Source: Symploca sp. SIO3C6
Lineage (GTDB): Bacteria; Cyanobacteriota; Cyanobacteriia; Cyanobacteriales; Coleofasciculaceae
Direction: 5' to 3'
DNA: 64,000 nt
Assembly (NCBI GenBank): GCA_010692425.1
Contig: JAAHHJ010000032.1
Location: 1 to 64,000, forward strand
Made by a program: the position numbers and the translations under genes. Shown one piece after another: positions 1 to 64,000 of this stretch; within the stretch, counting starts at the first letter, position 1, and the number at the start of each line of letters is the position of its first letter. The notes beneath the pieces are model-generated. The model searched no databases. It worked only from the letters and a program-made list of their open reading frames with translations, and had not been told where the DNA came from.

Positions 1-310
1 CTATCAGAAAGCGAAAAACAAGCTGGGCAAACAACAGTGGCGTAACAGGAATAAAGTACTGGGGAATCGGAAGCAAGGAATCAAAGCCTCTAACAACGCC
101 AAGAAACACTACGCCAAGTTAGCCAAAGCTCACGCTCATATTGCCAACATCCGTAAAGATTTCTTGCACAAGACAACAACGGAGTTAGCCAAAAAATACG
201 CGGTATTACACATAGAAGACTTAAACACCTCAGGCATGATAGCCAACCACAAGTTAGCATCAGCAATTAGTGATTTGGGTTTTTATGAGTTCCGTCGGCA
301 GTTGGGTTAA
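1..310 (+). pseudogene. tnpB: TnpB (IS200/IS605-type) 5' part, split by an IS630 insertion and cut by the window edge
   Basis: The frame that starts at base 2 is open up to a TAA at 308-310. It encodes the middle of a TnpB protein: a basic helical stretch, then VLHIEDLNTSGM, which fits the RuvC-II block with its catalytic Glu. It then runs to FYEFRRQLG and stops exactly where an IS630-type element has inserted. If that element and one TA copy are removed, the frame continues without error into the zinc-ribbon part that begins at 1384. The N-terminus lies left of the window. TnpB is an RNA-guided nuclease of IS200/IS605 elements; this copy should be inactive. Confidence 0.9.
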
Positions 311-333
311 GTACCTAGGCAAAATGAATTACA
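310..333 (+). repeat. Left terminal inverted repeat of the IS630 element
   Basis: It begins AGTACCTAGG just inside the TA and pairs with 1357-1380; the only mismatch is C314 against the right end. Confidence 0.92.
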
Positions 334-393
334 CACAAACTCCAGCTAGGATATAAACTAAAAATGAAGTAGGAAATGAGTTAACAATAGAAA

Positions 394-1375
394 TTGAATA
401 TAAAACTGAGCCAAGAAACAATCAAGATGCTATGGCGAATCTACCGTCATAGTAGAAAGTATCAAGTCCGTCAAAGAGCCCATTGCATTATTTTGATGGA
501 AGAAGAATACCACATAGAGCAGTTAATCAAAATTTTTGCGGTAAGCAGGAAAACAATATATAACTGGAAAAATAATTGGCAAAACAGAGGATTAGTTGGA
601 TTATATAATAAACCAGGAACAGGGAGAAAAGAAATTTTCAATTTCGAGCAAAAGCAGCAAATAAAGCAGTGGGCAAAACACCAGAATAAAAACTTAAATC
701 AAGTAATAGAGAAAGTCACAAAAGCCTGGGGTATTAAAGCAAGTAAAGATACAATAAAAAGAGTCTTAAAATGCTTGGGAAAGACTGAGAAGAACAATAG
801 CTGTAGAGCCTGACAAGGACGTATATGAGAGGAAAAAGAAGATTTTAAAAGCTTTAAAGAAATTGTCATCTCAAGGAGTTCTGGACTTAAGATATTTGGA
901 TGAAACTGGTTTTTGCTTGATTCCATATGTCCCTTATGCTTGGCAAGACAAAGACGAAAAACAAGGGTTAGAAAGTCAACAGAACAAAAGATTGAATGTG
1001 ATTGGTTTATTAAATCAAGAAAATGATTTAGAATCCTATATTTTTGAATCTAAAATAACCGGCGAAATAGTGATCAAGTTCCTTGATAAATATGTTCAGA
1101 AAATCCAGAAATTGACGGTAGTGGTTTTAGATAATGCTCCCATCCATACTAGTAAAGCTTTTCAACGAAAAATAGCAGAATGGCGACAAAAAAAGTTAGA
1201 AATATTTTGGCTTCCGACTTACTCTCCACAGCTGAATTTAATAGAAATTTTGTGGCGATTTATGAAATATGAATGGATTGAAACACAAGCTTACTCTAGT
1301 TGGAAGAATTTAAAAGAGTATGTGGAGCAAGTTTTAAAATCTTTTGGCGATCGCTATGTAATTCATTTTGCCTAA
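394..1375 (+). CDS. IS630-family transposase, two-frame
   Basis: The first part (TTG start at 394, ends 813) is an HTH domain with SRKTIYNWKNNW. The second frame opens at base 770 and carries the DDE catalytic domain: LRYLDETG (first Asp), VVVLDNAPIH (second Asp) and YSPQLNLIEILW (Glu). The two join near AAAATG at 769-773, where a +1 shift (or one extra A) links VLK to AWERLRRTIAVEP. All catalytic residues are present and nothing else is broken. The shift may therefore be programmed, as in some IS630 relatives, or a single-base decay; the sequence alone does not decide. The apparent start at 863 is only an internal TTG of the second frame. Confidence 0.88.
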
Positions 1376-1380
1376 GTACT
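1357..1380 (-). repeat. Right terminal inverted repeat of the IS630 element
   Basis: It is the reverse complement of the left repeat with one mismatch and is followed directly by the second TA. The transposase stop codon at 1373-1375 lies inside it. Confidence 0.92.
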
Positions 1381-1382
1381 TA

Positions 1383-1596
1383 TAAGCAAAAGCACTATGG
1401 TAACAAGGTGATGCTGGTGGATAGATGGTATCCATCATCGAAAACCTGTCATAACTGCGGGAATGTGCAGCCCATGCCACTTTCAGAGCGCACTTACGAG
1501 TGTGGTGAGTGTGGTCAAACTACTGAGAGGGACTTAAATGCCGCGCTGAACTTAGCAAGTGTCCCAATTGGCAAGTTAAAGCCATTAGAACCCTAG
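1383..1596 (+). pseudogene. tnpB: TnpB 3' part: zinc ribbon and RuvC-III
   Basis: It resumes the TnpB frame right after the IS630 insertion (KQKHYGNKVMLVDRWYPSS). It contains the zinc ribbon CHNC...CGEC and the RuvC-III motif ERDLNAALNLA with its catalytic Asp, ending at TAG 1594-1596. An open frame that starts at 1300 joins IS sequence to this part only by chance. In related elements the 3' end of tnpB and the bases after it form the guide (omega) RNA and the right end, so bases up to about 1656 probably still belong to the old element. Confidence 0.9.
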
Positions 1597-1662
1597 GCTA
1601 TAGGGGGTTTGCCTGTGGACAAGTAGGAGCCGACTCCCTTGGTTGAAGCAGGAAGAAAACAT

Positions 1663-1712
1663 CAAAACTACTAGCTTTGAACAGGTTTGAGTAGTTTTGG
1701 GTAGGTTTTTTA
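1663..1712 (+). terminator. Strong hairpin with T tract
   Basis: CAAAACTACT (1663-1672) pairs perfectly with AGTAGTTTTG (1690-1699), and a T6 run follows at 1706-1711. It lies between the transposon remnant and the convergent 49-codon fragment. The minus strand also has TTTT after the stem, so it could stop transcription from both sides. Confidence 0.7.
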
Positions 1713-1859
1713 TAGCACAGAGATACGGGTTACTAGTTCAATATAAAGAGACCAAGCGGCTCTTCTTTCGGTAGGATCAGCTTCCCATTCAGCGCCACCG
1801 ATGCCGAAGGGAAGGTTAACTGATACTTTTTTGAGTTTAGCAGGATTGTCTTTGGGCAT
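1710..1859 (-). pseudogene. N-terminal fragment of a conserved protein of TIR neighbourhoods
   Basis: The ATG at 1859 opens 49 codons: MPKDNPAKLKKVSVNLPFGI, then GGAEWEADPTERRAAWSLYI and ELVTRISVL. From memory, this matches the start of a longer cyanobacterial family whose members read VNLPFG-G-EW-xD-ER-AAW-LY-ELVTRI and then continue AVQPL and well over a hundred further residues. Such genes often sit beside TIR or similar immune-type genes. Here the frame stops at the border with transposon-derived sequence, so it is a truncated remnant. It lies 41 bp downstream of the TIR gene on the same strand. The family match is recollection, not a search result. Confidence 0.6.
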
Positions 1860-1900
1860 TTTTAAGTTTGTAATTACTAAAAATTATTTAGACTAAATTA

Positions 1901-2578
1901 CTAAGAGACATCGATAGTCCTTGAAGAAGCAGGAATCCTTCTACGTGGATGTTCACCTACAATACCCCATTCTAAGTTATCCAAAGCTTCTGTATCATTA
2001 ATACTCTCTCGGAAAAACACCGCGTGCAACTGATTTAAGAAAGATAAATCTTTCGGTAGTTTAGTCACCCCTGGCAGTAAAACTGGAATTACAGGCAATT
2101 CTTGTTCTACACACTGGCTAATAAATTCTCGTAATTCTAAGATTTGCCACCTGCCAATTCCATGAGCACTAATGAAAATTGCTGCCGATTTAACCCGAGG
2201 AATTGCTTGTTGGATAACATCTTGGAACCATCTTCCTGGAGGAATTTGTTCCTTGTCTAACCAGGGATTCAAGCTACGTTCTCTAAGATACTGAGCGATA
2301 GCTTCTATTTGAGGTTTATCTTGACTATTGTGAGCCAAGAAGACATCGAATTCTTTTGTTTTTATCTTGCCTCTAATAATAGAAACAGCTTTTTCAGCTT
2401 CCCGATTAGTATCAGCCGCTTTATCAATTTCATAAACTTTGGACGGTTGAGTATAACTGAGTTGTTCTTCTTGATCCAGCAAGGAAATATGAGTATCACA
2501 AACACTACAATTAATACAGTCGTAACCTCGTTCCCGCCGACGCTTCACTTGTAGTTCAGTAGGATAGTTAAGGAGCAT
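1901..2578 (-). CDS. TIR-domain protein, probably N-terminally truncated
   Basis: Residues about 75-205 form a TIR-like domain (TIR_2 type): FDVFLAHNSQDKPQIEAIAQ, then LNPWLDKEQIPPGRWF, AAIFISAHGIGRW and ILELREFIS, which includes the Glu expected of TIR NADases. The N-terminus (ELQVKRRRERGYDCINCSVC, HISLLDQEEQ) looks like the linker that precedes TIR domains in larger STAND/COR-type cyanobacterial proteins. It is therefore probably the tail of a longer receptor. An in-frame TAA sits directly before the ATG and no good ribosome site is visible. Its 5' end overlaps, on the other strand, the broken NACHT gene. It could still be expressed as a small TIR effector. Confidence 0.75.
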   Translation of the reverse strand: MLLNYPTELQVKRRRERGYDCINCSVCDTHISLLDQEEQLSYTQPSKVYEIDKAADTNREAEKAVSIIRGKIKTKEFDVFLAHNSQDKPQIEAIAQYLRERSLNPWLDKEQIPPGRWFQDVIQQAIPRVKSAAIFISAHGIGRWQILELREFISQCVEQELPVIPVLLPGVTKLPKDLSFLNQLHAVFFRESINDTEALDNLEWGIVGEHPRRRIPASSRTIDVS

Positions 2579-3442
2579 TTAACTCAACGTCACTGGCAGG
2601 AAATATTTATTCTAATTGCCCAAAGACTAGCAAGTGCTGATGAGTTCCTTAAACTGATGTTTAACTATGCTAATCTTCTTGTTCAGAGTGAAGCTTTACA
2701 AACAATGCTGGATTGGTTAGACAGAGTAACTACTGCCGCTCAAGTTAAATCTAGCGCCTGGAGAGCCTTATATTTTGCTATAGATTTAGATGTTGAACTC
2801 TACATTCATATAAGTCCCGATGATAAGATTAATCGTCAGATTGCTGAGAAGCTAGCGATCGCCATGAGAGAGTTTAATATTGAACGTAAGAAGACAACTC
2901 CCACACAGCCAAGGGCTTTACTGACATTAGATTTAGCTGCTACCCATGCCTTAGCACTTGAAGAGGCAGAGGAACGTAATTCTACTGAACAGACTACTCC
3001 ATTGAGAGTAAGTTCATGGGCTCAAGCACGCCTTAATGTCCAAGAAGGTACTGATATAGCTCAAAGACTCCAACAAGCCATTGAGAGAGCAGAAAAATCA
3101 GGTTATACAGAGTTAGTAGAAGAACTAGTTGATCTACAAAAGCGCCAGCCCTGTGATGACGCTTCTGGTGTAGTTTGCCAACAATGGGCAGAGGACTTAC
3201 GGAAGATAATGCTGAAGTATTTAGACGCAGGTCATGCTGTAATTCTATCCGAGGAAGAGCTAAAATCTCTAGAAGATTATATTTATGTAAATTACCTCAT
3301 CCTAGAGTGTATTCGTGGAGAGTGTTATGTCTCTAGAAATTTGCGTGAGGAGATTATCGATAATCTGCTGATGCCAAGCGATCGCATTCCTTCACATCTA
3401 TTCCCTTCACTCGAAACTAGTAACCAGCTAAATCCAGTCTAA
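2555..3442 (+). pseudogene. C-terminal fragment of a NACHT-domain STAND protein
   Basis: The first ATG is at 2657, but recognisable sequence in the same frame starts earlier: IVKEHLTQRHWQEIFILIAQ from about 2564, after a TAG at 2552-2554. The remainder (LMFNYANLLVQSEALQ, LSEEELKSLEDYIYVNYLIL, then CYVSRNLREEIIDNLLMP) matches the helical C-terminal region of cyanobacterial NACHT proteins. The N-terminal effector and the NACHT ATPase (no Walker motifs here) are missing. The break lies where the TIR gene starts on the other strand. It is probably non-functional, though a 261-aa protein from 2657 is possible. Confidence 0.75.
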
Positions 3443-3547
3443 TCTAGACCACAGTAGCTAACTGATTACCGCTGATTGCCGCTAATTGCCGCCTATGACT
3501 ATACTATATCATGTCTGATCAGCAATATTTTTACAGGAAATCAAATT

Positions 3548-3766
3548 ATGGGGAGCAATCAGGGTACTCAGAAAGTGAAAGAATGCAAGCACAATCCTGG
3601 AGATGTGTGGAATGATGGCTGCTGTGGCCAAGATGCAGAAGCTAAAAGTAGATCTGAGGAGTTAATTGAACATTTAGAGGAACAAGACTCCAAAAATGGG
3701 AAAATAGTCCCAAAAACAAAAATGACGCACACTCCAAGCGAGCAAAATGGGGTGCCAACCCTATAA
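3548..3766 (+). CDS. Small hypothetical protein, 72 aa
   Basis: I chose the ATG at 3548 because AGGAAA lies 8-13 bases before it; the upstream TTG at 3476 has no such signal. The product is hydrophilic and charged, with a Cys-containing N-terminal part (ECKHNPGDVW, GCCGQDAEAK) followed by an acidic helix (SEELIEHLEEQDSK). The cluster of three Cys and a His might bind a metal or form disulfides. I do not recognise the family. It follows the NACHT fragment by about 100 bp and may have been part of the same accessory cluster. Confidence 0.6.
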   Translation: MGSNQGTQKVKECKHNPGDVWNDGCCGQDAEAKSRSEELIEHLEEQDSKNGKIVPKTKMTHTPSEQNGVPTL

Positions 3767-3792
3767 TCTGCCTCAAAGTGTTGCTACATAAA

Positions 3793-3822
3793 ACTCATGC
3801 TTGACTTAAAGCAGGCATGAGT
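3793..3822. terminator. Hairpin between convergent genes
   Basis: ACTCATGC (3793-3800) pairs with GCATGAGT (3815-3822). There is no long T run, so termination is only likely. It lies after the 72-aa gene and beyond the end of the pentapeptide gene. Confidence 0.4.
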
Positions 3823-3879
3823 AGTCTATCTATATCAAACATCTCTTGCAAAAAACTTGAGATCAATTTTGTTAAAAAT

Positions 3880-3925
3880 ACTTATTACTTATTACTTATT
3901 ACTTATTACTTATTACTTATTACTT
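3880..3925 (-). repeat. Heptamer tandem repeat (TAATAAG type)
   Basis: More than six copies of CTTATTA on the plus strand, which read TAATAAG in the direction of the pentapeptide gene. They begin 10 bp after that gene's stop. It is one of seven such arrays in the window. Confidence 0.9.
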
Positions 3926-3935
3926 AAAGTCAGAA

Positions 3936-4973
3936 TCAATTTTTTCTCCAATGTTCAGTTGCCTTGTCATTATGATTGTGTGATTGAAATAGCTTTTTAC
4001 CGTACATTTTGCTTACCAGGGCAATCAAATCATTAAGAAGTTGTTTGTCCCCTTTTCTATTTCTAGCTGTAATTAAATTTGTTGACTCCTCGGACTCAAG
4101 GTGTGTTTGACTTTCTTCTGCTAATAGTTCACAGAATAACTGATATCTTTGCTTCAATACACTTTCAATCTTCACTGTATCAATTCCTGGTGCAACCTTC
4201 AACCTGACGAGAATAACATTTGGTTCGATTTCATCAAGAGTTTGAATTTTCAAAGCCAACCCTTCATTTTCAGTTGCAACTTGAAGTGAACAAGCAAAAG
4301 CAATCCAGTTGACTCCATCAGGAAAGACTAAATTAACAGTACTCAAAGTCTGTTGAAATTGAATTGCAAACTCTCCAGGAGCAAAAAAACCACTACTGGG
4401 GCGTCGCTCTTGTTGAGAATCATCTAGATAAATGTAGTCGCAAATAACACCTTGAAGATTGGTTTCGTGATTAATGTGCCATTTAAATAAGCAAACACCA
4501 GTGAATATTGACTTACTAAAATTGGTATTCTCTGCCTGAGTTTTGCCAAGATAAGCCTCAGTGAGGTTAGTCTCAGTGAAGTTGGCACCACTGAGATTAG
4601 CACCACTGAGATTAGCACCACTGAGATTAGCACCACTGAGATTAGCACCACTGAGATTGGCACTGCTGAGATTGGCACTGCTGAGATTGGCACTGCTGAG
4701 GTTAACCTCATTAATTTGTGCCCGACTCAAATCTGCCCGACTCAAATTTGCCTGACTCAAATCTGCCCAAATAAGATTTACCTCATTGAGATCTGCCTTG
4801 CTCAGATCTGCCATACTAAGATCTGCCATACTGAGATCTGCTTTACTCAAATTTGCACCGCTAAGATGCGCCCCCCTAAAATCAGGTTGCACTTGACGGT
4901 TTTTATCCCTCCACCAATTCCAAGCATATATACCTCGGCTAACCAAAATCAGTAGCTGTTCCTTATTTGCCAT
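3936..4973 (-). CDS. Pentapeptide-repeat protein with C-terminal domain
   Basis: The N-terminal stretch (about residues 1-30, LLILVSRGIYAWNWWRDKNR) is typical of cyanobacterial pentapeptide proteins. Residues about 31-150 are A(N/D)LSxA repeats, such as GANLSGANLSGANLS, which should fold as a right-handed quadrilateral beta-helix. The C-terminal 190 residues are not repetitive and end in a charged helical part (LLNDLIALVSKMYGKKLF). A run of near-identical 15-bp units at 4590-4690 shows recent slippage or duplication in the gene. No signal peptide is visible, so it is probably cytoplasmic; the role is unknown, possibly a scaffold or interaction surface. Confidence 0.85.
   Translation of the reverse strand: MANKEQLLILVSRGIYAWNWWRDKNRQVQPDFRGAHLSGANLSKADLSMADLSMADLSKADLNEVNLIWADLSQANLSRADLSRAQINEVNLSSANLSSANLSSANLSGANLSGANLSGANLSGANLSGANFTETNLTEAYLGKTQAENTNFSKSIFTGVCLFKWHINHETNLQGVICDYIYLDDSQQERRPSSGFFAPGEFAIQFQQTLSTVNLVFPDGVNWIAFACSLQVATENEGLALKIQTLDEIEPNVILVRLKVAPGIDTVKIESVLKQRYQLFCELLAEESQTHLESEESTNLITARNRKGDKQLLNDLIALVSKMYGKKLFQSHNHNDKATEHWRKN
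4590..4690 (-). repeat. 15-bp coding tandem repeat
   Basis: Units like CTGAGATTAGCACCA recur head to tail, first with ACC and then with GCTG variants. Each unit encodes one pentapeptide (GANLS or SANLS). Confidence 0.85.
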
Positions 4974-5156
4974 ATAGCAAAGCCCTCGGCTTATACAGCC
5001 TCTTTACACACCTGAGTTTAGTTCTATCTCCTTCTAGTGCTATCACAATTCTAGGCACTAAGGCATTGAACTAAGTAGACATCGCCACCGAGTTACATCT
5101 AAGTTTCGATTAATATAAGTTAATATAATCTCACAACTCTTAATTTTCTCATCACC

Positions 5157-5303
5157 ATGGCTAATTCTGAGCAACGCAAACAGCAAATAATGGAACATTT
5201 AAAAAAGAGTACACAACTTCCTCAGCTTCTATCTGCCAAAACAACAAATTCCGAGGCGAGGAAAAAGCAAATAATGGATCATATTAAGATGACCATGGGT
5301 TAG
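5157..5303 (+). CDS. Small protein with two RK-QIM-H motifs, 48 aa
   Basis: The ATG at 5157 opens 48 codons that contain the same motif twice: EQRKQQIMEHLKKS near the start and EARKKQIMDHIKMT near the end, separated by a Ser/Thr/Gln-rich spacer. I recall similar duplicated-motif small proteins in other cyanobacteria, of unknown function. TATAAT at 5124-5129 may be the -10 box. No clear ribosome site is visible. A good terminator follows 75 bp after the stop, which supports an independent small gene. Confidence 0.65.
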   Translation: MANSEQRKQQIMEHLKKSTQLPQLLSAKTTNSEARKKQIMDHIKMTMG

Positions 5304-5377
5304 AAGCATTTTATATTGATTTTACACCAAGCCTAGGCAATTACAAATTTCGCCTCATAGAACAACTTGATTTATTT

Positions 5378-5408
5378 CCTTTCCCTAACTAAGTGGAAAG
5401 GTTTTTTT
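5378..5408 (+). terminator. Intrinsic terminator
   Basis: CCTTTCC (5378-5384) pairs with GGAAAGG (5395-5401), followed by a T7 run. It ends the 48-aa gene. Confidence 0.8.
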
Positions 5409-5629
5409 GTATTGACGACTTTCCCAAATTGGCAATCAATTTTCTGGATAAGTTCAAGCCTTATTGAGTTATTCCTCCTATTGTAGTAATTAAGTTAGTC
5501 AAAGCAACTTAACCAATTAAAATCATAAGCAAGCTCTTGCCCTGAGCCAGACAATTTTTTTGCCCTGTTAAACTCCCCAAAGATGAAAGCTTAAGGCATC
5601 TTTCAGTTGTAGACTCTGACTTTCAGTTT

Positions 5630-5767
5630 TAAGTAGTCGGACATAAATAAAAGCAACTGTGTAAACAATTATGAAATCGCCCGGAGTTAGTTTACACCCT
5701 ACACCCTACACCCTACACCCCACACCCTGCCTCAACCAGTAACCTTTATCAATGTCGCAGGTACTTA
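5630..5767 (-). mobile_element. Putative MITE, copy A
   Basis: This is the reverse-oriented copy of a repeat also found at 14362-14492 and 47024-47153. The ends are TAAGTAGTCGGACATAAATA and, on the other side, the complement of TAAGTACCTGCGACATTGAT, so they form imperfect inverted repeats of about 24 bp that begin with TA. The middle contains ACACCCT heptamers in tandem (about 5692-5729). There is no open frame. The copies are diverged but alignable throughout. Confidence 0.7.
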
Positions 5768-5769
5768 TT

Positions 5770-5809
5770 ACTCTCACCCAGAGCCTACAGACTGTGGGTG
5801 AGAGTTTTT
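5770..5809 (+). terminator. Strong hairpin with T tract
   Basis: ACTCTCACCCA (5770-5780) pairs perfectly with TGGGTGAGAGT (5795-5805), followed by TTTTT. It abuts MITE copy A. No plus-strand gene directly precedes it. Confidence 0.7.
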
Positions 5810-5874
5810 AAAAAATACCGTCAATTAAGTCATCTGTGAAAAATCAATTATGAACCTAGATGATGGCAAAAATG

Positions 5875-6258
5875 TTAATTCAAGACTTGTTCCAAAAGAC
5901 TTTTAATTTCATCTCCTCCTTGATTCTGAAGGTAGGAGAGGATAATAGGTACAAATTGACCTACCATTCCACCATCCAATCCTAGCTGGGAAAAACCCCC
6001 CGCCAAATTAACTAGATTCCCTATACCTGCAGCTTCGCCTCCCATAGCTGAAGCTAATCCACCTAATGCGCCTAATATACCTGCGGCTTGGGGAGCCTCT
6101 TGGAGCATATCACCTATGCCTGGAACATACTGGGCTATTGTGGAAAAATTATCTTCTCCCAGTTTTTCCTTTGCCAGCTGAAAAATAAGCCCTGCCCCTC
6201 CCATTGCTTGTGACTCCTGCACGCCAAGATTTTGGGTTAACAGTTGAATTAGTTCCAT
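5875..6258 (-). CDS. DUF2780-family protein
   Basis: 127 aa. The start (MELIQLLTQNLGVQESQA) and the glycine/alanine-rich helices (GGAGLIFQLAKEKLGEDNFS, VPGIGDMLQEAPQAAG, LVNLAGGFSQLGLDGG) match the DUF2780 (VcgC/VcgE) family, whose function is unknown. The length is usual for the family. GGGGAAA lies just before the ATG as the ribosome site. It appears to be a single-gene unit. Confidence 0.75.
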   Translation of the reverse strand: MELIQLLTQNLGVQESQAMGGAGLIFQLAKEKLGEDNFSTIAQYVPGIGDMLQEAPQAAGILGALGGLASAMGGEAAGIGNLVNLAGGFSQLGLDGGMVGQFVPIILSYLQNQGGDEIKSLLEQVLN

Positions 6259-6453
6259 TGGTTTCCCCTTTAGTTGTTTTGATTTTACCTGTCAACCAGA
6301 ATATGGTAGTATAATGCGCATTTAATACCAAGTTGCTCCTCCCAGAGGTAACTATAGTTATCGGCTGTTGGCATCGGGGATAAAATAATCTCCGAGAGCA
6401 GGTGACTTTTCCCCTCGCCTCTCTTACTCCCGGAATTATTCTACATAAAGGAA

Positions 6454-6491
6454 AGTAATAAGTAATAAGTAATAAGTAATAAGTAATAAGT
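6454..6491 (+). repeat. Heptamer tandem repeat (TAATAAG type)
   Basis: About five AGTAATA units between the helicase and the DUF2780 gene. It is the one array in the window that does not run in the direction of the gene it follows. Confidence 0.9.
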
Positions 6492-6564
6492 GACAATCAG
6501 AATTTGTCTGATTTGTTGATGTTCAAGTAAAGCTTATTCCTTATAATGTATGTTAATTAAATAT

Positions 6565-9042
6565 TTAGGTGGTCGAGATAATGATAGTATTTTCTGTGAT
6601 TAACTCTTGAGGAATGCATTGAATAAATTTACTGGGAATTGCAGGATATCCCCAAGGATTTTTTTGATTAGCAGATATCAATAGATTTCTTTTTGCCCTT
6701 GTCATTGCCACATAGAATAGGCGTTTTTCTTCTTCTAGTCTTCCCTCGTCTAAACTACGATAATAAGGAATTTCTCTCTCAGAAACACCGGCGATAAAGA
6801 CTGTATCAAATTCTAGCCCCTTTGCTTGGTGAATCGTGACAATCAAGACTTGATTTTTGTCTTGGGAGATTTGATCTAAATTCTTGGCTAAAGCAGTAAA
6901 CTCAAGAATACTTCGCACAGAAGTATCTGGATGGAATGCTAAATCATCACGCTCTTGAAAAATTCCCAATAGTCGTTGCAGGTTTTGTCGACGTTTACGA
7001 TCACTTCTATAGAAGTCTATCAATCCTGACTCTATCATTATTCTGTTGAGTATTTCTGGAGGTCGTAGTTCTTGACTTGCATCCCTCCAATTCTCTATCT
7101 GCTGTGCCAATTCTTCAAACTGATCACCGTATCGGTAAACTAGCGCTTGACGGTAAGCTTCCCCTGGCGCAATTAGAGGTATTAAATACTCTAGTAGTTT
7201 AATTGTTGTCAACGTGTCATCAGTAGCTTGGTGATTAGGTTTAGGCAGATGCAACTGAGCAGCTAGGTTTTCCAGACTGTAACTATCTGCTTTAATAAAA
7301 CGGTTAGCTAAATTCCAGGTATCTGCCCATAGAAACTCAGGAACATCTAGACCAACTTTGCGGGCATGGGCTGTTACCATTTTGATATCGAATCTAACAT
7401 TATGCCCTACTAGTAACGCACCCTCGGCAAAGTCGAAAAATTCACAAAATACTGCTCTGGCATCTCTACCAGATTGGGCGAGGAACTTGTCACTATGCCC
7501 ATGTATACTTTCTGTATCTCCTACGCTAACTTGATTGGCGATATAGAAATGGAATTCGACCGTTGGTTTACCCTCAATTAGTCGCGTTGCAGCTATTTCT
7601 ATGACTTCATCCTGACTAACTGAAAAGCCAGTTGTTTCTACATCAAAGACAACTATTGTTCCAGATGTATAAGCTTTGAGTAATTCACTAAAAGGATCGC
7701 CATCTATAAAGGTTTTGCTTAATGCCATGTCTGTTAGTTTGAACCCACAGTTCTTACCTTCCTCACTGATACTCTTGATAGTTGCATTACCAATTCCACG
7801 ACGAGGGCGCATTAAGATTCGGTACATTGAAGCAGTATCAAAGGGATTCAAAATAAATCGTAAGTAAGCCAGTGCATCCTTAACTTCCTGACGCATAAAG
7901 AACTGGTATTGCTCACGGGTAACACAGGGTACATCAAGCTGCTCTAATACTTCACTAATTAACTCAACTCGTTTATTAAGGCGGGCTAAGACAGCTACGC
8001 GATTATAGGCAAAATTTTTGTTGCTACCTGCAAGCTTTTTAATTTGCTCTGCAATCCATTTACCCTCCTGCTGATTATCTTCAGCAACATGAACCTGAAT
8101 TAATTCGCCAGTTTCACACTCAGGTGCAGGAGTAATTTTTGTTTGGCGGTGCTGGAAAGAATCGGCAAAAGCAGAAACTGCTTTCAGCAAAGTATTAGTA
8201 GCCCTATAGTTCAAATTTAGAGAGTATTGTGTAGGTTTAAAATCACTTGTAAACTGATTGATTACTTGTTCTGGTTCAGAGCCTCGCCACTCATAGATAG
8301 TTTGGTCTAAATCGCCAATCATGGCAATATTTCTACTACCAGATGCTAAATAGCTTACAATCTCATATTCTGATAAATGAGTATCTTGTACTTCATCTAC
8401 CTGCAAAAACTCAAAGCGATTTATCCAGCGTTGTTTTATTTCTGGATAATTATAGAACATTGCCCGAACATAAAAGATTAAATCGGCAAAATCTATGGCA
8501 TGGCGTTCCTTTAGAATTGCCTGATAGCGTACCGCCCCTATGGCTTTATTTTTTTCTAAAGATGCAAACAATCTCTCTAGGGGATAGTTTAGGGATAGTT
8601 GTTCAGCACTGGCTTGAGTCTTGCATGTAGCTAGGTCAGATAAAATCCGTGGAGCGTCTTTATCTTTAGATAAATCAAAAACTTCTTTAACTAGTTCTTG
8701 ACAATCTTCATTATCGTAAATTACAAAATCTACGGGCAGACCAATTTGACGTGCCTCAATCCGAAGCATCGATGCACAAAGACCATGAAACGTCTTGATA
8801 GTGATGTAGCGAAATTCATCTGGACAAGCCTGTACTAGACGCTTGTTCATCTCTTGTGCCGCGCGATTGGTGAAGGTAATACACAAGATTTTATGGGCAG
8901 ATATGCCGTTTTTAATAGCACATACTACCCGCTCTGAAAGAACACTAGTTTTGCCCGTGCCAACAGGGGCAATAACTAAAATTGCACCAGAAATGTGGTT
9001 TATTATCTGCTGCTGTTCCGAATTGAATTGAAATTGAAACAT
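6565..9042 (-). CDS. UvrD-like helicase with inserted DnaQ-like exonuclease
   Basis: 825 aa. Helicase parts: Walker A APVGTGKTSVL (about 25-35), VDEVQDTH (about 215-222), MIGDLDQTIYEWRG, NLNYRATN, and after the insertion VTIHQAKGLEFDTVFIAG and RLFYVAMTRAKRNL. Residues about 460-622 are a complete DEDDh exonuclease: VVFDVETTG (D467, E469), LLVGHNVRFD (D552) and HQATDDT (H604, D609). The exonuclease follows RPRRGIGNATI, so it sits inside the helicase fold, not at an end. The protein should unwind DNA and digest 3' ends, in repair or defence. It stands alone between repeats and has no obvious operon partner. Confidence 0.88.
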   Translation of the reverse strand: MFQFQFNSEQQQIINHISGAILVIAPVGTGKTSVLSERVVCAIKNGISAHKILCITFTNRAAQEMNKRLVQACPDEFRYITIKTFHGLCASMLRIEARQIGLPVDFVIYDNEDCQELVKEVFDLSKDKDAPRILSDLATCKTQASAEQLSLNYPLERLFASLEKNKAIGAVRYQAILKERHAIDFADLIFYVRAMFYNYPEIKQRWINRFEFLQVDEVQDTHLSEYEIVSYLASGSRNIAMIGDLDQTIYEWRGSEPEQVINQFTSDFKPTQYSLNLNYRATNTLLKAVSAFADSFQHRQTKITPAPECETGELIQVHVAEDNQQEGKWIAEQIKKLAGSNKNFAYNRVAVLARLNKRVELISEVLEQLDVPCVTREQYQFFMRQEVKDALAYLRFILNPFDTASMYRILMRPRRGIGNATIKSISEEGKNCGFKLTDMALSKTFIDGDPFSELLKAYTSGTIVVFDVETTGFSVSQDEVIEIAATRLIEGKPTVEFHFYIANQVSVGDTESIHGHSDKFLAQSGRDARAVFCEFFDFAEGALLVGHNVRFDIKMVTAHARKVGLDVPEFLWADTWNLANRFIKADSYSLENLAAQLHLPKPNHQATDDTLTTIKLLEYLIPLIAPGEAYRQALVYRYGDQFEELAQQIENWRDASQELRPPEILNRIMIESGLIDFYRSDRKRRQNLQRLLGIFQERDDLAFHPDTSVRSILEFTALAKNLDQISQDKNQVLIVTIHQAKGLEFDTVFIAGVSEREIPYYRSLDEGRLEEEKRLFYVAMTRAKRNLLISANQKNPWGYPAIPSKFIQCIPQELITENTIIISTT

Positions 9043-9417
9043 TCTTTTAAATATCGATTTTTTGCACTGTTTAAAATTAAATGATCATCTGAAAAAAGAC
9101 ACATCGTTATATAATTATTAATTTTAAATTAAATACTCTAATCATAAGATTTGTAGAAATAGTCATCTATTGTAAATAACTAATGCCTCTCGATTCAAAT
9201 CTATGTTAATTAAGTATCTAAAATTACATATAATTTCTACTTTTGCCTATAACTACAGTGAATAGCATCAGTAAATTTACCTAAATATCGGTAGATGATT
9301 AGGACTTGTTGTGATTACACTTAGACACAAATATATTTAGTACAATTGTTCTAGTTGAATATATTTTTAGGAATGCCGCAAAATTAATTACTTATTCAAT
9401 ACTTGATAAAACTTATA
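9043..9417. other. AT-rich intergenic region, no gene seen
   Basis: About 375 bp of AT-rich sequence upstream of the helicase gene. I see no ORF, hairpin or repeat of note. The helicase promoter must lie here but cannot be placed. Confidence 0.5.
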
Positions 9418-9639
9418 ATGCATGTCGATTTCTATGGTAAGACAGAGCGTAATTTGAGGAAAGTGACACAGAAGTATGGAGTGAAATTTGAACATCCCTC
9501 TTTTGAACAGAAGCGTAGACTAGTGCAGCAACTGTGTGACATTGCTGCAACTAAAGGTATTACTTTGTACTCCTGCTGTGATGACACTTTGATTAGCGAC
9601 GGAGTTAAATTACTACAAATCATGGATCATGAACTATGA
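9418..9639 (+). pseudogene. Fragment of a DUF1848-like gene
   Basis: The frame from the ATG at 9418 reads MHVDFYGKTERNLRKVTQKY, then a helical stretch, and ITLYSCCDDTLISDGVK. This resembles an internal piece of DUF1848 proteins, which have KTERN and YSCC-D motifs and are about 280 aa. The rest is missing on both sides, and the 3' end runs into decamer repeats (CATGAACTATGAAC) that supply the stop. It is most likely a dead remnant. The family call is by memory of the motif. Confidence 0.55.
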
Positions 9640-9649
9640 ACACTATAAA

Positions 9650-10219
9650 CTATGAATCACCCTCAGGCAATCTCGCCTCTCCAAAAACCTGCTGTGGAGT
9701 CATTTCCAATCCCTCAAACAGTGAATCGGTCATCAGCTCCCCTTGTATATAAGTTTGCGGTGGTGCATCTGGATAGAAAACCGTAATACTTCTCGCCTGC
9801 GCATCAATAACCCAAACCCGCAATACTCCTGCTTCCAAATAATCTGTTGCCTTCTGTACTAATTGCCCAAATGTCTGTCCTGGTGAGATAATTTCGATCG
9901 CTAATTCTGGTGGTATTGGACAAGCTTCATCCTTCATTACCTCTACAGGGAGACGCTGATAGGAAATGTAGGTTAAATCTGGTGTGGGCACCCAGTCTTC
10001 ACCTCTTCGCTTTAAGGCTATTGCCCATTCCGGATAAACTTCTCCTTGCCCCCGACACCACTGGTAAATAATAAATAAGAGAGTTCTTTGTAAAGCCGAG
10101 TGAAAGCGTTTAGGCGACATTTTCGGTACTGCTTCACCCTCTAGCAACTCATAAGTCACATCTGACTCTGGCAATGCCAAAAAATCTGCTAACGTTAGTT
10201 GATTTTGAGTCTGTGTCAT
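9650..10219 (-). CDS. Uma2 family (DUF820) endonuclease-fold protein
   Basis: 189 aa. It shows the Uma2 pattern: LTLADFLALPESDVTYELLE with the early Glu, then PTPDLTYIS, ELAIEIISPGQTFGQLVQKATDYLEAGVLRVWVID and the closing ITVF. The D...EI/S...Kxx(D/E)Y residues form a PD-(D/E)XK-like nuclease site. Such genes occur in dozens of copies in cyanobacteria and their role is unknown. It lies 17 bp after the next gene on the same strand, so the two may be co-transcribed. Decamer repeats follow its stop. Confidence 0.88.
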   Translation of the reverse strand: MTQTQNQLTLADFLALPESDVTYELLEGEAVPKMSPKRFHSALQRTLLFIIYQWCRGQGEVYPEWAIALKRRGEDWVPTPDLTYISYQRLPVEVMKDEACPIPPELAIEIISPGQTFGQLVQKATDYLEAGVLRVWVIDAQARSITVFYPDAPPQTYIQGELMTDSLFEGLEMTPQQVFGEARLPEGDS

Positions 10220-10236
10220 ATCTAAAAAAACTCAAA

Positions 10237-10869
10237 TCATTTTACCGAAATCAGTGAACCAAGAAGTTTTAATATACTCAATACAGGATACAACTCATTT
10301 TCACGAGTCTGGATATCGAAGGCTTTAGAATAAGCATACTCAGGGTAGGTTTGACAAGAAAACTTAACAAAAACAAACTCTCGACCATTGGTAATTAATC
10401 CAAAAGTATCTTTAACAGAGTGAGGATTATTCAACATATAAAATAGAAGCTGGGGAAGGGCAGACATGACATCGATTTGAGTCCGTTTGCATTCAATTAC
10501 CAATACCCAAAGATCCTGTCTGAGACTTAGAAGATCAATATATCCTTTGATGAGTTCACCCTCATCTTCGAGAAAAAACTCTACTTCGGCCTCGGTTTTG
10601 ATATCAAAATCCTGACTATAAAAATTCCCTAAATCCAGTAAAGGAGAAAGCACAACCATTTTTACAAGGTCTTCCAGCAGAGGGCGGCGTCTGCTCAAGT
10701 TAAGATAATTTGTTTTAATCCGGTCTAAAGATTGCTTTTCTAAGTCGCTGATGACTGGTAAATCTTCTCTCCACTCAGTAAAAAACTGCTCATTATCAAC
10801 CAAAGTAAGATTAAATTTATTTTCTAAGTCATATAGGCTTAGGTTCTTAGTCGGAATAGTTTTAACCAT
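10237..10869 (-). CDS. Restriction-endonuclease-like protein (HSDR_N type fold)
   Basis: 210 aa. After a helical N-terminus it shows YSQDFDIKTEAEVEF, GYIDLLSLRQDLWVLVIECK and then RTQIDVMSALPQLLFYML, which fits a PD-(D/E)XK core: Asp in GYIDLL, then Glu and Lys in VIECK. The C-terminal part (FGLITNGREFVFVKF) matches the type I R-subunit N-terminal domain family, common as small solo genes in cyanobacteria. There are no helicase motifs, so it is not a full HsdR. It lies just upstream of the Uma2 gene on the same strand. Its physiological role is unknown. Confidence 0.75.
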   Translation of the reverse strand: MVKTIPTKNLSLYDLENKFNLTLVDNEQFFTEWREDLPVISDLEKQSLDRIKTNYLNLSRRRPLLEDLVKMVVLSPLLDLGNFYSQDFDIKTEAEVEFFLEDEGELIKGYIDLLSLRQDLWVLVIECKRTQIDVMSALPQLLFYMLNNPHSVKDTFGLITNGREFVFVKFSCQTYPEYAYSKAFDIQTRENELYPVLSILKLLGSLISVK

Positions 10870-10898
10870 GATTATTCACTGCCCATTACTAACTCCTC

Positions 10899-11564
10899 TC
10901 ACTCTGATTCTAACCATCGCCTAGATAACTCCTCTCGCACATCAAAAAAGTCATTCCAATTTAAATAGGACTTGTCCTGTTCATCTAAGTACTTGCTAAG
11001 ACGATCACGAGCAAATACTATGGGTGCAACTAGTGCCATATTCAAATCAGTTACTGAATCCCCAATTGCTATCTGTTCTTCAGCAGGGTGTAGCGCCATT
11101 ACCTGCACTTTTGCTACTAATTCCGTATCACCTTCAAATTCACTTTTTACCCTTAGAAACTCATCTGTTGTCTCCACATCCACTGCGTAAATTGCTGCCA
11201 CTCGCCCTAATAAAGAATCTCCCTCCTTACCCGCCTGACTCAATACCGTTTCTACCATGACTCGCAAACCGCCAGAAACAACGATAAAAGGCACACCTTG
11301 ACTATCTAGAAAATCTATTAACTGTTCCAAACCAGGGCGAGTTGGTTGGGATTGACTATAGGCAAGAATCTCCGGATAAAGTGCTGAGGGAATCGACTCT
11401 AGGATTTGCCGCACTCCTGCTCTTAATGTCAACTGTCTAGCGTACATTTTAGGCATTAGCTGTTGACATAAATCGGGAGCAAATTCCTTAAGCATGCCGA
11501 CAAAGGTTTCTTGAGCAGTAATAGTACCGTCAAAATCACAAAAAACAACTCGTTTGGGTTTCAT
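10899..11564 (-). CDS. mtnX: HK-MTPenyl-1-P phosphatase (methionine salvage)
   Basis: 221 aa from the ATG at 11564. I chose this over the GTG at 11576 because it overlaps the mtnW stop as ATGA and has GGGGAG just upstream. HAD motifs: VVFCDFDGTIT (nucleophile and acid Asp), FIVVSGG (motif II) and EEQIAIGDSVTDLNMA (motif IV). It should dephosphorylate 2-hydroxy-3-keto-5-methylthiopentenyl-1-phosphate, the product of the neighbouring enolase, to give the substrate of MtnD. The overlap with mtnW implies translational coupling. Together mtnW and mtnX replace the fused MtnC enzyme of other bacteria. Confidence 0.9.
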   Translation of the reverse strand: MKPKRVVFCDFDGTITAQETFVGMLKEFAPDLCQQLMPKMYARQLTLRAGVRQILESIPSALYPEILAYSQSQPTRPGLEQLIDFLDSQGVPFIVVSGGLRVMVETVLSQAGKEGDSLLGRVAAIYAVDVETTDEFLRVKSEFEGDTELVAKVQVMALHPAEEQIAIGDSVTDLNMALVAPIVFARDRLSKYLDEQDKSYLNWNDFFDVREELSRRWLESE

Positions 11565-12727
11565 TTTGCTCCCCACTTTTCTAAAGCATTACGCAGTGGG
11601 CCAACTGGCAATGTTTCCCTTTCCAAAGACTCACCTTGCTTAAGCCTTTCTAGGGCTTCAAAGAATGCCTTGACACCAGAGGCTGGACCATCTGGGTGAT
11701 CCATAATCCCAGTACCAGCGTTAAGAATAACATCTTGACCGTAATCTGCCAGCGCCTGTGGCACAACACCAGGATGAATACCAGCCGAGGGCACCGGGAA
11801 AACACCGCGCGATCGCAAATTATCTCGAATTTTCCCCTCTTCTGCTTGCTCAAATGGTAAACTACCATAGTGGGCAGGATAAAGCACAGCGTCGGCCCCA
11901 CCATGAGCCATCAAAGTTCCCAATACCACTGAGTAAGCCATGCCATGATTAGGGGCAGCACAGATAGCACCAGCAAAAGCAGGATGAGCAAAAATCGGCA
12001 CATTGATTTCTGGATCAGCTGCTAGCGCTTCCAGCACTGAGAAACCGTAGGTAAGAACATTCAGCAACAGTGCATTGGCACCTTCGCGCACTAAGTAACG
12101 GGCTTTTTCAATTAATTTATCAGCACTACCAGTAACATTAATAGCATAGAGTACAGTGCGACCAGTTTGCTGCTTAACTTGCTCAAGCACTCGACGGCAG
12201 GCTTCTAGGCGCTTGAGGGTTGGCGCTACCTCCAAGTCACCTAAAATTTCATCGTCCTTAATAATATCAAGTCCTGCACTAGCAACCTCTTGCAAAATGG
12301 TAGCGTGATCATCCGCAGAGAGTCCCAAAGCTGGCTTAAAAATTGCCATAATCAAGGGACGCTCAAATACTCCAAGTCTTTCCCGAATACCAGCAATTCC
12401 CAATTTGGGGCGAGAGCCATAGTTTTGAGGCAAACGCACTGCCATTACTTTTGCTGCCCCTGCCATGGAATATTTCCCAAAAATCATGGTTAGCAGACTG
12501 GAGATATCTTTTTCTGTGTTAGCTTCTGGAAAGCTAATAGTAACAAGACTAGAGCCATTGGGTTCATTCAAGCCTTTAACAACCTTGCCTAAATGAGATT
12601 TTAATACTTCCTCACGATGGGCAAAACGAGCCCCCCAACTACCAACTGTTTGCCCCACGGCAATTATTTTGGCTTGTTTTTCGGCATCAACACCAGGTGG
12701 AAAATGATAGTCAACTTCAATTATCAT
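11561..12727 (-). CDS. mtnW: RuBisCO-like protein, DK-MTP-1-P enolase
   Basis: 388 aa, a form IV RuBisCO homologue. It shows MAIFKPALGLS (131-137 region) and GLDIIKDDEILGD, with the lysine that is carbamylated in this family (K157), followed by DDE (158-160). HPAFAGA and GTGIMDHPDGPASG form the phosphate site. The shorter length and altered loop residues compared with real RuBisCO, plus the adjacent phosphatase, identify it as the enolase of methionine salvage, not a carbon-fixing enzyme. It is transcribed with mtnX. I see no SAM riboswitch in the 138 bp upstream, which it shares with a divergent gene. Confidence 0.92.
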   Translation of the reverse strand: MIIEVDYHFPPGVDAEKQAKIIAVGQTVGSWGARFAHREEVLKSHLGKVVKGLNEPNGSSLVTISFPEANTEKDISSLLTMIFGKYSMAGAAKVMAVRLPQNYGSRPKLGIAGIRERLGVFERPLIMAIFKPALGLSADDHATILQEVASAGLDIIKDDEILGDLEVAPTLKRLEACRRVLEQVKQQTGRTVLYAINVTGSADKLIEKARYLVREGANALLLNVLTYGFSVLEALAADPEINVPIFAHPAFAGAICAAPNHGMAYSVVLGTLMAHGGADAVLYPAHYGSLPFEQAEEGKIRDNLRSRGVFPVPSAGIHPGVVPQALADYGQDVILNAGTGIMDHPDGPASGVKAFFEALERLKQGESLERETLPVGPLRNALEKWGAK

Positions 12728-12865
12728 GTTCAGAAGAAATAATAGCTGCTCTTAAAAAGACGTAATCAGAAGATTGATCATTGTTTACACAACTCCCTAA
12801 TCTTGCCTATTGAAACACAAAATAAATTGGTTAGAGTAGTGGAGTAGTTAAAATTTTAAGGATTG

Positions 12866-13624
12866 ATGCTAGCTGAGAGTTCGCTAAGTGGAAAACGTCT
12901 TGCTGTCTTGATTGATGCTGATAATGCTAACGCCAAACTCATCGAACCACTGTTAAAAGAAATTTCCAAATTTGGCACAGCAACTGTGAAGAGAATTTAC
13001 GGAGATTGGACAAGTCCCCAACTCAATAGTTGGAAAAATAAGTTGAATGAGTTTGCCATCCTACCCATGCAGCAATTTGGATATACAACGGGCAAGAATT
13101 CAACTGACAGTGCTTTAATTATTGATGCCATGGACTTGCTCTACACTGAAAAGTTCGATGGATTCTGTATTGTCTCTAGTGATAGTGACTTTACTAGGTT
13201 AGCTTCGAGAATCAGAGAATCAGGGCTATCTGTCTATGGATTTGGAGAACAAAAAACTCCAGGATCTTTTGTTGCTGCCTGTGACAAATTCATTTACACC
13301 GAAATTTTAGAACCATTAGAGAAAGAGAAAGAAAACAACTCATTATCAACAGCCAATTTTGAAAACAGTAAAACTTTCAAATCTAACCGTAAACTGGTTA
13401 AACTTCTCAAAGATGCCTATGAAGCCAAGGCAGGAGAGGATGGCTGGGCTAACTTAGGACTATTGGGAAATCAGCTAAATCAGCTCTCTTCATCTTTTGA
13501 TCCGAGAAACTTTGGCTATAAAAAATTGGGAGAGTTGTTTCGCAATATTGATTTGTTCGAGGTAAAAGAAATTCCCCACAAGAAAAACCCCTTAGCCAAA
13601 GAGCTACTAGTCAAATTGAAATGA
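12866..13624 (+). CDS. NYN-domain and LOTUS (OST-HTH) RNA-binding protein
   Basis: 252 aa from the ATG at 12866, which has AAGGA before it. Residues about 10-145 are a NYN/PIN-like RNase domain: LAVLIDADNANAKLIEPLL (catalytic Asp residues), RIYGDW, NSTDSALIIDAMDLLY and FCIVSSDSDFTRLASRIRE. After a polar linker, residues about 175-250 form an OST-HTH/LOTUS domain (LVKLLKDAYEAKAGEDGWAN and FGYKKLGELFRNI). It probably acts as a cytoplasmic RNA endonuclease. It lies inside the methionine-salvage group on the opposite strand, which seems to be coincidence. Confidence 0.88.
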   Translation: MLAESSLSGKRLAVLIDADNANAKLIEPLLKEISKFGTATVKRIYGDWTSPQLNSWKNKLNEFAILPMQQFGYTTGKNSTDSALIIDAMDLLYTEKFDGFCIVSSDSDFTRLASRIRESGLSVYGFGEQKTPGSFVAACDKFIYTEILEPLEKEKENNSLSTANFENSKTFKSNRKLVKLLKDAYEAKAGEDGWANLGLLGNQLNQLSSSFDPRNFGYKKLGELFRNIDLFEVKEIPHKKNPLAKELLVKLK

Positions 13625-13642
13625 TCTTTTACCTCGCCAAGT

Positions 13643-14197
13643 TTAGACAGCAGCCGTTTGGGGAAAGCGTATGGCTGTACCTGTGTACTCCGGCACCCAA
13701 CCTTCGGTTGTGGTAAAATACCGCACTGCCTTTACCCGTTGTGACGGCGTCAGATAAAACCAATGTTCGGTATTAGCTGGCACATTGATATATTCTTCTG
13801 CTTGCACAGTTAATTCTACCTGAGAGCCATCAGGGCGCACAAATCCAAAAATACCCTCACCTGCAATAATGTAGCGCACTTCATCATCGGCGTGGGTGTG
13901 GCAACGGTTGAACTTAGATAGCAACGTATCGAGATTCGGCACCTCTGGGTGCAACACAATTAAGTCGCGAGACTGATAACCTGCGGTTTGCTTAAGTTGT
14001 TCAAAATAGCTGTCAAGGGATTGGAGTACCTGCTCCTTTTCCTCATCACTGAGAGCATCTTTAGCTAGTAAGCTGTGAATTTCTGGACTATCCCCTATTG
14101 GCCAGCGATTGATTTCGACATTGAGGGGAGAAAGTTCCTGTGCAATATCACCCAGTTGGGTATAAATCTTACCATCTTCGCGTCTTAAAATTGCCAC
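13643..14197 (-). CDS. mtnD: Acireductone dioxygenase
   Basis: 184 aa from a GTG with GGAGG just upstream. It is a cupin with the metal ligands HTHADDE (H100, H102, E106) and EHWF (H145), and EVRYIIAGEG, as in ARD enzymes. It should oxidise the acireductone made by MtnX to the keto acid that is transaminated to methionine; the bound metal (Fe or Ni) decides the product. It is separated from mtnWX by the convergent NYN gene, so the salvage enzymes here are not one operon. mtnA and mtnB are not in this window. Confidence 0.92.
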   Translation of the reverse strand: MAILRREDGKIYTQLGDIAQELSPLNVEINRWPIGDSPEIHSLLAKDALSDEEKEQVLQSLDSYFEQLKQTAGYQSRDLIVLHPEVPNLDTLLSKFNRCHTHADDEVRYIIAGEGIFGFVRPDGSQVELTVQAEEYINVPANTEHWFYLTPSQRVKAVRYFTTTEGWVPEYTGTAIRFPQTAAV

Positions 14198-14361
14198 AAC
14201 ACACCTCCAGATTGCAATTGCTTAGGCAGCGTTTCTACAGTTTAGTTGCTTAGCATTCAGTCTTTAGGACTCTATCTGATGTTAGCAGTTAGCTTAAGCT
14301 TTTCCCTAAAAGCAATTACCCCGGCCCAAGGATGGCCACAGAGCTATCGCAGTGTCCCTCA

Positions 14362-14492
14362 TAAGTACCTGCGACATTGATAAAGTTTACTGGTTGAGGC
14401 AGGGTGTGGGGTGTAGGGTGTAGGGTAACTTTGACGGATTTCATAATTCTTTACATAGATCATAGATCCATTTATTTATGCCCGACTACTTA
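14362..14492 (+). mobile_element. Putative MITE, copy B
   Basis: 131 bp including the TA at each end (14362-14363 and 14491-14492). It starts TAAGTACCTGCGACATTGAT and ends CCGACTACTTA, which are imperfect inverted repeats. It contains the GGGTGTAGGGTGTAGGG heptamer block and the conserved TTTCATAATT segment. It lies in the 485-bp gap between mtnD and the next gene; the rest of that gap holds only decamer repeats near 14581. Confidence 0.7.
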
Positions 14493-14683
14493 ACACAGGC
14501 AAAAATAAATTCTCAGCTCAACCAATAATGTTCATGGTTTATCGTTCATTTTTCAATAGTGAGATCGTATCTAATCTCCAACCATGAACTATGAACCATA
14601 AACCATGATCAACTTAAAGTTTCAAGGCCATTGCCTAGTTAGTAGTAGGCACTTTAGTATCCTCAGCATTGCTTATCAGCTTG

Positions 14684-15082
14684 CTACTTCTTGATGTCGC
14701 GAGCCATTTTGCGAAACATGTCCATACTTGAATCAGTGCTAGCACTGCGGCGCTCAGATTCTTGCTGGGGAGCCTCAACTACTGGTTTCGTTTCAGAGTT
14801 GGGGATCGGAACACTCTGCTGATTTTTAGAAATAATTACCTTCTCCGTAGCAGAAGTTTGTTCTATAACTTCACTACCCTTGGGATTACTCCTAGTCTTG
14901 GGGAAACTTTTCTTGATCTTAGTAGGAGTGCGCATATACTCAATATCGCCCAGAGTTTTGGCTTGATCCGGATCAAGGAAGAAGGCTTCCTTGTTTTGCC
15001 CAGATTCCGGTTGTTTCGTATCCTCTGGTATCTCATCTATGTACTTTGTCTGCAAGCCAAACAAATTGCTCAGGAATCCCAT
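14684..15082 (-). CDS. Conserved cyanobacterial hypothetical protein, 132 aa
   Basis: The N-terminus (MGFLSNLFG) is a short amphipathic segment that may touch the membrane. A conserved-looking block follows (EAFFLDPDQAKTLGDIEYMR and TPTKIKKSFPKT). Then comes a long Ser/Gln/Glu-rich, probably disordered stretch and a basic helical end (MDMFRKMARDIKK). I recall similar short proteins in other cyanobacteria without a known function. The overall plan loosely resembles cell-division or membrane adaptor proteins, but no defining motif supports that. Confidence 0.6.
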   Translation of the reverse strand: MGFLSNLFGLQTKYIDEIPEDTKQPESGQNKEAFFLDPDQAKTLGDIEYMRTPTKIKKSFPKTRSNPKGSEVIEQTSATEKVIISKNQQSVPIPNSETKPVVEAPQQESERRSASTDSSMDMFRKMARDIKK

Positions 15083-15282
15083 GATTAACTTTTTTTGCCC
15101 TTAAGTGTACTTTTCTTAATTTACATTAAAAAAAGTCAAGTTTTGTGTAGAAGCTTAAAAAGTTAAGGTCTCCCTTGAGAAGGTAGATTCATTGAGATGC
15201 CAGGGATAGATGTGGGGAGTGTGGGAGGGGTGTAGGAGGTAAAGAGGTATGTAGGATACTTCACCTACCGTCCCACTCCTCT

Positions 15283-16488
15283 CTATCGATACAACTTCTC
15301 CAGAGACAAAAGTGACCACAAAGAACGCAGCCTTACTAACAAAACCCCTATAATTAGAATTCCGACAATTGCTGCTCGCGCTTGATTACCCCAATTCAGT
15401 TGCAACTGACCAAGATAATGGGAACCAATTACAACAGTATGAATACCTGCTAAAAGTAAAGCCGGAATACTCAACAAATGAATTTGCCGCCAATGCTTGC
15501 CTAAGACTTTCTGCATGTAATCAAAACTAGTGCCAGCAGCTGGGGTAATTAACACTAAAGCTAAAATCCCAGTGACGATGCCTAACTGATGCGGTGGCAA
15601 CATAACTGATATCGCTTTTAAATTCCAGTCCAAAGTATGATCAAGCATATGACCAGTGTGTGCGATCGCTAATACAAATGCCCCCACACCCAAAGCCCGT
15701 CGATAGTGCAATGGTGCTGCCCACAAGCCGCTAACAGGACGAGCAATCAGCGCCAGCATCAATAACAGCAGCGCCCCATGTCCTGTAAAATCCACCATCG
15801 CATCTGTCCGTAGGAGGGTTAAAATACCAATAGTAATTGTTACCCAGCCCCCCATACGGAACAGTTGACTACGCCTGTCAGCACTTAATCGTGATGCCGA
15901 GATACCGACACCAAGCATCATTGGCATTGTCCCCAATCCAAAAGCCAGCATTGTAGCCGCCCCCATCCAGAGATTGCTAGTTGCTGCTGCCTTAATCTGA
16001 GCAGCATAAAGGAAACCACAGGGAATAAAACCCCAAATCCCTCCTAACAGTAAAGGTGTCCACCAGCTTGTTTGAGATGACAGGCGACTCATGACATTAC
16101 TCAAGCGCTGATGCCAACTACCCTGAAGAGGATGCAATATCGGTAAACGCGGCAGCCAATCAGGTTTAATTTGCCAGCAACCAAACCAAATCAGCAATAA
16201 CCCTGTAAAAATTACTATACCCTGACGTAGCCCACTACCAACTCCCGCCAGTTGAGCACCGGAAATTAAAGCAGAACCTACTCCGCCAAGGGCTGCACCC
16301 ACAAGGGCATAACTAACTATTCTTCCTAAATTAAGCAACCCATGAAATGCCAGTGGAGGAAACCATCCGTGAGCAGTTTCTCGCTGCATAGATAGAGAGA
16401 AAGCCACTGTCAAAGGACCACACATACCAACGCAATGACCAAAACTCCCTAAAAATCCTAGAGTTAAGACAAACAGCAAATCTAACAC
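15283..16488 (-). CDS. Polytopic membrane protein, DsbD_2/SafE-like (copper or redox transport)
   Basis: 401 aa from a GTG. The N-terminal half has the signature LGFLGSFGHCVGMCGPLTVA, six predicted membrane helices and GFIPCGFLYAA, as in the sulfite-exporter-like/DsbD_2 family linked to cytochrome and copper assembly. The second half adds four or five more helices (ALLLLMLALIARPVSGLW, VGILIIGVLLVRLRSLW) with several His residues (IAHTGHMLDHTLDW, IHTVVIGSHYL). These could bind haem, like a ferric-reductase-type bundle. It is divergent from a periplasmic protein gene. The two are probably functionally linked, and metal delivery is the likely theme. Confidence 0.7.
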   Translation of the reverse strand: MLDLLFVLTLGFLGSFGHCVGMCGPLTVAFSLSMQRETAHGWFPPLAFHGLLNLGRIVSYALVGAALGGVGSALISGAQLAGVGSGLRQGIVIFTGLLLIWFGCWQIKPDWLPRLPILHPLQGSWHQRLSNVMSRLSSQTSWWTPLLLGGIWGFIPCGFLYAAQIKAAATSNLWMGAATMLAFGLGTMPMMLGVGISASRLSADRRSQLFRMGGWVTITIGILTLLRTDAMVDFTGHGALLLLMLALIARPVSGLWAAPLHYRRALGVGAFVLAIAHTGHMLDHTLDWNLKAISVMLPPHQLGIVTGILALVLITPAAGTSFDYMQKVLGKHWRQIHLLSIPALLLAGIHTVVIGSHYLGQLQLNWGNQARAAIVGILIIGVLLVRLRSLWSLLSLEKLYR

Positions 16489-16535
16489 AGTTTTCGAGCA
16501 AAATTGATGATTAAGGATTCATAGCAACTACCATG

Positions 16536-16578
16536 AGCAATGAACTATGAACCATGAACTATGAACCATGAACCATTT
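16536..16578. repeat. Decamer repeats (ATGAACCATG type) running into a start codon
   Basis: Repeats of ATGAACYATG occupy the space before the next gene, and the last copy provides its ATG at 16568. The same type occurs at about 9631-9656, 14583-14606, 17318-17356, 39850-39890, 54411-54427 and 56486-56535. Confidence 0.8.
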
Positions 16579-17227
16579 CCACCTCTTCCACTTGCCTCTT
16601 AGAAGTCAAATTCTAAGTGTGTTTCTCCTGCTTGCAGGGCTAATTAGCCCCGCAACAGCCCACAAAGTCCAAACCAACGCCGATGTTGGCGCTACCTTCC
16701 ATATTGAACCAAATCACAATCCTCGTGCAGGGGAACCAGCTAAAACTTGGTTTGCCCTAACTCGCATTGGAGGGCAACTCATTCCTCTAGAACAATGCGT
16801 ATGTAAGCTAGCAGTTTATGAGCAACCTTCAGCCGCAGGCGACTCCCCCATTCTTGAGCCTCCTTTAAAAGCAATCTCAGCTGAACAGTATCAGGGTATT
16901 CCAGGAGCTGATATTATTTTTCCAAAAGCCGGGGCCTATGAGTTAGAGTTAAGTGGAGCCCCTAAATCTGGTGCTAACTTCCAGGAGTTTAATCTCAAGT
17001 ACACTGTTAATGTCGGCGCTGGCAAAACTGCGCCAACTAGCCCCGCCGCGCCAAAATCTGATTCAGAAGTTCAATCTAGCCAAGATCAAGTTTCCTCTAA
17101 TGAGAGAGTGCAATCGAATAGCCAATCATTCGTCCAGTGGCTCATACCTGTGATTGTCTTAGTAGTAATTTTAGGGATTGGGGGATTTTGGTTTGTAGGA
17201 GTTCCCAAAAAGTTAAGTAATAAGTAA
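16568..17227 (+). CDS. Exported periplasmic protein with C-terminal membrane anchor
   Basis: 219 aa. The N-terminus is a signal peptide (ILSVFLLLAGLISPATA, cleavage after ATA likely), followed by HKVQTNADVGATFHIEPNHN and an Ig-like beta domain with a CVC motif (LEQCVCKLAVYEQ). A Ser/Pro linker leads to a membrane helix (WLIPVIVLVVILGIGGFWFV). The His and Cys residues and the divergent membrane gene suggest a role in metal (perhaps copper) handling at the outer face of the membrane; this is inference. The start codon lies in a decamer repeat, and the last codons (LSNK and stop) lie in a heptamer repeat. Confidence 0.65.
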   Translation: MNHFHLFHLPLRSQILSVFLLLAGLISPATAHKVQTNADVGATFHIEPNHNPRAGEPAKTWFALTRIGGQLIPLEQCVCKLAVYEQPSAAGDSPILEPPLKAISAEQYQGIPGADIIFPKAGAYELELSGAPKSGANFQEFNLKYTVNVGAGKTAPTSPAAPKSDSEVQSSQDQVSSNERVQSNSQSFVQWLIPVIVLVVILGIGGFWFVGVPKKLSNK

Positions 17228-17229
17228 TA
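17213..17229 (+). repeat. Short heptamer repeat at a gene end
   Basis: TTAAGTAATAAGTAATAA: the repeat encodes the last residues and the stop of the preceding gene. Confidence 0.75.
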
Positions 17230-17357
17230 ATTGACTTTTCATTGGGAAGAAGGTTCATAGTTCATTATTGATTGTTCATTGGAAATGTATACTACAAATA
17301 TCGAATACTTTCCCCAATGAACTATGAGCCATGAACCCTGAACCATAAGCCATGAAC

Positions 17358-18386
17358 CTAATACTTGGCTTGTTTACGCAACAACTCGCCAATGGTAAGA
17401 TTAAACTGAGACTTGCCTTCAAATACACTACCTACTTTACCTTGATTGTAGTGAACCTTGTTCAAGTGATATCCTTCCTTAGGTAAAGGCACATAACCAA
17501 CAGTAGAAACTATCTCTGGAGCTTTTTCCAGGTAATAGTAGACAAATTCTCTAACTGCTGGATTATCCTTAGCAGAACCAAGGTTAACATAGATGAATAG
17601 TGGGCGGGAAAGGGGTTGATATGTGGCATTTTCAACCGTTTCCACTGAAGGTAACACCAGAGCATTGCCGTTACTTATTGCCAGTGGTTTCATTTGACCT
17701 GGGTTAGCTTCATAATAAGCTAGACCAAAGTAACCAATAGCATTGGGGTCTTCACTGATCTCCTCTACTAGGATATCATCATCCTCACTGTCAAAAAAGT
17801 CGCTTCGACTAGCTCCAGCTTTACCTACTATAGCCTCTGTAAAGTAGTCATAGGTGCCGGAATCCGTTCCTGGACCATAGAGATTGAGAGGTTTATCTGG
17901 CCAAGAGGCGCGCACTTGATTCCAGTTGGTGATTTTTCCTTGAGCCTGTGGCTCCCAGATTTTCTTCAACTCTGCTAAGGTAATGTCAGAAGCCCAGTTA
18001 TTTTGGGAATTGACTACCACACTCAAGGCATCAAAGGCAACAGGCAGTTCTATGTAAGCGACACCTTCTGCTTTACACTTTTCCATTTCGTCGAGCTGGA
18101 TTGGGCGTGAGGCATCGTTGATGTCAGTTTCGCCAGCGCAGAACTTTTCAAACCCACCGCCAGTACCAGAAAAGTCTACTGTGACTTCCGCAGGAACTTT
18201 ATTTTTAGCGTTAAACTCCTTAGCAACTGCCTGAGTAATTGGATAAACTGTACTGGAGCCATCGATCCTAATTGTCTGTGGTTGATCGGAAGTACCCTCA
18301 GAGCATGAACTCAAAAGTGCGATCGCACCAGCAAACATGGCTGATTTTATGAGTGTAAATGCATTGAGATTTTTTGTTATTTGCAT
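17358..18386 (-). CDS. pstS: Phosphate-binding lipoprotein PstS
   Basis: 342 aa. It has a lipobox signal peptide ([13 protein letters not shown]), then [40 protein letters not shown] and NDASRPI, which together build the phosphate site. [12 protein letters not shown] and [12 protein letters not shown] are also conserved. It would deliver phosphate to PstCAB, which is not in this window. Cyanobacteria often have several PstS or SphX copies, and this lone gene is one of them. I looked for Pho-box repeats in the 318 bp upstream and did not find convincing ones. Confidence 0.9.
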
Positions 18387-18486
18387 GGATATTACCCCTG
18401 TGACTTAATTTTGGGGTTAGGCTAATCGGCTCAAACCAAGCCGCTTAAAGTGTTTTGATCTTCCCGCTGATCAATTTTGATATGGT

Positions 18487-18502
18487 TCAATATTAATATT
18501 GA
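18487..18502. promoter_or_regulatory. Perfect 16-bp palindrome upstream of pstS
   Basis: TCAATATTAATATTGA, about 100 bp before the pstS start, could be an operator. AT-rich palindromes also arise by chance. The rest of the pstS upstream region (18387-18704) shows no clear promoter, only a pyrimidine-rich run near 18650-18700. Confidence 0.3.
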
Positions 18503-18704
18503 GCGTTGAGCGAGATCCCTGCCAATTATATCCCTAGCTATGAATATCTAAAGTTATGAAATTATTAACGAGGCAATAGAGAGTTTTGAGAAAGATGAAG
18601 AAGTGTGGGAGGTGCGGGAAGGGTGGAGGAATCTGTCTACAAAAATCTCCCCTCTATTCTCCCTCTCCCCACCCTCTCTTCTTTCCCCATCTCCCTTGTC
18701 AACC

Positions 18705-19394
18705 TTAGCTTATTAAAGACTTTCGTCGCGCCAAAATCATCCCGATGCTACCAGCCAACATTAGTCCCAAGGTTGCAGTAGGTTCTGGAACTTTCTCAAT
18801 TTGTCCTCGAATTTCACCACCTGGAATCCCAACTGTGTGAACATTTAGGTAGAGATTTCCAGATAGAAGTTCATCCACCAGCCCTGGAGTTAATGGACGA
18901 GGATCATTAACATCCCAAATCCCTGATACTATGGTTGATCCTTTATCATTGTTATTCTCAAATTTTAGATCATCGAGATCGTCGAAGCCAGAAGCTAATA
19001 AAGATGCAGGGCTAAAGACAACTGGACCATTGGCACCAGCAGGGGCATTATGAAAATGGAGTTGAGTGACGGTATTGTCGGGGGCATCTACTTCAGTTAC
19101 TGGAAAGGCATCAGGATTTTGGGTACCTTGTTCTAAAAAACTCAAGTCTAAGCCAAAAATCTCGAAACGGTAACTTAGTTCATCTCTAGAATCGTTGAGT
19201 TTTAAATCAGCAACACCTCTGGCATTGGAATCATTCGGTATAGGAGAAAAGCTGCCATCGGGATTAGTGACGATTTCTTCTTCCCCGCTCAAGTAAGCCC
19301 GGAAAAAGTTATAAGCCATAGCTGATGAGCTTGCTACCATCTGCCCACAAGTAAACGCCAGACTAAGGACTGGCACTGTCCATAACTTATTCAT
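18705..19394 (-). CDS. CHRD-domain protein with PEP-CTERM sorting signal
   Basis: 229 aa. It has a signal peptide (VPVLSLAFTCGQMVASSSAMA) and a CHRD domain (FRAYLSGEEEIV, VTQLHFHNAPAGANGPVVF, GNLYLNVHTVGIPGGEIRGQI). The C-terminus is a PEP-CTERM tail, VPEPTATLGLMLAGSIGM followed by ILARRK. The tail marks export and anchoring or release by an exosortase-type system, so the protein is probably in the envelope or extracellular matrix. The ribosome site is AGGAGG directly before the ATG. Confidence 0.88.
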   Translation of the reverse strand: MNKLWTVPVLSLAFTCGQMVASSSAMAYNFFRAYLSGEEEIVTNPDGSFSPIPNDSNARGVADLKLNDSRDELSYRFEIFGLDLSFLEQGTQNPDAFPVTEVDAPDNTVTQLHFHNAPAGANGPVVFSPASLLASGFDDLDDLKFENNNDKGSTIVSGIWDVNDPRPLTPGLVDELLSGNLYLNVHTVGIPGGEIRGQIEKVPEPTATLGLMLAGSIGMILARRKSLIS

Positions 19395-19711
19395 GAAACC
19401 TCCTGTAAAAGTGAAAGCGAGTTTTGGATAGTTAGCGGTAGTGCTTATTGCCCTATTTGACTGACAAATCTTGAGTATGTTTGCTTGAGGGCAAAAACTA
19501 AGGTCTTGTTTTTATTGTGTACAAGACTAATCTATTGCCTATGCTAAAGGAGGTCGATAAGTGTAAATTAAGGAAAGTTATGTAATTAGATGAGGATAAA
19601 GTAAAGATAAGGTGAAGATAATGGAAGCATGTTGAAATAAGGCGATTAACCCTGTTTTTATAATGCCCAAAGGACTGTAGATGCCAGCGCGTAGCAACCA
19701 CAAAGCCAACT
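19395..19711. other. Intergenic region between divergent genes
   Basis: 317 bp between the CHRD gene and pcrA. It must hold both promoters, but I cannot place them with confidence. It is AT-rich without strong repeats. Confidence 0.4.
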
Positions 19712-22063
19712 ATGACACAAACCACTGATTTTCTTAGCCACCTTAATCCTTCCCAGCGTCGCGCTGTTGAACATTTTTGCGGACCATTACTTGTCGTTGC
19801 TGGGGCTGGTTCTGGGAAAACTAGGGCGCTAACTTACCGAATTGCTAATCTGATTGAGCGACACAAAGTTGATCCAGAAAATATCCTGGCGGTAACTTTT
19901 ACGAACAAAGCCGCACGGGAAATGAAAAATCGGATTGAGATTATTTTTGCTCAACAGCTGGCACAAAAAAAACACGGTGGGCGTTTAGAACTGCTGCCAG
20001 CTGAGGAACAAACTAAGTTGCGATCGCGCGTTTACAAAAAATACATTAAACCTCTGTGGATTGGCACTTTTCACAGCATACTTGCTCAAATTCTACGCTT
20101 CGACATCAACAAATATCAAGATGAAAAGGGACGTCAATGGAATCGTAATTTTTCCATTTTTGATGAATCCGATGCCCAAAGTCTAGTTAAAAATATTGTC
20201 ACTAAGCAGCTAAATCTAGACGATAGGAAATTTGAACCGCGAGGTGTCCGCTACGCTATTAGTAATGCCAAAAACCTAGGTTTATCCCCACAGGAATTTG
20301 AACAAGAGCAATCTAATTTTCGAGGAAGGGTAATTGCTGAAGTCTACGGATATTATCAGGAGCAATTAGCAGCTAACAACGCCCTAGATTTTGATGACTT
20401 GATTTTAGTACCAGTCAAGCTCTTTGGACAAAATGAATCTGTTTTAGGCTATTGGCATCGACAATTCCAACATATTTTAGTAGATGAATATCAAGATACT
20501 AACCGGATTCAATACGAACTTATCCGCCTGCTAAGTACTAACGGAGAAACGAATAAAAGTGAGTGGGATTGGCGCGAACGTTCAGTGTTTGCAGTTGGTG
20601 ACGCTGACCAATCCATATATTCATTCAGGATGGCTGACTTTACCATTCTTTTGGATTTTCAGGAAGATTTTGGTGACAGTTTGCCCGATACAGAAACCAA
20701 CACGATGGTAAAATTAGAAGAAAACTACCGTTCTCGGGAAAACATTCTCCAAGTCGCTAATCATTTGATTGAGAATAACACCAAGCGTATTGATAAGGTA
20801 CTCAGACCAACACGGGGTGTGGGAGAAGAAATTTACTGTCACAAAGCCGATGATGAGGTAGAAGAGGCGCAATTTGTTCTCAATCAAATCCTCAAACTAG
20901 AACAACAGAATCCAGAACTAGATGAGGGTAGCTTTGCTATTCTTTACCGCACTAATGCCCAATCTCGTCCCCTTGAAGATGCCTTGAGGGGAAAGGTTCA
21001 TTACATAATTGTTGGTGGATTGAAATTCTATGACCGCAAAGAAATTAAGGATGCCTTAGCTTACCTGCGAGTACTTGCTAATCCTGCTGATACGGTTAGC
21101 CTCCTACGGATAATTAATACTCCTCGACGGGGCATTGGTCAAGCTACAATAAATAATCTAGTAGTTGCCTCTCAAGAGTTAGGTACACCCCTTTGGGAAA
21201 TCCTCAGTGATGAAACTTCAGTTAATACTATGGCTGGACGTTCTGCCAAAGCAGTCAATAAATTTGCAGCACTAATTAAGCAATGGCAGGAGCAAGTTGA
21301 GGCTTTATCAGCGGCTGAGATTGTCAAGGGAATTATGGAAGAATCTGGTTATCTTAGCGATTTGAGGAATAAAGGCACCGAGGAAGCAGAAAATCGACTA
21401 GAAAATGTTTTTGAACTCTATAATGCTGTCCTTCAATTTCAAGAAGATAACGAAGATACTAGCTTAGAAGGTTTTTTAGCAAATGCCTCCCTAGCATCCG
21501 ATTTAGATAATCTTGACGAAGGACAAAAAGCAGTCTCGCTGATGACTCTTCACTCTGCCAAAGGATTAGAGTTTCCTGTAGTGTTTATGGTGGGTTTAGA
21601 GCAAGGATTATTTCCCCACAGCCGTGCTATGAGGGACCCTACAGCCTTGGAGGAAGAACGCCGCCTCTGTTACGTGGGCATTACCCGCGCTCAAGAACAG
21701 TTATTTCTATCCCACGCTCGTGAACGTCGTCTTTATGGTAGCCGAGAACCGGCTGCGCGTTCCCAGTTTCTTGGGGAATTACCGTCAGAACTAATTACTA
21801 GCACCTTGGTACAAGTTAAATCTAAGCAGCAAACCTCTTCAGGTTCAAAGTCCAAAACTAACAAATCTCCAAGCCCAACTACAAATTCCCAGGAATTACA
21901 AGTGGGGGAATCAGTCATTCATGATACCTTTGGCACTGGTGAAATTACCCATATTTTTGGTTCAGGAAATAAAATCAGTATTGCTGTTAAGTTTCCTGGT
22001 TTGGGTCAAAAAATTCTTGATCCAAAACGGGCAAATTTGGCAAGAACGATTGACTCTAAATAG
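19712..22063 (+). CDS. pcrA: UvrD/PcrA-type DNA helicase
   Basis: 783 aa, the usual size for the family. Motifs in order: VVAGAGSGKTRALTYRIA (Walker A), TFTNKAAREMK, IGTFHS, ILVDEYQDTNRIQYEL (II), AVGDADQSIYSFRMAD (III), LEENYRSRENIL (IV), VSLMTLHSAKGLEFPVVFMV (V) and RRLCYVGITRAQEQLFL (VI). The C-terminal tail contains a Ser-rich linker and a KOW/Tudor-like end (GESVIHDTFGTGEITHIFG), as in PcrA proteins that bind RNA polymerase. It acts in repair and in clearing proteins from DNA. It is distinct from the exonuclease-carrying homologue at 6565-9042. Confidence 0.93.
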   Translation: MTQTTDFLSHLNPSQRRAVEHFCGPLLVVAGAGSGKTRALTYRIANLIERHKVDPENILAVTFTNKAAREMKNRIEIIFAQQLAQKKHGGRLELLPAEEQTKLRSRVYKKYIKPLWIGTFHSILAQILRFDINKYQDEKGRQWNRNFSIFDESDAQSLVKNIVTKQLNLDDRKFEPRGVRYAISNAKNLGLSPQEFEQEQSNFRGRVIAEVYGYYQEQLAANNALDFDDLILVPVKLFGQNESVLGYWHRQFQHILVDEYQDTNRIQYELIRLLSTNGETNKSEWDWRERSVFAVGDADQSIYSFRMADFTILLDFQEDFGDSLPDTETNTMVKLEENYRSRENILQVANHLIENNTKRIDKVLRPTRGVGEEIYCHKADDEVEEAQFVLNQILKLEQQNPELDEGSFAILYRTNAQSRPLEDALRGKVHYIIVGGLKFYDRKEIKDALAYLRVLANPADTVSLLRIINTPRRGIGQATINNLVVASQELGTPLWEILSDETSVNTMAGRSAKAVNKFAALIKQWQEQVEALSAAEIVKGIMEESGYLSDLRNKGTEEAENRLENVFELYNAVLQFQEDNEDTSLEGFLANASLASDLDNLDEGQKAVSLMTLHSAKGLEFPVVFMVGLEQGLFPHSRAMRDPTALEEERRLCYVGITRAQEQLFLSHARERRLYGSREPAARSQFLGELPSELITSTLVQVKSKQQTSSGSKSKTNKSPSPTTNSQELQVGESVIHDTFGTGEITHIFGSGNKISIAVKFPGLGQKILDPKRANLARTIDSK

Positions 22064-22072
22064 TCTAAAATT

Positions 22073-22107
22073 AAGTAATAAGTAATAAGTAATAAGTAAT
22101 AAGTAAC
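22073..22107 (+). repeat. Heptamer tandem repeat (TAATAAG type)
   Basis: Four to five units begin 10 bp after the pcrA stop, in gene orientation. Confidence 0.9.
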
Positions 22108-22139
22108 TAAGTTATTACTTAGAAATAAAAAATCACTAT

Positions 22140-23555
22140 ATGTTCCGTATTCAGCCTCCGTTAGAATTTATTCCACCGAAATTTAACCCTCTCGTGCTTC
22201 GGCTTGTCCATTTGTCGCTGCCGCTGTTACTGAGAGTTAGGCTACTACGGGGATTACCTGTGGGAATTACGCGTCTGGAAACGAAAAATGTTGAAGTTTT
22301 AGTTGAACTTTATCGCCAATTCCAAGCAGGCAAGATTCGCTTTCTCATCGCCTTTCGTCACTGCGAGGCTGACGACCCTCTTTGTGGATTATATCTCCTT
22401 TCAAAAGCTGTACCGCAGGTCGCCCATCAGCAAGGTATTGCTCTGCAAACTCCAATTCATGCTCATTGTCTTTATGATCGGGGAATACCGCTTTGGACTA
22501 AGCATTGGTTCGGTTGGTTGTTGTCTTGTTTAGGAGCTATTCCGGTGAGGCGAGGTAGGCGGCTTGACTGGGCAGGTATGCGAACCGCAAGGGAACTTTT
22601 TATCAATGGAAAGCTACCCATGGCACTAGCTCCTGAAGGCGCAACCAACGGTCATAGTGAAATTGTAAGTCCTTTAGAATCCGGTGTGGCTCAGTTGGGA
22701 TTTTGGTGTGTTGAAGATTTAATTAAAGCCAAACGTTCTGAACAGGTTTTCATTGTACCAATTGGAATTAAGTATCGTTACCTCAAGCCATCTTGGAGAA
22801 AACTAGACTGGCTTTTGAGTCAATTAGAAGTTGATAGCGGTTTACCCGTGAAGCCGTTGCCTGGTAAGTATGTTGGAATTGACAAAGAAACCTTTTACTA
22901 TCAGCGCCTGCGTCGCCTAGGGGAACATTTACTCTCAACAATGGAGAAATTTTATAGTCAATATTATGATCAAAAGCTACCCAAAGCTACTGCTATTGAT
23001 GGGGATAAATCTGTTAGTCCTGAGGAAGTTATAACTACCAGACTCCAAGCTGTTCTCAATGGGGCACTACAGGTAGCTGAAGAATATTTTGGTCTTCCAG
23101 GGAAAGGAACAGTTATTAAACGTTGTCGCCAATTAGAAGAGGCAAGTTGGACTTATATCTATCGGGAAGATTGGTCACAGTTGCACAATTCATCTGTCAT
23201 GGAACGGAGTCTTGCCGATTGGATTGTTCAAGAAACAATTTGTCGGATACAACACATGCGTCTGGTGGAAAGTTTTGTGGCTGTAACTGGAGATTATATC
23301 TTGGAAAAACCTACTTTTGAAAGGTTTGCTGAAACAGCTTTAATTTTGTTCGATCTAATTGCTCACATTAAAAATACGAGCAAAATACCACGGCGACCTC
23401 GTCTGGGTCAGCGATGTGCGAAACTTACTGTAGGTGAACCAATTTTGCTCAATGATCGCTTTGGCGATTATCAGGAAAATCGTCAAGCGGCTAAACAAGA
23501 AATTACTAACTTAACCCAAGATTTACATAGGGCACTGGAACAAATGATCTCCTAA
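22140..23555 (+). CDS. PlsC-like glycerolipid acyltransferase
   Basis: 471 aa. The acyltransferase core carries FLIAFRHCEADDPLCGLYLL (the HxxxxD catalytic motif, near residue 73) and PMALAPEGATNGHSEIVSPL (the PEG motif). The C-terminal 250 residues are a helical extension found in cyanobacterial members. It probably moves an acyl chain to a lysophospholipid or related acceptor at the membrane. The downstream 294 bp hold no gene. It follows pcrA by 76 bp, with a heptamer repeat between, so co-transcription is uncertain. Confidence 0.8.
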   Translation: MFRIQPPLEFIPPKFNPLVLRLVHLSLPLLLRVRLLRGLPVGITRLETKNVEVLVELYRQFQAGKIRFLIAFRHCEADDPLCGLYLLSKAVPQVAHQQGIALQTPIHAHCLYDRGIPLWTKHWFGWLLSCLGAIPVRRGRRLDWAGMRTARELFINGKLPMALAPEGATNGHSEIVSPLESGVAQLGFWCVEDLIKAKRSEQVFIVPIGIKYRYLKPSWRKLDWLLSQLEVDSGLPVKPLPGKYVGIDKETFYYQRLRRLGEHLLSTMEKFYSQYYDQKLPKATAIDGDKSVSPEEVITTRLQAVLNGALQVAEEYFGLPGKGTVIKRCRQLEEASWTYIYREDWSQLHNSSVMERSLADWIVQETICRIQHMRLVESFVAVTGDYILEKPTFERFAETALILFDLIAHIKNTSKIPRRPRLGQRCAKLTVGEPILLNDRFGDYQENRQAAKQEITNLTQDLHRALEQMIS

Positions 23556-23849
23556 AACACAAACAGCAGAAACTTGATGCTGGCGATAAGATTGGAATCA
23601 TCGAGCATAAATACAAGAATTTATGTAATTGAAAAATGGATAGTGTAGTAATCTGGAAATAGATAGAAAAAAGTCTTAATTACTCTTGGAGAATTGGATA
23701 GACCACTAGAGGAAAGTAAGTATCCTTACTTATTGCCTATTAGCCAATCGTGAGTGAACTCAAGAGCTGGTTAATCAATAGCATCTTTTATTAACCACTC
23801 AATCTGTTAACCCAGTAGTTCGCTCTCAATAAAGTTAGGAGCCTCTCTC

Positions 23850-24944
23850 ATGAACTTTGGACAGCTACCTCACTGCCCCTTCGTTGCTGCAGGAAGGATT
23901 GAAGATCCTCAGTTCTTTGTTGGTCGTAGAGAAGAACTTGATTTTATCACCTCGCGCATGACTGCTGTTCAACCAACTAGCATCAATGTGGTGGGAGAAA
24001 GACGGATAGGCAAATCCTCCCTGCTTTATCACTTTTTCCAAACTTACGAACAACGAGTGCAGCGTTATGGTAAGAACGCCAATGACTATGTAGTAATCTA
24101 CTTATCATTGCAGCAAGTTCAATGTCAGCAGGTAAACAGTTTTTATCAAGCAGTCGCCAAAGAACTACTAAAGCAACACTCGGTACAAAAAAACTCAAAC
24201 TTGACTAATTCTTTGAAGGTCAAGCCCCTAGATGGTAAGGCTTTTTCGGAAGCCATAGAGTTGTGGAAACAAGAAAAAGTTCTGCCTGTACTTTGCCTGG
24301 ATAAATTTGAGGAGTTGTTTGATTACCCCCAGCAATTTGATTGGGGATTTTATGATAACCTGCGTTCTCTTATAGACCGTAACTGTTTAATGGTAGTGGC
24401 AGCTTCTCGGAAAAAACTCAGTATTTACAGCAAACAACATAAGTTGACCTCTGATTTCTTCAATCTCGCCCATATTATGCCCTTGAAGGGACTCACTGAA
24501 GCAGAAGCTCTTGACTTAGTGCGTTTACCACAAACAAATATTCCTAGTACTCAAGCGGTTTTGACTCCAGAAAGGCAACAATTGGCTTTAAGCTGGGGAG
24601 GGCGGCATCCTTTTTTATTGCAACTGGCAGGGCGATGCCTGTGGGAAGCCCAAATCCAAAATCGCCCAGATGACTGGGCAAAGGCGCAGTTTGAGCAACA
24701 AGCCTCCATCTTGTCTCCACCACGATTCGACCCTCACAGGTGGTGGCTTCCGCTACGCTGGTTATTTTGGAGTATGCCATTAAATTTAGGTCGCTTAGCC
24801 AAATTCATTGGCGCAAGTTTGGACGATTTCGGAAACTGGACAACCGGGATGCTGATCTTAATTACAGTCATTCTAGTTGTGCTGGGTTTATGGCGGGAGG
24901 AGGTGAGAGATTTTCTAAAACTACTTGGAGGAGACAATGATTAA
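23850..24944 (+). CDS. AAA/STAND-type ATPase with C-terminal membrane helix
   Basis: 364 aa, with AGGAG before the ATG. QFFVGRREELDFI leads to a Walker A (GERRIGKSSLL, about 49-59). Walker B is VLPVLCLDKFEEL (about 145-157), with Lys where the catalytic Glu normally stands. Sensor-like ASRKKL and MPLKGLTEAEALDLVRLP follow, as in the AAA-like/STAND ATPases of cyanobacteria. One membrane helix near the end (GMLILITVILVVLGLW) anchors it. The gene overlaps the next by 8 bp, so the two products are probably made together and may form a hetero-oligomer. The function is unknown; a signalling or defence role is inferred from the neighbours. Confidence 0.8.
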   Translation: MNFGQLPHCPFVAAGRIEDPQFFVGRREELDFITSRMTAVQPTSINVVGERRIGKSSLLYHFFQTYEQRVQRYGKNANDYVVIYLSLQQVQCQQVNSFYQAVAKELLKQHSVQKNSNLTNSLKVKPLDGKAFSEAIELWKQEKVLPVLCLDKFEELFDYPQQFDWGFYDNLRSLIDRNCLMVVAASRKKLSIYSKQHKLTSDFFNLAHIMPLKGLTEAEALDLVRLPQTNIPSTQAVLTPERQQLALSWGGRHPFLLQLAGRCLWEAQIQNRPDDWAKAQFEQQASILSPPRFDPHRWWLPLRWLFWSMPLNLGRLAKFIGASLDDFGNWTTGMLILITVILVVLGLWREEVRDFLKLLGGDND

Positions 24945-27684
24945 ACCGACTCCCACTTCCAAGTTTTGGATTGACATCGCCCAATGTCTGCGTCTCTTCT
25001 ACTGGACATACTTCAAACCCTTCACCCTTTCTCGGTGGCTGCATCAAAACATCGACCCAGAATTGGAACCCAGCGATAATCCTTTTGAGAAACAGGTCGA
25101 TTTCGCCTCAAAACCACAACTATACCGCTATGCTTTACAAACTTGGTTAGTTAATGGGACAGTGCCTCCGTTGGGTGTACTGCTACTAGCACCACTGTAT
25201 AGCCAGGCTACAGGAGCGCCATTTTACTGGCAACTTAGTGGTCTCTTGTTACCAGGCTGGTGGGTGGGTCTTTGGTTGAGCAGTAGATCAGCGATACTTC
25301 AACGATTGTTCTCCCTATTTCTGGGCATCTTGCTTTTTGGCGTTACCTTGTGTAATGCGATCTTCAACTACTCATCATCTGTAATGGAGGTAATGCCATC
25401 GGCGCTTCAAGCCTGGACTTTTGTTGAGTATTTATTAGAGAATTCCTCTTCATTAGCTCCGTTATGCTCTTTGGCAATTGGTTTATGTTGCGCTGCTGGA
25501 TTTGGTATGGCGACAGGTGTGGCAGGTGGTGCGATGTTTGGCACAGGGCTCGGTATGGCAATTGGAGCAGCAGGTGTCTTCGGTTTTGGTTTGTGGGAAA
25601 AAGTTGACATGATTGGTGCTGCGGCGTTTGGTGCCTCATTAGGCATGATCGGAGGTATCACTTTCGGCGTAACCAGTGGCGGAGTGCGTAACATAGCTGT
25701 TCGTTTGTCACGTAGCGTCTCCTTTGGCGTGGCAATTGGCGCGGCGATTGGTACAGCAATCAGTTTACTGAGTAACCAAGCAATTATCTCAGTACCAATT
25801 GGGATAGCAATTGGCGGGGCAATTGGCGGGGCAGTCAGTGTGGCAATTACGATGGCTAGTGGCGCAGGAGGCATACAGCAGTTTGACATACTCAGCGGTT
25901 TGACAGTTGGTATCTTGGGTGGGCTAGCCTTTGGTGCCGGAGGCGTAGCAGGTTTCGGTTGGGAGCAAGGCATAGGATGCGGGGTTTCCTTTAGCGTCGC
26001 TTACATTCTCGGTGTCCTACGTTTCTACTTTTGGTTGCCTGAGCTGGTGTGGATGATAATGCTGTTCTTTTCAGGCAGGAAGGCAATACACTGTTTGAAT
26101 TATCTGCCATCCAATTTTGACGAACTAATTGTCCTGCCCATGCCTTTTATCGATACCGTGATTGCACAAGCCTACCGAGAAAATCGAGCTGCAGCGCGTC
26201 GGATGATTAATTACCTGACAACCTCAACCAAACAACAGCAAAAAGCCGCACGGGCAATGGCAGCTATCGCTGTAGATTCCCTCAAACAGTGTCAGACACT
26301 ACGGGAAATTGTGGCTATTTCTGAACAACTGGCTTGGATTCCCTCACCGCCTCCGAAACAACTTGGTTCTGTACTACCCCAGTTTTTAGAGATTAGCCAG
26401 TCGGTACGAGCTGCTGAAACTGGCACTTCCGCCTATCGCCAGACAGAATTACTAAATTTACCCATCACTTCCCTAATCAATCTGCGAGACAGTCTCGCTT
26501 TTAGCCAAGATGCTCATTTAGCAACCACCTTTGGTAGCATTATTGAACGCTGGTTGAGTATCTTGCAGGCGGCTCGAAGTAACCTGGAACAACAAGCCCG
26601 TCATTCCCAAGAAATTCCACAAGTTTACATTGCTGGCAATGCCCTGGATCCAGAAACTGCCAAAAGTCGCTTCAAAGGGCGTCAGGATTTGTTTCGGGAA
26701 ATAGAAACCCTAGCGCTATCGTTTCCGCCTCCGGTACTATTACTCTATGGTGGACGGCGTACTGGTAAAACCTCAGTCTTAAAGTATCTTCCCCATAAAC
26801 TAGGAGCAGAAATAGTTCCTTTGCTGGTGGATTTACACGGAGTCGCAGATGCCACAACTCTTCCAGGAGTCGCTAAATCCCTGGCATCTCAAATTATCGA
26901 AGCTGCTAGGAAGTCGCGCAACCTCCGTCTTCCAGTACCAGATACTGATAGTTTGGAAAAAGACCCTTTCCCAGCCTTAAGAAACTGGTTTAATCAGATT
27001 GAACGTAACGCCTCTGGAAAGCGATTTCTTCTCTGTCTGGATGAGTTTGAACGCTTGAGCGAAGTGGTAGCAGCAACGGGCTCTAAAGCACCACTCAATT
27101 TCCTACGCAATGTCATGCAGCACCGACAGAGTTGGATTCTTTTATTTAGCGGTGCTCATACCCTTGATGAAATTGAGGACTACTGGTGTGATTATCTGAT
27201 TAATACCCGCTCCTTACGAGTTACCTATCTTGAGGAGCAAGATGCCCGTGAATTAATTGTCAAGCCAGTAGATGGATTCCCCATTATTTATGAATCGGAA
27301 GCAGTAAATCGCATTATTTATTGGACTCGCTGCCAGCCCTATTTAGTTCAGCTGATGTGTTCTGTGTTAGTCGATTACCTCAATCACAAGGCATCAGAGG
27401 ATGCACGCTTGAAGAAAGCTACTCCCGAAAATGTTGAGACTATTATCCCCAAACTGTTTGAGACGGGCGGGATGTATTTCTGGGAGTTTTGGGAGCGGAC
27501 ACTCACGACTCCAGAGCGAAATCTACTACTACATTTAATCAGAGGGAAAACTCTAGAAGGTGAAAGCAAAGCCTTACGTAAACTTGTGCATAAAGAAATC
27601 CTGGAAAAAAAGGCAGATGGTTATTGCTTCCAGGTACCTTTGATTGAGCAATATATTGAACGCGAGGTATTGGGTAGTCTTTAA
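24937..27684 (+). CDS. Polytopic glycine-zipper membrane protein with C-terminal AAA/STAND ATPase
   Basis: 915 aa from the ATG at 24937; GGAGGAG lies just upstream, so the TTG at 24925 is not the start. Residues about 75-150 hold membrane helices, and about 178-382 are a long Gly/Ala-rich membrane region (GFGMATGVAGGAMFGTGLGM and similar). A helical linker leads to a full ATPase domain: KGRQDLFREI, Walker A YGGRRTGKTSVL (about 604-615), Walker B FLLCLDEFERL (about 697-707), and MQHRQSWILLFSGAHTL. Its canonical DE contrasts with the DK of the partner encoded just before it. A gated membrane pore driven by the ATPase is one possibility. The function is not known. Confidence 0.8.
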   Translation: MIKPTPTSKFWIDIAQCLRLFYWTYFKPFTLSRWLHQNIDPELEPSDNPFEKQVDFASKPQLYRYALQTWLVNGTVPPLGVLLLAPLYSQATGAPFYWQLSGLLLPGWWVGLWLSSRSAILQRLFSLFLGILLFGVTLCNAIFNYSSSVMEVMPSALQAWTFVEYLLENSSSLAPLCSLAIGLCCAAGFGMATGVAGGAMFGTGLGMAIGAAGVFGFGLWEKVDMIGAAAFGASLGMIGGITFGVTSGGVRNIAVRLSRSVSFGVAIGAAIGTAISLLSNQAIISVPIGIAIGGAIGGAVSVAITMASGAGGIQQFDILSGLTVGILGGLAFGAGGVAGFGWEQGIGCGVSFSVAYILGVLRFYFWLPELVWMIMLFFSGRKAIHCLNYLPSNFDELIVLPMPFIDTVIAQAYRENRAAARRMINYLTTSTKQQQKAARAMAAIAVDSLKQCQTLREIVAISEQLAWIPSPPPKQLGSVLPQFLEISQSVRAAETGTSAYRQTELLNLPITSLINLRDSLAFSQDAHLATTFGSIIERWLSILQAARSNLEQQARHSQEIPQVYIAGNALDPETAKSRFKGRQDLFREIETLALSFPPPVLLLYGGRRTGKTSVLKYLPHKLGAEIVPLLVDLHGVADATTLPGVAKSLASQIIEAARKSRNLRLPVPDTDSLEKDPFPALRNWFNQIERNASGKRFLLCLDEFERLSEVVAATGSKAPLNFLRNVMQHRQSWILLFSGAHTLDEIEDYWCDYLINTRSLRVTYLEEQDARELIVKPVDGFPIIYESEAVNRIIYWTRCQPYLVQLMCSVLVDYLNHKASEDARLKKATPENVETIIPKLFETGGMYFWEFWERTLTTPERNLLLHLIRGKTLEGESKALRKLVHKEILEKKADGYCFQVPLIEQYIEREVLGSL

Positions 27685-27783
27685 CTGTGCGAATTTGATT
27701 TTGCTATACTTTTAATAGGTTCGTGCCCTTCGATGCTCAAGTCACGTTCTTGGTAGTCAAAGTGTCTTCAGAGCAATCAGCAT

Positions 27784-28806
27784 ATGTCTAAGCCTTTCCG
27801 AATTTTAAGCCTAGACGGTGGTGGCATCCGTGGATTGCTCACTGCACAAATACTTTTAGAATTAGACTGCTATATACAGGCAAACTTCAATCAGCAATTA
27901 TCTCAATATTTTGAGTTGATTGCTGGCGCTTCTGCTGGAGCAATTTTGGCTTCAGAAATAGCTGTAGGCAAAACCACTAGTGATATTATTAAAGACTATA
28001 TTTGTACTACAAAAAAAATCTTTTTTCCACCGTCTAATCCCCTAAAAAAAATAGACAATTGGTTAGTTAAAACCCTATTTGGATTAAGTTCTAGTTTGTT
28101 TAGACCAAAGCATTCAGGTTCAAGGTTGACTAACATACTTAAGTCTAGACTGGGAGTCAACAGAAAAATTGCAGACTTAGATACTAAGTTATTAATTCTT
28201 GCCTATGAAACCCAAAGCCATCGACCAATAATTTTTAATAACTGGGTAAATACAGATCAATTTGAACCAAGTAATTGGATTTATTTACAAGATATATTTT
28301 TATGGGAAGCAGTTAGATGTTCTTCCTCATTCCCTGGCTTTTTTCCAGCCTACCCTTTGCAGAAAGATGGTAAACTTTTGTCAGTGATTGATGGTTCTAT
28401 CGGTGCTTTAAATCCTGCTGCTGTTGCTGTAGCTGCCGCCATTGCTATGGGTCATAAACCGGAGAACATCAATCTACTTTCAATCGGAAGTGGAGACCCT
28501 AATTTAGCAATTTCCTTGACAGAAGCTGAAACTTGGGGCATGACTCAGTGGGCATCAAGGATGTTTAATTTATTTACGTTCGGTGTATCTAGTTTCGATG
28601 ATTACATTGCTGGAGAAATTGCTAATGTCTACTTGCGTCTTCAGCCTAAATTAACAATTGGTTCTGGTATCAATGATGTGAGTCAAGACTATGACGACAC
28701 TAGCGATAAAAATACCCAGAATCTGATCACAGAAGCACAGGTCTATCTTAGGAAAGACGAAATACAGAAAAAATTGACAAATTTTTTCTGCTCTAAGCAA
28801 AATTAA
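27784..28806 (+). CDS. Patatin-like phospholipase
   Basis: 340 aa. ILSLDGGGIRGLLTAQIL gives the oxyanion hole (11-17), LIAGASAGAILASE the nucleophile elbow (Ser50), and VIDGSIGALNPA the second dyad residue (Asp203). It should hydrolyse acyl chains of membrane lipids. Close relatives occur as effectors in bacterial defence systems as well as free-standing lipases. It starts 97 bp after the two-ATPase operon on the same strand and could share its transcript or have its own promoter. The combination with STAND-type ATPases hints at a regulated membrane-damaging module; this is inference. Confidence 0.85.
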   Translation: MSKPFRILSLDGGGIRGLLTAQILLELDCYIQANFNQQLSQYFELIAGASAGAILASEIAVGKTTSDIIKDYICTTKKIFFPPSNPLKKIDNWLVKTLFGLSSSLFRPKHSGSRLTNILKSRLGVNRKIADLDTKLLILAYETQSHRPIIFNNWVNTDQFEPSNWIYLQDIFLWEAVRCSSSFPGFFPAYPLQKDGKLLSVIDGSIGALNPAAVAVAAAIAMGHKPENINLLSIGSGDPNLAISLTEAETWGMTQWASRMFNLFTFGVSSFDDYIAGEIANVYLRLQPKLTIGSGINDVSQDYDDTSDKNTQNLITEAQVYLRKDEIQKKLTNFFCSKQN

Positions 28807-28848
28807 CTAAAAATTAAGGTTCTTAGCCCTCGTTTGAGTAGATCGAAT

Positions 28849-28870
28849 CCCCGCTCTAAAAAGCGCGGGG
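28849..28870. terminator. GC-rich hairpin between convergent genes
   Basis: CCCCGC (28849-28854) pairs with GCGGGG (28865-28870). There is no T run. It may stop transcription from both sides, or be a relic of an IS605-type end, which often looks like this. Confidence 0.4.
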
Positions 28871-28911
28871 AGGATATCAACGATAAACCATCAGCACTAT
28901 AGACTTAAATC

Positions 28912-29274
28912 TTAAACCACAGCAGCTCTAACAGCTCGAACTAGCTGCTCTCGGGAAAAGGGCTTAGTTAGATAGGCATTGGCACCTTGCTTCATGCCCC
29001 AAAGACGGTCAAGTTCCTGATTTTTAGAAGAACAAATTACCACAGGAACGCTGGCGGTAACAGGATGTTTCCTGAGGCTGCGACACAACTCAAAGCCACT
29101 GATTCCAGGCATCACAACATCTGTAACTATAACATCAGGCTTGTGTTCAACAGCCTTATCTAGAGCTTGTTTAGCATCGGCAACACAGATGACAGTGTGA
29201 CCACTTTCGCTCAAGTAACCTTCGATCAGATCCAACTGGGAGAGATCGTCTTCAACAAGCAAAACTTTAGTCAT
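28912..29274 (-). CDS. Single-domain response regulator (CheY/PilH-like)
   Basis: 120 aa, only a receiver domain: VLLVEDDLSQLDLIEGYL (acidic pocket), VIVTDVVMPGISGFEL (phosphorylated Asp about 52), VVICSSKNQELDRLWGMKQG and YLTKPFSREQL (conserved Lys). The WGMKQGANAYLTKPF segment is typical of cyanobacterial PilH/PilG-type regulators of phototaxis and pili. There is no kinase nearby, so its partner is elsewhere. Confidence 0.88.
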   Translation of the reverse strand: MTKVLLVEDDLSQLDLIEGYLSESGHTVICVADAKQALDKAVEHKPDVIVTDVVMPGISGFELCRSLRKHPVTASVPVVICSSKNQELDRLWGMKQGANAYLTKPFSREQLVRAVRAAVV

Positions 29275-29595
29275 ATCTGGTTATAATCAACGAATTACTG
29301 CATGGCAAACTCACTAGCAAGCTGCTGATGTCAGATCAGTTGCTAGTGCAGTCGGTAGAAGTCATTGGATATTTATATCGCTGGTGGAAATAGTAAATTG
29401 TAAGACTATCATTTCACCAGGGATTTCTACCAAAGCTAAACTAGTAGGTGTCTTAGGAGTTATGTAGAAGCACGCCAACGAGGCTATTTGTGGAAGTGCA
29501 AGTTGTATGCAAGCATCATCATCTCTAAGCTAGCACACAGAAAAATATGATGCTCCCGGATAAAATAAAAGTTCTTGTCATTTTTGATAATATCT
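29275..29595. other. Intergenic region, nothing clear
   Basis: About 320 bp between divergent genes. I see no ORF, repeat or strong hairpin. Confidence 0.4.
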
Positions 29596-30783
29596 ATGAG
29601 TGGCATCTACTCTGCGCCAACTAGCCTCGAACTTCATCGACAGCAATTTCCGGCACTAGAAAACAAAGCTTATTTTAATTTTGGGGGGCAGGGAACTCTA
29701 CCTCGAGCATCGCTAGAAGCTATTCAACAAGCTTATGAATATGTCCAGCGCTATGGACCATTTACTGGCAAGATCAATGACTGGATTGAGGAAGAAGTTA
29801 AGCAAACCAGAGCAGTCCTTGCCTCGGTATTAGCTGCGCCAGTAGAAACTATCACCTTCACGGAAAATGTTACTGCTGGCTGCAATATTGCCATGTGGGG
29901 GATTGATTGGCAAGCTGGGGATCACTTACTCCTGAGTGATTGCGAACATCCTGGTATCATTGCTACTGCTCAAGAAATTGGACGTCGGTTTCAAGTGGAT
30001 ATTTCCACTTGTCCAATTTTTGCAACTCTCAATCAAGGAGATCCTACAGCAGTAGTTGCCCAGCACCTGCGACCCAGGACTAGACTGGTGGTAATAAGTC
30101 ATATCCTCTGGAATACCGGAAAAGTATTGCCTTTGGCAGAGATTATTGAAGTTTGCCGTAAATATTCTCAAGGTAATCAGATTATCAGAGTTTTAGTAGA
30201 TGCCGCCCAGTCAGTGGGCTCCCTGCCTTTGAATTTAACTCAGCTGGGGGCAGATTTTTATGCTTTCACGGGACACAAGTGGTTATGTGGACCAGAAGGT
30301 ATTGGAGGTTTGTACGTTAAACCAGAAGCCTTATCAAGCCTCAACCCAACTTTTATTGGCTGGCGCAGTGTAATTAAAGATGCTAGGGATAAACCCATAG
30401 GTTGGCAGCCCAATGGCAAGAGATTTGAAGTGGCAACCTCCGCCTTTCCAATTTACCCTGGATTGGGTGCTGCGATCGCTACTCATCAACAATGGGGAAG
30501 TGCTCAAGAGCGTTATCAGCAAATTTGCCAGTTAAGTGAGTACCTCTGGCAGGGTTTATCTGAACTAAATACAGTCCGCTGTTTAGCTGCCTCACCACCA
30601 AAAAGTGGTCTTGTCTCTTTTGTCTTAGCCAACGGCGGCTCACACCAGCAATTAGTTAAGTCTCTTGAAGAAAAGGGCTTTATGCTAAGAACTCTACTCG
30701 ATCCTGACTGTGTTCGTGCCTGTGTTCACTACTTTACCACTAAGGCTGAGATTGACCAATTGATTAAGGCTCTTCAAGACTAA
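29596..30783 (+). CDS. Class V aminotransferase, cysteine/cystine lyase-like
   Basis: 395 aa from the ATG at 29596 (an upstream TTG at 29575 is less likely). YFNFGGQGTLPRASLEAI and ITFTENVTAGCNIAMWGI begin the fold. LVDAAQSVGSLPLNL has the Asp that binds the PLP ring, and YAFTGHKWLCGPEGIGGLYV has the PLP lysine. The pattern matches cyanobacterial C-DES-type cystine lyases, which release a persulfide for Fe-S clusters, more than IscS or SufS. Substrate use cannot be proved from sequence. The P450 gene follows 74 bp later on the same strand. Confidence 0.82.
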   Translation: MSGIYSAPTSLELHRQQFPALENKAYFNFGGQGTLPRASLEAIQQAYEYVQRYGPFTGKINDWIEEEVKQTRAVLASVLAAPVETITFTENVTAGCNIAMWGIDWQAGDHLLLSDCEHPGIIATAQEIGRRFQVDISTCPIFATLNQGDPTAVVAQHLRPRTRLVVISHILWNTGKVLPLAEIIEVCRKYSQGNQIIRVLVDAAQSVGSLPLNLTQLGADFYAFTGHKWLCGPEGIGGLYVKPEALSSLNPTFIGWRSVIKDARDKPIGWQPNGKRFEVATSAFPIYPGLGAAIATHQQWGSAQERYQQICQLSEYLWQGLSELNTVRCLAASPPKSGLVSFVLANGGSHQQLVKSLEEKGFMLRTLLDPDCVRACVHYFTTKAEIDQLIKALQD

Positions 30784-30857
30784 CTTCTGGTTGAGATCTT
30801 CACTCAATTTCATCTTGTCTTCCCCTATCTTTATTAATCTGTACCAGAGGAAAAACA

Positions 30858-32345
30858 ATGACAGCGATCGCCTACAATAACAATTCCAGTTTAAATGTTC
30901 CTGGCCCTCGTCCTTTACCAATAATAGGGCGCACCGTTAATACCATTAGCTTTGTCAAAGACTCAATCGGTTATACAAGAGAACTCTTCCAAAGTTATGG
31001 TCGAGTCGTATCTCTGGCAGCAGGGGGAGGCACCAATATATACTCACCACTCCCCAATTGTCCCGGTACAGTATTTGTATATGGACCAGAGTTAATTCAA
31101 CAAGTGGCAACTCAGCACGAGATTTATTATAAATATCCCTTGTCAGGGAAACTTTATCGGCAAAGGGATTTCTCGGCAAGAACTGAGCCACTCAAGCACT
31201 ATGGCGTAGGACTATTTGGCGTCAACAGCGAGCAACACCTACAGCATCGCAAACTAATGATGCCTGCTTTTCATAAACAGCAGCTTGACTTCTATTGTCA
31301 AGATATGGTTGCTATTACCCAATCAGAATTGGATCAAATGCTGGTTGGTAAGCCTTGTGAAATTACCGACTTGATGCGACGACTCACCATGCGAGTGGCA
31401 ACGAAGACACTATTTGGTGAGGATGCTGGCTCCAGCCATCAAGGTACAGGAAACATCTTACAGGAGATCGCTTTCTGTGGTAATTTACCAATGACCAGGT
31501 TATTGCCCTTGGATTTACCAATACTGCCCTACCATCGCTACCTTACTCTGCTGGCACAATTTGAAAGCAGGATGCGTGGGATAATTGCTAACAAAAGAGC
31601 TCAAGGCGGTAATGAACCCGATGTGCTGTCGATGTTGATTCAAGCCCGTGATCAAGAAAGTGGTCTCGAACTCAGTGAAGATGAGTTACTAGGACATGTT
31701 GGAGTACTCTTTGCTGCTGGTCATGAAACTAGTGCCAATGCCCTAACTTGGACACTGTTTTTACTTTCTCAGCACCCGCATATAGCAGCCGATTTACTAG
31801 ATGAACTAGAGAGTGTGCTACAAGGTGAAGCACCTACAGTGGAAAAATTACAGCAGTTGCCGTTATTGGAACGAGTGATTAAAGAAAGCATGCGCGTGTT
31901 GACATCAGTACCTTGGAATGGGCGTGTTACTTCACAAGTAACTGAACTTGGTGGCTATAGTTTACCAGCAGGAACAGAGGTATTCGCTAGCATTTATCAA
32001 ACTCACCACATGGAAGAAATTTATCCTGATCCAGAGGCATTTAATCCGCAGCGCTGGGAGACAATTAAACCTACTAACTATGAATATAATCCCTTTAGCA
32101 CTGGGCCTCGGACTTGCATCGGTGCTGCCTTTGCGCTCATGGAGATTAAGATTGTTTTGGCAATGCTTCTACAACGCTTCCGCCTACAATATATTAACCA
32201 GAATAAGGTTGACCGTTTTGGGATAATTGTCATGAAGCCCAAATATGGCATGCCGATGATGGTACATCCACAAGACCGTAAGTTTGCTCAGGGAGTAGGT
32301 GGTGTGCGTGGTAATGTGCGGGAGATGGTGAAGTTACCAGAGTAA
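30858..32345 (+). CDS. Cytochrome P450, CYP110-like
   Basis: 495 aa, ATG preceded by GAGGAAA. Motifs: proline-rich start PGPRPLPIIGRT, I-helix GVLFAAGHETSANALTW, ESMR (ExxR), and the haem loop NPFSTGPRTCIGAAFALMEI with ligand Cys420. No membrane anchor is visible, as usual for bacterial forms. CYP110 is the cyanobacteria-specific family thought to hydroxylate fatty acids, alkanes or terpenoids; the substrate here is unknown. Its neighbours (aminotransferase, hisG) do not point to a pathway. Confidence 0.9.
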   Translation: MTAIAYNNNSSLNVPGPRPLPIIGRTVNTISFVKDSIGYTRELFQSYGRVVSLAAGGGTNIYSPLPNCPGTVFVYGPELIQQVATQHEIYYKYPLSGKLYRQRDFSARTEPLKHYGVGLFGVNSEQHLQHRKLMMPAFHKQQLDFYCQDMVAITQSELDQMLVGKPCEITDLMRRLTMRVATKTLFGEDAGSSHQGTGNILQEIAFCGNLPMTRLLPLDLPILPYHRYLTLLAQFESRMRGIIANKRAQGGNEPDVLSMLIQARDQESGLELSEDELLGHVGVLFAAGHETSANALTWTLFLLSQHPHIAADLLDELESVLQGEAPTVEKLQQLPLLERVIKESMRVLTSVPWNGRVTSQVTELGGYSLPAGTEVFASIYQTHHMEEIYPDPEAFNPQRWETIKPTNYEYNPFSTGPRTCIGAAFALMEIKIVLAMLLQRFRLQYINQNKVDRFGIIVMKPKYGMPMMVHPQDRKFAQGVGGVRGNVREMVKLPE

Positions 32346-32386
32346 TATCCTAGCTCACGAGTATTCTTTTTGAACTTTAACTCTTT

Positions 32387-33031
32387 ATGATTACTGTTGC
32401 ATTACCAAAAGGCGCACTTCTGAAAGACAGCATCAAATTACTACAGGCTGTTGGCTGGGATTTTAGCGCTTTTCTCGATTCCGCCAACCGCCAACTACAA
32501 ATTCCCGAACCAACGGGTATAGCTAAAGCCCTACTGGTAAGAGCCCATGATGTTCCGGTTTACGTAGAATATGGTCAAGCTCATGTGGGTATTGTCGGTT
32601 ATGATGTCCTGCGGGAGAAAGCCTCTCAAGTAGCTCATTTGGCAGATTTAAAGTTTGGTCAATGCCGCATGTCTGTAGCGGTACGTGCTTCTAGTCCTTA
32701 CCAGAATTCTTTGGATTTACCGCCCCACGGACGTGTTGCTTCCAAGTTTGTTCATTGTGCCAGAGAATATTTTAACAATCTGGATTTGCCGGTGGAAATT
32801 ATTCCGCTCTATGGTTCTGTAGAATTAGGTCCGATTACTGAGATGTCAGAAGCAATTGTAGATTTAGTTTCTACAGGTCGTACTTTAAGGGAGAATGGTT
32901 TAATTGAAATTGATGTTCTTTTTGAAAGTACGGCGCGGTTAATTGCTCACCCGATGAGTTATCGCCTTAATAAGGATAACCTTAAGGAATGGTTAGAAAA
33001 GATTAGGGCATTGACTCTTGTACCTAGTTAA
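32387..33031 (+). CDS. hisG: ATP phosphoribosyltransferase, short form
   Basis: 214 aa, the short HisG form that lacks the C-terminal regulatory domain and needs HisZ for activity. Conserved parts: [52 protein letters not shown], and [20 protein letters not shown] followed by RTLRENGL (the PRPP loop). It catalyses the first step of histidine synthesis. hisZ and the other his genes are not in this window, consistent with the scattered his genes of cyanobacteria. Confidence 0.95.
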
Positions 33032-33038
33032 GTCATAT

Positions 33039-33050
33039 AGCGCTACGCGC
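33039..33050. repeat. GC palindromic element AGCGCTACGCGC
   Basis: The same 12-mer occurs in reverse at 39900-39911 and 48202-48213, each time in non-coding sequence. Related runs lie near 56405-56435 and 62665-62680. Confidence 0.6.
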
Positions 33051-33167
33051 AAGGCTCTAGGGCAGAAGGCTCCAAGGCAGAAGGGCTGAATTTGAGAAAG
33101 TTCTAGCGATTTAGCTTGTCCTAACCTTAATACGTACTGCTATATCATGCCCGTAACCTTAATAAAA

Positions 33168-33202
33168 GTAGGTTGGGTAGAACGTAGTGAAACCCAATCT
33201 AC
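33168..33202. repeat. Dispersed hairpin repeat (GTAGGTTGGGT type)
   Basis: GTAGGTTGGGT (33168-33178) pairs with ACCCAATCTAC (33192-33202) with one mismatch. I recall this unit, with the loop AGAACGTAGTGAA or similar, as a common dispersed element in cyanobacteria and other bacteria. Confidence 0.65.
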
Positions 33203-33300
33203 AAATACAGATTTTTATTATGGGCAATTAGACTGATGCCGCATCTGAAAAAAGCGGAGTTAATCGACTACTGTACTACACAGTGTTAGCAATTGCTGTA

Positions 33301-33735
33301 TTAAGTTGTTGTTAGTTTCTTCTGCATAAAGTAAAGAGTATGACCTTCAGGATAATCATCCAGTTGACCAAACACAACATATCCCAATCGATCATAAAAA
33401 TCCTTTGCCTGGAAACTAAATGTCATCAAACAACTTGAACGACATCCTCTTTGGATTCCCAGCCTTTCTGCATGCTCTACTAGAGATGAGCCTATTCTAC
33501 AATTACGATGTGGCTCCTCTATCCAAAGTACATGAATGTATAACCACTCGAAACCAGTAGAACCCATCAATCCTCCAAGCAAATTACCTTCCGAATCCCT
33601 GGCAGCAAGCTTGAGAGGACGCTCATCAGTAAATCCAGTTTGCTGGGAATTATAGGTATCAATACAATTTCCAAGCATTTCAGCCTCTTCATCCAAAAGA
33701 CCCTCATTAATAGTAAAATTCATAACTTTAGGCAA
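33301..33735 (-). CDS. GNAT-family N-acetyltransferase
   Basis: 144 aa. The order LKLAARDSEGNLLGGLMGS, WLYIHVLWIEEPHRNCRIGS (the acetyl-CoA loop R-x2-x-IGS) and SLVEHAERLGIQRGC, then FYDRLGYVVFGQLDDYP, matches small GNAT enzymes. The substrate is unknown. It stands alone between non-coding regions. Confidence 0.8.
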   Translation of the reverse strand: MPKVMNFTINEGLLDEEAEMLGNCIDTYNSQQTGFTDERPLKLAARDSEGNLLGGLMGSTGFEWLYIHVLWIEEPHRNCRIGSSLVEHAERLGIQRGCRSSCLMTFSFQAKDFYDRLGYVVFGQLDDYPEGHTLYFMQKKLTTT

Positions 33736-34213
33736 GCAAGTTATCTTTAATTTTGATACTCCAATTAATTTTGACTTGTTAGTTATTGCTTGGCATTAAA
33801 TCCTCACTTTTCAGCCTTAGTTTTTGTCTAAGCATTTTCCAGTGTTCAAGCCTTATTTTACGAAAAAACTGGAGATCGCTTTTAATATACTGCTTTTTGT
33901 ACTAAGGATGGGGATTTGACCGCAACCAATTTGATGCACTGTATAGACGGTGGGGTATTTGACCCATATTAATTTCGATAAAATCTATAATTATTTGAGA
34001 ATAATAATAATTATCAGAATCGACTCAATGACAGCCCACATCTTTTTTCACTCACTCGCAAGGCTGACCTTGCTATCCACTTTAACCCACCTGCATCTAC
34101 CTAAATCCTTGCAACCCAAATAACCTGTTCGTCATTTAAACCTTATTGTCAATAATTGCGAAATCCTTGTAATCTGACCATCTTGGTCACTACTTATACT
34201 CAATTTAAATGCC
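33736..34213. other. Intergenic region between GNAT and mcrC genes
   Basis: About 480 bp. No gene. It contains the repeated segment at 34125-34210 and possible coding remnants near 33915-33963 that are too short to name. Confidence 0.45.
34125..34210 (-). repeat. 86-bp segment duplicated at 55753-55841
   Basis: Both copies begin CTGTTCGTCATTTAAA, share TTATTGTCAATAATTGCG and end CAATTTAAAT, with scattered mismatches between. This copy starts 3 bp after the mcrC stop. Confidence 0.75.
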
Positions 34214-35434
34214 TTAGAGCTTATCAACTCCTAGTAAATCCCGTAAAAAATTATAACCTGCCTGTTCTAAATCTCCTGCGATAGAAAAAGTTAAACTGCG
34301 AACTCGAATGTTACCAACTTTGATGTTCAGCGGTTCTGCCAAGAGCGTTGGATAAATTAGAATTGCTTCTTGAGACCCTTTTGCTTCTGCATAAGCGACC
34401 ATCTGACTAATATCAGCAGAAGCTGGTTGATCAGCAGTTTTGTACTTGGTATCTAATACATATTTGGCTATCCCTGTTCCTATATCATAGATTACTAAGT
34501 CAATATCAAAGTATAATCCCTCAGCCTGACCCAAATAAACTCTTTCTTGGGACTGGATATCTAAGGCTTGCTTGTTCAATATCGTTTCCAGATGTACTTT
34601 TAGCCAAACAGCCACAAAGCGTTCGTATAGTTGCGACATATTAACCAAAAAGGGTAATGTCGCGTTTGTACCTATTTCATGGCTAGGTGCAGTATGTTCC
34701 AAAAAGAAGCGGCAAAGCGCGTGTAGAGGACGATAGTCTTCATTTAGGCGATTATATTGTCGCCCGATACAAGTTCTCGGATTACACTGTTGCAATGTTA
34801 CAAATCCCTGTAGTAGATGATATGCACGTCGCACCATTGGCATTACCCGTTCCGTACACAAACTGCTACGGGCAATACACCAAAACGTCCAAGCGATAAT
34901 TTGATTATCTTCAACGTCTGCCGTATGTTCTTCATACTGGCACTGGATTTTAGTATCCCACGGTCTAGTAACCATCTGCTGTATATCAATACGTCCCCGA
35001 ACATAAGGCAAATGTTGTGTTTTGGGGATGTAAGCACAGTAAAAACCCTGACGACCTCGGTTGAGAATGCGACGAGCCAAAATATCAGCCAGCCGTTCAT
35101 AAAATTCCTCCAAAGTTTGACAATCAACCAATCCCTCCAAAAAGCGAAAACTGTTGAGTTCATAAGCATATTCCAGCATTCGCAAAAGTTTACCTAGCTG
35201 GACTTTGGGGCGTAGGGCAATGTGAAAATCACTCGTTAAGGGAATATGACCAACCCATCCTTGAGCAGCTAGTCGCCAGTGATCGCCTGTTTTTGGAGAA
35301 GGGAAGTCTACCTTCACCTGAGTACCATAATCACGCCACAATATTTCTCCCACTACATCGGGAAGTAGCGATCGCGGCAATAACTTTGGAACATATTCAG
35401 TTAGTTCTATTGTCTGTAGCGATGTTACATTCAT
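34214..35434 (-). CDS. mcrC: McrC nuclease subunit of an McrBC-type restriction system
   Basis: 406 aa. The N-terminal domain (PRSLLPDVVGEILWRDYGTQ, GWVGHIPLTSDFHIALRPKV, YELNSFRFLEG) and the PD-(D/E)XK site (EGLYFDIDLVIYD, then AKYVLDTKYKT with D-x-K) match McrC. It pairs with McrB, enters the assembled ring and cuts DNA. It overlaps mcrB by 4 bp (ATGA), so translation is coupled. It is the last gene of the operon and is followed by a duplicated 86-bp segment. Confidence 0.9.
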   Translation of the reverse strand: MNVTSLQTIELTEYVPKLLPRSLLPDVVGEILWRDYGTQVKVDFPSPKTGDHWRLAAQGWVGHIPLTSDFHIALRPKVQLGKLLRMLEYAYELNSFRFLEGLVDCQTLEEFYERLADILARRILNRGRQGFYCAYIPKTQHLPYVRGRIDIQQMVTRPWDTKIQCQYEEHTADVEDNQIIAWTFWCIARSSLCTERVMPMVRRAYHLLQGFVTLQQCNPRTCIGRQYNRLNEDYRPLHALCRFFLEHTAPSHEIGTNATLPFLVNMSQLYERFVAVWLKVHLETILNKQALDIQSQERVYLGQAEGLYFDIDLVIYDIGTGIAKYVLDTKYKTADQPASADISQMVAYAEAKGSQEAILIYPTLLAEPLNIKVGNIRVRSLTFSIAGDLEQAGYNFLRDLLGVDKL

Positions 35435-37050
35435 GGGTAAATTTGCTTCCTGACTTTGTGCCAGCGAAACTGCTCAACTTTACTGGGTTGATCGAAAAAA
35501 TATTCTTCCAAGTACGGCTCAATCTCAAGTTGCCAAATACTCTCAATTTGGTCAACTAAGTCATCTCGCAGGAAATAGCTGATACCCACTTCGTTGTGAG
35601 GATTACTAATTGCTTGGTTCAACTTAGTCAGTGTTTGAATCAACTTCTCCACCGGAAAATCAGTATCTAAGTGACGACGGCGCAAAATCTCATAGTTTGG
35701 GTACAGAGGAATAAAAGCAAAGCGACGACGAAGGGCATAGTCTACTAAAGCAATTGAGCGGTCTGCTGTGTTCATTGTGCAGATAATTCGTACATTTGTG
35801 GGAATGCTAAACACCTCACCTGCTGCTAAAGGAATTTTTTCGTTGCGATACTCTAACAAATACATTAACTCACCAAAAACGCAGGCAACATTGGCACGGT
35901 TGATTTCATCTATAATCAGTACGCAGATATCTTGATGACGACATGCCTCCTCACAAAAATTAATAAACCGTCCATTAAGCAGTGGATAATTAAGTTCTCC
36001 ATCGATTCTTTGTGGGCGAATTCCTTGTATGAAGTCCTCATAAGTATAAGCAGGGTGAAACTGGACAACATCTACAAAACCATCACTACCTCCAACCAAA
36101 TATTTTGCCAGTTTTTGGGCAACATATGTTTTCCCTGTACCTGGAGGCCCGTAAAAAATTGCCTGTTTTTTACGCTCTATCCCCTTCAACCAATTTTCAA
36201 GCGTCTCTTCTTCAATTCCAGTATCCAATGCACATTGATTGAGGGAATATTCTGGCTGCATTTCTATAACAGGTAATTTGATTACTTTATCCCTTATGGA
36301 AGGATTTTTATCTGAAAAATTATACTTTTTAACAGCAACCAGCCAATGACAAAACATATCGAATAAGTCATCATCTCGCATAGATGGCATACCAGTCTGG
36401 TTCATGTCATAAGACAATTCTGTAATTAATTTTTTTCCTGTTGCATTAATAGCTGGATAATCTGTTAGGTTATGATTATGAAATTTTCCTGTAAAGTAAT
36501 TGATAACTGGGCGTGATTTATTATTAATTAACAAAAAATCATTTGGTCGAAGTGCATTCAGGATAGGTGTGAGCATCCCTGTTTGGAAGCCTGTAGTATA
36601 ATCTAATTTCGAAAATTCCTTACAAGCTTCTATCAATTGATTAGGATAATTATTACAGCGACAAACGAAGTTAAAGATTGCTTGAGCTATTTTTGAACAG
36701 TATTCTGGTTTTATCCAACCTGCACCTTCAAAACGCTCCTTAATATCTTTGGTGATTGCTGGGGAATGATGAATCCAAACATTCCTTCGACTATTGTTAG
36801 CCGTTGGTGCATGGGGCAGAAGTTGTAGAAGGACTGCCTGATTTATATCTTCTCCAGACTTATTGGCAGAGACAATTGCTTGAAAATTATCCCTTGCTTT
36901 ATGGCGCTGTTCATGGTAAGTATTCCGATGACGCAGCCCATCAGGGGTATAAGGATAAAAACCGATAAATGCTTTAAATAATTGGATAAATTCGTTATTT
37001 TTGTCTGAAATAAAAACCTTTTGGGAACTATGTAGTTTTTTGGTATTCAT
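35431..37050 (-). CDS. mcrB: McrB-type AAA+ GTPase with unusual N-terminal domain
   Basis: 539 aa. Residues about 1-260 form a helical N-terminal domain (FIQLFKAFIGFYPYTPDGLR, FNFVCRCNNYPNQLI, GMLTPILNALRPNDFLLINN) that I do not recognise as a classical methyl-DNA reader. The motor carries IFYGPPGTGKTYVA (301-308), VLIIDEINRANVACVFGEL (Walker B about 376-384) and CTMNTADRSIALVDYALRRR, with the McrB signature MNTADRS. It should bind GTP, translocate and drive McrC. The two genes before it encode ASCH-like domains that may provide recognition in place of the usual fused reader. Confidence 0.88.
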   Translation of the reverse strand: MNTKKLHSSQKVFISDKNNEFIQLFKAFIGFYPYTPDGLRHRNTYHEQRHKARDNFQAIVSANKSGEDINQAVLLQLLPHAPTANNSRRNVWIHHSPAITKDIKERFEGAGWIKPEYCSKIAQAIFNFVCRCNNYPNQLIEACKEFSKLDYTTGFQTGMLTPILNALRPNDFLLINNKSRPVINYFTGKFHNHNLTDYPAINATGKKLITELSYDMNQTGMPSMRDDDLFDMFCHWLVAVKKYNFSDKNPSIRDKVIKLPVIEMQPEYSLNQCALDTGIEEETLENWLKGIERKKQAIFYGPPGTGKTYVAQKLAKYLVGGSDGFVDVVQFHPAYTYEDFIQGIRPQRIDGELNYPLLNGRFINFCEEACRHQDICVLIIDEINRANVACVFGELMYLLEYRNEKIPLAAGEVFSIPTNVRIICTMNTADRSIALVDYALRRRFAFIPLYPNYEILRRRHLDTDFPVEKLIQTLTKLNQAISNPHNEVGISYFLRDDLVDQIESIWQLEIEPYLEEYFFDQPSKVEQFRWHKVRKQIYP

Positions 37051-37094
37051 TTAGTTATTACTCATACAATAGCATAGGAAAATTCATCTTAATA

Positions 37095-37568
37095 TTAATT
37101 GTTTGTCATAGTGGATGATTTTTCTCCACCTAGAAGCATAATGGTTTGATATTCTGTTTCATTAAGGTAACGATAGCTTTGGGGGGGATGCAAGTAAGAT
37201 ATTTTTTCTTTTAAACGACATAATTCAATAGGTTGTTCAAATTTCTTTGCGTTTACAACAAAAATTCCGACTGCGACTGATGCCCCTTTATAATATTCAT
37301 AGAATTCTTTGCGTTTGATGCCAGCCTGTTCTTTAACTTGTTCCCATAATTCTTTTAATTCATTTGCTGAAGCTTCTTTTTCAACAACACATTTTACCTC
37401 AAAAAAGCCTAAGAAAATTTTTTTAGGTGATGATGCATATACAACAACAATATCTCCTGTTTTGACACGAGTCCGTACTCTACGTAATTCTACTTGCTTA
37501 GTTTGCTCCTCAAAAATTTTATTGGCATACTCAGGCTTAATTGAGATTAAAAGTATATTGCATGGCAT
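37095..37568 (-). CDS. Stand-alone ASCH/PUA-like domain protein
   Basis: 157 aa from the ATG at 37568 (a TTG at 37574 is less likely). The fold is shown by ILLISIKPEYANKIFE, TKQVELRRVRTRVKTGDIVV, VYASSPKKIFLGFFEVK and the closing YLHPPQSYRYLNE. This is the ASCH/EVE-like pattern of PUA-type proteins that bind modified or structured nucleic acid. It starts 8 bp after the upstream gene and ends 44 bp before mcrB. Position suggests it recognises a modified base or RNA for the McrBC machine. Confidence 0.75.
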   Translation of the reverse strand: MPCNILLISIKPEYANKIFEEQTKQVELRRVRTRVKTGDIVVVYASSPKKIFLGFFEVKCVVEKEASANELKELWEQVKEQAGIKRKEFYEYYKGASVAVGIFVVNAKKFEQPIELCRLKEKISYLHPPQSYRYLNETEYQTIMLLGGEKSSTMTNN

Positions 37569-37576
37569 AATCAACT

Positions 37577-39724
37577 TTATATATCAAAATGTCTATTTCC
37601 TAAATTATACAACTTTATAAATGACTCATTATTAATTTTATTGGGAGAAACAATCAACAAATTATTTTTATTCAGAACTTGCTGTAATTTTTGAAAATCT
37701 ATAGGACGATTAAATAATTCTGTATCGCTAAATCTAATTGCCATGATGTTACCATTTATATCTTTCCGTACATTCTCAACATTACTTTCATTATAAACTC
37801 CTAATCTTTGAAAGCGCCGATAAAGTTCTTTAGATTTACCTATAACTACCTCATCTACATAAGAACAAGCACCAATATAACCGACATTCTGAAAACCTTT
37901 ACCTTTACCTTCATTTTGAGTTTCACTCACGTACCAAAGAATTCGACAAGGAGCATCTAAACCTCTAGAGTTTTGTCTAGCTCTATAGTAAACTGCTTCA
38001 CGATTAAATGCTAATTCAGGTTTAGCTCCAAATCCATCTAAAGGAAGTATTTGATTGGCTAAATGTTCATCAAATAAACATGAAGCCCATCTCGGTTGAA
38101 TAGGTATAATAAAGGTGGGAATTTCAAAATCAATAATCTTTGCAGGAAAAATAAATCTTTCAATATCTACTGAAGATTGAACATTTATAAGTATATTTTC
38201 ATTATTAAGGTTATTAACCAGTTCTCTAATAAAACCATATTCTTCTCCCAAGTTAAAGACTAAGTCAATAATATACTTTGATAATTCTGAAGTTGTTTTT
38301 ACAACCGATAAATTTGCCTTTAACCATCCATTGTGAACCTTTACAAAAGCATCTTCTTGAATAGCCTCGGTAACAGTATCTTCTAGATAGGAGTCAGTTA
38401 TTCTTGTAAAATGCTGTTGTCCATGAGCAGATTTTAATATAGATTTAAAAATTATATGACGTGCAATGGTAGGCGAAAGATCATGATTACTAACTCTAAG
38501 TATCGGAATTTCTAGTTCATATTTTTTATGCTTGCCATACACGATTAAAGCAAGTGGATTAGTCTCATTTTTTCTCACAACAACACATTCAAATTTATCA
38601 TGTTCAGCTAAATAGCGTCGTATTTGCTGCTGAAGTTCAGCTTGATTTTCTTTTAACTTATAGTTATGAAAATAATTAGCTAAAAAATTTTCTTGTCCAC
38701 TTTTCACTTCTATTTGTTCCAATGACGTACCAGAAAGACGTATAGGTTGGTAGTCAGGTTTATCCTTCAGTTCATCTAGCTGATTTATAAATTCTTCAGG
38801 GTGAATAACCGACAAACTAAAATTTTCATAAATTATATCTGCTAAATCTAATAATTGCTTATTTCTACTTAAAAATATATGAGATTCAGAGGTGATACTC
38901 CTAGCAACATAACGCAAGTAATATTCATCAATTAAAAAATTGCTTTTAATTATTATTTTTTGTAGAATATTTAAGTTTTTATCTAATCTCTGATGATCGC
39001 AAGGTAAGCAAGTAAAATCTCGTGCAAAATTACGCTGACTACCTCTCTCTTGAATGTTGTCAATTCTGTTAATTTGATTAAAAATTTCATCGTTTACGCA
39101 CAGTTCTAATTCAGTCTGTACCCAGTCTGCTAGTAATATATTTAGATCTTCACTATCAATTGAATCGTCATTATTAAGAGCATATAAATCCCAGAAAATA
39201 TCAGGGTCAATCATTGCACACAACTTAGACTCAAGCTGTTGCTGAATCATGGTAGACAATAGAGGAAGTGGATTGTGTTCAAACACCCAGCGAGTAAGAA
39301 TTGTTTTCTTCTTTTTACTCCTACCTTCTCCATCCTTACAGGCAATAAAACCAAAGCTAGACCACATTCCCTGTAGGTTATAGTCTCGACGGCAACTGAG
39401 CTTAATTCCACGAGAAGATTTGGTTATTTGTTTGAGGTGATTGACAAGTTGTTTAGCTACTCCCTTATCCCTAAAAGTATGATCGATACATAAATGAGCG
39501 ATCGCAAACCATTCCCGCGAAGGTCGATATAAGAGGTAACCAATGCAGCTACCTCCGGAATCAAGCGCTACAAGAATTTGGCGATGGGCTGCTCGTTCTT
39601 CAAATGCTCCTTTAGGTAAGTGACCAAGTGTTTTTGAGTTAGCTCGCCACAGTTTTTTTACTGTTGCAAAGTGTGGAGAACAATTATCTATTGCTTCAAT
39701 TTTTATTGGTGCGTCAGTTGTCAT
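37577..39724 (-). CDS. GNAT, PIN-like and ASCH-like fusion protein
   Basis: 715 aa, first gene of the mcrBC operon. Residues 1-130 are a GNAT domain (GYLLYRPSREWFAIAHLCID, DKGVAKQLVNHL). Residues about 165-315 look like a PIN nuclease (MIDPDIFWDL, WVQTELELCVNDEIFNQI, FLSRNKQLLDLADIIYENF), but Asn288 stands where PIN enzymes usually have Asp. The middle (315-590) is unassigned. The C-terminus (about 590-700) is ASCH/PUA-like: YIGACSYVDEVVIGKSKELY, AIRFSDTELFNRPIDFQ. Such GNAT-PIN-ASCH combinations suggest an RNA-targeting or modifying effector. The domain calls are by pattern. Confidence 0.7.
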   Translation of the reverse strand: MTTDAPIKIEAIDNCSPHFATVKKLWRANSKTLGHLPKGAFEERAAHRQILVALDSGGSCIGYLLYRPSREWFAIAHLCIDHTFRDKGVAKQLVNHLKQITKSSRGIKLSCRRDYNLQGMWSSFGFIACKDGEGRSKKKKTILTRWVFEHNPLPLLSTMIQQQLESKLCAMIDPDIFWDLYALNNDDSIDSEDLNILLADWVQTELELCVNDEIFNQINRIDNIQERGSQRNFARDFTCLPCDHQRLDKNLNILQKIIIKSNFLIDEYYLRYVARSITSESHIFLSRNKQLLDLADIIYENFSLSVIHPEEFINQLDELKDKPDYQPIRLSGTSLEQIEVKSGQENFLANYFHNYKLKENQAELQQQIRRYLAEHDKFECVVVRKNETNPLALIVYGKHKKYELEIPILRVSNHDLSPTIARHIIFKSILKSAHGQQHFTRITDSYLEDTVTEAIQEDAFVKVHNGWLKANLSVVKTTSELSKYIIDLVFNLGEEYGFIRELVNNLNNENILINVQSSVDIERFIFPAKIIDFEIPTFIIPIQPRWASCLFDEHLANQILPLDGFGAKPELAFNREAVYYRARQNSRGLDAPCRILWYVSETQNEGKGKGFQNVGYIGACSYVDEVVIGKSKELYRRFQRLGVYNESNVENVRKDINGNIMAIRFSDTELFNRPIDFQKLQQVLNKNNLLIVSPNKINNESFIKLYNLGNRHFDI

Positions 39725-39849
39725 TTTTAGTTGCCTTTAAAAGTTATTTTTACCTTTCTGATTTAATAGTAAATTAATGACAAAAATACAGGTGAATTTA
39801 TTTATAAAAACAGATGGTTGATTGCTCATAGTTCATCGTTCATAAACCA

Positions 39850-39911
39850 ATGAACAATTAACAATGAACCATGAACAATCAACAATGTTTTTGCAGCATG
39901 CGCGTAGCGCT
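39850..39911. repeat. Decamer repeats plus GC palindrome
   Basis: ATGAACAATTAACAATGAAC-like repeats followed by GCGCGTAGCGCT at 39900-39911, in the gap between the decarboxylase-like gene and the McrBC operon. The gap has no gene. Confidence 0.7.
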
Positions 39912-39924
39912 TACCATGAACAAA

Positions 39925-40755
39925 TTACAGATAATAAGCTCGGCTCTGAATTGCTGCCGGCGGCGACTGAAAAGTCCTAACAGCGGCAGCAGGCACACCA
40001 GAAATTAGCTTTTCCAAATCTTGGCGCATGGGATGCTTACTCTTGCCCAATTTAAGCTTAACAACCCGCTCTTGTTCCTCAGGCGTGAGAATATAGGTAT
40101 TAAGAGGTTGTAAGATATTCCAACGAGCAGCAATCAATTTACCATCTTGAGTGCCATATTCAGTAATTGGTGAATAATTCCCAGCTAATGGGTTAAGTCC
40201 TTGCACATCAACTTCACACTCAAGAATGCATTCTTCCTCATTATCAGGATAATCAGGGTCATGGCAAGTAAACTGCCAAGTCTTGACAGAGGGATCATTT
40301 AGTGAAGGCAAACTCGTAGTGAATGTAGTTTTAAACTTCGGTTCTCCAAACAACTTTATCCCTGCATCAATAGCAATGTCATTGTCACAGGGAACATGTA
40401 CTCGGAGATTACCCATAGTTTTTGTCTGTTCATCGCCCAGAATGAACTGCTCAAAGGATACCTTCGGAACATTATCTGCCTGTGACTCAGCGTAGATAAT
40501 AATATTCAGTTCAATCTCTTTAACTATATTAGCTCCAAAAGGAAATTGTCCTGTGTAAAGCTGGTAATTAAAAGTTACAATACCTTGACCATCAAAGGTA
40601 GCAGCTTTAACAGGTTTATTGGCAACAAAAGATTCTAATACCGCTGGATCTACCAAATAGAAAACAGCACAATTGGTCAGCGACGAGTAATAAAAAGGCA
40701 AGCCAAAACCTTGAGCAATGGGAGGAAGAGATGATGGCGATTGCTGATTAATCAT
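39925..40755 (-). CDS. Acetoacetate decarboxylase-like protein
   Basis: 276 aa from the ATG at 40755, with AAGGAA upstream. LFGEPKFKTTFTTSLPSL and the beta-rich body (MGNLRVHVPCDNDIAIDAGI, VTFNYQLYTGQFPFGANIVK) follow the ADC-like fold, where a Lys in the EPK-x-K region can form a Schiff base. The substrate is probably not acetoacetate in this lineage. It lies downstream of the dehydrogenase genes on the same strand with a 100-bp gap filled by heptamer repeats, so it may act on the same metabolite. Confidence 0.65.
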   Translation of the reverse strand: MINQQSPSSLPPIAQGFGLPFYYSSLTNCAVFYLVDPAVLESFVANKPVKAATFDGQGIVTFNYQLYTGQFPFGANIVKEIELNIIIYAESQADNVPKVSFEQFILGDEQTKTMGNLRVHVPCDNDIAIDAGIKLFGEPKFKTTFTTSLPSLNDPSVKTWQFTCHDPDYPDNEEECILECEVDVQGLNPLAGNYSPITEYGTQDGKLIAARWNILQPLNTYILTPEEQERVVKLKLGKSKHPMRQDLEKLISGVPAAAVRTFQSPPAAIQSRAYYL

Positions 40756-40830
40756 AATTCCAATTCCTTCGTTCAAAATGTCACAAACACTCCGACTTTA
40801 AGCAACAAGTAACAACCAAAGCATTTCTGA

Positions 40831-40865
40831 CTTATTACTTATTACTTATTACTTATTACTTATTA
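40831..40865 (-). repeat. Heptamer tandem repeat overlapping a gene end
   Basis: CTTATTA units. On the minus strand they provide the last codons (LNK) and the TAA of the GMC oxidoreductase gene. Confidence 0.9.
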
Positions 40866-42586
40866 AGTTCAGAGATAACTTTATCCGCAGCTCTCAAAGC
40901 CAATGCCGCGATAGTAAGTGTAGGGTTAGAAGTACCCACACTGGGAAATACTCCACTACCTAACATAAATAGATTGCTATGCTCATGGGAGCGCAAATCC
41001 GCATTTACGACTGAAGTATTAGCATCAAAACCCATGCGATAAGTACCCATAGTATGCCCAGCCCCATTAAGGAGATGAGGCTGACCTTGATAGAAAAATA
41101 ATCGAGGGCTGTTAAGATTAACACTGGTATAATCAGTGGCTCCTAGTTTGGTAAAAACCGCCTGTGCTGCTTTACGGGCAGCAGCAAAACCAGCTTTTGT
41201 GTAGTCACAAAGTTGGTAATTAATCTCTGGGCGCGGAATGCCGAGATGATCACAATGCTCTGTAGAAGGAACAATACGATTGCTACTCAAGGGCATTTGC
41301 TCCACCAGTGAGCCAAATCGCACCTGTCTAGTGATCATCGAATTTAGGGAATTCTTTAAATCTGTACCTGAGTATCCACTAGAGATTAAATCATTTACTG
41401 TATGGTCAGGATCACCTTGCGCCCAGTTCCAACCTTCATTGCCAATTTCCATTCTAAAAGCTGCCCTGTTGCTACGGAATGAGCCATCTCTGAGGCTTTC
41501 AATGCCTGAAGTTGAAAGAGGTCCTCGAAACGGATAAACCGGATTAGGCATTAGCGCCCAACTCAGTTGTACTGGATGATCCATGAGGTTTCTGCCTACT
41601 TTATCACTGCGATTGGCTACACCTTGTGGCAACCCCTCCCTTGTAGACATCAATAACAACTTAGCTGTTTCGATCGCATGGGCTGCTAGAATATAGACTT
41701 TGGCAGTAATAATACTTTCGTTGGTAACTCCGCCGTTGGTGTCTTGGTATTGCTTATAACGAACACCATTAATTCTGCCTGTCTCTGCTTCCACTTCCAG
41801 ACGATAGGCAACTGTTTGGTACCATATCTTGGCACCCAAGTTTTCTGCTTTACTCAGATGAATCGTGGCATCATATTTTGCCTGGATAGGGCAGATGGGA
41901 ATACAACTAGTATTACCTGCACAAACTCGACGATGATCATAAGGGCGAGAGTTACGCGCTTGAGGAGTAGGACTAACCTTCAGCAGCTCTCCCTCAAATT
42001 CCATCTCCTCTATACCTTGGGCAATCTGCTTATCTAAATAAGATGGCAAAATACCAGGCATTGGGTAGGATTTACTAAAGTGTAAACCAAGATATTGTTG
42101 GTCTTCAAGATCAGCAGCTACACCAATTTCTTTTTCAGCTTCACAGTACCAAGGCTCCAAATCATTATAGGTAATCGGCCAATCAACTCCACGACCATAT
42201 TTAGTCTGAATTTGGAAATCATTAGGCAAAAGGCGTAAACAGGTTCCTAACCAGTGCCAAGTGGTGCCACCGCCCCGTCGCTCATTAGTGCTGCTAAAGG
42301 GTAAAGATCCATTTTGAATTAAATAGCCACGATTGGGGATATCTAAAACAGTAGCATTAAGAGCATTAAGATTTTTAGGGTATGGCGATTCCGGAGTTTT
42401 AGCACTAGCTAGATAGAATCTTTCCATATAGTCGCCGCGATTAGAGGGAACTTCCGTACCAGCTTCTAAAATAAGTACCCTCTTATTAGCTTGAGCTAAC
42501 TTATAGGCAGCCAGCGCACCAGCAATACCAGCTCCCACAATCACAACATCATAATTATTATTGGTTTTACTATTTGTTTGAGTCAA
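40856..42586 (-). CDS. GMC-family FAD-dependent dehydrogenase, catalytic subunit
   Basis: 576 aa, probably from a TTG with GGGGAG upstream. It has VVIVGAGIAGALAAYKLA (FAD Rossmann motif), RRGGGTTWHWLGTCLRL, CAGNTSCIPICPIQAKYD with a Cys cluster, AGHTMGTYRMG (active-site His) and GTSNPTLTIAALALRAAD. These features match the membrane-associated dehydrogenases with a small subunit and cytochrome c partner (gluconate, fructose or sorbitol dehydrogenase type). The two partner genes lie directly upstream. The substrate is unknown. The last residues are encoded by a repeat. Confidence 0.85.
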   Translation of the reverse strand: MTQTNSKTNNNYDVVIVGAGIAGALAAYKLAQANKRVLILEAGTEVPSNRGDYMERFYLASAKTPESPYPKNLNALNATVLDIPNRGYLIQNGSLPFSSTNERRGGGTTWHWLGTCLRLLPNDFQIQTKYGRGVDWPITYNDLEPWYCEAEKEIGVAADLEDQQYLGLHFSKSYPMPGILPSYLDKQIAQGIEEMEFEGELLKVSPTPQARNSRPYDHRRVCAGNTSCIPICPIQAKYDATIHLSKAENLGAKIWYQTVAYRLEVEAETGRINGVRYKQYQDTNGGVTNESIITAKVYILAAHAIETAKLLLMSTREGLPQGVANRSDKVGRNLMDHPVQLSWALMPNPVYPFRGPLSTSGIESLRDGSFRSNRAAFRMEIGNEGWNWAQGDPDHTVNDLISSGYSGTDLKNSLNSMITRQVRFGSLVEQMPLSSNRIVPSTEHCDHLGIPRPEINYQLCDYTKAGFAAARKAAQAVFTKLGATDYTSVNLNSPRLFFYQGQPHLLNGAGHTMGTYRMGFDANTSVVNADLRSHEHSNLFMLGSGVFPSVGTSNPTLTIAALALRAADKVISELNK

Positions 42587-42712
42587 AATTTCTCTCCCCT
42601 ACTCGCTATTAATGAGTCAGGAATCAGGAGTTTAAGAAGCCAATAGTGAATCAAAATCATCTCCCCATCCCCCTCCTCTCCGCGTCTGGAGTGTCTCCCC
42701 ATCCCCCCATCT

Positions 42713-43186
42713 CTATCTCAAAGATGCTGGTGAATTAGCCCAGTATCCATATCTCATTTCGCTATAGCCCATAGGATGAGCTTGGATGGAATCCCAACAT
42801 AAGCCTTGTACATAGGCATTCATAGATATCATTGTTCCCTCCTCAAAGGGCTTAGGGGGTTCATTTGTGTACCAAAATCCTAGATACCACAACCTGATAA
42901 TTCTCCTGGCAATAGGACTTAGATCCTTATCTTTGAGGATTTTTTGTTCTACTGCTTGAGCTAATTTTTCAGGGGTAATTTCTGGTTGCTCAGCAATATT
43001 AGTAAAGGTAGTAAACAATTGATTGATTAGATTTTTATCCACATCTATTTGCTGATTTTGTAGATAATTTAAATACTGCTTGGCTACCCCAATTGGATCG
43101 ATTGCCGGCATCAGGCGATCGCTACTATATCCGGTTAGGATTGCTGAGAGATTAACGAAGTTTTTTAAAGTAAAATCACAATCCAT
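42713..43186 (-). CDS. Small subunit of a membrane-bound dehydrogenase (FAD_SLDH-like)
   Basis: 157 aa. FVNLSAILTGYSSDRLMPAI, a helical middle (LSPIARRIIRLWYLGFW) and the end ALSEMRYGYWANSP-like (YSEMRYGYWANSP) match the small subunit family of sorbitol-type dehydrogenases. No twin-arginine signal is visible, although many relatives have one. It starts 8 bp after the cytochrome-like gene on the same strand and is followed 126 bp later by the GMC gene; it should form a complex with that protein. Confidence 0.7.
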   Translation of the reverse strand: MDCDFTLKNFVNLSAILTGYSSDRLMPAIDPIGVAKQYLNYLQNQQIDVDKNLINQLFTTFTNIAEQPEITPEKLAQAVEQKILKDKDLSPIARRIIRLWYLGFWYTNEPPKPFEEGTMISMNAYVQGLCWDSIQAHPMGYSEMRYGYWANSPASLR

Positions 43187-43194
43187 TTATCTTC

Positions 43195-44517
43195 TCACTT
43201 TGCTCTTTCTAATAAATAAGTAAAATCAGAGAATTTACCATTAGTCATGGTTGAATTGATGTGGCACAAAACACAACTGGAAGAAACATTAGGAACCCTC
43301 CCTTGGATATAAGTTTCCATGGTGATATTAGCCAAAAACTGAGGGGCAGGATCCCCAGCAGCTGAACGAGTTGGATTAGCTGGCCACTGAGTACTCACCA
43401 GTTGATAATATTGCCAAACTGATTGTTCATTAACTTGCCTGAGTTTCGCCTGCCATTGACTATTCAAATTCTTAGTAGCTTGATCAATAGGTATCACCCT
43501 TGTAACTTGGCTAGGCTGAGCTGGCAAATTAGGGTTCCAAGGTTTCGGTGGTGGCTGATTTTCTGGTACCTTAGATTCTCGATTAAAAAATAAAGGTTTT
43601 AAGCCACTATTTGGAGGCACTTCTAGATTATCTACATGTTCAAATGTAGACCAAACCCACTGCGGTGCAGACTTAGTTTTACGGGCAATGTGTAAACCAA
43701 CCATGCCCATCGTTTTCAGTTGACAGGATTCTTTTACAAGTGGCTCTGCTGATGCTGGAGTATAGACTAGAGCTTTTATTTTATGAAAACGACTAGCATC
43801 ATCTTGTTGTGGATCTAAAACTTTCCAGGCTGATTTAAGAATAATTGCCCCAACTTCTTGGTTATCATTATTTCCGCTAGGGAAGTTGACTTCAGCATCA
43901 AAACTATCCTGACCTTGTTTGCTATACAAGTTATTATTGAGGATGTAATCAAAAATGCGGTCATTGAAGTGGATTGCATAGCGTACATATTGACCTTGTT
44001 GATCAATCAGTGGGCCTGTATTAAACACCTGCTCATCAGCATCTAAGACTTCATTCGCCACCTTCTGGCTCATCCGAAAGACAAATTTTCGACTCGTCTT
44101 CAGGTTTTGACAAGCCCTGGGAAGCTTTCCTGTTTGTCCCCAGAATGGAGGTGTTTTGCTATCAGGCAGAAAGACTTGGTAAGCCTCTTTGTAGGCTTCC
44201 CAGACAGTGGCGTTATCTCCTTTACTACCGATTAATTCTCTAGTATTAACTGATTCATTAGGTAAAGTTGGCCAGTTTAGGGCGATAAAAGATTGCCAAG
44301 AGAAGACATCAAAATCATGCTGCCGCGTTTCTAAAGTATTAGAATTACTTAGATCAACATCATAGGGTAATTTAAAGCTTAGTAATGGACTAGCTTGTCT
44401 TGAATTAACTGTGGGCAAATTCCGGGCATAACTAAGATTGCCCTTGATACTAAAACTGAGCACAAGGATAAAACTGCTCAGGAGAACAATCAATAATAAT
44501 CTACGGGCAAAAAACAT
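43195..44517 (-). CDS. Exported haem c protein of the dehydrogenase cluster
   Basis: 440 aa. A signal peptide or anchor (LLIVLLSSFILVLSFSIKGN) precedes a large domain without a known motif (DVFSWQSFIALNWPTLPNES, SQKVANEVLDADEQVFNTGP). One haem-binding CVLCH lies near the C-terminus (415-419). It should accept electrons from the GMC dehydrogenase in the periplasm or lumen. It is the first gene of the minus-strand cluster. Unlike the usual partner with three haems, only one CxxCH is present. Confidence 0.72.
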   Translation of the reverse strand: MFFARRLLLIVLLSSFILVLSFSIKGNLSYARNLPTVNSRQASPLLSFKLPYDVDLSNSNTLETRQHDFDVFSWQSFIALNWPTLPNESVNTRELIGSKGDNATVWEAYKEAYQVFLPDSKTPPFWGQTGKLPRACQNLKTSRKFVFRMSQKVANEVLDADEQVFNTGPLIDQQGQYVRYAIHFNDRIFDYILNNNLYSKQGQDSFDAEVNFPSGNNDNQEVGAIILKSAWKVLDPQQDDASRFHKIKALVYTPASAEPLVKESCQLKTMGMVGLHIARKTKSAPQWVWSTFEHVDNLEVPPNSGLKPLFFNRESKVPENQPPPKPWNPNLPAQPSQVTRVIPIDQATKNLNSQWQAKLRQVNEQSVWQYYQLVSTQWPANPTRSAAGDPAPQFLANITMETYIQGRVPNVSSSCVLCHINSTMTNGKFSDFTYLLERAK

Positions 44518-44900
44518 AGGATATATTCCTTGTTCTAGCTATTGCTTTTTCCGAGTCAATCCTAGTACCTTTGTACTCCAAGCCAAAAATCATGCCTTCA
44601 AAACTCAAAAGGCTAATCTAATCACGTAAGTTGCTAGTTACAGTCAGAAAATATAGCTTTTTAGACAAAAGTCTCGATTTTAGTATTTCTGAATACTAGT
44701 TTCTGAGGTTTTGTAGCTACTTGGAAGTATTTCCTGATAGCTAGTAACAGTGGCTAATAAGCTTGTTGCTGATTGAGAATGGTAGCTTTATTTATGCCGT
44801 ACTGTACTAGGTTAGATTTAGTTCCTAAACTAGCTTAATTATAGGATAGTATAATTTCAATTTCATGTAAACTTGCACTTAATAATTAGTAATAAAATTG
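44518..44900. other. Intergenic region between divergent genes
   Basis: About 380 bp. TATAAT at about 44851-44856 may be the -10 box for the plus-strand gene. No ORF or strong repeat is seen. Confidence 0.4.
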
Positions 44901-45806
44901 ATGAAAACTTCCCAGTCTTTACTACAGACACTATTTTTAACTTTACTAGCTTGCTTCTGTGTGTCCCTGCCCAAGCTGTCGAGATTATCTTCTTCTGAAG
45001 CTGTAACACCTCTGGAGCCAGACATTCAATATAAATCTCATAATCTAGAGCAAAGTGTGGTTCACACAATCTTGATTCCGGCTGGGAGTAATTTTTCTCT
45101 CAGAAGTGCTATTTCTGAGGAACTCACCACCTTAGAAAGCTTTGCCCAGCAGCACCAGGCGATAGCAGTTATCAATGGGGGCTTCTTCGATCCGAACAAC
45201 CAAAAAACCACTTCCTACATTTTCCGGCAAGGGCAACTAGTTGCTGATCCTCGTCTTAACGAAGGATTGATTAATAATCCTAATAATGCCCCTTACTTAG
45301 ATAAGATACTTGATCGCACAGAATGGAGGCGTTATCACTGTGGACAAAGCCTCCGTTATGACATTGCCCTTCGCAGTGAACCGATTCCTAATGGTTGTTC
45401 CTTGGTAGATGCCTTAGGAGGCGGCCCTCGTTTATTGCCAGAATTAGGTTCGCTTGCCGAAGGTTTTGTGGATGTCTCAGAAGGTAAAGTGATTCGGGAT
45501 GCCCTTGGTAGTAATCAACCCAACGCTAGGAGTGCAGTTGGTATTACTAGTGAAGGCAATATCCTTTTAGTTGTGGCAGCCCAAAAGCCAGAAGCTCCCA
45601 CAACTAGCGGCATGTCTCTAGCAGCACTAGCCGAGTTCATGAGTAGCCAAGGAGTGGAAGAAGCAATGAATTTAGATGGAGGAAGTTCTTCTTCTGTTTA
45701 TTATCAGGGTAGAACTGTTTACGGGAAAGTTGACAAGCAAGGAAATAAGATTAAACGCAAAATTTTATCAGTTCTACTCGTTCAAGAAAAAATTGAAGGT
45801 TTTTAG
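44901..45806 (+). CDS. Exported phosphodiester glycosidase (NAGPA-like) protein
   Basis: 301 aa from the ATG at 44901. It has a signal peptide (LLQTLFLTLLACFCVSLPKL), then VINGGFFDPNN, a conserved core LGGGPRLLPELGSL, ARSAVGITSEGNILLVVA and AMNLDGGSSSSVYYQGRTV. These mark the DUF2233/NAGPA domain, which removes sugar phosphodiesters, often in exopolysaccharide or envelope glycan metabolism. The catalytic acid is probably the Asp in NLDGGSSS. It appears to be a single-gene unit. Confidence 0.82.
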   Translation: MKTSQSLLQTLFLTLLACFCVSLPKLSRLSSSEAVTPLEPDIQYKSHNLEQSVVHTILIPAGSNFSLRSAISEELTTLESFAQQHQAIAVINGGFFDPNNQKTTSYIFRQGQLVADPRLNEGLINNPNNAPYLDKILDRTEWRRYHCGQSLRYDIALRSEPIPNGCSLVDALGGGPRLLPELGSLAEGFVDVSEGKVIRDALGSNQPNARSAVGITSEGNILLVVAAQKPEAPTTSGMSLAALAEFMSSQGVEEAMNLDGGSSSSVYYQGRTVYGKVDKQGNKIKRKILSVLLVQEKIEGF

Positions 45807-45989
45807 GTATAAATCGCAGGATATTTCGTGTCTAAAGTTACCATATAAACTTCAATTAACTACTTTGTTTTGCTGTAACTTTACTTATCCTCTTGAATCT
45901 TAACTTCTTCTACCTTGGCCTGAGAGTACTTTTCCAGGATATTTAGAAGCATATAGTCAAATTATTCTAAATTATCAGGTGAGTGTCTT

Positions 45990-46946
45990 ATGCATGCTAC
46001 AATTCTGCGCTGGTTTCGGTTAACTTTAAGGCTACAAGGTTCAGTGATTCCCTCAATTATCAATCGGGTAATTTGGTGTGGTTTATTCGGTGCATTGATT
46101 TCTGCAGCACACTCCTTTGGCTTACCCATGTCACAGCCAGTTTTTGGAGTTGTTATTCCCAGTATTGTTTTAGGTTTATTGTTAGTTTTTCGCACCAATA
46201 CAGCCTATGACCGTTTCTGGGAAGGTCGTAAATGTTGGGGAAATTTAGTAAATCATACTCGCAATTTGGCATGGCAAATCTGGGTAGCAGTGGCGGAACT
46301 TGAACCAGGCGATCGAGTTCAAAAAATTGCTGCTCTACGCCTGTTAGTAGCTTTTGCAGTTGCTACAAAATTGCATTTGAGGTCAGAGCCTGTCAATAGT
46401 GAGTTAAAGGATTTAGTCTCTGATCCTGAGTATTTGAAATTACAGAAAATGAATCATCCACCCTTAGAGATTGCCTTATCCCTGGGAGATTATTTACAAC
46501 AGCAATCTCATCGTCAAGCCCTAAATACCTATCAGCTGACTACACTCCAAGGTGTACTCAACAAAATGGTAGATAGTTTAGGTGGTTGTGAGCGCATTTT
46601 AAAAACTCCTATACCCTTGGCTTATGCTATTCATCTCAAGCAGCTATTGCTATTGTATTGTTTGTTCTTGCCATTTCAACTGGTTGGAGAACTAGACTGG
46701 TTAACTGGACCGGTTGTAGCTTTAATTAGTTTTACTTTATTTGGGATAGAAGAAATTGGTCTCGAAATTGAAGATCCTTTTGGTCACGATCCCAACGACT
46801 TGCCACTGGATGCAATTTGTGCAACGATGCGGCGCAATATTGAAGATTTAATTAAGTTCAGACCTAGTGTAGAGTTTTACCCCAACAATTCAAATCATTT
46901 GGAATCCTTACTTGCTAATTCCCCGGATTTAGAGGTAGGAAGGTAA
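45990..46946 (+). CDS. Bestrophin-family anion channel
   Basis: 318 aa. RLTLRLQGSVIPSIINRVIW, LPMSQPVFGVVIPSIVLGLL, LVFRTNTAYDRFWEGRKCWG and LVNHTRNLAWQIWVA match the bacterial bestrophin/UPF0187 family, which forms pentameric chloride or bicarbonate channels. Several hydrophobic helices are present. In cyanobacteria such channels may help regulate the thylakoid proton motive force or bicarbonate supply. The short non-coding stretch before it has no repeats. Pyrimidine- and purine-rich runs follow its stop. Confidence 0.85.
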   Translation: MHATILRWFRLTLRLQGSVIPSIINRVIWCGLFGALISAAHSFGLPMSQPVFGVVIPSIVLGLLLVFRTNTAYDRFWEGRKCWGNLVNHTRNLAWQIWVAVAELEPGDRVQKIAALRLLVAFAVATKLHLRSEPVNSELKDLVSDPEYLKLQKMNHPPLEIALSLGDYLQQQSHRQALNTYQLTTLQGVLNKMVDSLGGCERILKTPIPLAYAIHLKQLLLLYCLFLPFQLVGELDWLTGPVVALISFTLFGIEEIGLEIEDPFGHDPNDLPLDAICATMRRNIEDLIKFRPSVEFYPNNSNHLESLLANSPDLEVGR

Positions 46947-47023
46947 GAGAGGGGGAGATGGGGGGATGGGGAGATTTTTTTATACGGATTCTTCTGACAC
47001 TTCCCACACCTCCTACACTCCCC

Positions 47024-47153
47024 TAAGTACCTGCGACATTGATATGCGACGTTGATAAAGGTTACTGGTTGAGGCAGGGTGTAGGGTGTAAGGGAAATCC
47101 GGGCGATTTCATAATTGTTTACACAGTTGCTTTTATTTATGTCCGACTACTTA
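47024..47153 (+). mobile_element. Putative MITE, copy C
   Basis: TA at 47024-47025 and 47152-47153. It starts TAAGTACCTGCGACATTGAT, has a small internal duplication (GATATGCGACGTTGATAAAG), then GGTGTAGGGTGTAAGG, and ends GTCCGACTACTTA. It lies 47 bp before the next gene and could supply part of its leader. Confidence 0.7.
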
Positions 47154-47199
47154 TCCTTCTTTATCCTGACTACTTCCTTTCCGGTTAAGAAAATAACTT

Positions 47200-48135
47200 A
47201 TGCAGTATCTCACTGGTTTTAAGGACATTCAAGCAGTCATCAGTAAATACAGTCAAACCAAGATTCTATGGATTGATACAGAAATTGCTGACTACCAAAC
47301 TAGCAAGCCGAGATTATCCTTAATTCAAGTCTTGGACAAACCTACACAGATGGGTATCGATGCTGCTGAGACTGAAAGAGTCTCAATTTTAGATGTCTTA
47401 GAGAAATCAGAAATTATAGATGAATTTATTGAAAAAATTATCTTTAACCCTGATATTGAAAAGGTTTTTCATAATGCTAGTTATGACCTGAGATTTTTAG
47501 GTAATCGCCAAGCTCAAAATGTCAGTTGTACCTTGGAGATGGCAAAAAGCATTCCCTACTATCTACTACCAGTGCCAAATTTTAAACTAGAAACTTTGGC
47601 AGAACAACTTTGTCATCTATCAGCGGTGGATAAGACACAACAAGGTAGTGATTGGGGAATACGTCCTTTAAGTAGAAAACAACTGCATTACGCCAAAATG
47701 GATCCTGTTTATCTGGCTAGGGTGCATCATCGGCTTCTACAACTAAAACAGTTGGCAAATCCTGATCCAGTTAAAGAAGATTTGAGTGCTTTGATGATTA
47801 GGTATCGGCAACTAGAGCATCAATGGAAGCAAATAGATACAGAAATTAACCATATCAAAAATAGAATTAAGGCAGCAATGGCAGCCCAAGAAGTATCAGA
47901 AACAGCAGGTTTCAAGCTGTCAAGTTCAAAGCGCACCACCAAAAAAGCCGCATTTGAGCAGTTGGCAAAGTTGACGCAAACATTGGGAATTGAATTAGAT
48001 TTGCCTGTAACTTTGACAAAAGCAGTTCAAAAACAACTGGGAGAGGCAATCGAACAACTATCACTGGAAGAGGAAGTCAGCACAAACTGGCGACTATCGA
48101 TTCAAGAGCTTGAAGATGAAGACTTACCATTTTAG
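47200..48135 (+). CDS. RNase D-like 3'-5' exonuclease
   Basis: 311 aa. The DEDDy site is complete: ILWIDTEIADYQTSKPRLSL (Asp, Glu), KVFHNASYDLRFLGN (Asp) and LHYAKMDPVYLARVHHRLL (Tyr, Asp). The C-terminal third has a charged helical region (YRQLEHQWKQIDTEINHIKN) and no clear HRDC domain. It probably trims RNA 3' ends; a DNA substrate is possible. MITE copy C lies just upstream. Confidence 0.85.
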   Translation: MQYLTGFKDIQAVISKYSQTKILWIDTEIADYQTSKPRLSLIQVLDKPTQMGIDAAETERVSILDVLEKSEIIDEFIEKIIFNPDIEKVFHNASYDLRFLGNRQAQNVSCTLEMAKSIPYYLLPVPNFKLETLAEQLCHLSAVDKTQQGSDWGIRPLSRKQLHYAKMDPVYLARVHHRLLQLKQLANPDPVKEDLSALMIRYRQLEHQWKQIDTEINHIKNRIKAAMAAQEVSETAGFKLSSSKRTTKKAAFEQLAKLTQTLGIELDLPVTLTKAVQKQLGEAIEQLSLEEEVSTNWRLSIQELEDEDLPF

Positions 48136-48201
48136 TGATTTTATTGGGGAATAGATAGTATTGCTGATAGTGAAGTGAGATGGGATTAGCCTGAAGGGCT
48201 A

Positions 48202-48213
48202 GCGCGTAGCGCT
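48202..48213. repeat. GC palindromic element (reverse of 33039 copy)
   Basis: GCGCGTAGCGCT in the gap before the hydrolase gene. Confidence 0.6.
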
Positions 48214-48351
48214 CGATTCTACTTCTAGACTAAACTTCTAGAGTACAGTTGAAGATCTTCTGCGCCACACCATTTATTGGTAGTGTGCTATAGCGTTGCT
48301 CCTAGAGTAGGAGGCACTTCTATAATTCCTAGTGACATCCCAGTTAAATTC

Positions 48352-49536
48352 ATGACTACTAACCTAGAGACTCCCACAATTCCTACTGCTGAGCAAATTA
48401 ACCAAACCAAACAAGCGATTGACGGTTATATCGGCAGTCTTTTTAATCACCCAGATCGACGCATAGGAGCTTTTCCTTACTACAAATTTCACGAACCGGG
48501 AGAAGCAATTCGTGGTACTATTATGCTATTCCATGGTTTCTCTGGCAAACCTCACCAGCTGTGGCGTTTAGCAGACTACCTGTTTAATAACGGCTTCAAT
48601 TTTTACCAAGTCACTCTGGTTGGTCATTCCTTGATTCCACCGGACAAGTATTGGCCGCAAATCGACCTCAAGTCAGAATACATTGATCCGATGCGGAAAA
48701 AGGTAAGAAAAGACCAAGTCCTGCAAAAGTTTATTTCCAATATAACTAGTAGCGATACAGGTGTAACTCAGGAACTAAAACCCTTTCAGAGAGTAGCTTT
48801 GCTCAGCCGTCTGTTGATAATTGAGCCCCGTTTATTGGATATGAAAGCAGCAATTGAGCGAGATGATGATCCTGACTTTGATCGTTATTATATCTCTTCT
48901 CACTTAAATTACCTCTACGATGCCCGAGAACGCCTCAATGAATTGGCAGCCATGCCTGGACCAATCTACACAGCTGGCCTATCTGTAGGAGGAGCAGCCG
49001 CCCTAGCTCTAGCAGCAGATAGACCTGACCGAGTAAAAAAAGTAGTTGCCTATGCTCCCCTGCTAAGAGTTTACGACGAAACCAAGAGAAAATACGTCAA
49101 TTTAGCTGGACCACTAGACATCAAGGAATTTAGCTGGGAGCAAGGCTTGAGTTTTCCAGTAGGCTGCTTTACTGCTGTTGATCGTTTTGGTTCGGTCGTC
49201 TCCAGTGCTGATAGTATCAAAGTTTTGCAAAATATTCCCACCTTTTTTGTCCTCACTGAAAATGAGGACGCTGCTGATACGAAATTTAGTGAACAAACCT
49301 ATAAAAACATGGGTGGTGAAACCAAAGGGCATTGCTGCTATATCTATCCTGAAAGTGATTTAGTACCTCATCCTCTGGCAGATCCTGAGACTGTTAGTCA
49401 AGGTATGACTAACCAATTTTGGCAGAGTTTATATCAGGAAACCTTCCGTTTTCTCACCACTGGCAAGGTTGAGTACAGTAATATGAGCAATTTGGATCAA
49501 AGTACTGATTTACCAACTGTGCCACAGATGCAATAA
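48352..49536 (+). CDS. Alpha/beta hydrolase
   Basis: 394 aa from the ATG at 48352; the TTG at 48277 lies in sequence with no coding look. IMLFHGFSGKPHQLW gives the oxyanion region, YTAGLSVGGAAALALAADRP the nucleophile Ser (GLSVG), FVLTENEDAADTKF the likely acid Asp, and LVPHPLADP the likely catalytic His. The family resembles lysophospholipase or lipase-like hydrolases, but the substrate is not known. The segment at 49393-49422 recurs at 49973-50002. No signal peptide is seen. Confidence 0.75.
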   Translation: MTTNLETPTIPTAEQINQTKQAIDGYIGSLFNHPDRRIGAFPYYKFHEPGEAIRGTIMLFHGFSGKPHQLWRLADYLFNNGFNFYQVTLVGHSLIPPDKYWPQIDLKSEYIDPMRKKVRKDQVLQKFISNITSSDTGVTQELKPFQRVALLSRLLIIEPRLLDMKAAIERDDDPDFDRYYISSHLNYLYDARERLNELAAMPGPIYTAGLSVGGAAALALAADRPDRVKKVVAYAPLLRVYDETKRKYVNLAGPLDIKEFSWEQGLSFPVGCFTAVDRFGSVVSSADSIKVLQNIPTFFVLTENEDAADTKFSEQTYKNMGGETKGHCCYIYPESDLVPHPLADPETVSQGMTNQFWQSLYQETFRFLTTGKVEYSNMSNLDQSTDLPTVPQMQ

Positions 49537-49590
49537 ATCAGAACAGCCAAGTATAACAAAAAAACGAAAATTGCATCTGACTAAAGTGAT

Positions 49591-49614
49591 AGTGGCAAGC
49601 TATGTCTTGCCACT
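49591..49614. terminator. Hairpin after the hydrolase gene
   Basis: AGTGGCAAG (49591-49599) pairs perfectly with CTTGCCACT (49606-49614), without a T run. A related hairpin is at 50114-50133. Confidence 0.45.
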
Positions 49615-49832
49615 AACCAAAATATAGTTTAGATATTAATTGATTCTTAATAATTACCTTAATTAAAGGCAATATTAGTGTTGTTGGACAATAAAACAAA
49701 AAGCAATAAGTTTTACTTATTTAGAGAATGAATACAAAGTAACTTTTTTATTGTTAAGATTAGCGAGGCGTAAGACGATAGTGATTGTTTAAACGCAATT
49801 TGAACTTTGCTGCTAATCTGAAGGATATTACC

Positions 49833-49988
49833 ATGAAAGTTTTCAAAGTTTTGCGAGTTTCTGTGACTAAGATTAGTGAGTCTCCTCTCAAGCTCAGTAT
49901 TCAAGCAGAGGGACTTACTGCAACTTCCGGCTGGACAAATCCTCGGTTAGACAACTCAGCAGTTCCTGGGTTGTTAGTCAAAGTATGA
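49833..49988 (+). CDS. Small protein, 51 aa, perhaps truncated
   Basis: The ATG at 49833 has AAGGAT before it. The product reads MKVFKVLRVSVTKISESPLK, then LSIQAEGLTATSGWTNPRLD. The VTKI-ESPLKL-I-A-G pattern followed by GW-NP-L resembles a family of small beta proteins that usually continue for another 30-50 residues. Here the last residues (LVKV) are encoded by a segment shared with the hydrolase gene at 49393, which suggests recombination cut the gene short. The function is unknown. Confidence 0.5.
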   Translation: MKVFKVLRVSVTKISESPLKLSIQAEGLTATSGWTNPRLDNSAVPGLLVKV

Positions 49989-50364
49989 CTAACCAATTCT
50001 GGTATATTTACCTCTCCTCTGCGTTAAAACGACGAAGATTAAAGCGACTGTTCCAGAGCGCATTAATTCAGTTAACAAGAGTAACAAAAAATTGAATCTC
50101 TATGATGTTGTGATAGCAAGACATATCTTGCTAATACTCAAAATAAAATCTGAACAATAACAAATATTAACTCAAAAAGCAATATTTAAGGTTAAAAAAA
50201 ACTTATGTGCACTTTTCAGATATATAATTTTTTGTGATCACAAAAAAAACACAAACTAAAGCTTGTATTGTAATGTGATTATTAGCGAGATTACGTGCGA
50301 TTGTTGCTTTAAAAACAATTGGTATTTGCCACTCCCCTAAGCACTTCTAACCAGGAGAAAAACA
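49989..50364. other. Intergenic region with a hairpin element
   Basis: About 375 bp. A copy of the hydrolase segment ends at 50002, and a hairpin lies at 50114-50133. The rest is AT-rich leader sequence for the next gene. No ORF is seen. Confidence 0.45.
50114..50133. repeat. Hairpin related to 49591-49614
   Basis: TAGCAAG pairs with CTTGCTA around ACATAT. Downstream words (CTCAAAATA, AAAAGCAATA) also recur after the first hairpin. Confidence 0.4.
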
Positions 50365-50598
50365 ATGTATTCCGATACGAGATGGTATCAACTGCTCCAA
50401 TCTGAAAATCCCAACTACTTGGAAGTAGTCAAAGCTTACGAGGAGTATTTCAAAACACATGAGCTTGTTAAAAGCCCTGAAATTAGGGAGTACAAAAATT
50501 GGCTGAAAGCTGTAGGCACAAACTTCGACGCCCAAGGAAATTTACTGACTTCACAAAGCTATAAAGATGACCTTGCCATTCTAGAACGAGAGCAATAA
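50365..50598 (+). CDS. Small partner protein of the beta-propeller gene, 77 aa
   Basis: AGGAGAAAAACA precedes the ATG. The sequence has NPNYLEVVKAYEEYFKTHEL and EIREYKNWLKAVG, a helical pattern (N-x-x-EV-x-x-AY-x-x-Y, later Y-x-x-W) that I recall at the N-terminus of large secreted sortilin-repeat proteins in other phyla. Here it is a separate gene 65 bp before such a protein, with a nearly identical leader (AGGAGAAAACAATG). It is probably co-expressed with, and may help fold or dock, the large protein. Confidence 0.6.
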   Translation: MYSDTRWYQLLQSENPNYLEVVKAYEEYFKTHELVKSPEIREYKNWLKAVGTNFDAQGNLLTSQSYKDDLAILEREQ

Positions 50599-50663
50599 CA
50601 GAATTCTAGTCTAATCATTAAATTCACACACCTATTAACCTCACACAAGATCAGGAGAAAACA

Positions 50664-53600
50664 ATGCCTCAATGGTCATGTATAGGTCCAACTAAAGTAG
50701 ATTGGTCTGCACCTACGACAAGTCTTTATGCTACAACACAGGGAGTAATCAGAAGCGTTACCCAAGACCCAAATGACCCAAATAAAATATTTGCAGGCTC
50801 AGTATCAGCAGGGATTTGGCTCTCTCAGGATAATGGCAGTACTTGGGAATGCGTAACGAAAAATCTCTTGGTTGACCAAGTTAAAGGCATTGCGATTTGC
50901 CCCAAGAGCTCTCGAAAACCATCTGCAGCAACTGCTGATAGTCAAGAAACAGTAGGTGAAAATGGAAGAGCCTCAAATGCTATTGATGGTGACTTATCAA
51001 CCTTTTGGCATACGCAATGGTACAACCAAACTGATCCCCTACCACACCACATTGATCTTGATTTAGGCAGTCCCTTGACTATTTCAGGTCTGACATACCT
51101 CCCTAGACAAGATGGTAGTGAAAACGGACACATTAAAGACTATGAGATCTATGTTAGTAATGATGGTACTAACTGGGAGAAAAAAATCGAAGGGACTTGG
51201 ACTTACAGTACTGATAAAAAAACTGTAAATTTTGAGCCTGCCACAGCAACTCACGTGCGCCTGCAAGCTCTTTCTGAAGTCAATGACCAACCCTTTACCT
51301 CTGCAGCTGAAATTGAGGTATTGGGTTCGTTCATCATGTATGCAGCAGCTGAGGTTGGTCCAATTAAATCCACTGATGGCGGACTTACATGGAACTATCC
51401 CCAAGATGCTAATGTAAACTGGACATCAAATTACCCCAATGGTCCAGAACCGAAACAAATAATTGTGCATCCTGATAACCCCGATATTGCTATCTTTGCC
51501 TGCAATAGCGGAATCTGGAGGACAGAAAATGGAGGTCAAAACTGGATACAAGAATTCAACCGCGAAGTCTGGGACATAGAATTTCATCCTACTAACCCTG
51601 ATATTGTTTATGCAGGTGTTAGTAATGGGAATCCTTGGAATAGTCGCTGGATTGAATTCTATCGTTCTACAGATGGGGGCGCAAACTGGACAAATATAAC
51701 CAACGGTTATCCTACGCCCGTTGCTAATCATAACCTGGGCAGAATATGTATTGCTGTTACCCCTGCAGCACCAGAGCATGTTTATGTCTTTGCTGGCGGT
51801 GGGCAAAATATGGGACAGTCTAATCAGCAAGAAGGAGCAAGGTTTTTTAGATCTACTGATTCAGGGACATCGTTTACTGAAATTGATGTCCCCAATATGA
51901 TTGACTATGACACCAGTGGAAATGGTACTGGAGGCGGGCAGTATACCTGGGATATGGATCTTGCTGTATCTAACACTGATTCCAACTATCTGCTTGCAGG
52001 CGGTATAAATGTTTGGAAGTCTACAGATGGTGGTAATAACTGGAGCTATGTACCGGGCACAGGTGATCCCCAAGGAAGTAATCGGGATCATTGGTATCAC
52101 AGCGATGTTCAATCTCTAGCTATATATGACAACAAGTCTTGGATAACTAGCGACGGTGGCATTTATCTTTCAACTGATCAATGTGCCAACATTTCTAATA
52201 AAAGTTTCGGTATTGTTGCACAGGAGATTTGGGGATTTGACCAAGGTTGGAAGAGCGATATCATGGCAATTGGTATGTACCATGGTCCTATTCAAATCCG
52301 TGACGATAGTATCTACGACGGATGGTATGCAAGTACTGGTGCTGATGCCGGTACGGCAATGGTAAATAAAGGTGATGATAAGTATATTTACTGCCATCCT
52401 TGGAATGACAACAAAATCACACGATCAGACGATAAAGATACTAAGCCGATAGTTGTGGGTTTAAATGCTAGAATGCCCTCCTATATCTACCCAATTGAAA
52501 TATTCAACCACAACTATTACAACACCTTCTACACCTTAGATACAAAAGAGTCAACGGTTCAGAAGACCAAAGATAATGCTAAATCCTGGGAACTACTCAA
52601 AGATTTCGGCGGTGACAGCGACACTCCTGTCCGTATCACTACAAGTTATTCAAACGCCGATGTTGCTTATGTAATTGTTGAGTTCAATCAGATTTGGAAA
52701 ACTCGTGATGGCGGCATTAATTGGACACAAGTCACGCCAAACAGCATTGTAACTCAAAACAAGTCTTTTTCTAATTTAACCATTGACGGTGAAGACCCTA
52801 ATATCGTCTGGGTGAGCATGGGTGGTAAACAGAAAGATGTGAAAGTCATCAAAACTACAGATGGTGGTGCAACCTGGAGTGATTATTCTGGTCCTAACGA
52901 CAACTTACCTTCCTATGAAATTCATGTAATTACGCATCAGATTGGAACCAATGGAGGTGTTTACATTGGTACGGATGCAGGCCTATGGTATCGAAACAAT
53001 TCCCTCGATAGGTGGCAAAGATATAGTACTAATCTGCCTCTTGCTACTCGAGTGTACTTTATCCGTCTAAATTACGCCAAAAATAAAATTCGTATTGGTA
53101 CCCACAGGGGTTTATGGGAATGCGATTTGTATGAAGCTTCAAGAACAATTGCCAACCCAATGGCAGAGGCTAAAGAGCCAAGTATCTTAGCTCCAGTGCA
53201 ATTTGTAGATCACTCTGTAGCTAGAGAAGGAGCAACCTATCAATGGCAGTTTCCTGGCGGTAATCCCAGTTCGTCAACCGAGGAAAAGCCACAAGTCATC
53301 TACCACTCACTTGGAAATTACGACGTAACCTTAACCGTAACTGATGTAGATGGTACTACAGATACAAAAACTGTCACTGACTTCATAACTGTTAGTGTTC
53401 CATCTAATTCTCATTTGACGAGAATAAGTCCATCTACAGCAACTGCTGATAGCCAAGAAACAGTAGGTGAAAATGGAAGAACTTCAAATGCTATTGATGG
53501 CAATTCATCGACGATTTGGCATACACAATGGTACAACCAAATTGACGCCTTACCGCATTATATTGACCTGGATTTAGATGCAACATACACTGTTGTGGGT

Positions 53601-54269
53601 TTAACATACCTCCCCAGGCAAGATGGTAGTGAGAACGGACACATTCAAAACTATGAGGTCTATGTTAGTAACGACGGTACTAACTGGGAGAAAAAAGCCG
53701 AAGGAACTTGGACTTACAGTAGTGACGAGAAAACTGTTTACTTCCCCACTGTAAGTACTCGCTATGTCCGTTTAAGGGCTACCTCCTCAGTCAACGACAA
53801 TCAATTTACTTCTGCTGCTGAGCTGCAAGTTATTGTTAGTCCCTCTAAATTAAGACCATCTACAGCAACTGCTGATAGCCAACAATCAATATCTGAGAGC
53901 GCCGATAAAGCTATCGATGGCGACTCATCAACAATTTGGCATACACAATGGTACCCACAAATTAGCCCCTTGCCACACCACATTGACCTAGATTTAGGCG
54001 AAACCTACACTGTTGTAGGTTTGACATACCTCCCTAGGCAAGACGGTAGTCAGAACGGAAACATTCAAAACTATGAGGTCTATGTTAGTAACGATGGTAA
54101 CAGCTGGCAGAGACAAGTAGGAGATACTTGGACTGACAGTAGTGACGAAAAAACTGTTCACTTTCCCTCTATAAGTACTCGCTATGTCCGTTTAAGGGCT
54201 ACCTCTGAAGTCAACGGCAATCAATTTACTTCTGCTGCTGAGATCAATGTACTCGTTTTAGGTCAATAA
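50664..54269 (+). CDS. Large beta-propeller (BNR/sortilin) protein with PKD and three discoidin domains
   Basis: 1201 aa. The propeller has Asp-box repeats such as SQDNGSTW, STDGGLTW, TENGGQNW, STDGGANW, STDGGNNW, TRDGGINW and TTDGGATW. The first discoidin (F5/8 C) domain, about residues 82-224, is inserted between propeller blades; SATADSQ-like starts and FTSAAEIEVLGS ends mark its borders. A PKD domain follows the propeller (about 836-912), then two more discoidin domains (about 921-1062 and 1063-1200). All three discoidin units are very similar and include DGSENGHI- or DGSQNGNI-type loops. No signal peptide is visible. A role in binding glycans or surfaces is likely. Confidence 0.82.
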   Translation: MPQWSCIGPTKVDWSAPTTSLYATTQGVIRSVTQDPNDPNKIFAGSVSAGIWLSQDNGSTWECVTKNLLVDQVKGIAICPKSSRKPSAATADSQETVGENGRASNAIDGDLSTFWHTQWYNQTDPLPHHIDLDLGSPLTISGLTYLPRQDGSENGHIKDYEIYVSNDGTNWEKKIEGTWTYSTDKKTVNFEPATATHVRLQALSEVNDQPFTSAAEIEVLGSFIMYAAAEVGPIKSTDGGLTWNYPQDANVNWTSNYPNGPEPKQIIVHPDNPDIAIFACNSGIWRTENGGQNWIQEFNREVWDIEFHPTNPDIVYAGVSNGNPWNSRWIEFYRSTDGGANWTNITNGYPTPVANHNLGRICIAVTPAAPEHVYVFAGGGQNMGQSNQQEGARFFRSTDSGTSFTEIDVPNMIDYDTSGNGTGGGQYTWDMDLAVSNTDSNYLLAGGINVWKSTDGGNNWSYVPGTGDPQGSNRDHWYHSDVQSLAIYDNKSWITSDGGIYLSTDQCANISNKSFGIVAQEIWGFDQGWKSDIMAIGMYHGPIQIRDDSIYDGWYASTGADAGTAMVNKGDDKYIYCHPWNDNKITRSDDKDTKPIVVGLNARMPSYIYPIEIFNHNYYNTFYTLDTKESTVQKTKDNAKSWELLKDFGGDSDTPVRITTSYSNADVAYVIVEFNQIWKTRDGGINWTQVTPNSIVTQNKSFSNLTIDGEDPNIVWVSMGGKQKDVKVIKTTDGGATWSDYSGPNDNLPSYEIHVITHQIGTNGGVYIGTDAGLWYRNNSLDRWQRYSTNLPLATRVYFIRLNYAKNKIRIGTHRGLWECDLYEASRTIANPMAEAKEPSILAPVQFVDHSVAREGATYQWQFPGGNPSSSTEEKPQVIYHSLGNYDVTLTVTDVDGTTDTKTVTDFITVSVPSNSHLTRISPSTATADSQETVGENGRTSNAIDGNSSTIWHTQWYNQIDALPHYIDLDLDATYTVVGLTYLPRQDGSENGHIQNYEVYVSNDGTNWEKKAEGTWTYSSDEKTVYFPTVSTRYVRLRATSSVNDNQFTSAAELQVIVSPSKLRPSTATADSQQSISESADKAIDGDSSTIWHTQWYPQISPLPHHIDLDLGETYTVVGLTYLPRQDGSQNGNIQNYEVYVSNDGNSWQRQVGDTWTDSSDEKTVHFPSISTRYVRLRATSEVNGNQFTSAAEINVLVLGQ

Positions 54270-54352
54270 TTCTAGCAGTGGTTTCAGAGCTTTAATCTTC
54301 GCTTAACCTCAGATTTTAAAGCTTTTCAATTCTCAACATCAAATAGTATCCT

Positions 54353-54381
54353 GGCGCGGCAACAAATTAAAGATCCGCGCC
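54353..54381 (+). terminator. GC-rich hairpin after the propeller gene
   Basis: GGCGCGG (54353-54359) pairs with CCGCGCC (54375-54381), followed by ATTAATTTTG. A plausible terminator. Confidence 0.6.
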
Positions 54382-54479
54382 ATTAATTTTGATAGTTCAT
54401 ACTTCATTGCCATGAACAATGAGCAATAAACTATCAATAGCAAAGAAGCACAATACTAAACTAAAATCAATTATCCTAT

Positions 54480-55655
54480 ATGCGATCGCTCATCAACTTT
54501 GTCTGCATTACCCTTGCCGACTTCATTGTCCGAGCTGCCTATCAGATGGGAAAAACACCACTCCTACCTATCTTTGCTTCCACACTGGGAGCCACCGATG
54601 CCTTCCTTGGTTCAATTGTCTCTGTATCTACTCTCACCGGAATGCTCCTCAAACCATCTATTGGTATCCTTAGTGATCGTTGGGGAAGGCGCTGGTGGTT
54701 AATTATCGGCACGATATTTTTCGTGACCATGCCCTTTTTTTATCACTTTATACACACACCCGAACAACTTTTCATCATTCGTTTAGTGCATGGTTTAGCC
54801 ACAGCTATTTATGGGCCAGTTACTGTCGCCTACGTTGCTGAACAAAAGCAAAATCAACGTGCTCAACGTCTCGGTTGGTTTGGCATTGCTCGCAGTGGAG
54901 GATATATCGTCGGACCAGCACTGGCAGGTGGGTTACTCTTAGTGATGGAACCGATTGATGTCTTCACTATTATCGGTTTGCTCAGTAGTCTAGCTTTTAT
55001 CCCTATCTTTTTACTAACAGAATCCCACCATTCTCTTGGCACTGTAAAAAATGTATCTATGCGCCGACAAATCATCGAATCCTTAAAAAGTGGCAGTCGT
55101 ACTCCTGCCGTTTGGTTATCGGGAGGTTTAGAATTTATAGTCTATATTGCTCTCTATGCTGTCAAAGCCTTTCTACCTATATATAGTCTCTCAATTGGAC
55201 TGAATGTAGCACTGATTGGAACTTTTTTCGCCCTACAAGAGGTAAGTAATGTCTTATTTAAACCCTTGGGTGGACGCTTAGGAGACCAATACGGCTATAT
55301 CAAAATTATCGTTATTGGCATGGTTACTATCGGCTGTACATTGCCTCTAATTACATTAACATCTAAGCCAACAAGTTTATTATTTTTAGCAGTCTTAATT
55401 GGTGCTGCACAGGCACTGATTTTTCCATCAACCATAGCGCTTGTCTCAACTCAAATCAACGAACATTATCTGGGTGCAGGTATTGGGTTAGTTGGCACCC
55501 TCAAAAACAGTGGTAAGGTAGTTGGACCAGTCCTTGGAGGGATTTTGGTGGGTTGGTTGAATTTTACAATGATGTTTAACTTGATCGGAATCCTGTTAAT
55601 TGTTGGTGGGTTAGCGGTTTATAGATTAAGATATCTCCAAAGACTATCAATCTAG
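54480..55655 (+). CDS. Major facilitator superfamily transporter
   Basis: 391 aa, about twelve membrane helices. MGKTPLLPIFASTLGATDAF, LKPSIGILSDRWGRRWW (the MFS D-R-W-GRR loop between helices 2 and 3), RLVHGLATAIYGPVTVAYVA and KPLGGRLGDQYGYIKIIVIG fit drug- or metabolite-efflux MFS proteins. The start overlaps a HIP1 site. The substrate cannot be deduced. It is a single gene followed by a 500-bp gap. Confidence 0.85.
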   Translation: MRSLINFVCITLADFIVRAAYQMGKTPLLPIFASTLGATDAFLGSIVSVSTLTGMLLKPSIGILSDRWGRRWWLIIGTIFFVTMPFFYHFIHTPEQLFIIRLVHGLATAIYGPVTVAYVAEQKQNQRAQRLGWFGIARSGGYIVGPALAGGLLLVMEPIDVFTIIGLLSSLAFIPIFLLTESHHSLGTVKNVSMRRQIIESLKSGSRTPAVWLSGGLEFIVYIALYAVKAFLPIYSLSIGLNVALIGTFFALQEVSNVLFKPLGGRLGDQYGYIKIIVIGMVTIGCTLPLITLTSKPTSLLFLAVLIGAAQALIFPSTIALVSTQINEHYLGAGIGLVGTLKNSGKVVGPVLGGILVGWLNFTMMFNLIGILLIVGGLAVYRLRYLQRLSI

Positions 55656-55752
55656 GTCTGTGACTGCTTTGGCAAGATTGCTTGCATCTTACTGCCTAAG
55701 TAAACTCCAAGTGAGGCAATGATTCAGACGTTGGTGGTTTCTTAAAGTTAAG

Positions 55753-55841
55753 CTGTTCGTCATTTAAAACTTATTGTCAATAATTGCGCAACCATTGTAG
55801 TTCGACGATCATCTTGAACGCTACTGATCGCCAATTTAAAT
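55753..55841 (-). repeat. Second copy of the 34125-34210 segment
   Basis: It begins CTGTTCGTCATTTAAA and ends CAATTTAAAT, with about 20 percent mismatches to the first copy. It abuts the end of a broken nuclease-like gene, as the first copy abuts mcrC. Confidence 0.7.
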
Positions 55842-55982
55842 AAATAGGTGACAGCTTATCCAGTGACAATACCTAGGTGTTTTTACGGGATATTCTTGAT
55901 CTGCTAGCAGCTCCTGAAATGCTTCAGCAAATCTGCTTTCAATTTCCTGTATTATTGCTATTTTTCTAAGGTCGAACTCAGA
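55836..55982 (-). pseudogene. C-terminal remnant of a PD-(D/E)XK nuclease-like gene
   Basis: An in-frame stretch of 48 codons reads EFDLRKIAIIQEIESRFAEA, then FQELLADQEYPVKTPRYCHW. The end resembles the C-terminal part of Cas4/RecB-type nucleases, where a CxxC or CxxxC cluster follows. Upstream there is an in-frame stop and no further similarity. With about 500 bp (55656-56158) lacking other genes, this is a decayed remnant. The family call is tentative. Confidence 0.45.
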
Positions 55983-56085
55983 TTATTAAGTAATATTATA
56001 AGTCCCAATTTTTTTTTGCTCAAAGGGTTGTCTTAATAAACCTAACTTGGTATCTTAAGACTGTTGCAACCGCAGCCCAGAAAAA

Positions 56086-56122
56086 AGCCAGCCTGAGGAA
56101 TTTGAAGACTCGCAGGCTGGCT
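56086..56122. terminator. Strong hairpin upstream of the 61-aa gene
   Basis: AGCCAGCCTG (56086-56095) pairs perfectly with CAGGCTGGCT (56113-56122). An A6 run lies on the left, so on the minus strand it is a classical terminator. On the plus strand it would form a hairpin in the leader of the next gene. Confidence 0.6.
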
Positions 56123-56158
56123 CTGGCTCCACTTTAGTCAAAAGGAGACAATTCAATT

Positions 56159-56344
56159 ATGTCCTATCGAGACAGACTTAGGCCATGGGCTATTGCCCGT
56201 TTATTGCACAACAAGCTGCAATGGTCAATTATTGATCGCTATCGCACCAAATCAGACGCCGAGGGACATCTCAGCTGGTGGCGTGAGCATGTCCCCGATG
56301 CCAAGTTTGAAGTGATCTGGGATTTACCGACCAAGGATAAGTAA
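56159..56344 (+). CDS. Small conserved hypothetical protein, 61 aa
   Basis: AAAGGAGACAATTCAATT precedes the ATG. The product (MSYRDRLRPWAIARLLHNKL, WSIIDRYRTKSDAEGHLSWW, REHVPDAKFEVIWDLPTKDK) resembles small cyanobacterial proteins of unknown function. The Arg- and Trp-rich composition suggests nucleic acid or membrane contact, without proof. The stop lies at the start of a heptamer repeat. A strong hairpin lies in its leader. Confidence 0.7.
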   Translation: MSYRDRLRPWAIARLLHNKLQWSIIDRYRTKSDAEGHLSWWREHVPDAKFEVIWDLPTKDK

Positions 56345-56372
56345 TGAGTAATAAGTAATAAGTAATAAGTGA
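56339..56372 (+). repeat. Heptamer tandem repeat (TAATAAG type)
   Basis: It begins within the last codon of the 61-aa gene and runs in gene orientation. Confidence 0.85.
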
Positions 56373-56485
56373 CAACAAGAACATTTATTGCTTGTCCTTC
56401 GTTCATAGTACGCGCTTCGCGCATGCTGCGCAAACATTGTTGATTGTTCATTGGGTTTGTATTCCACAACTGCCCTTATACCAAC

Positions 56486-56535
56486 CCAATGAGCAATGAA
56501 CCATGAGCAATGAACCATGAACCATGAACTATGAC
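56486..56535. repeat. Decamer repeats running into a start codon
   Basis: ATGAGCAATGAACCATGAGC-type units; the last copy ends at the ATG of the next gene (56531). Confidence 0.8.
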
Positions 56536-56908
56536 TACTCTATTTAATCGCCTCCAACCTGCTCAAAAATTCCGCATCAGCATTCGTGATTTGGCGAAAT
56601 TGCTGAAGATTCCCCAGCACCTGATTGTGCGTATTGAATGCTGGACCTATGTAGTCTTTGTACATCGCCGTGATGTGGGCGGACAATTCATTAGTTATCG
56701 GAAGTTAGAACAGTGGAAAAATGCTGTTGCTTGTCAGATTCAGAAATGTTCAACTGTGCCGCAATTGCAGAAGTTGTGGCGGGAAATCCTGGTAGACTAT
56801 CGTAAGTATAAAAAGCAGTATGAAAAAAGCGACCGCCCATTTTTTCGCAAAATCAGGCTCCAACGCTGGGACACTCTTAGGCAAGAATTGAGGCGAAGAC
56901 GCTCATAA
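56531..56908 (+). CDS. Hypothetical cyanobacterial protein, 125 aa
   Basis: The N-terminal half (FRISIRDLAKLLKIPQHLIV, RIECWTYVVFVHRRDVGGQF) looks like a small DNA-binding-like or beta domain; the second half is a very basic helical region (WREILVDYRKYKKQYEKSD, LRQELRRRRS). I do not recognise the family. The start codon is supplied by decamer repeats, so translation may depend on that repeat. Co-transcription with the 61-aa gene is possible. Confidence 0.65.
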   Translation: MTTLFNRLQPAQKFRISIRDLAKLLKIPQHLIVRIECWTYVVFVHRRDVGGQFISYRKLEQWKNAVACQIQKCSTVPQLQKLWREILVDYRKYKKQYEKSDRPFFRKIRLQRWDTLRQELRRRRS

Positions 56909-57051
56909 ACAGGGAGTTGAATCTAGTCTTAATGGGCTTTTAGATAGAGTACTTTGAGGTAATTGCGGAGGAACTGAAAAATTGAATATGTCACATTGTG
57001 AAGCATCGATAAAATCGAAAAACCACTTAGGAGAATTACTTGCTAATTGAA

Positions 57052-57786
57052 TCAATCATACCAAACCAGTCTATGAGTTCCGATTACTTTATTGCTATCA
57101 TCAATCTCTACATAGTAACCAATCCAAGCAAAATCCCACCAATCAGAACCTCCATTTTTACCGTAATCTAGATCTAGCCTTGGATATCTGGGTTGGCCTA
57201 ACAGAGCAATAACTTCATTTCTATCCATTCCTGGCTTGATACTGAAAAACTTGTCTTCAGAAAATTCTGGAGGGAGAACAGTATCAATTATTGGATTAGG
57301 TCGATAGTAGCATTGAAAACCGCCCAAAAAAATATTACCTACAGAAGCACAATCACCAGACTGCCAGAACATGCGAAAGTTAACCGTCAGCAAATAAAGT
57401 AGTACTACCAGGCAGAGCAAACCATACACCCAATAGTTGATTCTCTTCCATATTTGAGAAATAAACCAAGTGGCTAAACCCAAGAATAAAGCTCCGAAGA
57501 GTCCCCCAACAAATATCGGAGTTGAACCAAGTGTTAGGGCAAAAGGCAACAGGCTACCCCAAAAGAATCCCACTATTGTAAATCGCCCAATCATAACCAA
57601 TCGTATTTCAGTCCAGTCAGAGTTTCTGAATATACTTAAAATCAACCAACTAGCTAAACCCAAGATGAAAGCATGTAAGATTCCACTAAAAAACGCTTGA
57701 ATTGTGGCAAAGGAAAACCGCAAACTATAACAGAAACCCATGAGTGCAAATATTCCAGTCATAATCAGTCGCTCGGTTGCATTCAT
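57052..57786 (-). CDS. Membrane protein with BamE/SmpA-like tail
   Basis: 244 aa from the ATG at 57786 (TTG at 57804 is the alternative). The first 150 residues contain about five membrane helices (GILHAFILGLASWLILSIF, IFVGGLFGALFLGLATWF, YGLLCLVVLLYLLTV). The soluble C-terminus has FFSIKPGMDRNEVIALLGQP, the pattern of BamE/SmpA-type domains, and ends in a beta-rich part (WWDFAWIGYYVEIDDSNKV). The function is unknown. Confidence 0.65.
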   Translation of the reverse strand: MNATERLIMTGIFALMGFCYSLRFSFATIQAFFSGILHAFILGLASWLILSIFRNSDWTEIRLVMIGRFTIVGFFWGSLLPFALTLGSTPIFVGGLFGALFLGLATWFISQIWKRINYWVYGLLCLVVLLYLLTVNFRMFWQSGDCASVGNIFLGGFQCYYRPNPIIDTVLPPEFSEDKFFSIKPGMDRNEVIALLGQPRYPRLDLDYGKNGGSDWWDFAWIGYYVEIDDSNKVIGTHRLVWYD

Positions 57787-58275
57787 AAGCCATTCCACAT
57801 TCAATTTGCTATAACTGCATTACCTTGATGCTAAATTTTTCTGGGTAAATTAAAATTTAGCAGCCTTCGACTTATAAAATACTTTATTTGTCAAGAGCAG
57901 ATTTTTGCCCTTTACACTGCTTAACAAAAAATCCGTCCCTCGAAGGTAGTGAAAACTCAGATAATGCCCTGTGTAATTAGCTCAAATTACACGATAAATC
58001 AATAGTTTGAGATGATATTAGTGTTTTTTGACACACAAAAAGACCATCATACATCTATATAGATTTTCTCATTGTCAACTAGACCTGTCAATTCTCACAG
58101 TAAATGAGAATATTCTCAATAATCGCCATAATGTGAAGTTATGATACAAATGATTGATTGTGAATTAAAAACTGATTGTAAAAAATAATTGTTTTTACTT
58201 ATCATCGCCGTCACCTATGGGAAAAGCGTTGTTATCGCAGTGAGTCTGATAGGAGATTCTTAACAAGAAACTGTC
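57787..58275. other. Intergenic region between divergent genes
   Basis: About 490 bp. CTAAATTTT (57831-57839) pairs with AAAATTTAG (57852-57860), and GAGAATATTCTC near 58105 is a palindrome; either may be an operator. No gene is seen. Confidence 0.45.
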
Positions 58276-60360
58276 TTGGCAAGATTCTTTGAAGCTTACT
58301 GTCAACCCAATGAGGCTGGTGTCGTGTCTGTAGATTTGTTCATTCGTAAACAAACTCACTTTGTGTTGTGGCGTCCTGGAGTTACACAGCCAAAACCAAT
58401 TCTTTACATTGGTATTATTAACTCTCAAAAATCACAATGCCAACCGGAAAACTTCCGAGAAATCGAACTGAAACCCTCAGCACAGTTTCCTGAATTATGG
58501 GAAGTAGCAGCCAAGGATTGTCACCTCAAAAATGGGCAAGTCTATTTTTACTGGTTCAAGGTTGGCGATACTAATGTCTATGAAAGCGATTACCCAAGGG
58601 GTAGCGCCAAAGGCGATCGCCAAATTATATACTGTAGTGATCCTACCGCTTGGACAGTGGATCGTCGTTTTGCAGTCGATCCTAACTCCCAAACACCAGT
58701 AAAGTTCAATTGTGAACTAGATACTAAACACCACCCCGCTAGCGTTGTACTCTATAAAAATGGTCAACTTCTTCCCTGTGATCCAGAGGGGCAAATTGCT
58801 AATTGGGAAGGAGACGCACCCATCAAGACACTACCAACTAATAATCAATTAGTGATTTACGAATTGCCAACTCGTTGGACTCGGATTGGTGCCCAGGGAA
58901 AGAAAGAAGTTGGCATTGGCTCCTTTCGTGATGTCCTATCTTTGTTAAATCCAGAGACAATTACCTCCAATTTTCAGAAAATCGAAGCTTTAATACAAAA
59001 GCGTGCTTATTTGTTGGAATTAGGGGTCAATGCCTTAGAATTACTGCCCCCAGCTGATAGCGAAGATAATTTGCATTGGGGCTATGGCACAGCTAACTAT
59101 TTTGCAGCTGATTTCCACTTGGGACGTCAAGATCAACAGTCAGTACCTAAGGCATCCACTGACTTAATTGAGTTAATTAAAACTTGTCATCAGCAGGGAT
59201 TGCGTTTTTTTTACGACGCTGTAATGGCATTTTCCCGCAATGCCCCTTACCGCTATATTAATTTTCTAGATTTTCACGTGCACTGGAATAGTGGAGATCC
59301 AGAACAAGGAAATCGAGAAGCTTTTGGAGGAGATTTATTTAAATACAATTACTGGGTAGAAGGTTATGAACCAATTACAGGGAAAAAGTCGTGGCTTGTT
59401 CCTGCCCGCGAGTACATGAAAGCCCACATTGCCCATTGGATTAACTATTATCGGGTTGATGGTTTACGTCTTGATAGTGTTAATAATATTGACAACGAAG
59501 AATTTGTAAGGGAATTCAAGGACTATGCTCGTTCACTTTGGCAACAAAGGGGCGGTACAAATGACCATTTTCTTGTAGCTGGGGAGGAACTGAGTGTACC
59601 ACTTTCCCTTGTGCATCAACAATGCCTTGATTGCCTGTGGAATGAAAAATTCAAGCATATTCTACGGCAGGTTATTTTAGGGAGAAATACTGATGACGAA
59701 TCCTCTTTTGTAGAAAGTGTCCGCAAACTAATTGACTGTCGTTTATTAGGCTTCACAGATGGAACTCAAGCAGTTAATTATATAACTTCCCACGATGTCG
59801 AAGGCGATGGAAACGAACGCCTCTACAACTATCTTGACAACCAGGGAATAGTTGAAAAAGAAAAGTATATTAAATTAGCATTTGTCTGCCTACTTACAGC
59901 TGTAGGTATTCCGATGATTTTAGCAGGTGAAGAATTCGCAGATGAACATGACCTTTCACCAGCAGAAGTTAAAGATAAACAAGTTGATCCTGTAAACTAT
60001 GAACGCTTGCGAGAATCTTGGCGTCAAGATATCTTCAACTATGTGGCGAGATTAGTTCGCTGGCGTACAAAAGCCCAAGCTTTGGCAGTTAATGACACCG
60101 ATTTTATTCATGTTGATTTGAATCAAGGGAAACGGGTTATTGTCTGGAAGCGAGGTTATGGAGAGCAAATAGTAGTTGTAGTAGCCAACTTTTCTGATTA
60201 CTGCTCTTCTCCCACAGGGGAATATATTATTCCTAATTGGCCAAGCGTTGGCACCGATAAACAATGGTGGGAAGTGACGCAAGATCGAGCTGTTGTTAAT
60301 TACCAAGCCGGAAAAGAAGCAATTTTTCCTTGGGAAGCAAAGGTATACGCTTTAGTGTGA
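58276..60360 (+). CDS. GH13 family glycoside hydrolase (alpha-amylase/branching-like)
   Basis: 694 aa from a TTG; the next in-frame stop upstream leaves no better start. An N-terminal beta domain (about 1-180) precedes the (beta/alpha)8 barrel: LLELGVNALELLPPAD, HWGYGTANYFAADFHLG, RVDGLRLDSVNNIDN (nucleophile Asp), LVAGEELSVPLSL (acid/base Glu) and YITSHDVEGDGNERLYN (stabilising Asp). The C-terminal beta domain carries VVVVANFSDYCSSPTGEY. It should act on alpha-glucans such as glycogen, probably in the cytoplasm. The exact reaction (hydrolysis, branching or transfer) is uncertain. Confidence 0.82.
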   Translation: MARFFEAYCQPNEAGVVSVDLFIRKQTHFVLWRPGVTQPKPILYIGIINSQKSQCQPENFREIELKPSAQFPELWEVAAKDCHLKNGQVYFYWFKVGDTNVYESDYPRGSAKGDRQIIYCSDPTAWTVDRRFAVDPNSQTPVKFNCELDTKHHPASVVLYKNGQLLPCDPEGQIANWEGDAPIKTLPTNNQLVIYELPTRWTRIGAQGKKEVGIGSFRDVLSLLNPETITSNFQKIEALIQKRAYLLELGVNALELLPPADSEDNLHWGYGTANYFAADFHLGRQDQQSVPKASTDLIELIKTCHQQGLRFFYDAVMAFSRNAPYRYINFLDFHVHWNSGDPEQGNREAFGGDLFKYNYWVEGYEPITGKKSWLVPAREYMKAHIAHWINYYRVDGLRLDSVNNIDNEEFVREFKDYARSLWQQRGGTNDHFLVAGEELSVPLSLVHQQCLDCLWNEKFKHILRQVILGRNTDDESSFVESVRKLIDCRLLGFTDGTQAVNYITSHDVEGDGNERLYNYLDNQGIVEKEKYIKLAFVCLLTAVGIPMILAGEEFADEHDLSPAEVKDKQVDPVNYERLRESWRQDIFNYVARLVRWRTKAQALAVNDTDFIHVDLNQGKRVIVWKRGYGEQIVVVVANFSDYCSSPTGEYIIPNWPSVGTDKQWWEVTQDRAVVNYQAGKEAIFPWEAKVYALV

Positions 60361-60873
60361 AACTTCCCTTGACCCTTCTAGACAACAGATTAACTTAGTT
60401 GCTCCTGATAAGTAGTCGCACCAAAGTAAACGGCACTTTATAACTTTATATATGTTTATAGCAGTCGCCACAGCTATTAAGCTGTTACGCATTTAAATCA
60501 TATATATATTTTGATACTAGTTAATAGCCCCAACTCTTGTTCCTTGGAGCCTACTACCTCCTGCCTTGCTGTTGTGAATTTTTAATGTACAACAGCTGAG
60601 GATACTTCCTTGTTCCTTGTTCCCTATTCCCTGTTAATCAAAAGAGGATGTCCTAACTGACATGTCCATTGCGATATTACTGAGTTATTCTCCGGAATTA
60701 AATTAGATTGAAATTGAGTGGCAAAGACTAAAGAAGACGAATATCAATTAGTCTAAGCCTTTATGGAAATCATTAGACAAAGACACAGGATTTTCACGAA
60801 TGCCTCGTATAATCTTCTATATTGATCAGCTTCTATATTGTAATCATGCAAAATATATTATTTTATCTAACTA
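60361..60873. other. Intergenic region with an IS remnant
   Basis: About 510 bp without an intact gene. The IS630-type relic at 60677-60751 is the only recognisable item. The rest is AT-rich. Confidence 0.45.
60677..60751 (+). pseudogene. Remnant of an IS630-type transposase
   Basis: In frame it reads LLSYSPELN, stop, IEIEWQRLKKTNIN, stop. This is the third catalytic block of IS630-type transposases (YSPELNLIE-x-x-W), with TAG in place of the Leu codon. The rest of the element has decayed. Confidence 0.65.
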
Positions 60874-62634
60874 ATGTGTATTCGTAAGTTCAGAAGATGG
60901 GTTAAATCCTTTAAGCAACAGAAACGTAAACGAAAAAAAATTACTATGTCTGAACATCAATCACAGCCAACACGACGCCACCTACCTCTGATTTTGATTG
61001 GTGGTTTTGGTAATTTCAGCACAGATGACGAAAAAAAAAGCACCTATCTAGGATTTAACATTGGCAGCGCCTACCATCACAAAAAAGGGGAAAACCATAT
61101 TTATGAGGGTATGATCCTGCGTTTCCTGAAATCGGACTGGCAATACCAAGATGCTACCAACGTCGTATTCTACCGTGGCAAAGAGATTGAAAGTGAGCCG
61201 ATTATTCCGAGGAAAATCAAGTACATAGAGGAAATGAGTTTACAGGGAGAGGCTCTTCCCTATCAACTCCAGAGGCTAAAGGATCAAGGTATTGTTGAAA
61301 AATTTCAAAACCTGCAAGCAAACGGATTATTTTCTGGAAATCGTGTTATTGTTGACCCAACAATGGCGCTGAAGTTTTTGGAGTCAACAGAAGAACCCTA
61401 TCGCTCTGTTTGGGTGTTTCGCTATTATGATCTCGATAAGCGTAATTTTGAAAGTTACGGTAATGCTCTGGTGCGGCTAATCGACTGCATTAGGGAAGTG
61501 GCAGCAGACGAACAAGGTGTCAAGCCCAAAGTCAACATCATTGCTTATTCTATGGGTGGGCTGGTGATTCGTCAGGCGATACAAGAAACCTATCCCCAGA
61601 GCAATCTCCACGCTGAGGACTACATTAACAAGGTTGTTACCCTAGGTACTCCACACCGAGGCATTACCTTCCAACTTTTGCAGGATTGGCTAGGCACTGA
61701 AGCAGAAAAAGACCTAGAGCGAATGAATCCTCAAAATCAAGATGATATAGAAAACCCCAATTCATTCTGGAATTTCAAAGATTACTTCCCCCTAGAGCGC
61801 CTGTTAACAGTAGTTGGCACTAACTACCGACCTTACCATAATTGGTCTGGCACTTGGCTCAACCGCCTCTTTTCTGAAGCCAATGAGTATGGACTCAATT
61901 ACAATCGCAGTGATGGGCTAGTTAAGCAATTTGCTGCTCAAATTCCTGGAGCACCGCGAACCTTTGTTCACAAGTGTCATGGAGGCTTCGACTCCCTAAT
62001 CACCTCCCGCGAATCCTTTGAAGTAGCAACACGCTTTTTGTTTGGCAATGTGCGTGTGCGCTTGCGCATGATTAAAGCTCAAATTAGCCGTGGTAAAGAT
62101 TTATTTGGCAAGAGTGAATTCTTCTTAGGGGTTTCCATTAAGCCGCGCGGAGTGGATTTTGAGCTTTTCCACCAGAGTAAGGATGCAGAAAACTGCTATG
62201 GTCCTTTTAGTGAGGAGAATTTGAGTGATGAAAATCTTGCCTTTCCTTGGGCAGACGACAACAAATTGATTTGGGAGGGCTATCTTGATACCATTCCGAT
62301 TTGGGAAGACGAGAGCATTCAACCTAAGGATCTGGTAATACGACTCGACGTTTATGTCGGTGAAAGGGATCTCTTGGGTATTGGTTTCTCAGATAATTTG
62401 ATTTTTCGTGAACAGTACTACATTCGTGCCTTGCTAACCACCACCACCCCAGAATTGTATCTCCACAAACATGAGCTGTTTTCACTGCCAGATTTTCAAC
62501 CAGAGCCGCAAGAAATGATGAGAATGGTTGAGAATGGCTGGCACTTTGATGTACTAGGAACTGGCTTTAAGGGTAGATTCTGTATTGAAATTGATAGAAT
62601 TCCTGAACAAGGACAGCCAGAACCACTAATATAA
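60874..62634 (+). CDS. Lipase-like alpha/beta hydrolase
   Basis: 586 aa from the ATG at 60874. An alternative ATG at 60946 would remove a very basic 24-residue lead (KSFKQQKRKRKK), and neither start has a clear ribosome site. LPLILIGGFGNFSTDDEK, VNIIAYSMGGLVIRQAIQ (nucleophile Ser in YSMGG) and VVTLGTPHRGITFQLLQ match PGAP1/lipase-type hydrolases. The C-terminal 200 residues form a beta-rich domain without a recognised motif. It may act on lipids or esters. A heptamer repeat follows its stop. Confidence 0.72.
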   Translation: MCIRKFRRWVKSFKQQKRKRKKITMSEHQSQPTRRHLPLILIGGFGNFSTDDEKKSTYLGFNIGSAYHHKKGENHIYEGMILRFLKSDWQYQDATNVVFYRGKEIESEPIIPRKIKYIEEMSLQGEALPYQLQRLKDQGIVEKFQNLQANGLFSGNRVIVDPTMALKFLESTEEPYRSVWVFRYYDLDKRNFESYGNALVRLIDCIREVAADEQGVKPKVNIIAYSMGGLVIRQAIQETYPQSNLHAEDYINKVVTLGTPHRGITFQLLQDWLGTEAEKDLERMNPQNQDDIENPNSFWNFKDYFPLERLLTVVGTNYRPYHNWSGTWLNRLFSEANEYGLNYNRSDGLVKQFAAQIPGAPRTFVHKCHGGFDSLITSRESFEVATRFLFGNVRVRLRMIKAQISRGKDLFGKSEFFLGVSIKPRGVDFELFHQSKDAENCYGPFSEENLSDENLAFPWADDNKLIWEGYLDTIPIWEDESIQPKDLVIRLDVYVGERDLLGIGFSDNLIFREQYYIRALLTTTTPELYLHKHELFSLPDFQPEPQEMMRMVENGWHFDVLGTGFKGRFCIEIDRIPEQGQPEPLI

Positions 62635-62639
62635 CCTAA

Positions 62640-62665
62640 CTTTAAGTAATAAGTAATAAGTAATA
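62640..62665 (+). repeat. Heptamer tandem repeat (TAATAAG type)
   Basis: Three to four units start about 8 bp after the lipase stop in gene orientation, next to a GC-rich element (GTGCTGCGCGCAG). Confidence 0.85.
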
Positions 62666-62865
62666 TAGTGCTGCGCGCAGGGAACAGGGGATGAAAAAAC
62701 TGATCAGATCACGATTTTCGCAATTCTTCGTCCCTTGAATTTGTTAGCACCTGAGCGCGCATGGCTATAAGTTATAAGTAATGAGTTTTATTGTTATCAC
62801 TTGTTGCTTTTCGGTTTTAGTTTGTCTGGTAATTTTTGCTAAAATTTACACAATTTATTACCGTT

Positions 62866-63525
62866 TTAGGGACTTTGCTGCTGTGCAACTGCTTTGAGTT
62901 TAAGATAAAAGCCAGAGGAGTCTGGCGGTGGGCTAAATTGATCAATTGGCTGTTTGCTGATTTGACAGCGAGACCAATTGGCATTGTAAGTAAAACTGGG
63001 ACTACTTTCTGGCAATGATTCTGGTAGTTGTGGCTTCAACTGAGGTGAATTCTGGGCTAATTCTTGCGAGTCTATTACCTCAGCAGTGGGAATTTCCTCG
63101 ATAGCTGTTGGTATTTCCTCCTCTATCTTTGCCTTAAGGCTATCCTCCCCATCAGTAATCTGATTACAACAGGGAGCCTCTGGCGGCAGATTGTATTGCT
63201 GAGTCAAATCAGCAGTTATAGCTTCTTGCCACTGAGTTAAACTTTGGGGAAGCTTGCGAGAAATCAACCGCTCAAACTCGTGGTTAAAGCGATAAATTGG
63301 CTGTCCGCGTCTTGCCCAAACAGCCAAGATTTGCTCGACAGAGACTGCTTTGTAACGTCCCTGATAAAGAGCCTCAATTACTCCCAAACGCAACCAGTTA
63401 GCCTGATATTTATCAAGCCATAAATTGACTAACTCTTGGGCACTATAGCCCCTCAGCTCAAACCCATAATGACTGAGTAATGCTGCTGCATAGGCAACTG
63501 CTGAGTCTGCGCTTGTCTGGCTCAT
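62866..63525 (-). CDS. Conserved cyanobacterial hypothetical protein, 219 aa
   Basis: The N-terminal half (SAVAYAAALLSHYGFELRGY, AQELVNLWLDKYQANWLRLG, VIEALYQGRYKAVSVEQILA, WARRGQPIYRFNHEFERLI) is a conserved helical domain that I recall from many cyanobacteria. The second half is a low-complexity Glu/Pro/Ser region. The function is unknown. It starts 6 bp after the SLH gene on the same strand and is probably co-transcribed with it. Confidence 0.7.
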   Translation of the reverse strand: MSQTSADSAVAYAAALLSHYGFELRGYSAQELVNLWLDKYQANWLRLGVIEALYQGRYKAVSVEQILAVWARRGQPIYRFNHEFERLISRKLPQSLTQWQEAITADLTQQYNLPPEAPCCNQITDGEDSLKAKIEEEIPTAIEEIPTAEVIDSQELAQNSPQLKPQLPESLPESSPSFTYNANWSRCQISKQPIDQFSPPPDSSGFYLKLKAVAQQQSP

Positions 63526-63531
63526 CTCAAC

Positions 63532-64000
63532 TCAACTATGTGTCCTCGAAACAATATAAGCTGAGTCGATCGCACTCACATGCCCCTTGTTCACTAATGC
63601 CTGATACACAAAAGCTGTTGCTTCAGCCCGGGTAGCCTCTTTTATAGGTTGCAGAAGCTTGGTTTCTGGGTAACTAACAATTAGACCGGCAACGGTAGCA
63701 GCAGCAACTGCTGCTTGAGCATACTTGGGAATCCTATCGCGATCCTCATATCTTGTCAAGACTTCTTGGGCGGTGAGACCAAGCTTCTCTACTCTGGGTA
63801 AAGACAGCCCACTAACTAAAGAGGTAATTAAATTAATTCGCCGCAACCGTTGCTGAGGGCGAAAGGTTTGATCAGGGAATCCAGAGAGAAAGCCACCACG
63901 GTAAGCCTGAGAGATGACAGCCCAAGCCCAGAAATTAGAGGGTACATCAATAAACTGCTTGGCAGGGCGTCTGGCGTTGGGGTTAAATACTTTCACTATC
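63532..64000 (-). CDS. SLH-domain protein, cut by the window edge
   Basis: At least 154 aa. FIDVPSNFWAWAVISQAYRG, LSGFPDQTFRPQQRLRRINL and YEDRDRIPKYAQAAVAAATV, then KEATRAEATAFVYQALV, are S-layer homology motifs that bind cell-wall polymer. A GTG at 63996 could be the start, but the frame is still open at the edge, so the true N-terminus may lie outside. The protein probably links the outer membrane or surface layer to peptidoglycan. Confidence 0.8.
   Translation of the reverse strand, partial: IVKVFNPNARRPAKQFIDVPSNFWAWAVISQAYRGGFLSGFPDQTFRPQQRLRRINLITSLVSGLSLPRVEKLGLTAQEVLTRYEDRDRIPKYAQAAVAAATVAGLIVSYPETKLLQPIKEATRAEATAFVYQALVNKGHVSAIDSAYIVSRTHS

Follow-up and report, generated by a model that had tools for sequence, protein, structure and literature searches.

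A UvrD-type helicase encoded by the cyanobacterium Symploca sp. SIO3C6 carries a complete DEDDh (DnaQ-like) exonuclease inside its 2B subdomain, and this architecture is that of a conserved family, already modelled in PADLOC-DB, which is rare and patchy in cyanobacteria. The gene lies in the analysed stretch of DNA of 64,000 nucleotides (positions 1 to 64,000 of contig JAAHHJ010000032.1), which is referred to here as the window. Because its relatives lie beside several anti-virus gene sets, the protein looks like an interchangeable component of bacterial immunity that degrades DNA. The reading that is favoured, by a modest lean and from sequence comparison, is that of a partner-swapping immune helicase–exonuclease, a mobile part that would digest 3′ ends and would probably act against phages. 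The points that are new are the 2B position of the exonuclease, the apparently single origin of the insert and the swapping of partners.

Domain architecture and insertion site

The gene is a single unbroken open reading frame that begins with ATG (Table 1). In Pfam, the UvrD-helicase match (PF00580, 3.1e-63) is followed by UvrD_C (PF13361, residues 273–793, 6.1e-105), and RNase_T (PF00929, 1.3e-22, 81.5 bits against a cut-off of 24) is nested within the latter. The full DEDDh domain that the preliminary description had placed at about residues 460–622 is thus borne out, both by the RNase_T match and by a fold match over residues 456–628. D467, which it had singled out for mutation in nuclease tests, belongs to the pentad D467, E469, D552, H604 and D609 (a D-x-E, D, H-x4-D pattern). 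The Pfam matches, motor residues and fold place the protein in the UvrD/Rep group of superfamily SF1A, and RNase_T together with the pentad places the insert, at the sequence level, in the DEDDh exonuclease/DnaQ superfamily. A PcrA orthologue was ruled out, since the PcrA equivalog model NCBIfam TIGR01073 gave 413.2 bits against a cut-off of 911.2. The best-scoring PADLOC model, RTasHel (PDLC03802), which describes the helicase of DRT-labelled loci with RT_UG35, was matched over its whole length including the insert (3.3e-281, 933 bits; protein residues 1–815 against profile positions 1–674 of 675). The insert alone aligned to profile positions 379–525 (146 bits), and the model therefore already contains the architecture.

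Table 1. Features of the helicase–exonuclease gene and of its locus in the window.
Feature	Coordinates	Strand	Basis
Complete gene (825 amino acids; PADLOC RTasHel) for a UvrD-type helicase with a DEDDh exonuclease insert	6565..9042	-	ORF, Pfam, PADLOC, AlphaFold2
UvrD/REP helicase N-terminal region, residues 7–269 (Walker A K31, DE box D216/E217)	8236..9024	-	Pfam PF00580; residues kept 31/31
GIG motif of subdomain 2B, residues 416–418	7789..7797	-	RPRRGIG aligned to UvrD/PcrA/UvrD1
2B insertion including linkers, about residues 430–641	7120..7755	-	phmmer break 427/624 against UvrD
DEDDh (DnaQ-like) exonuclease, residues 464–617	7192..7653	-	Pfam RNase_T; catalytic residues 31/31; fold match 9ii8_A, Z 23.0
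Remainder of 2B and C-terminal motor 2A, residues 642–825	6568..7119	-	UvrD_C to 793; phmmer stretch 624–794
3,307-bp gene-bearing segment, replaced in same-genus G452 by 5,669 bp with two other genes	6352..9658	.	blastn breakpoints 6351/9602, 9659/15272; L209 ORFs

The phmmer alignment with Deinococcus radiodurans UvrD ends at query residue 427 (chain residue 435) and restarts at query residue 624 (chain residue 446), so that about 196 query residues occupy the place of about ten UvrD residues. The exonuclease thus takes the place of some ten 2B residues a short way past RPRRGIG and begins about 45 residues beyond the duplex-binding GIG motif. The helicase had been described as split by the insertion. 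This holds in the sense that the insertion is internal and falls within the UvrD_C match, but what is interrupted is the 2B accessory and regulatory subdomain, and the 1A/2A motor core is left whole. Structure prediction, which had been proposed as a check, agrees with this arrangement: an AlphaFold2 model built from a 13-sequence family alignment is one confident chain (mean pLDDT 88.1, pTM 0.85) that matches UvrD 4c2u_A over its whole length (Z 42.8, 614 aligned residues, rmsd 3.2) and, at residues 456–628, the exonuclease 9ii8_A of Staphylococcus aureus DinG (Z 23.0, 167 aligned residues, rmsd 1.7). A comparison with solved structures paired the helicase flanks with UvrD, PcrA, UvrD1 and Rep, and the insert with the PolC-type exonuclease 2p1j.

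In UvrD relatives, 2B is described as a regulatory subdomain whose GIG duplex contacts are now read as autoinhibitory, the inhibition being relieved by 2B–2B contact or by partner proteins (PMC13238157). The same account gives C451 of Mycobacterium tuberculosis UvrD1 as the residue that forms the 2B–2B disulfide (PMC13238157). This residue aligns with S424 of the window protein, some 35–40 residues ahead of the exonuclease. The insertion therefore adjoins a known switch of UvrD-class helicases, and this closeness may be of mechanistic importance.

Conservation, origin and distribution of the family

The comparison set comprised 31 complete sequences, namely the window protein and 30 homologues from Cyanobacteria, Bacillota, Verrucomicrobiota and one unclassified source, and was gathered mostly with exonuclease-containing queries, so that the presence of the insert in all of them is partly built in. 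The five catalytic residues of the exonuclease are present in 31 of 31, down to about 33–35% identity, as are the helicase residues K31, D216, E217, D244, Q247, R253, R280, R354, G742, E744 and R782. R774 is kept in 27 of the 31, and the GIG motif is variable (G416 in 23 of the 31). A less biased scan with the whole-length RTasHel profile found matches to at least 600 profile positions in 11 of 386 cyanobacterial genomes, all 11 of which carry the insert. A further 178 of the 386 genomes reached an E-value of 1e-100; for those among the matches listed, the match was confined to the N-terminal part, as is that of PcrA. In an Akkermansia MAG copy (L107:8723-10882), an in-frame deletion has removed the exonuclease core (residues corresponding to 485–576), and a detached piece of the C-terminal end of the gene lies at 13333–13572; this may mean that the nuclease can be dispensed with or that the copy is decaying.

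When compared with 24 of the 73 available outgroup DEDDh domains, the inserted exonucleases formed one group (support 99/94). A helicase tree of 31 rows was calculated with the inserted stretch removed, after exclusion of the Akkermansia copy and of the fragments L040, G155, G197, G103, G719 and G751. The main groups of the insert tree recur in it, which fits one insertion followed by joint descent, and the family apparently arose from a single insertion event. The pairing of the window protein with G382 (83/56) and the position of L035 (81/58) are weakly supported branches.

With an insert-plus-flank profile, members were detected in 9 of the 195 genomes from the order and in 17 of the 388 from the class, the latter count including three fragments (G103, G719 and G751). 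Among the matches listed from genome contigs, members occur in Nostoc, Moorena, Cyanothece, Bacillota, Verrucomicrobia and Negativicutes, and at least 15 of 80 loci carry the helicase, the exonuclease core being absent from one of these; a member is also present in Acetoanaerobium. On viral contigs, none of 54 loci had helicase regions of the RTasHel-like family, and none of 65 phage records covered 80% of the query; carriage by phages is therefore without support. A search of plasmids for the UG35 reverse transcriptase (RT) gave no match. In the literature search, which did not extend to the likeliest source (Mestre et al., 2022), no description of the insert-bearing helicase family was found, and the search for UG35 and UG14 returned unrelated papers only and no mechanism for UG35 systems. 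The internal insertion had been called unusual, with the proviso that the architecture might prove to be common and well described. That word is fair. The architecture is rare, differs from the N-terminal fusion of ExoDinG and was found in none of the papers searched; however, it recurs across a family for which PADLOC already holds a model.

Neighbouring genes and changes of partner

The surroundings of the gene were compared at 28 cyanobacterial loci, of which 23 were readable and five (L040, G155, G197, G719 and G751) were left unjudged because of contig edges or unfetched sequence. A UG35 RT gene adjoins the helicase gene at nine of the 23 (G360, G262, G368, G064, G382, G486, G456, L036 and G615), overlapping it or lying within about 20 bp; the RT has 1,019–1,174 residues where intact and is split by a transposase gene in G615. 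A HindVP restriction gene and a C5 methylase gene lie directly upstream at three further loci (G127, G072 and G103), an arrangement seen just upstream of the helicase in L039 and L173; in G103, where the restriction and helicase genes are truncated, the pair, like that of L039, was identified from the translated text. At one locus, that of Nostoc mirabile, the helicase gene is preceded directly by a KilA-N/BstA-like gene and followed after 41 bp by a UG14 RT gene. At one locus (G662), a gene for a UvrD–PD-(D/E)XK protein and an N6/N4 methylase gene lie downstream, with TniQ/TniB genes upstream. At another (G600, L230:5880-10351), AAA_15 and type I specificity genes lie upstream, and the downstream gene matches Cas12j- and Cas12k-labelled PADLOC models (887 and 872 bits); the helicase–exonuclease there is possibly cargo of a CRISPR-associated transposon. 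The remaining eight of the 23, namely the window, G328, G280, G590, G692, G753, G682 and G709, are without a recognised partner, as judged from BLAST against the UG35 RT for all loci, HindVP clustering for the first set, Pfam and PADLOC scans of a few neighbours and translations read by eye. At non-cyanobacterial loci, where few neighbours were scanned, no RT neighbour was recognised.

The UG35 RT occurs in six of 386 cyanobacterial genomes and the insert-bearing helicase is adjacent to it in five of these, the exception being G187, which has the RT without such a helicase. The probability of at least five shared genomes is 3.9e-8 (hypergeometric, with relatedness ignored). Among the 14 closest cyanobacterial rows of the helicase tree, at least four changes of partner state (UG35, UG14, restriction–modification or none) are required. 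The HindVP rows fall in a 100/100 group together with one UG35-partnered and one partnerless row, and the UG14 row falls within a 100/99 group of UG35 rows. A single clade of UG35-partnered copies was rejected (p-AU 7.9e-11; nine rows against five, the group having been named post hoc).

The UG35 RTs themselves occur in two forms, and gene order and form correlate. Those encoded upstream of the helicase (L037, L172, L174 and L176) have 1,155–1,174 residues, and those encoded downstream (L036, L038, L170 and L211) have 1,019–1,028 residues. The upstream-encoded form is about 130–150 residues longer at the N-terminus, and the extension appears DNA-binding-like by eye. In one downstream-encoded RT (L036:7614-10685), the stretch preceding the RT domain is weakly methyltransferase-like (E 0.04).

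The locus in the window

The Symploca genome has one copy of the insert-bearing helicase and, at 19712–22063, an ordinary PcrA. No UG35 RT was found in its assembly, which is 96.95% complete, so that no UG35 DRT locus was recognised there; eight RVT_1 matches, of unspecified RT class, are all on other contigs. No long open reading frame lies directly beside the gene, the nearest encoding a DUF2780 protein of 127 residues and a Uma2 protein of 189 residues. A tblastn search of the window at E 1 found no remnants of RT or HindVP genes; a single KilA-N match (E 0.032, 2576–2827) was judged to be due to chance.

The same-genus genome G452 is without the helicase. Its flanks, which are about 90% identical to those of the window, end and restart on either side of the segment given in Table 1, and the replacing stretch (L209:9603-15271) encodes proteins of 439 and 1,126 residues. 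The former has a weak receiver-like match, and the latter is an ATPase of SMC/AAA-like type whose C-terminal part is a HATPase_c domain. The cassette gives weak PADLOC matches to mad3, mad8 and AriA, from which one of the replacement genes may be labelled defence-like. Replacement between conserved flanks is typical of immune loci but falls short of proving function.

Elsewhere in the window, McrC-like (PF10117) and McrB-like AAA_5 genes (34214–37050) adjoin a gene for a 715-residue GNAT-containing protein (37577–39724). At 1901–3442, a TIR-domain gene on the reverse strand has a divergent neighbour whose product carries the NACHT C-terminal helical domain NCH2, a gene for a patatin-like phospholipase is at 27784–28806, and two consecutive open reading frames at 394–1375 are, by eye, apparently a split IS630-type transposase.

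Comparison with known systems

The protein shares its motor, its 2B subdomain with GIG and its whole-length fold with PcrA, UvrD and Rep, but has a DEDDh domain in 2B and coexists with an ordinary PcrA. In contrast to the RTasHel/UG35 loci, the Symploca genome has no UG35 RT, and the family also occurs with a UG14 RT, with HindVP restriction–modification, with other genes and alone. AddAB, RecBCD and AdnAB, to which fold matches were obtained, likewise join SF1A motors with nucleases; their nuclease is a terminal RecB-type PD-(D/E)XK domain, whereas that of the window protein is a DEDDh domain within 2B. GajB of Gabija (PADLOC; 8jqb and others) is also a UvrD-like helicase of a defence system, but is without a DEDDh insert, the Gabija nuclease being the separate GajA. 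Gabija was rejected, as GajB gave 306 bits against 933 for RTasHel and no long open reading frame that could be GajA lies directly beside the gene. The nearest solved sequence to the insert is that of PolC of Gram-positive bacteria (2p1j, 8.4e-18), which is a polymerase and not a helicase; its DEDDh domain is also inserted inside another domain (PHP). Finally, ExoDinG and S. aureus DinG (SaDinG) likewise combine a DEDDh exonuclease and a helicase in one polypeptide, the exonuclease being described as an N-terminal fusion in ExoDinG (PMC11981726) and as N-terminal to an SF2 motor of 5′→3′ polarity in SaDinG (PMC12345164). Identity with ExoDinG, an N-terminal DEDDh domain joined to an SF2 XPD-like motor, was rejected, since the exonuclease is internal here and the motor is of SF1A type.

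Proposed function and alternative explanations

Motors of the UvrD/PcrA/Rep type travel 3′→5′ on the tracked strand, and DEDDh exonucleases of this family also act 3′→5′. A single polypeptide would therefore combine a 3′→5′ translocase or helicase with a 3′→5′ exonuclease, and the shared polarity is well suited to degrading the tracked strand from the 3′ terminus. The insertion had been expected to couple unwinding to 3′ end digestion, and such coupling is treated here as putative. Given the motor polarity, the reachable 3′ end would be the one that trails behind on the tracked strand, or else one at a nick or on the product of a partner, and would not be that of the displaced strand of a simple 3′-tailed fork. 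Most likely, the motor would load on 3′-ended single-stranded DNA and clear or unwind it, and the exonuclease would meanwhile shorten the tracked strand at its 3′ end, in the manner of RecB- or Bad-kind helicase–nucleases with other nucleases. The exonuclease sits in 2B, to which duplex binding, the inactivity of the monomer and the contacts of the activated dimer are attributed in UvrD relatives. Whether it works by itself or supplies the nuclease activity for a UG35 or UG14 RT or for a restriction system, the enzyme would degrade DNA ends arising from invasion or from the partner enzyme. Beside restriction–modification genes or alone, the target would be the ends of invading DNA; as no partner was recognised in the window, the enzyme there would act alone. 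A preprint on other DRTs reports that the products of DRT3 and DRT9 are checked by host RecBCD and ExoI (PMC13174585), and by analogy the enzyme may act on cDNA at UG35 and UG14 loci. A more specific form of this proposal has a plug-in helicase–exonuclease that serves RT-based, restriction-based and stand-alone defences by consuming the 3′ ends that these expose; the exonuclease would be linked to the 2B switch, and on seizing a 3′ end it could displace 2B from the duplex and start the motor. This form is tentative and is considered rather unlikely as it stands.

Several observations count against an immune role, and some of them bear on the alternative of a DNA-repair helicase–nuclease for lesions or crosslinks, similar to the exonuclease-bearing S. 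aureus DinG or to MrfAB, beside which the defence neighbours would be incidental. The eight readable loci without a recognised partner include the window. Against an immune role also count the UG35 RT of G187 without such a helicase, the result that no RT was recognised among the few neighbours scanned at non-cyanobacterial loci, the Akkermansia copy and the weakness of the matches by which one gene of the G452 cassette was called defence-like. The chromosomal surroundings are largely shared by G692 and G682 and in part by G753, three genomes of one genus in which the context is an ordinary one, and both Pectinatus loci lie beside YceG, sharing it and the genes after it, as would be expected of a vertically kept repair gene. 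Furthermore, in SaDinG, the nearest described enzyme with both functions in one polypeptide, both activities are reported to be needed for crosslink resistance (PMC12345164), and MrfA, a 3′→5′ helicase, and MrfB, a 3′→5′ exonuclease, are reported to act in nucleotide excision repair (PMC12458937). However, the family is rare and patchy and gives way to other genes in a same-genus genome, the same genome also encodes an ordinary PcrA, and adjacency to RT and restriction–modification genes is recurrent; a repair role is therefore regarded as possible but doubtful.

The UG35 and UG14 neighbours, and the preprint report on RecBCD and ExoI, would also suit a quencher that unwinds and digests RT cDNA, so that the system would stay silent until the quencher is inhibited by a phage or outpaced by the product. 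The window and seven further loci are, however, without a recognised partner and the HindVP loci have no RT, so that such a role would cover part of the family only, and it is held to be improbable. That the exonuclease is a structural lever setting the orientation of 2B, its catalysis being unimportant, is suggested by its closeness to the 2B switch (PMC13238157) and by the Akkermansia copy without the core, but is very unlikely given the strict retention of the five catalytic residues among distant homologues. A chimeric assembly or chance resemblance can be practically dismissed in view of the strength of the RNase_T match, the confident single-chain model and the many independent genomes with homologues; since these carry the same insertion, a local assembly artefact is excluded.

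If the immune reading is true, one family would link RT immunity, restriction–modification and stand-alone defence through a common step of 3′-end processing. The helicase–exonuclease partner would then be an obvious handle on UG35 systems. In addition, the family would serve as a naturally occurring test of the UvrD 2B switch, with an enzyme grafted near the residue of the M. tuberculosis UvrD1 2B dimer contact.
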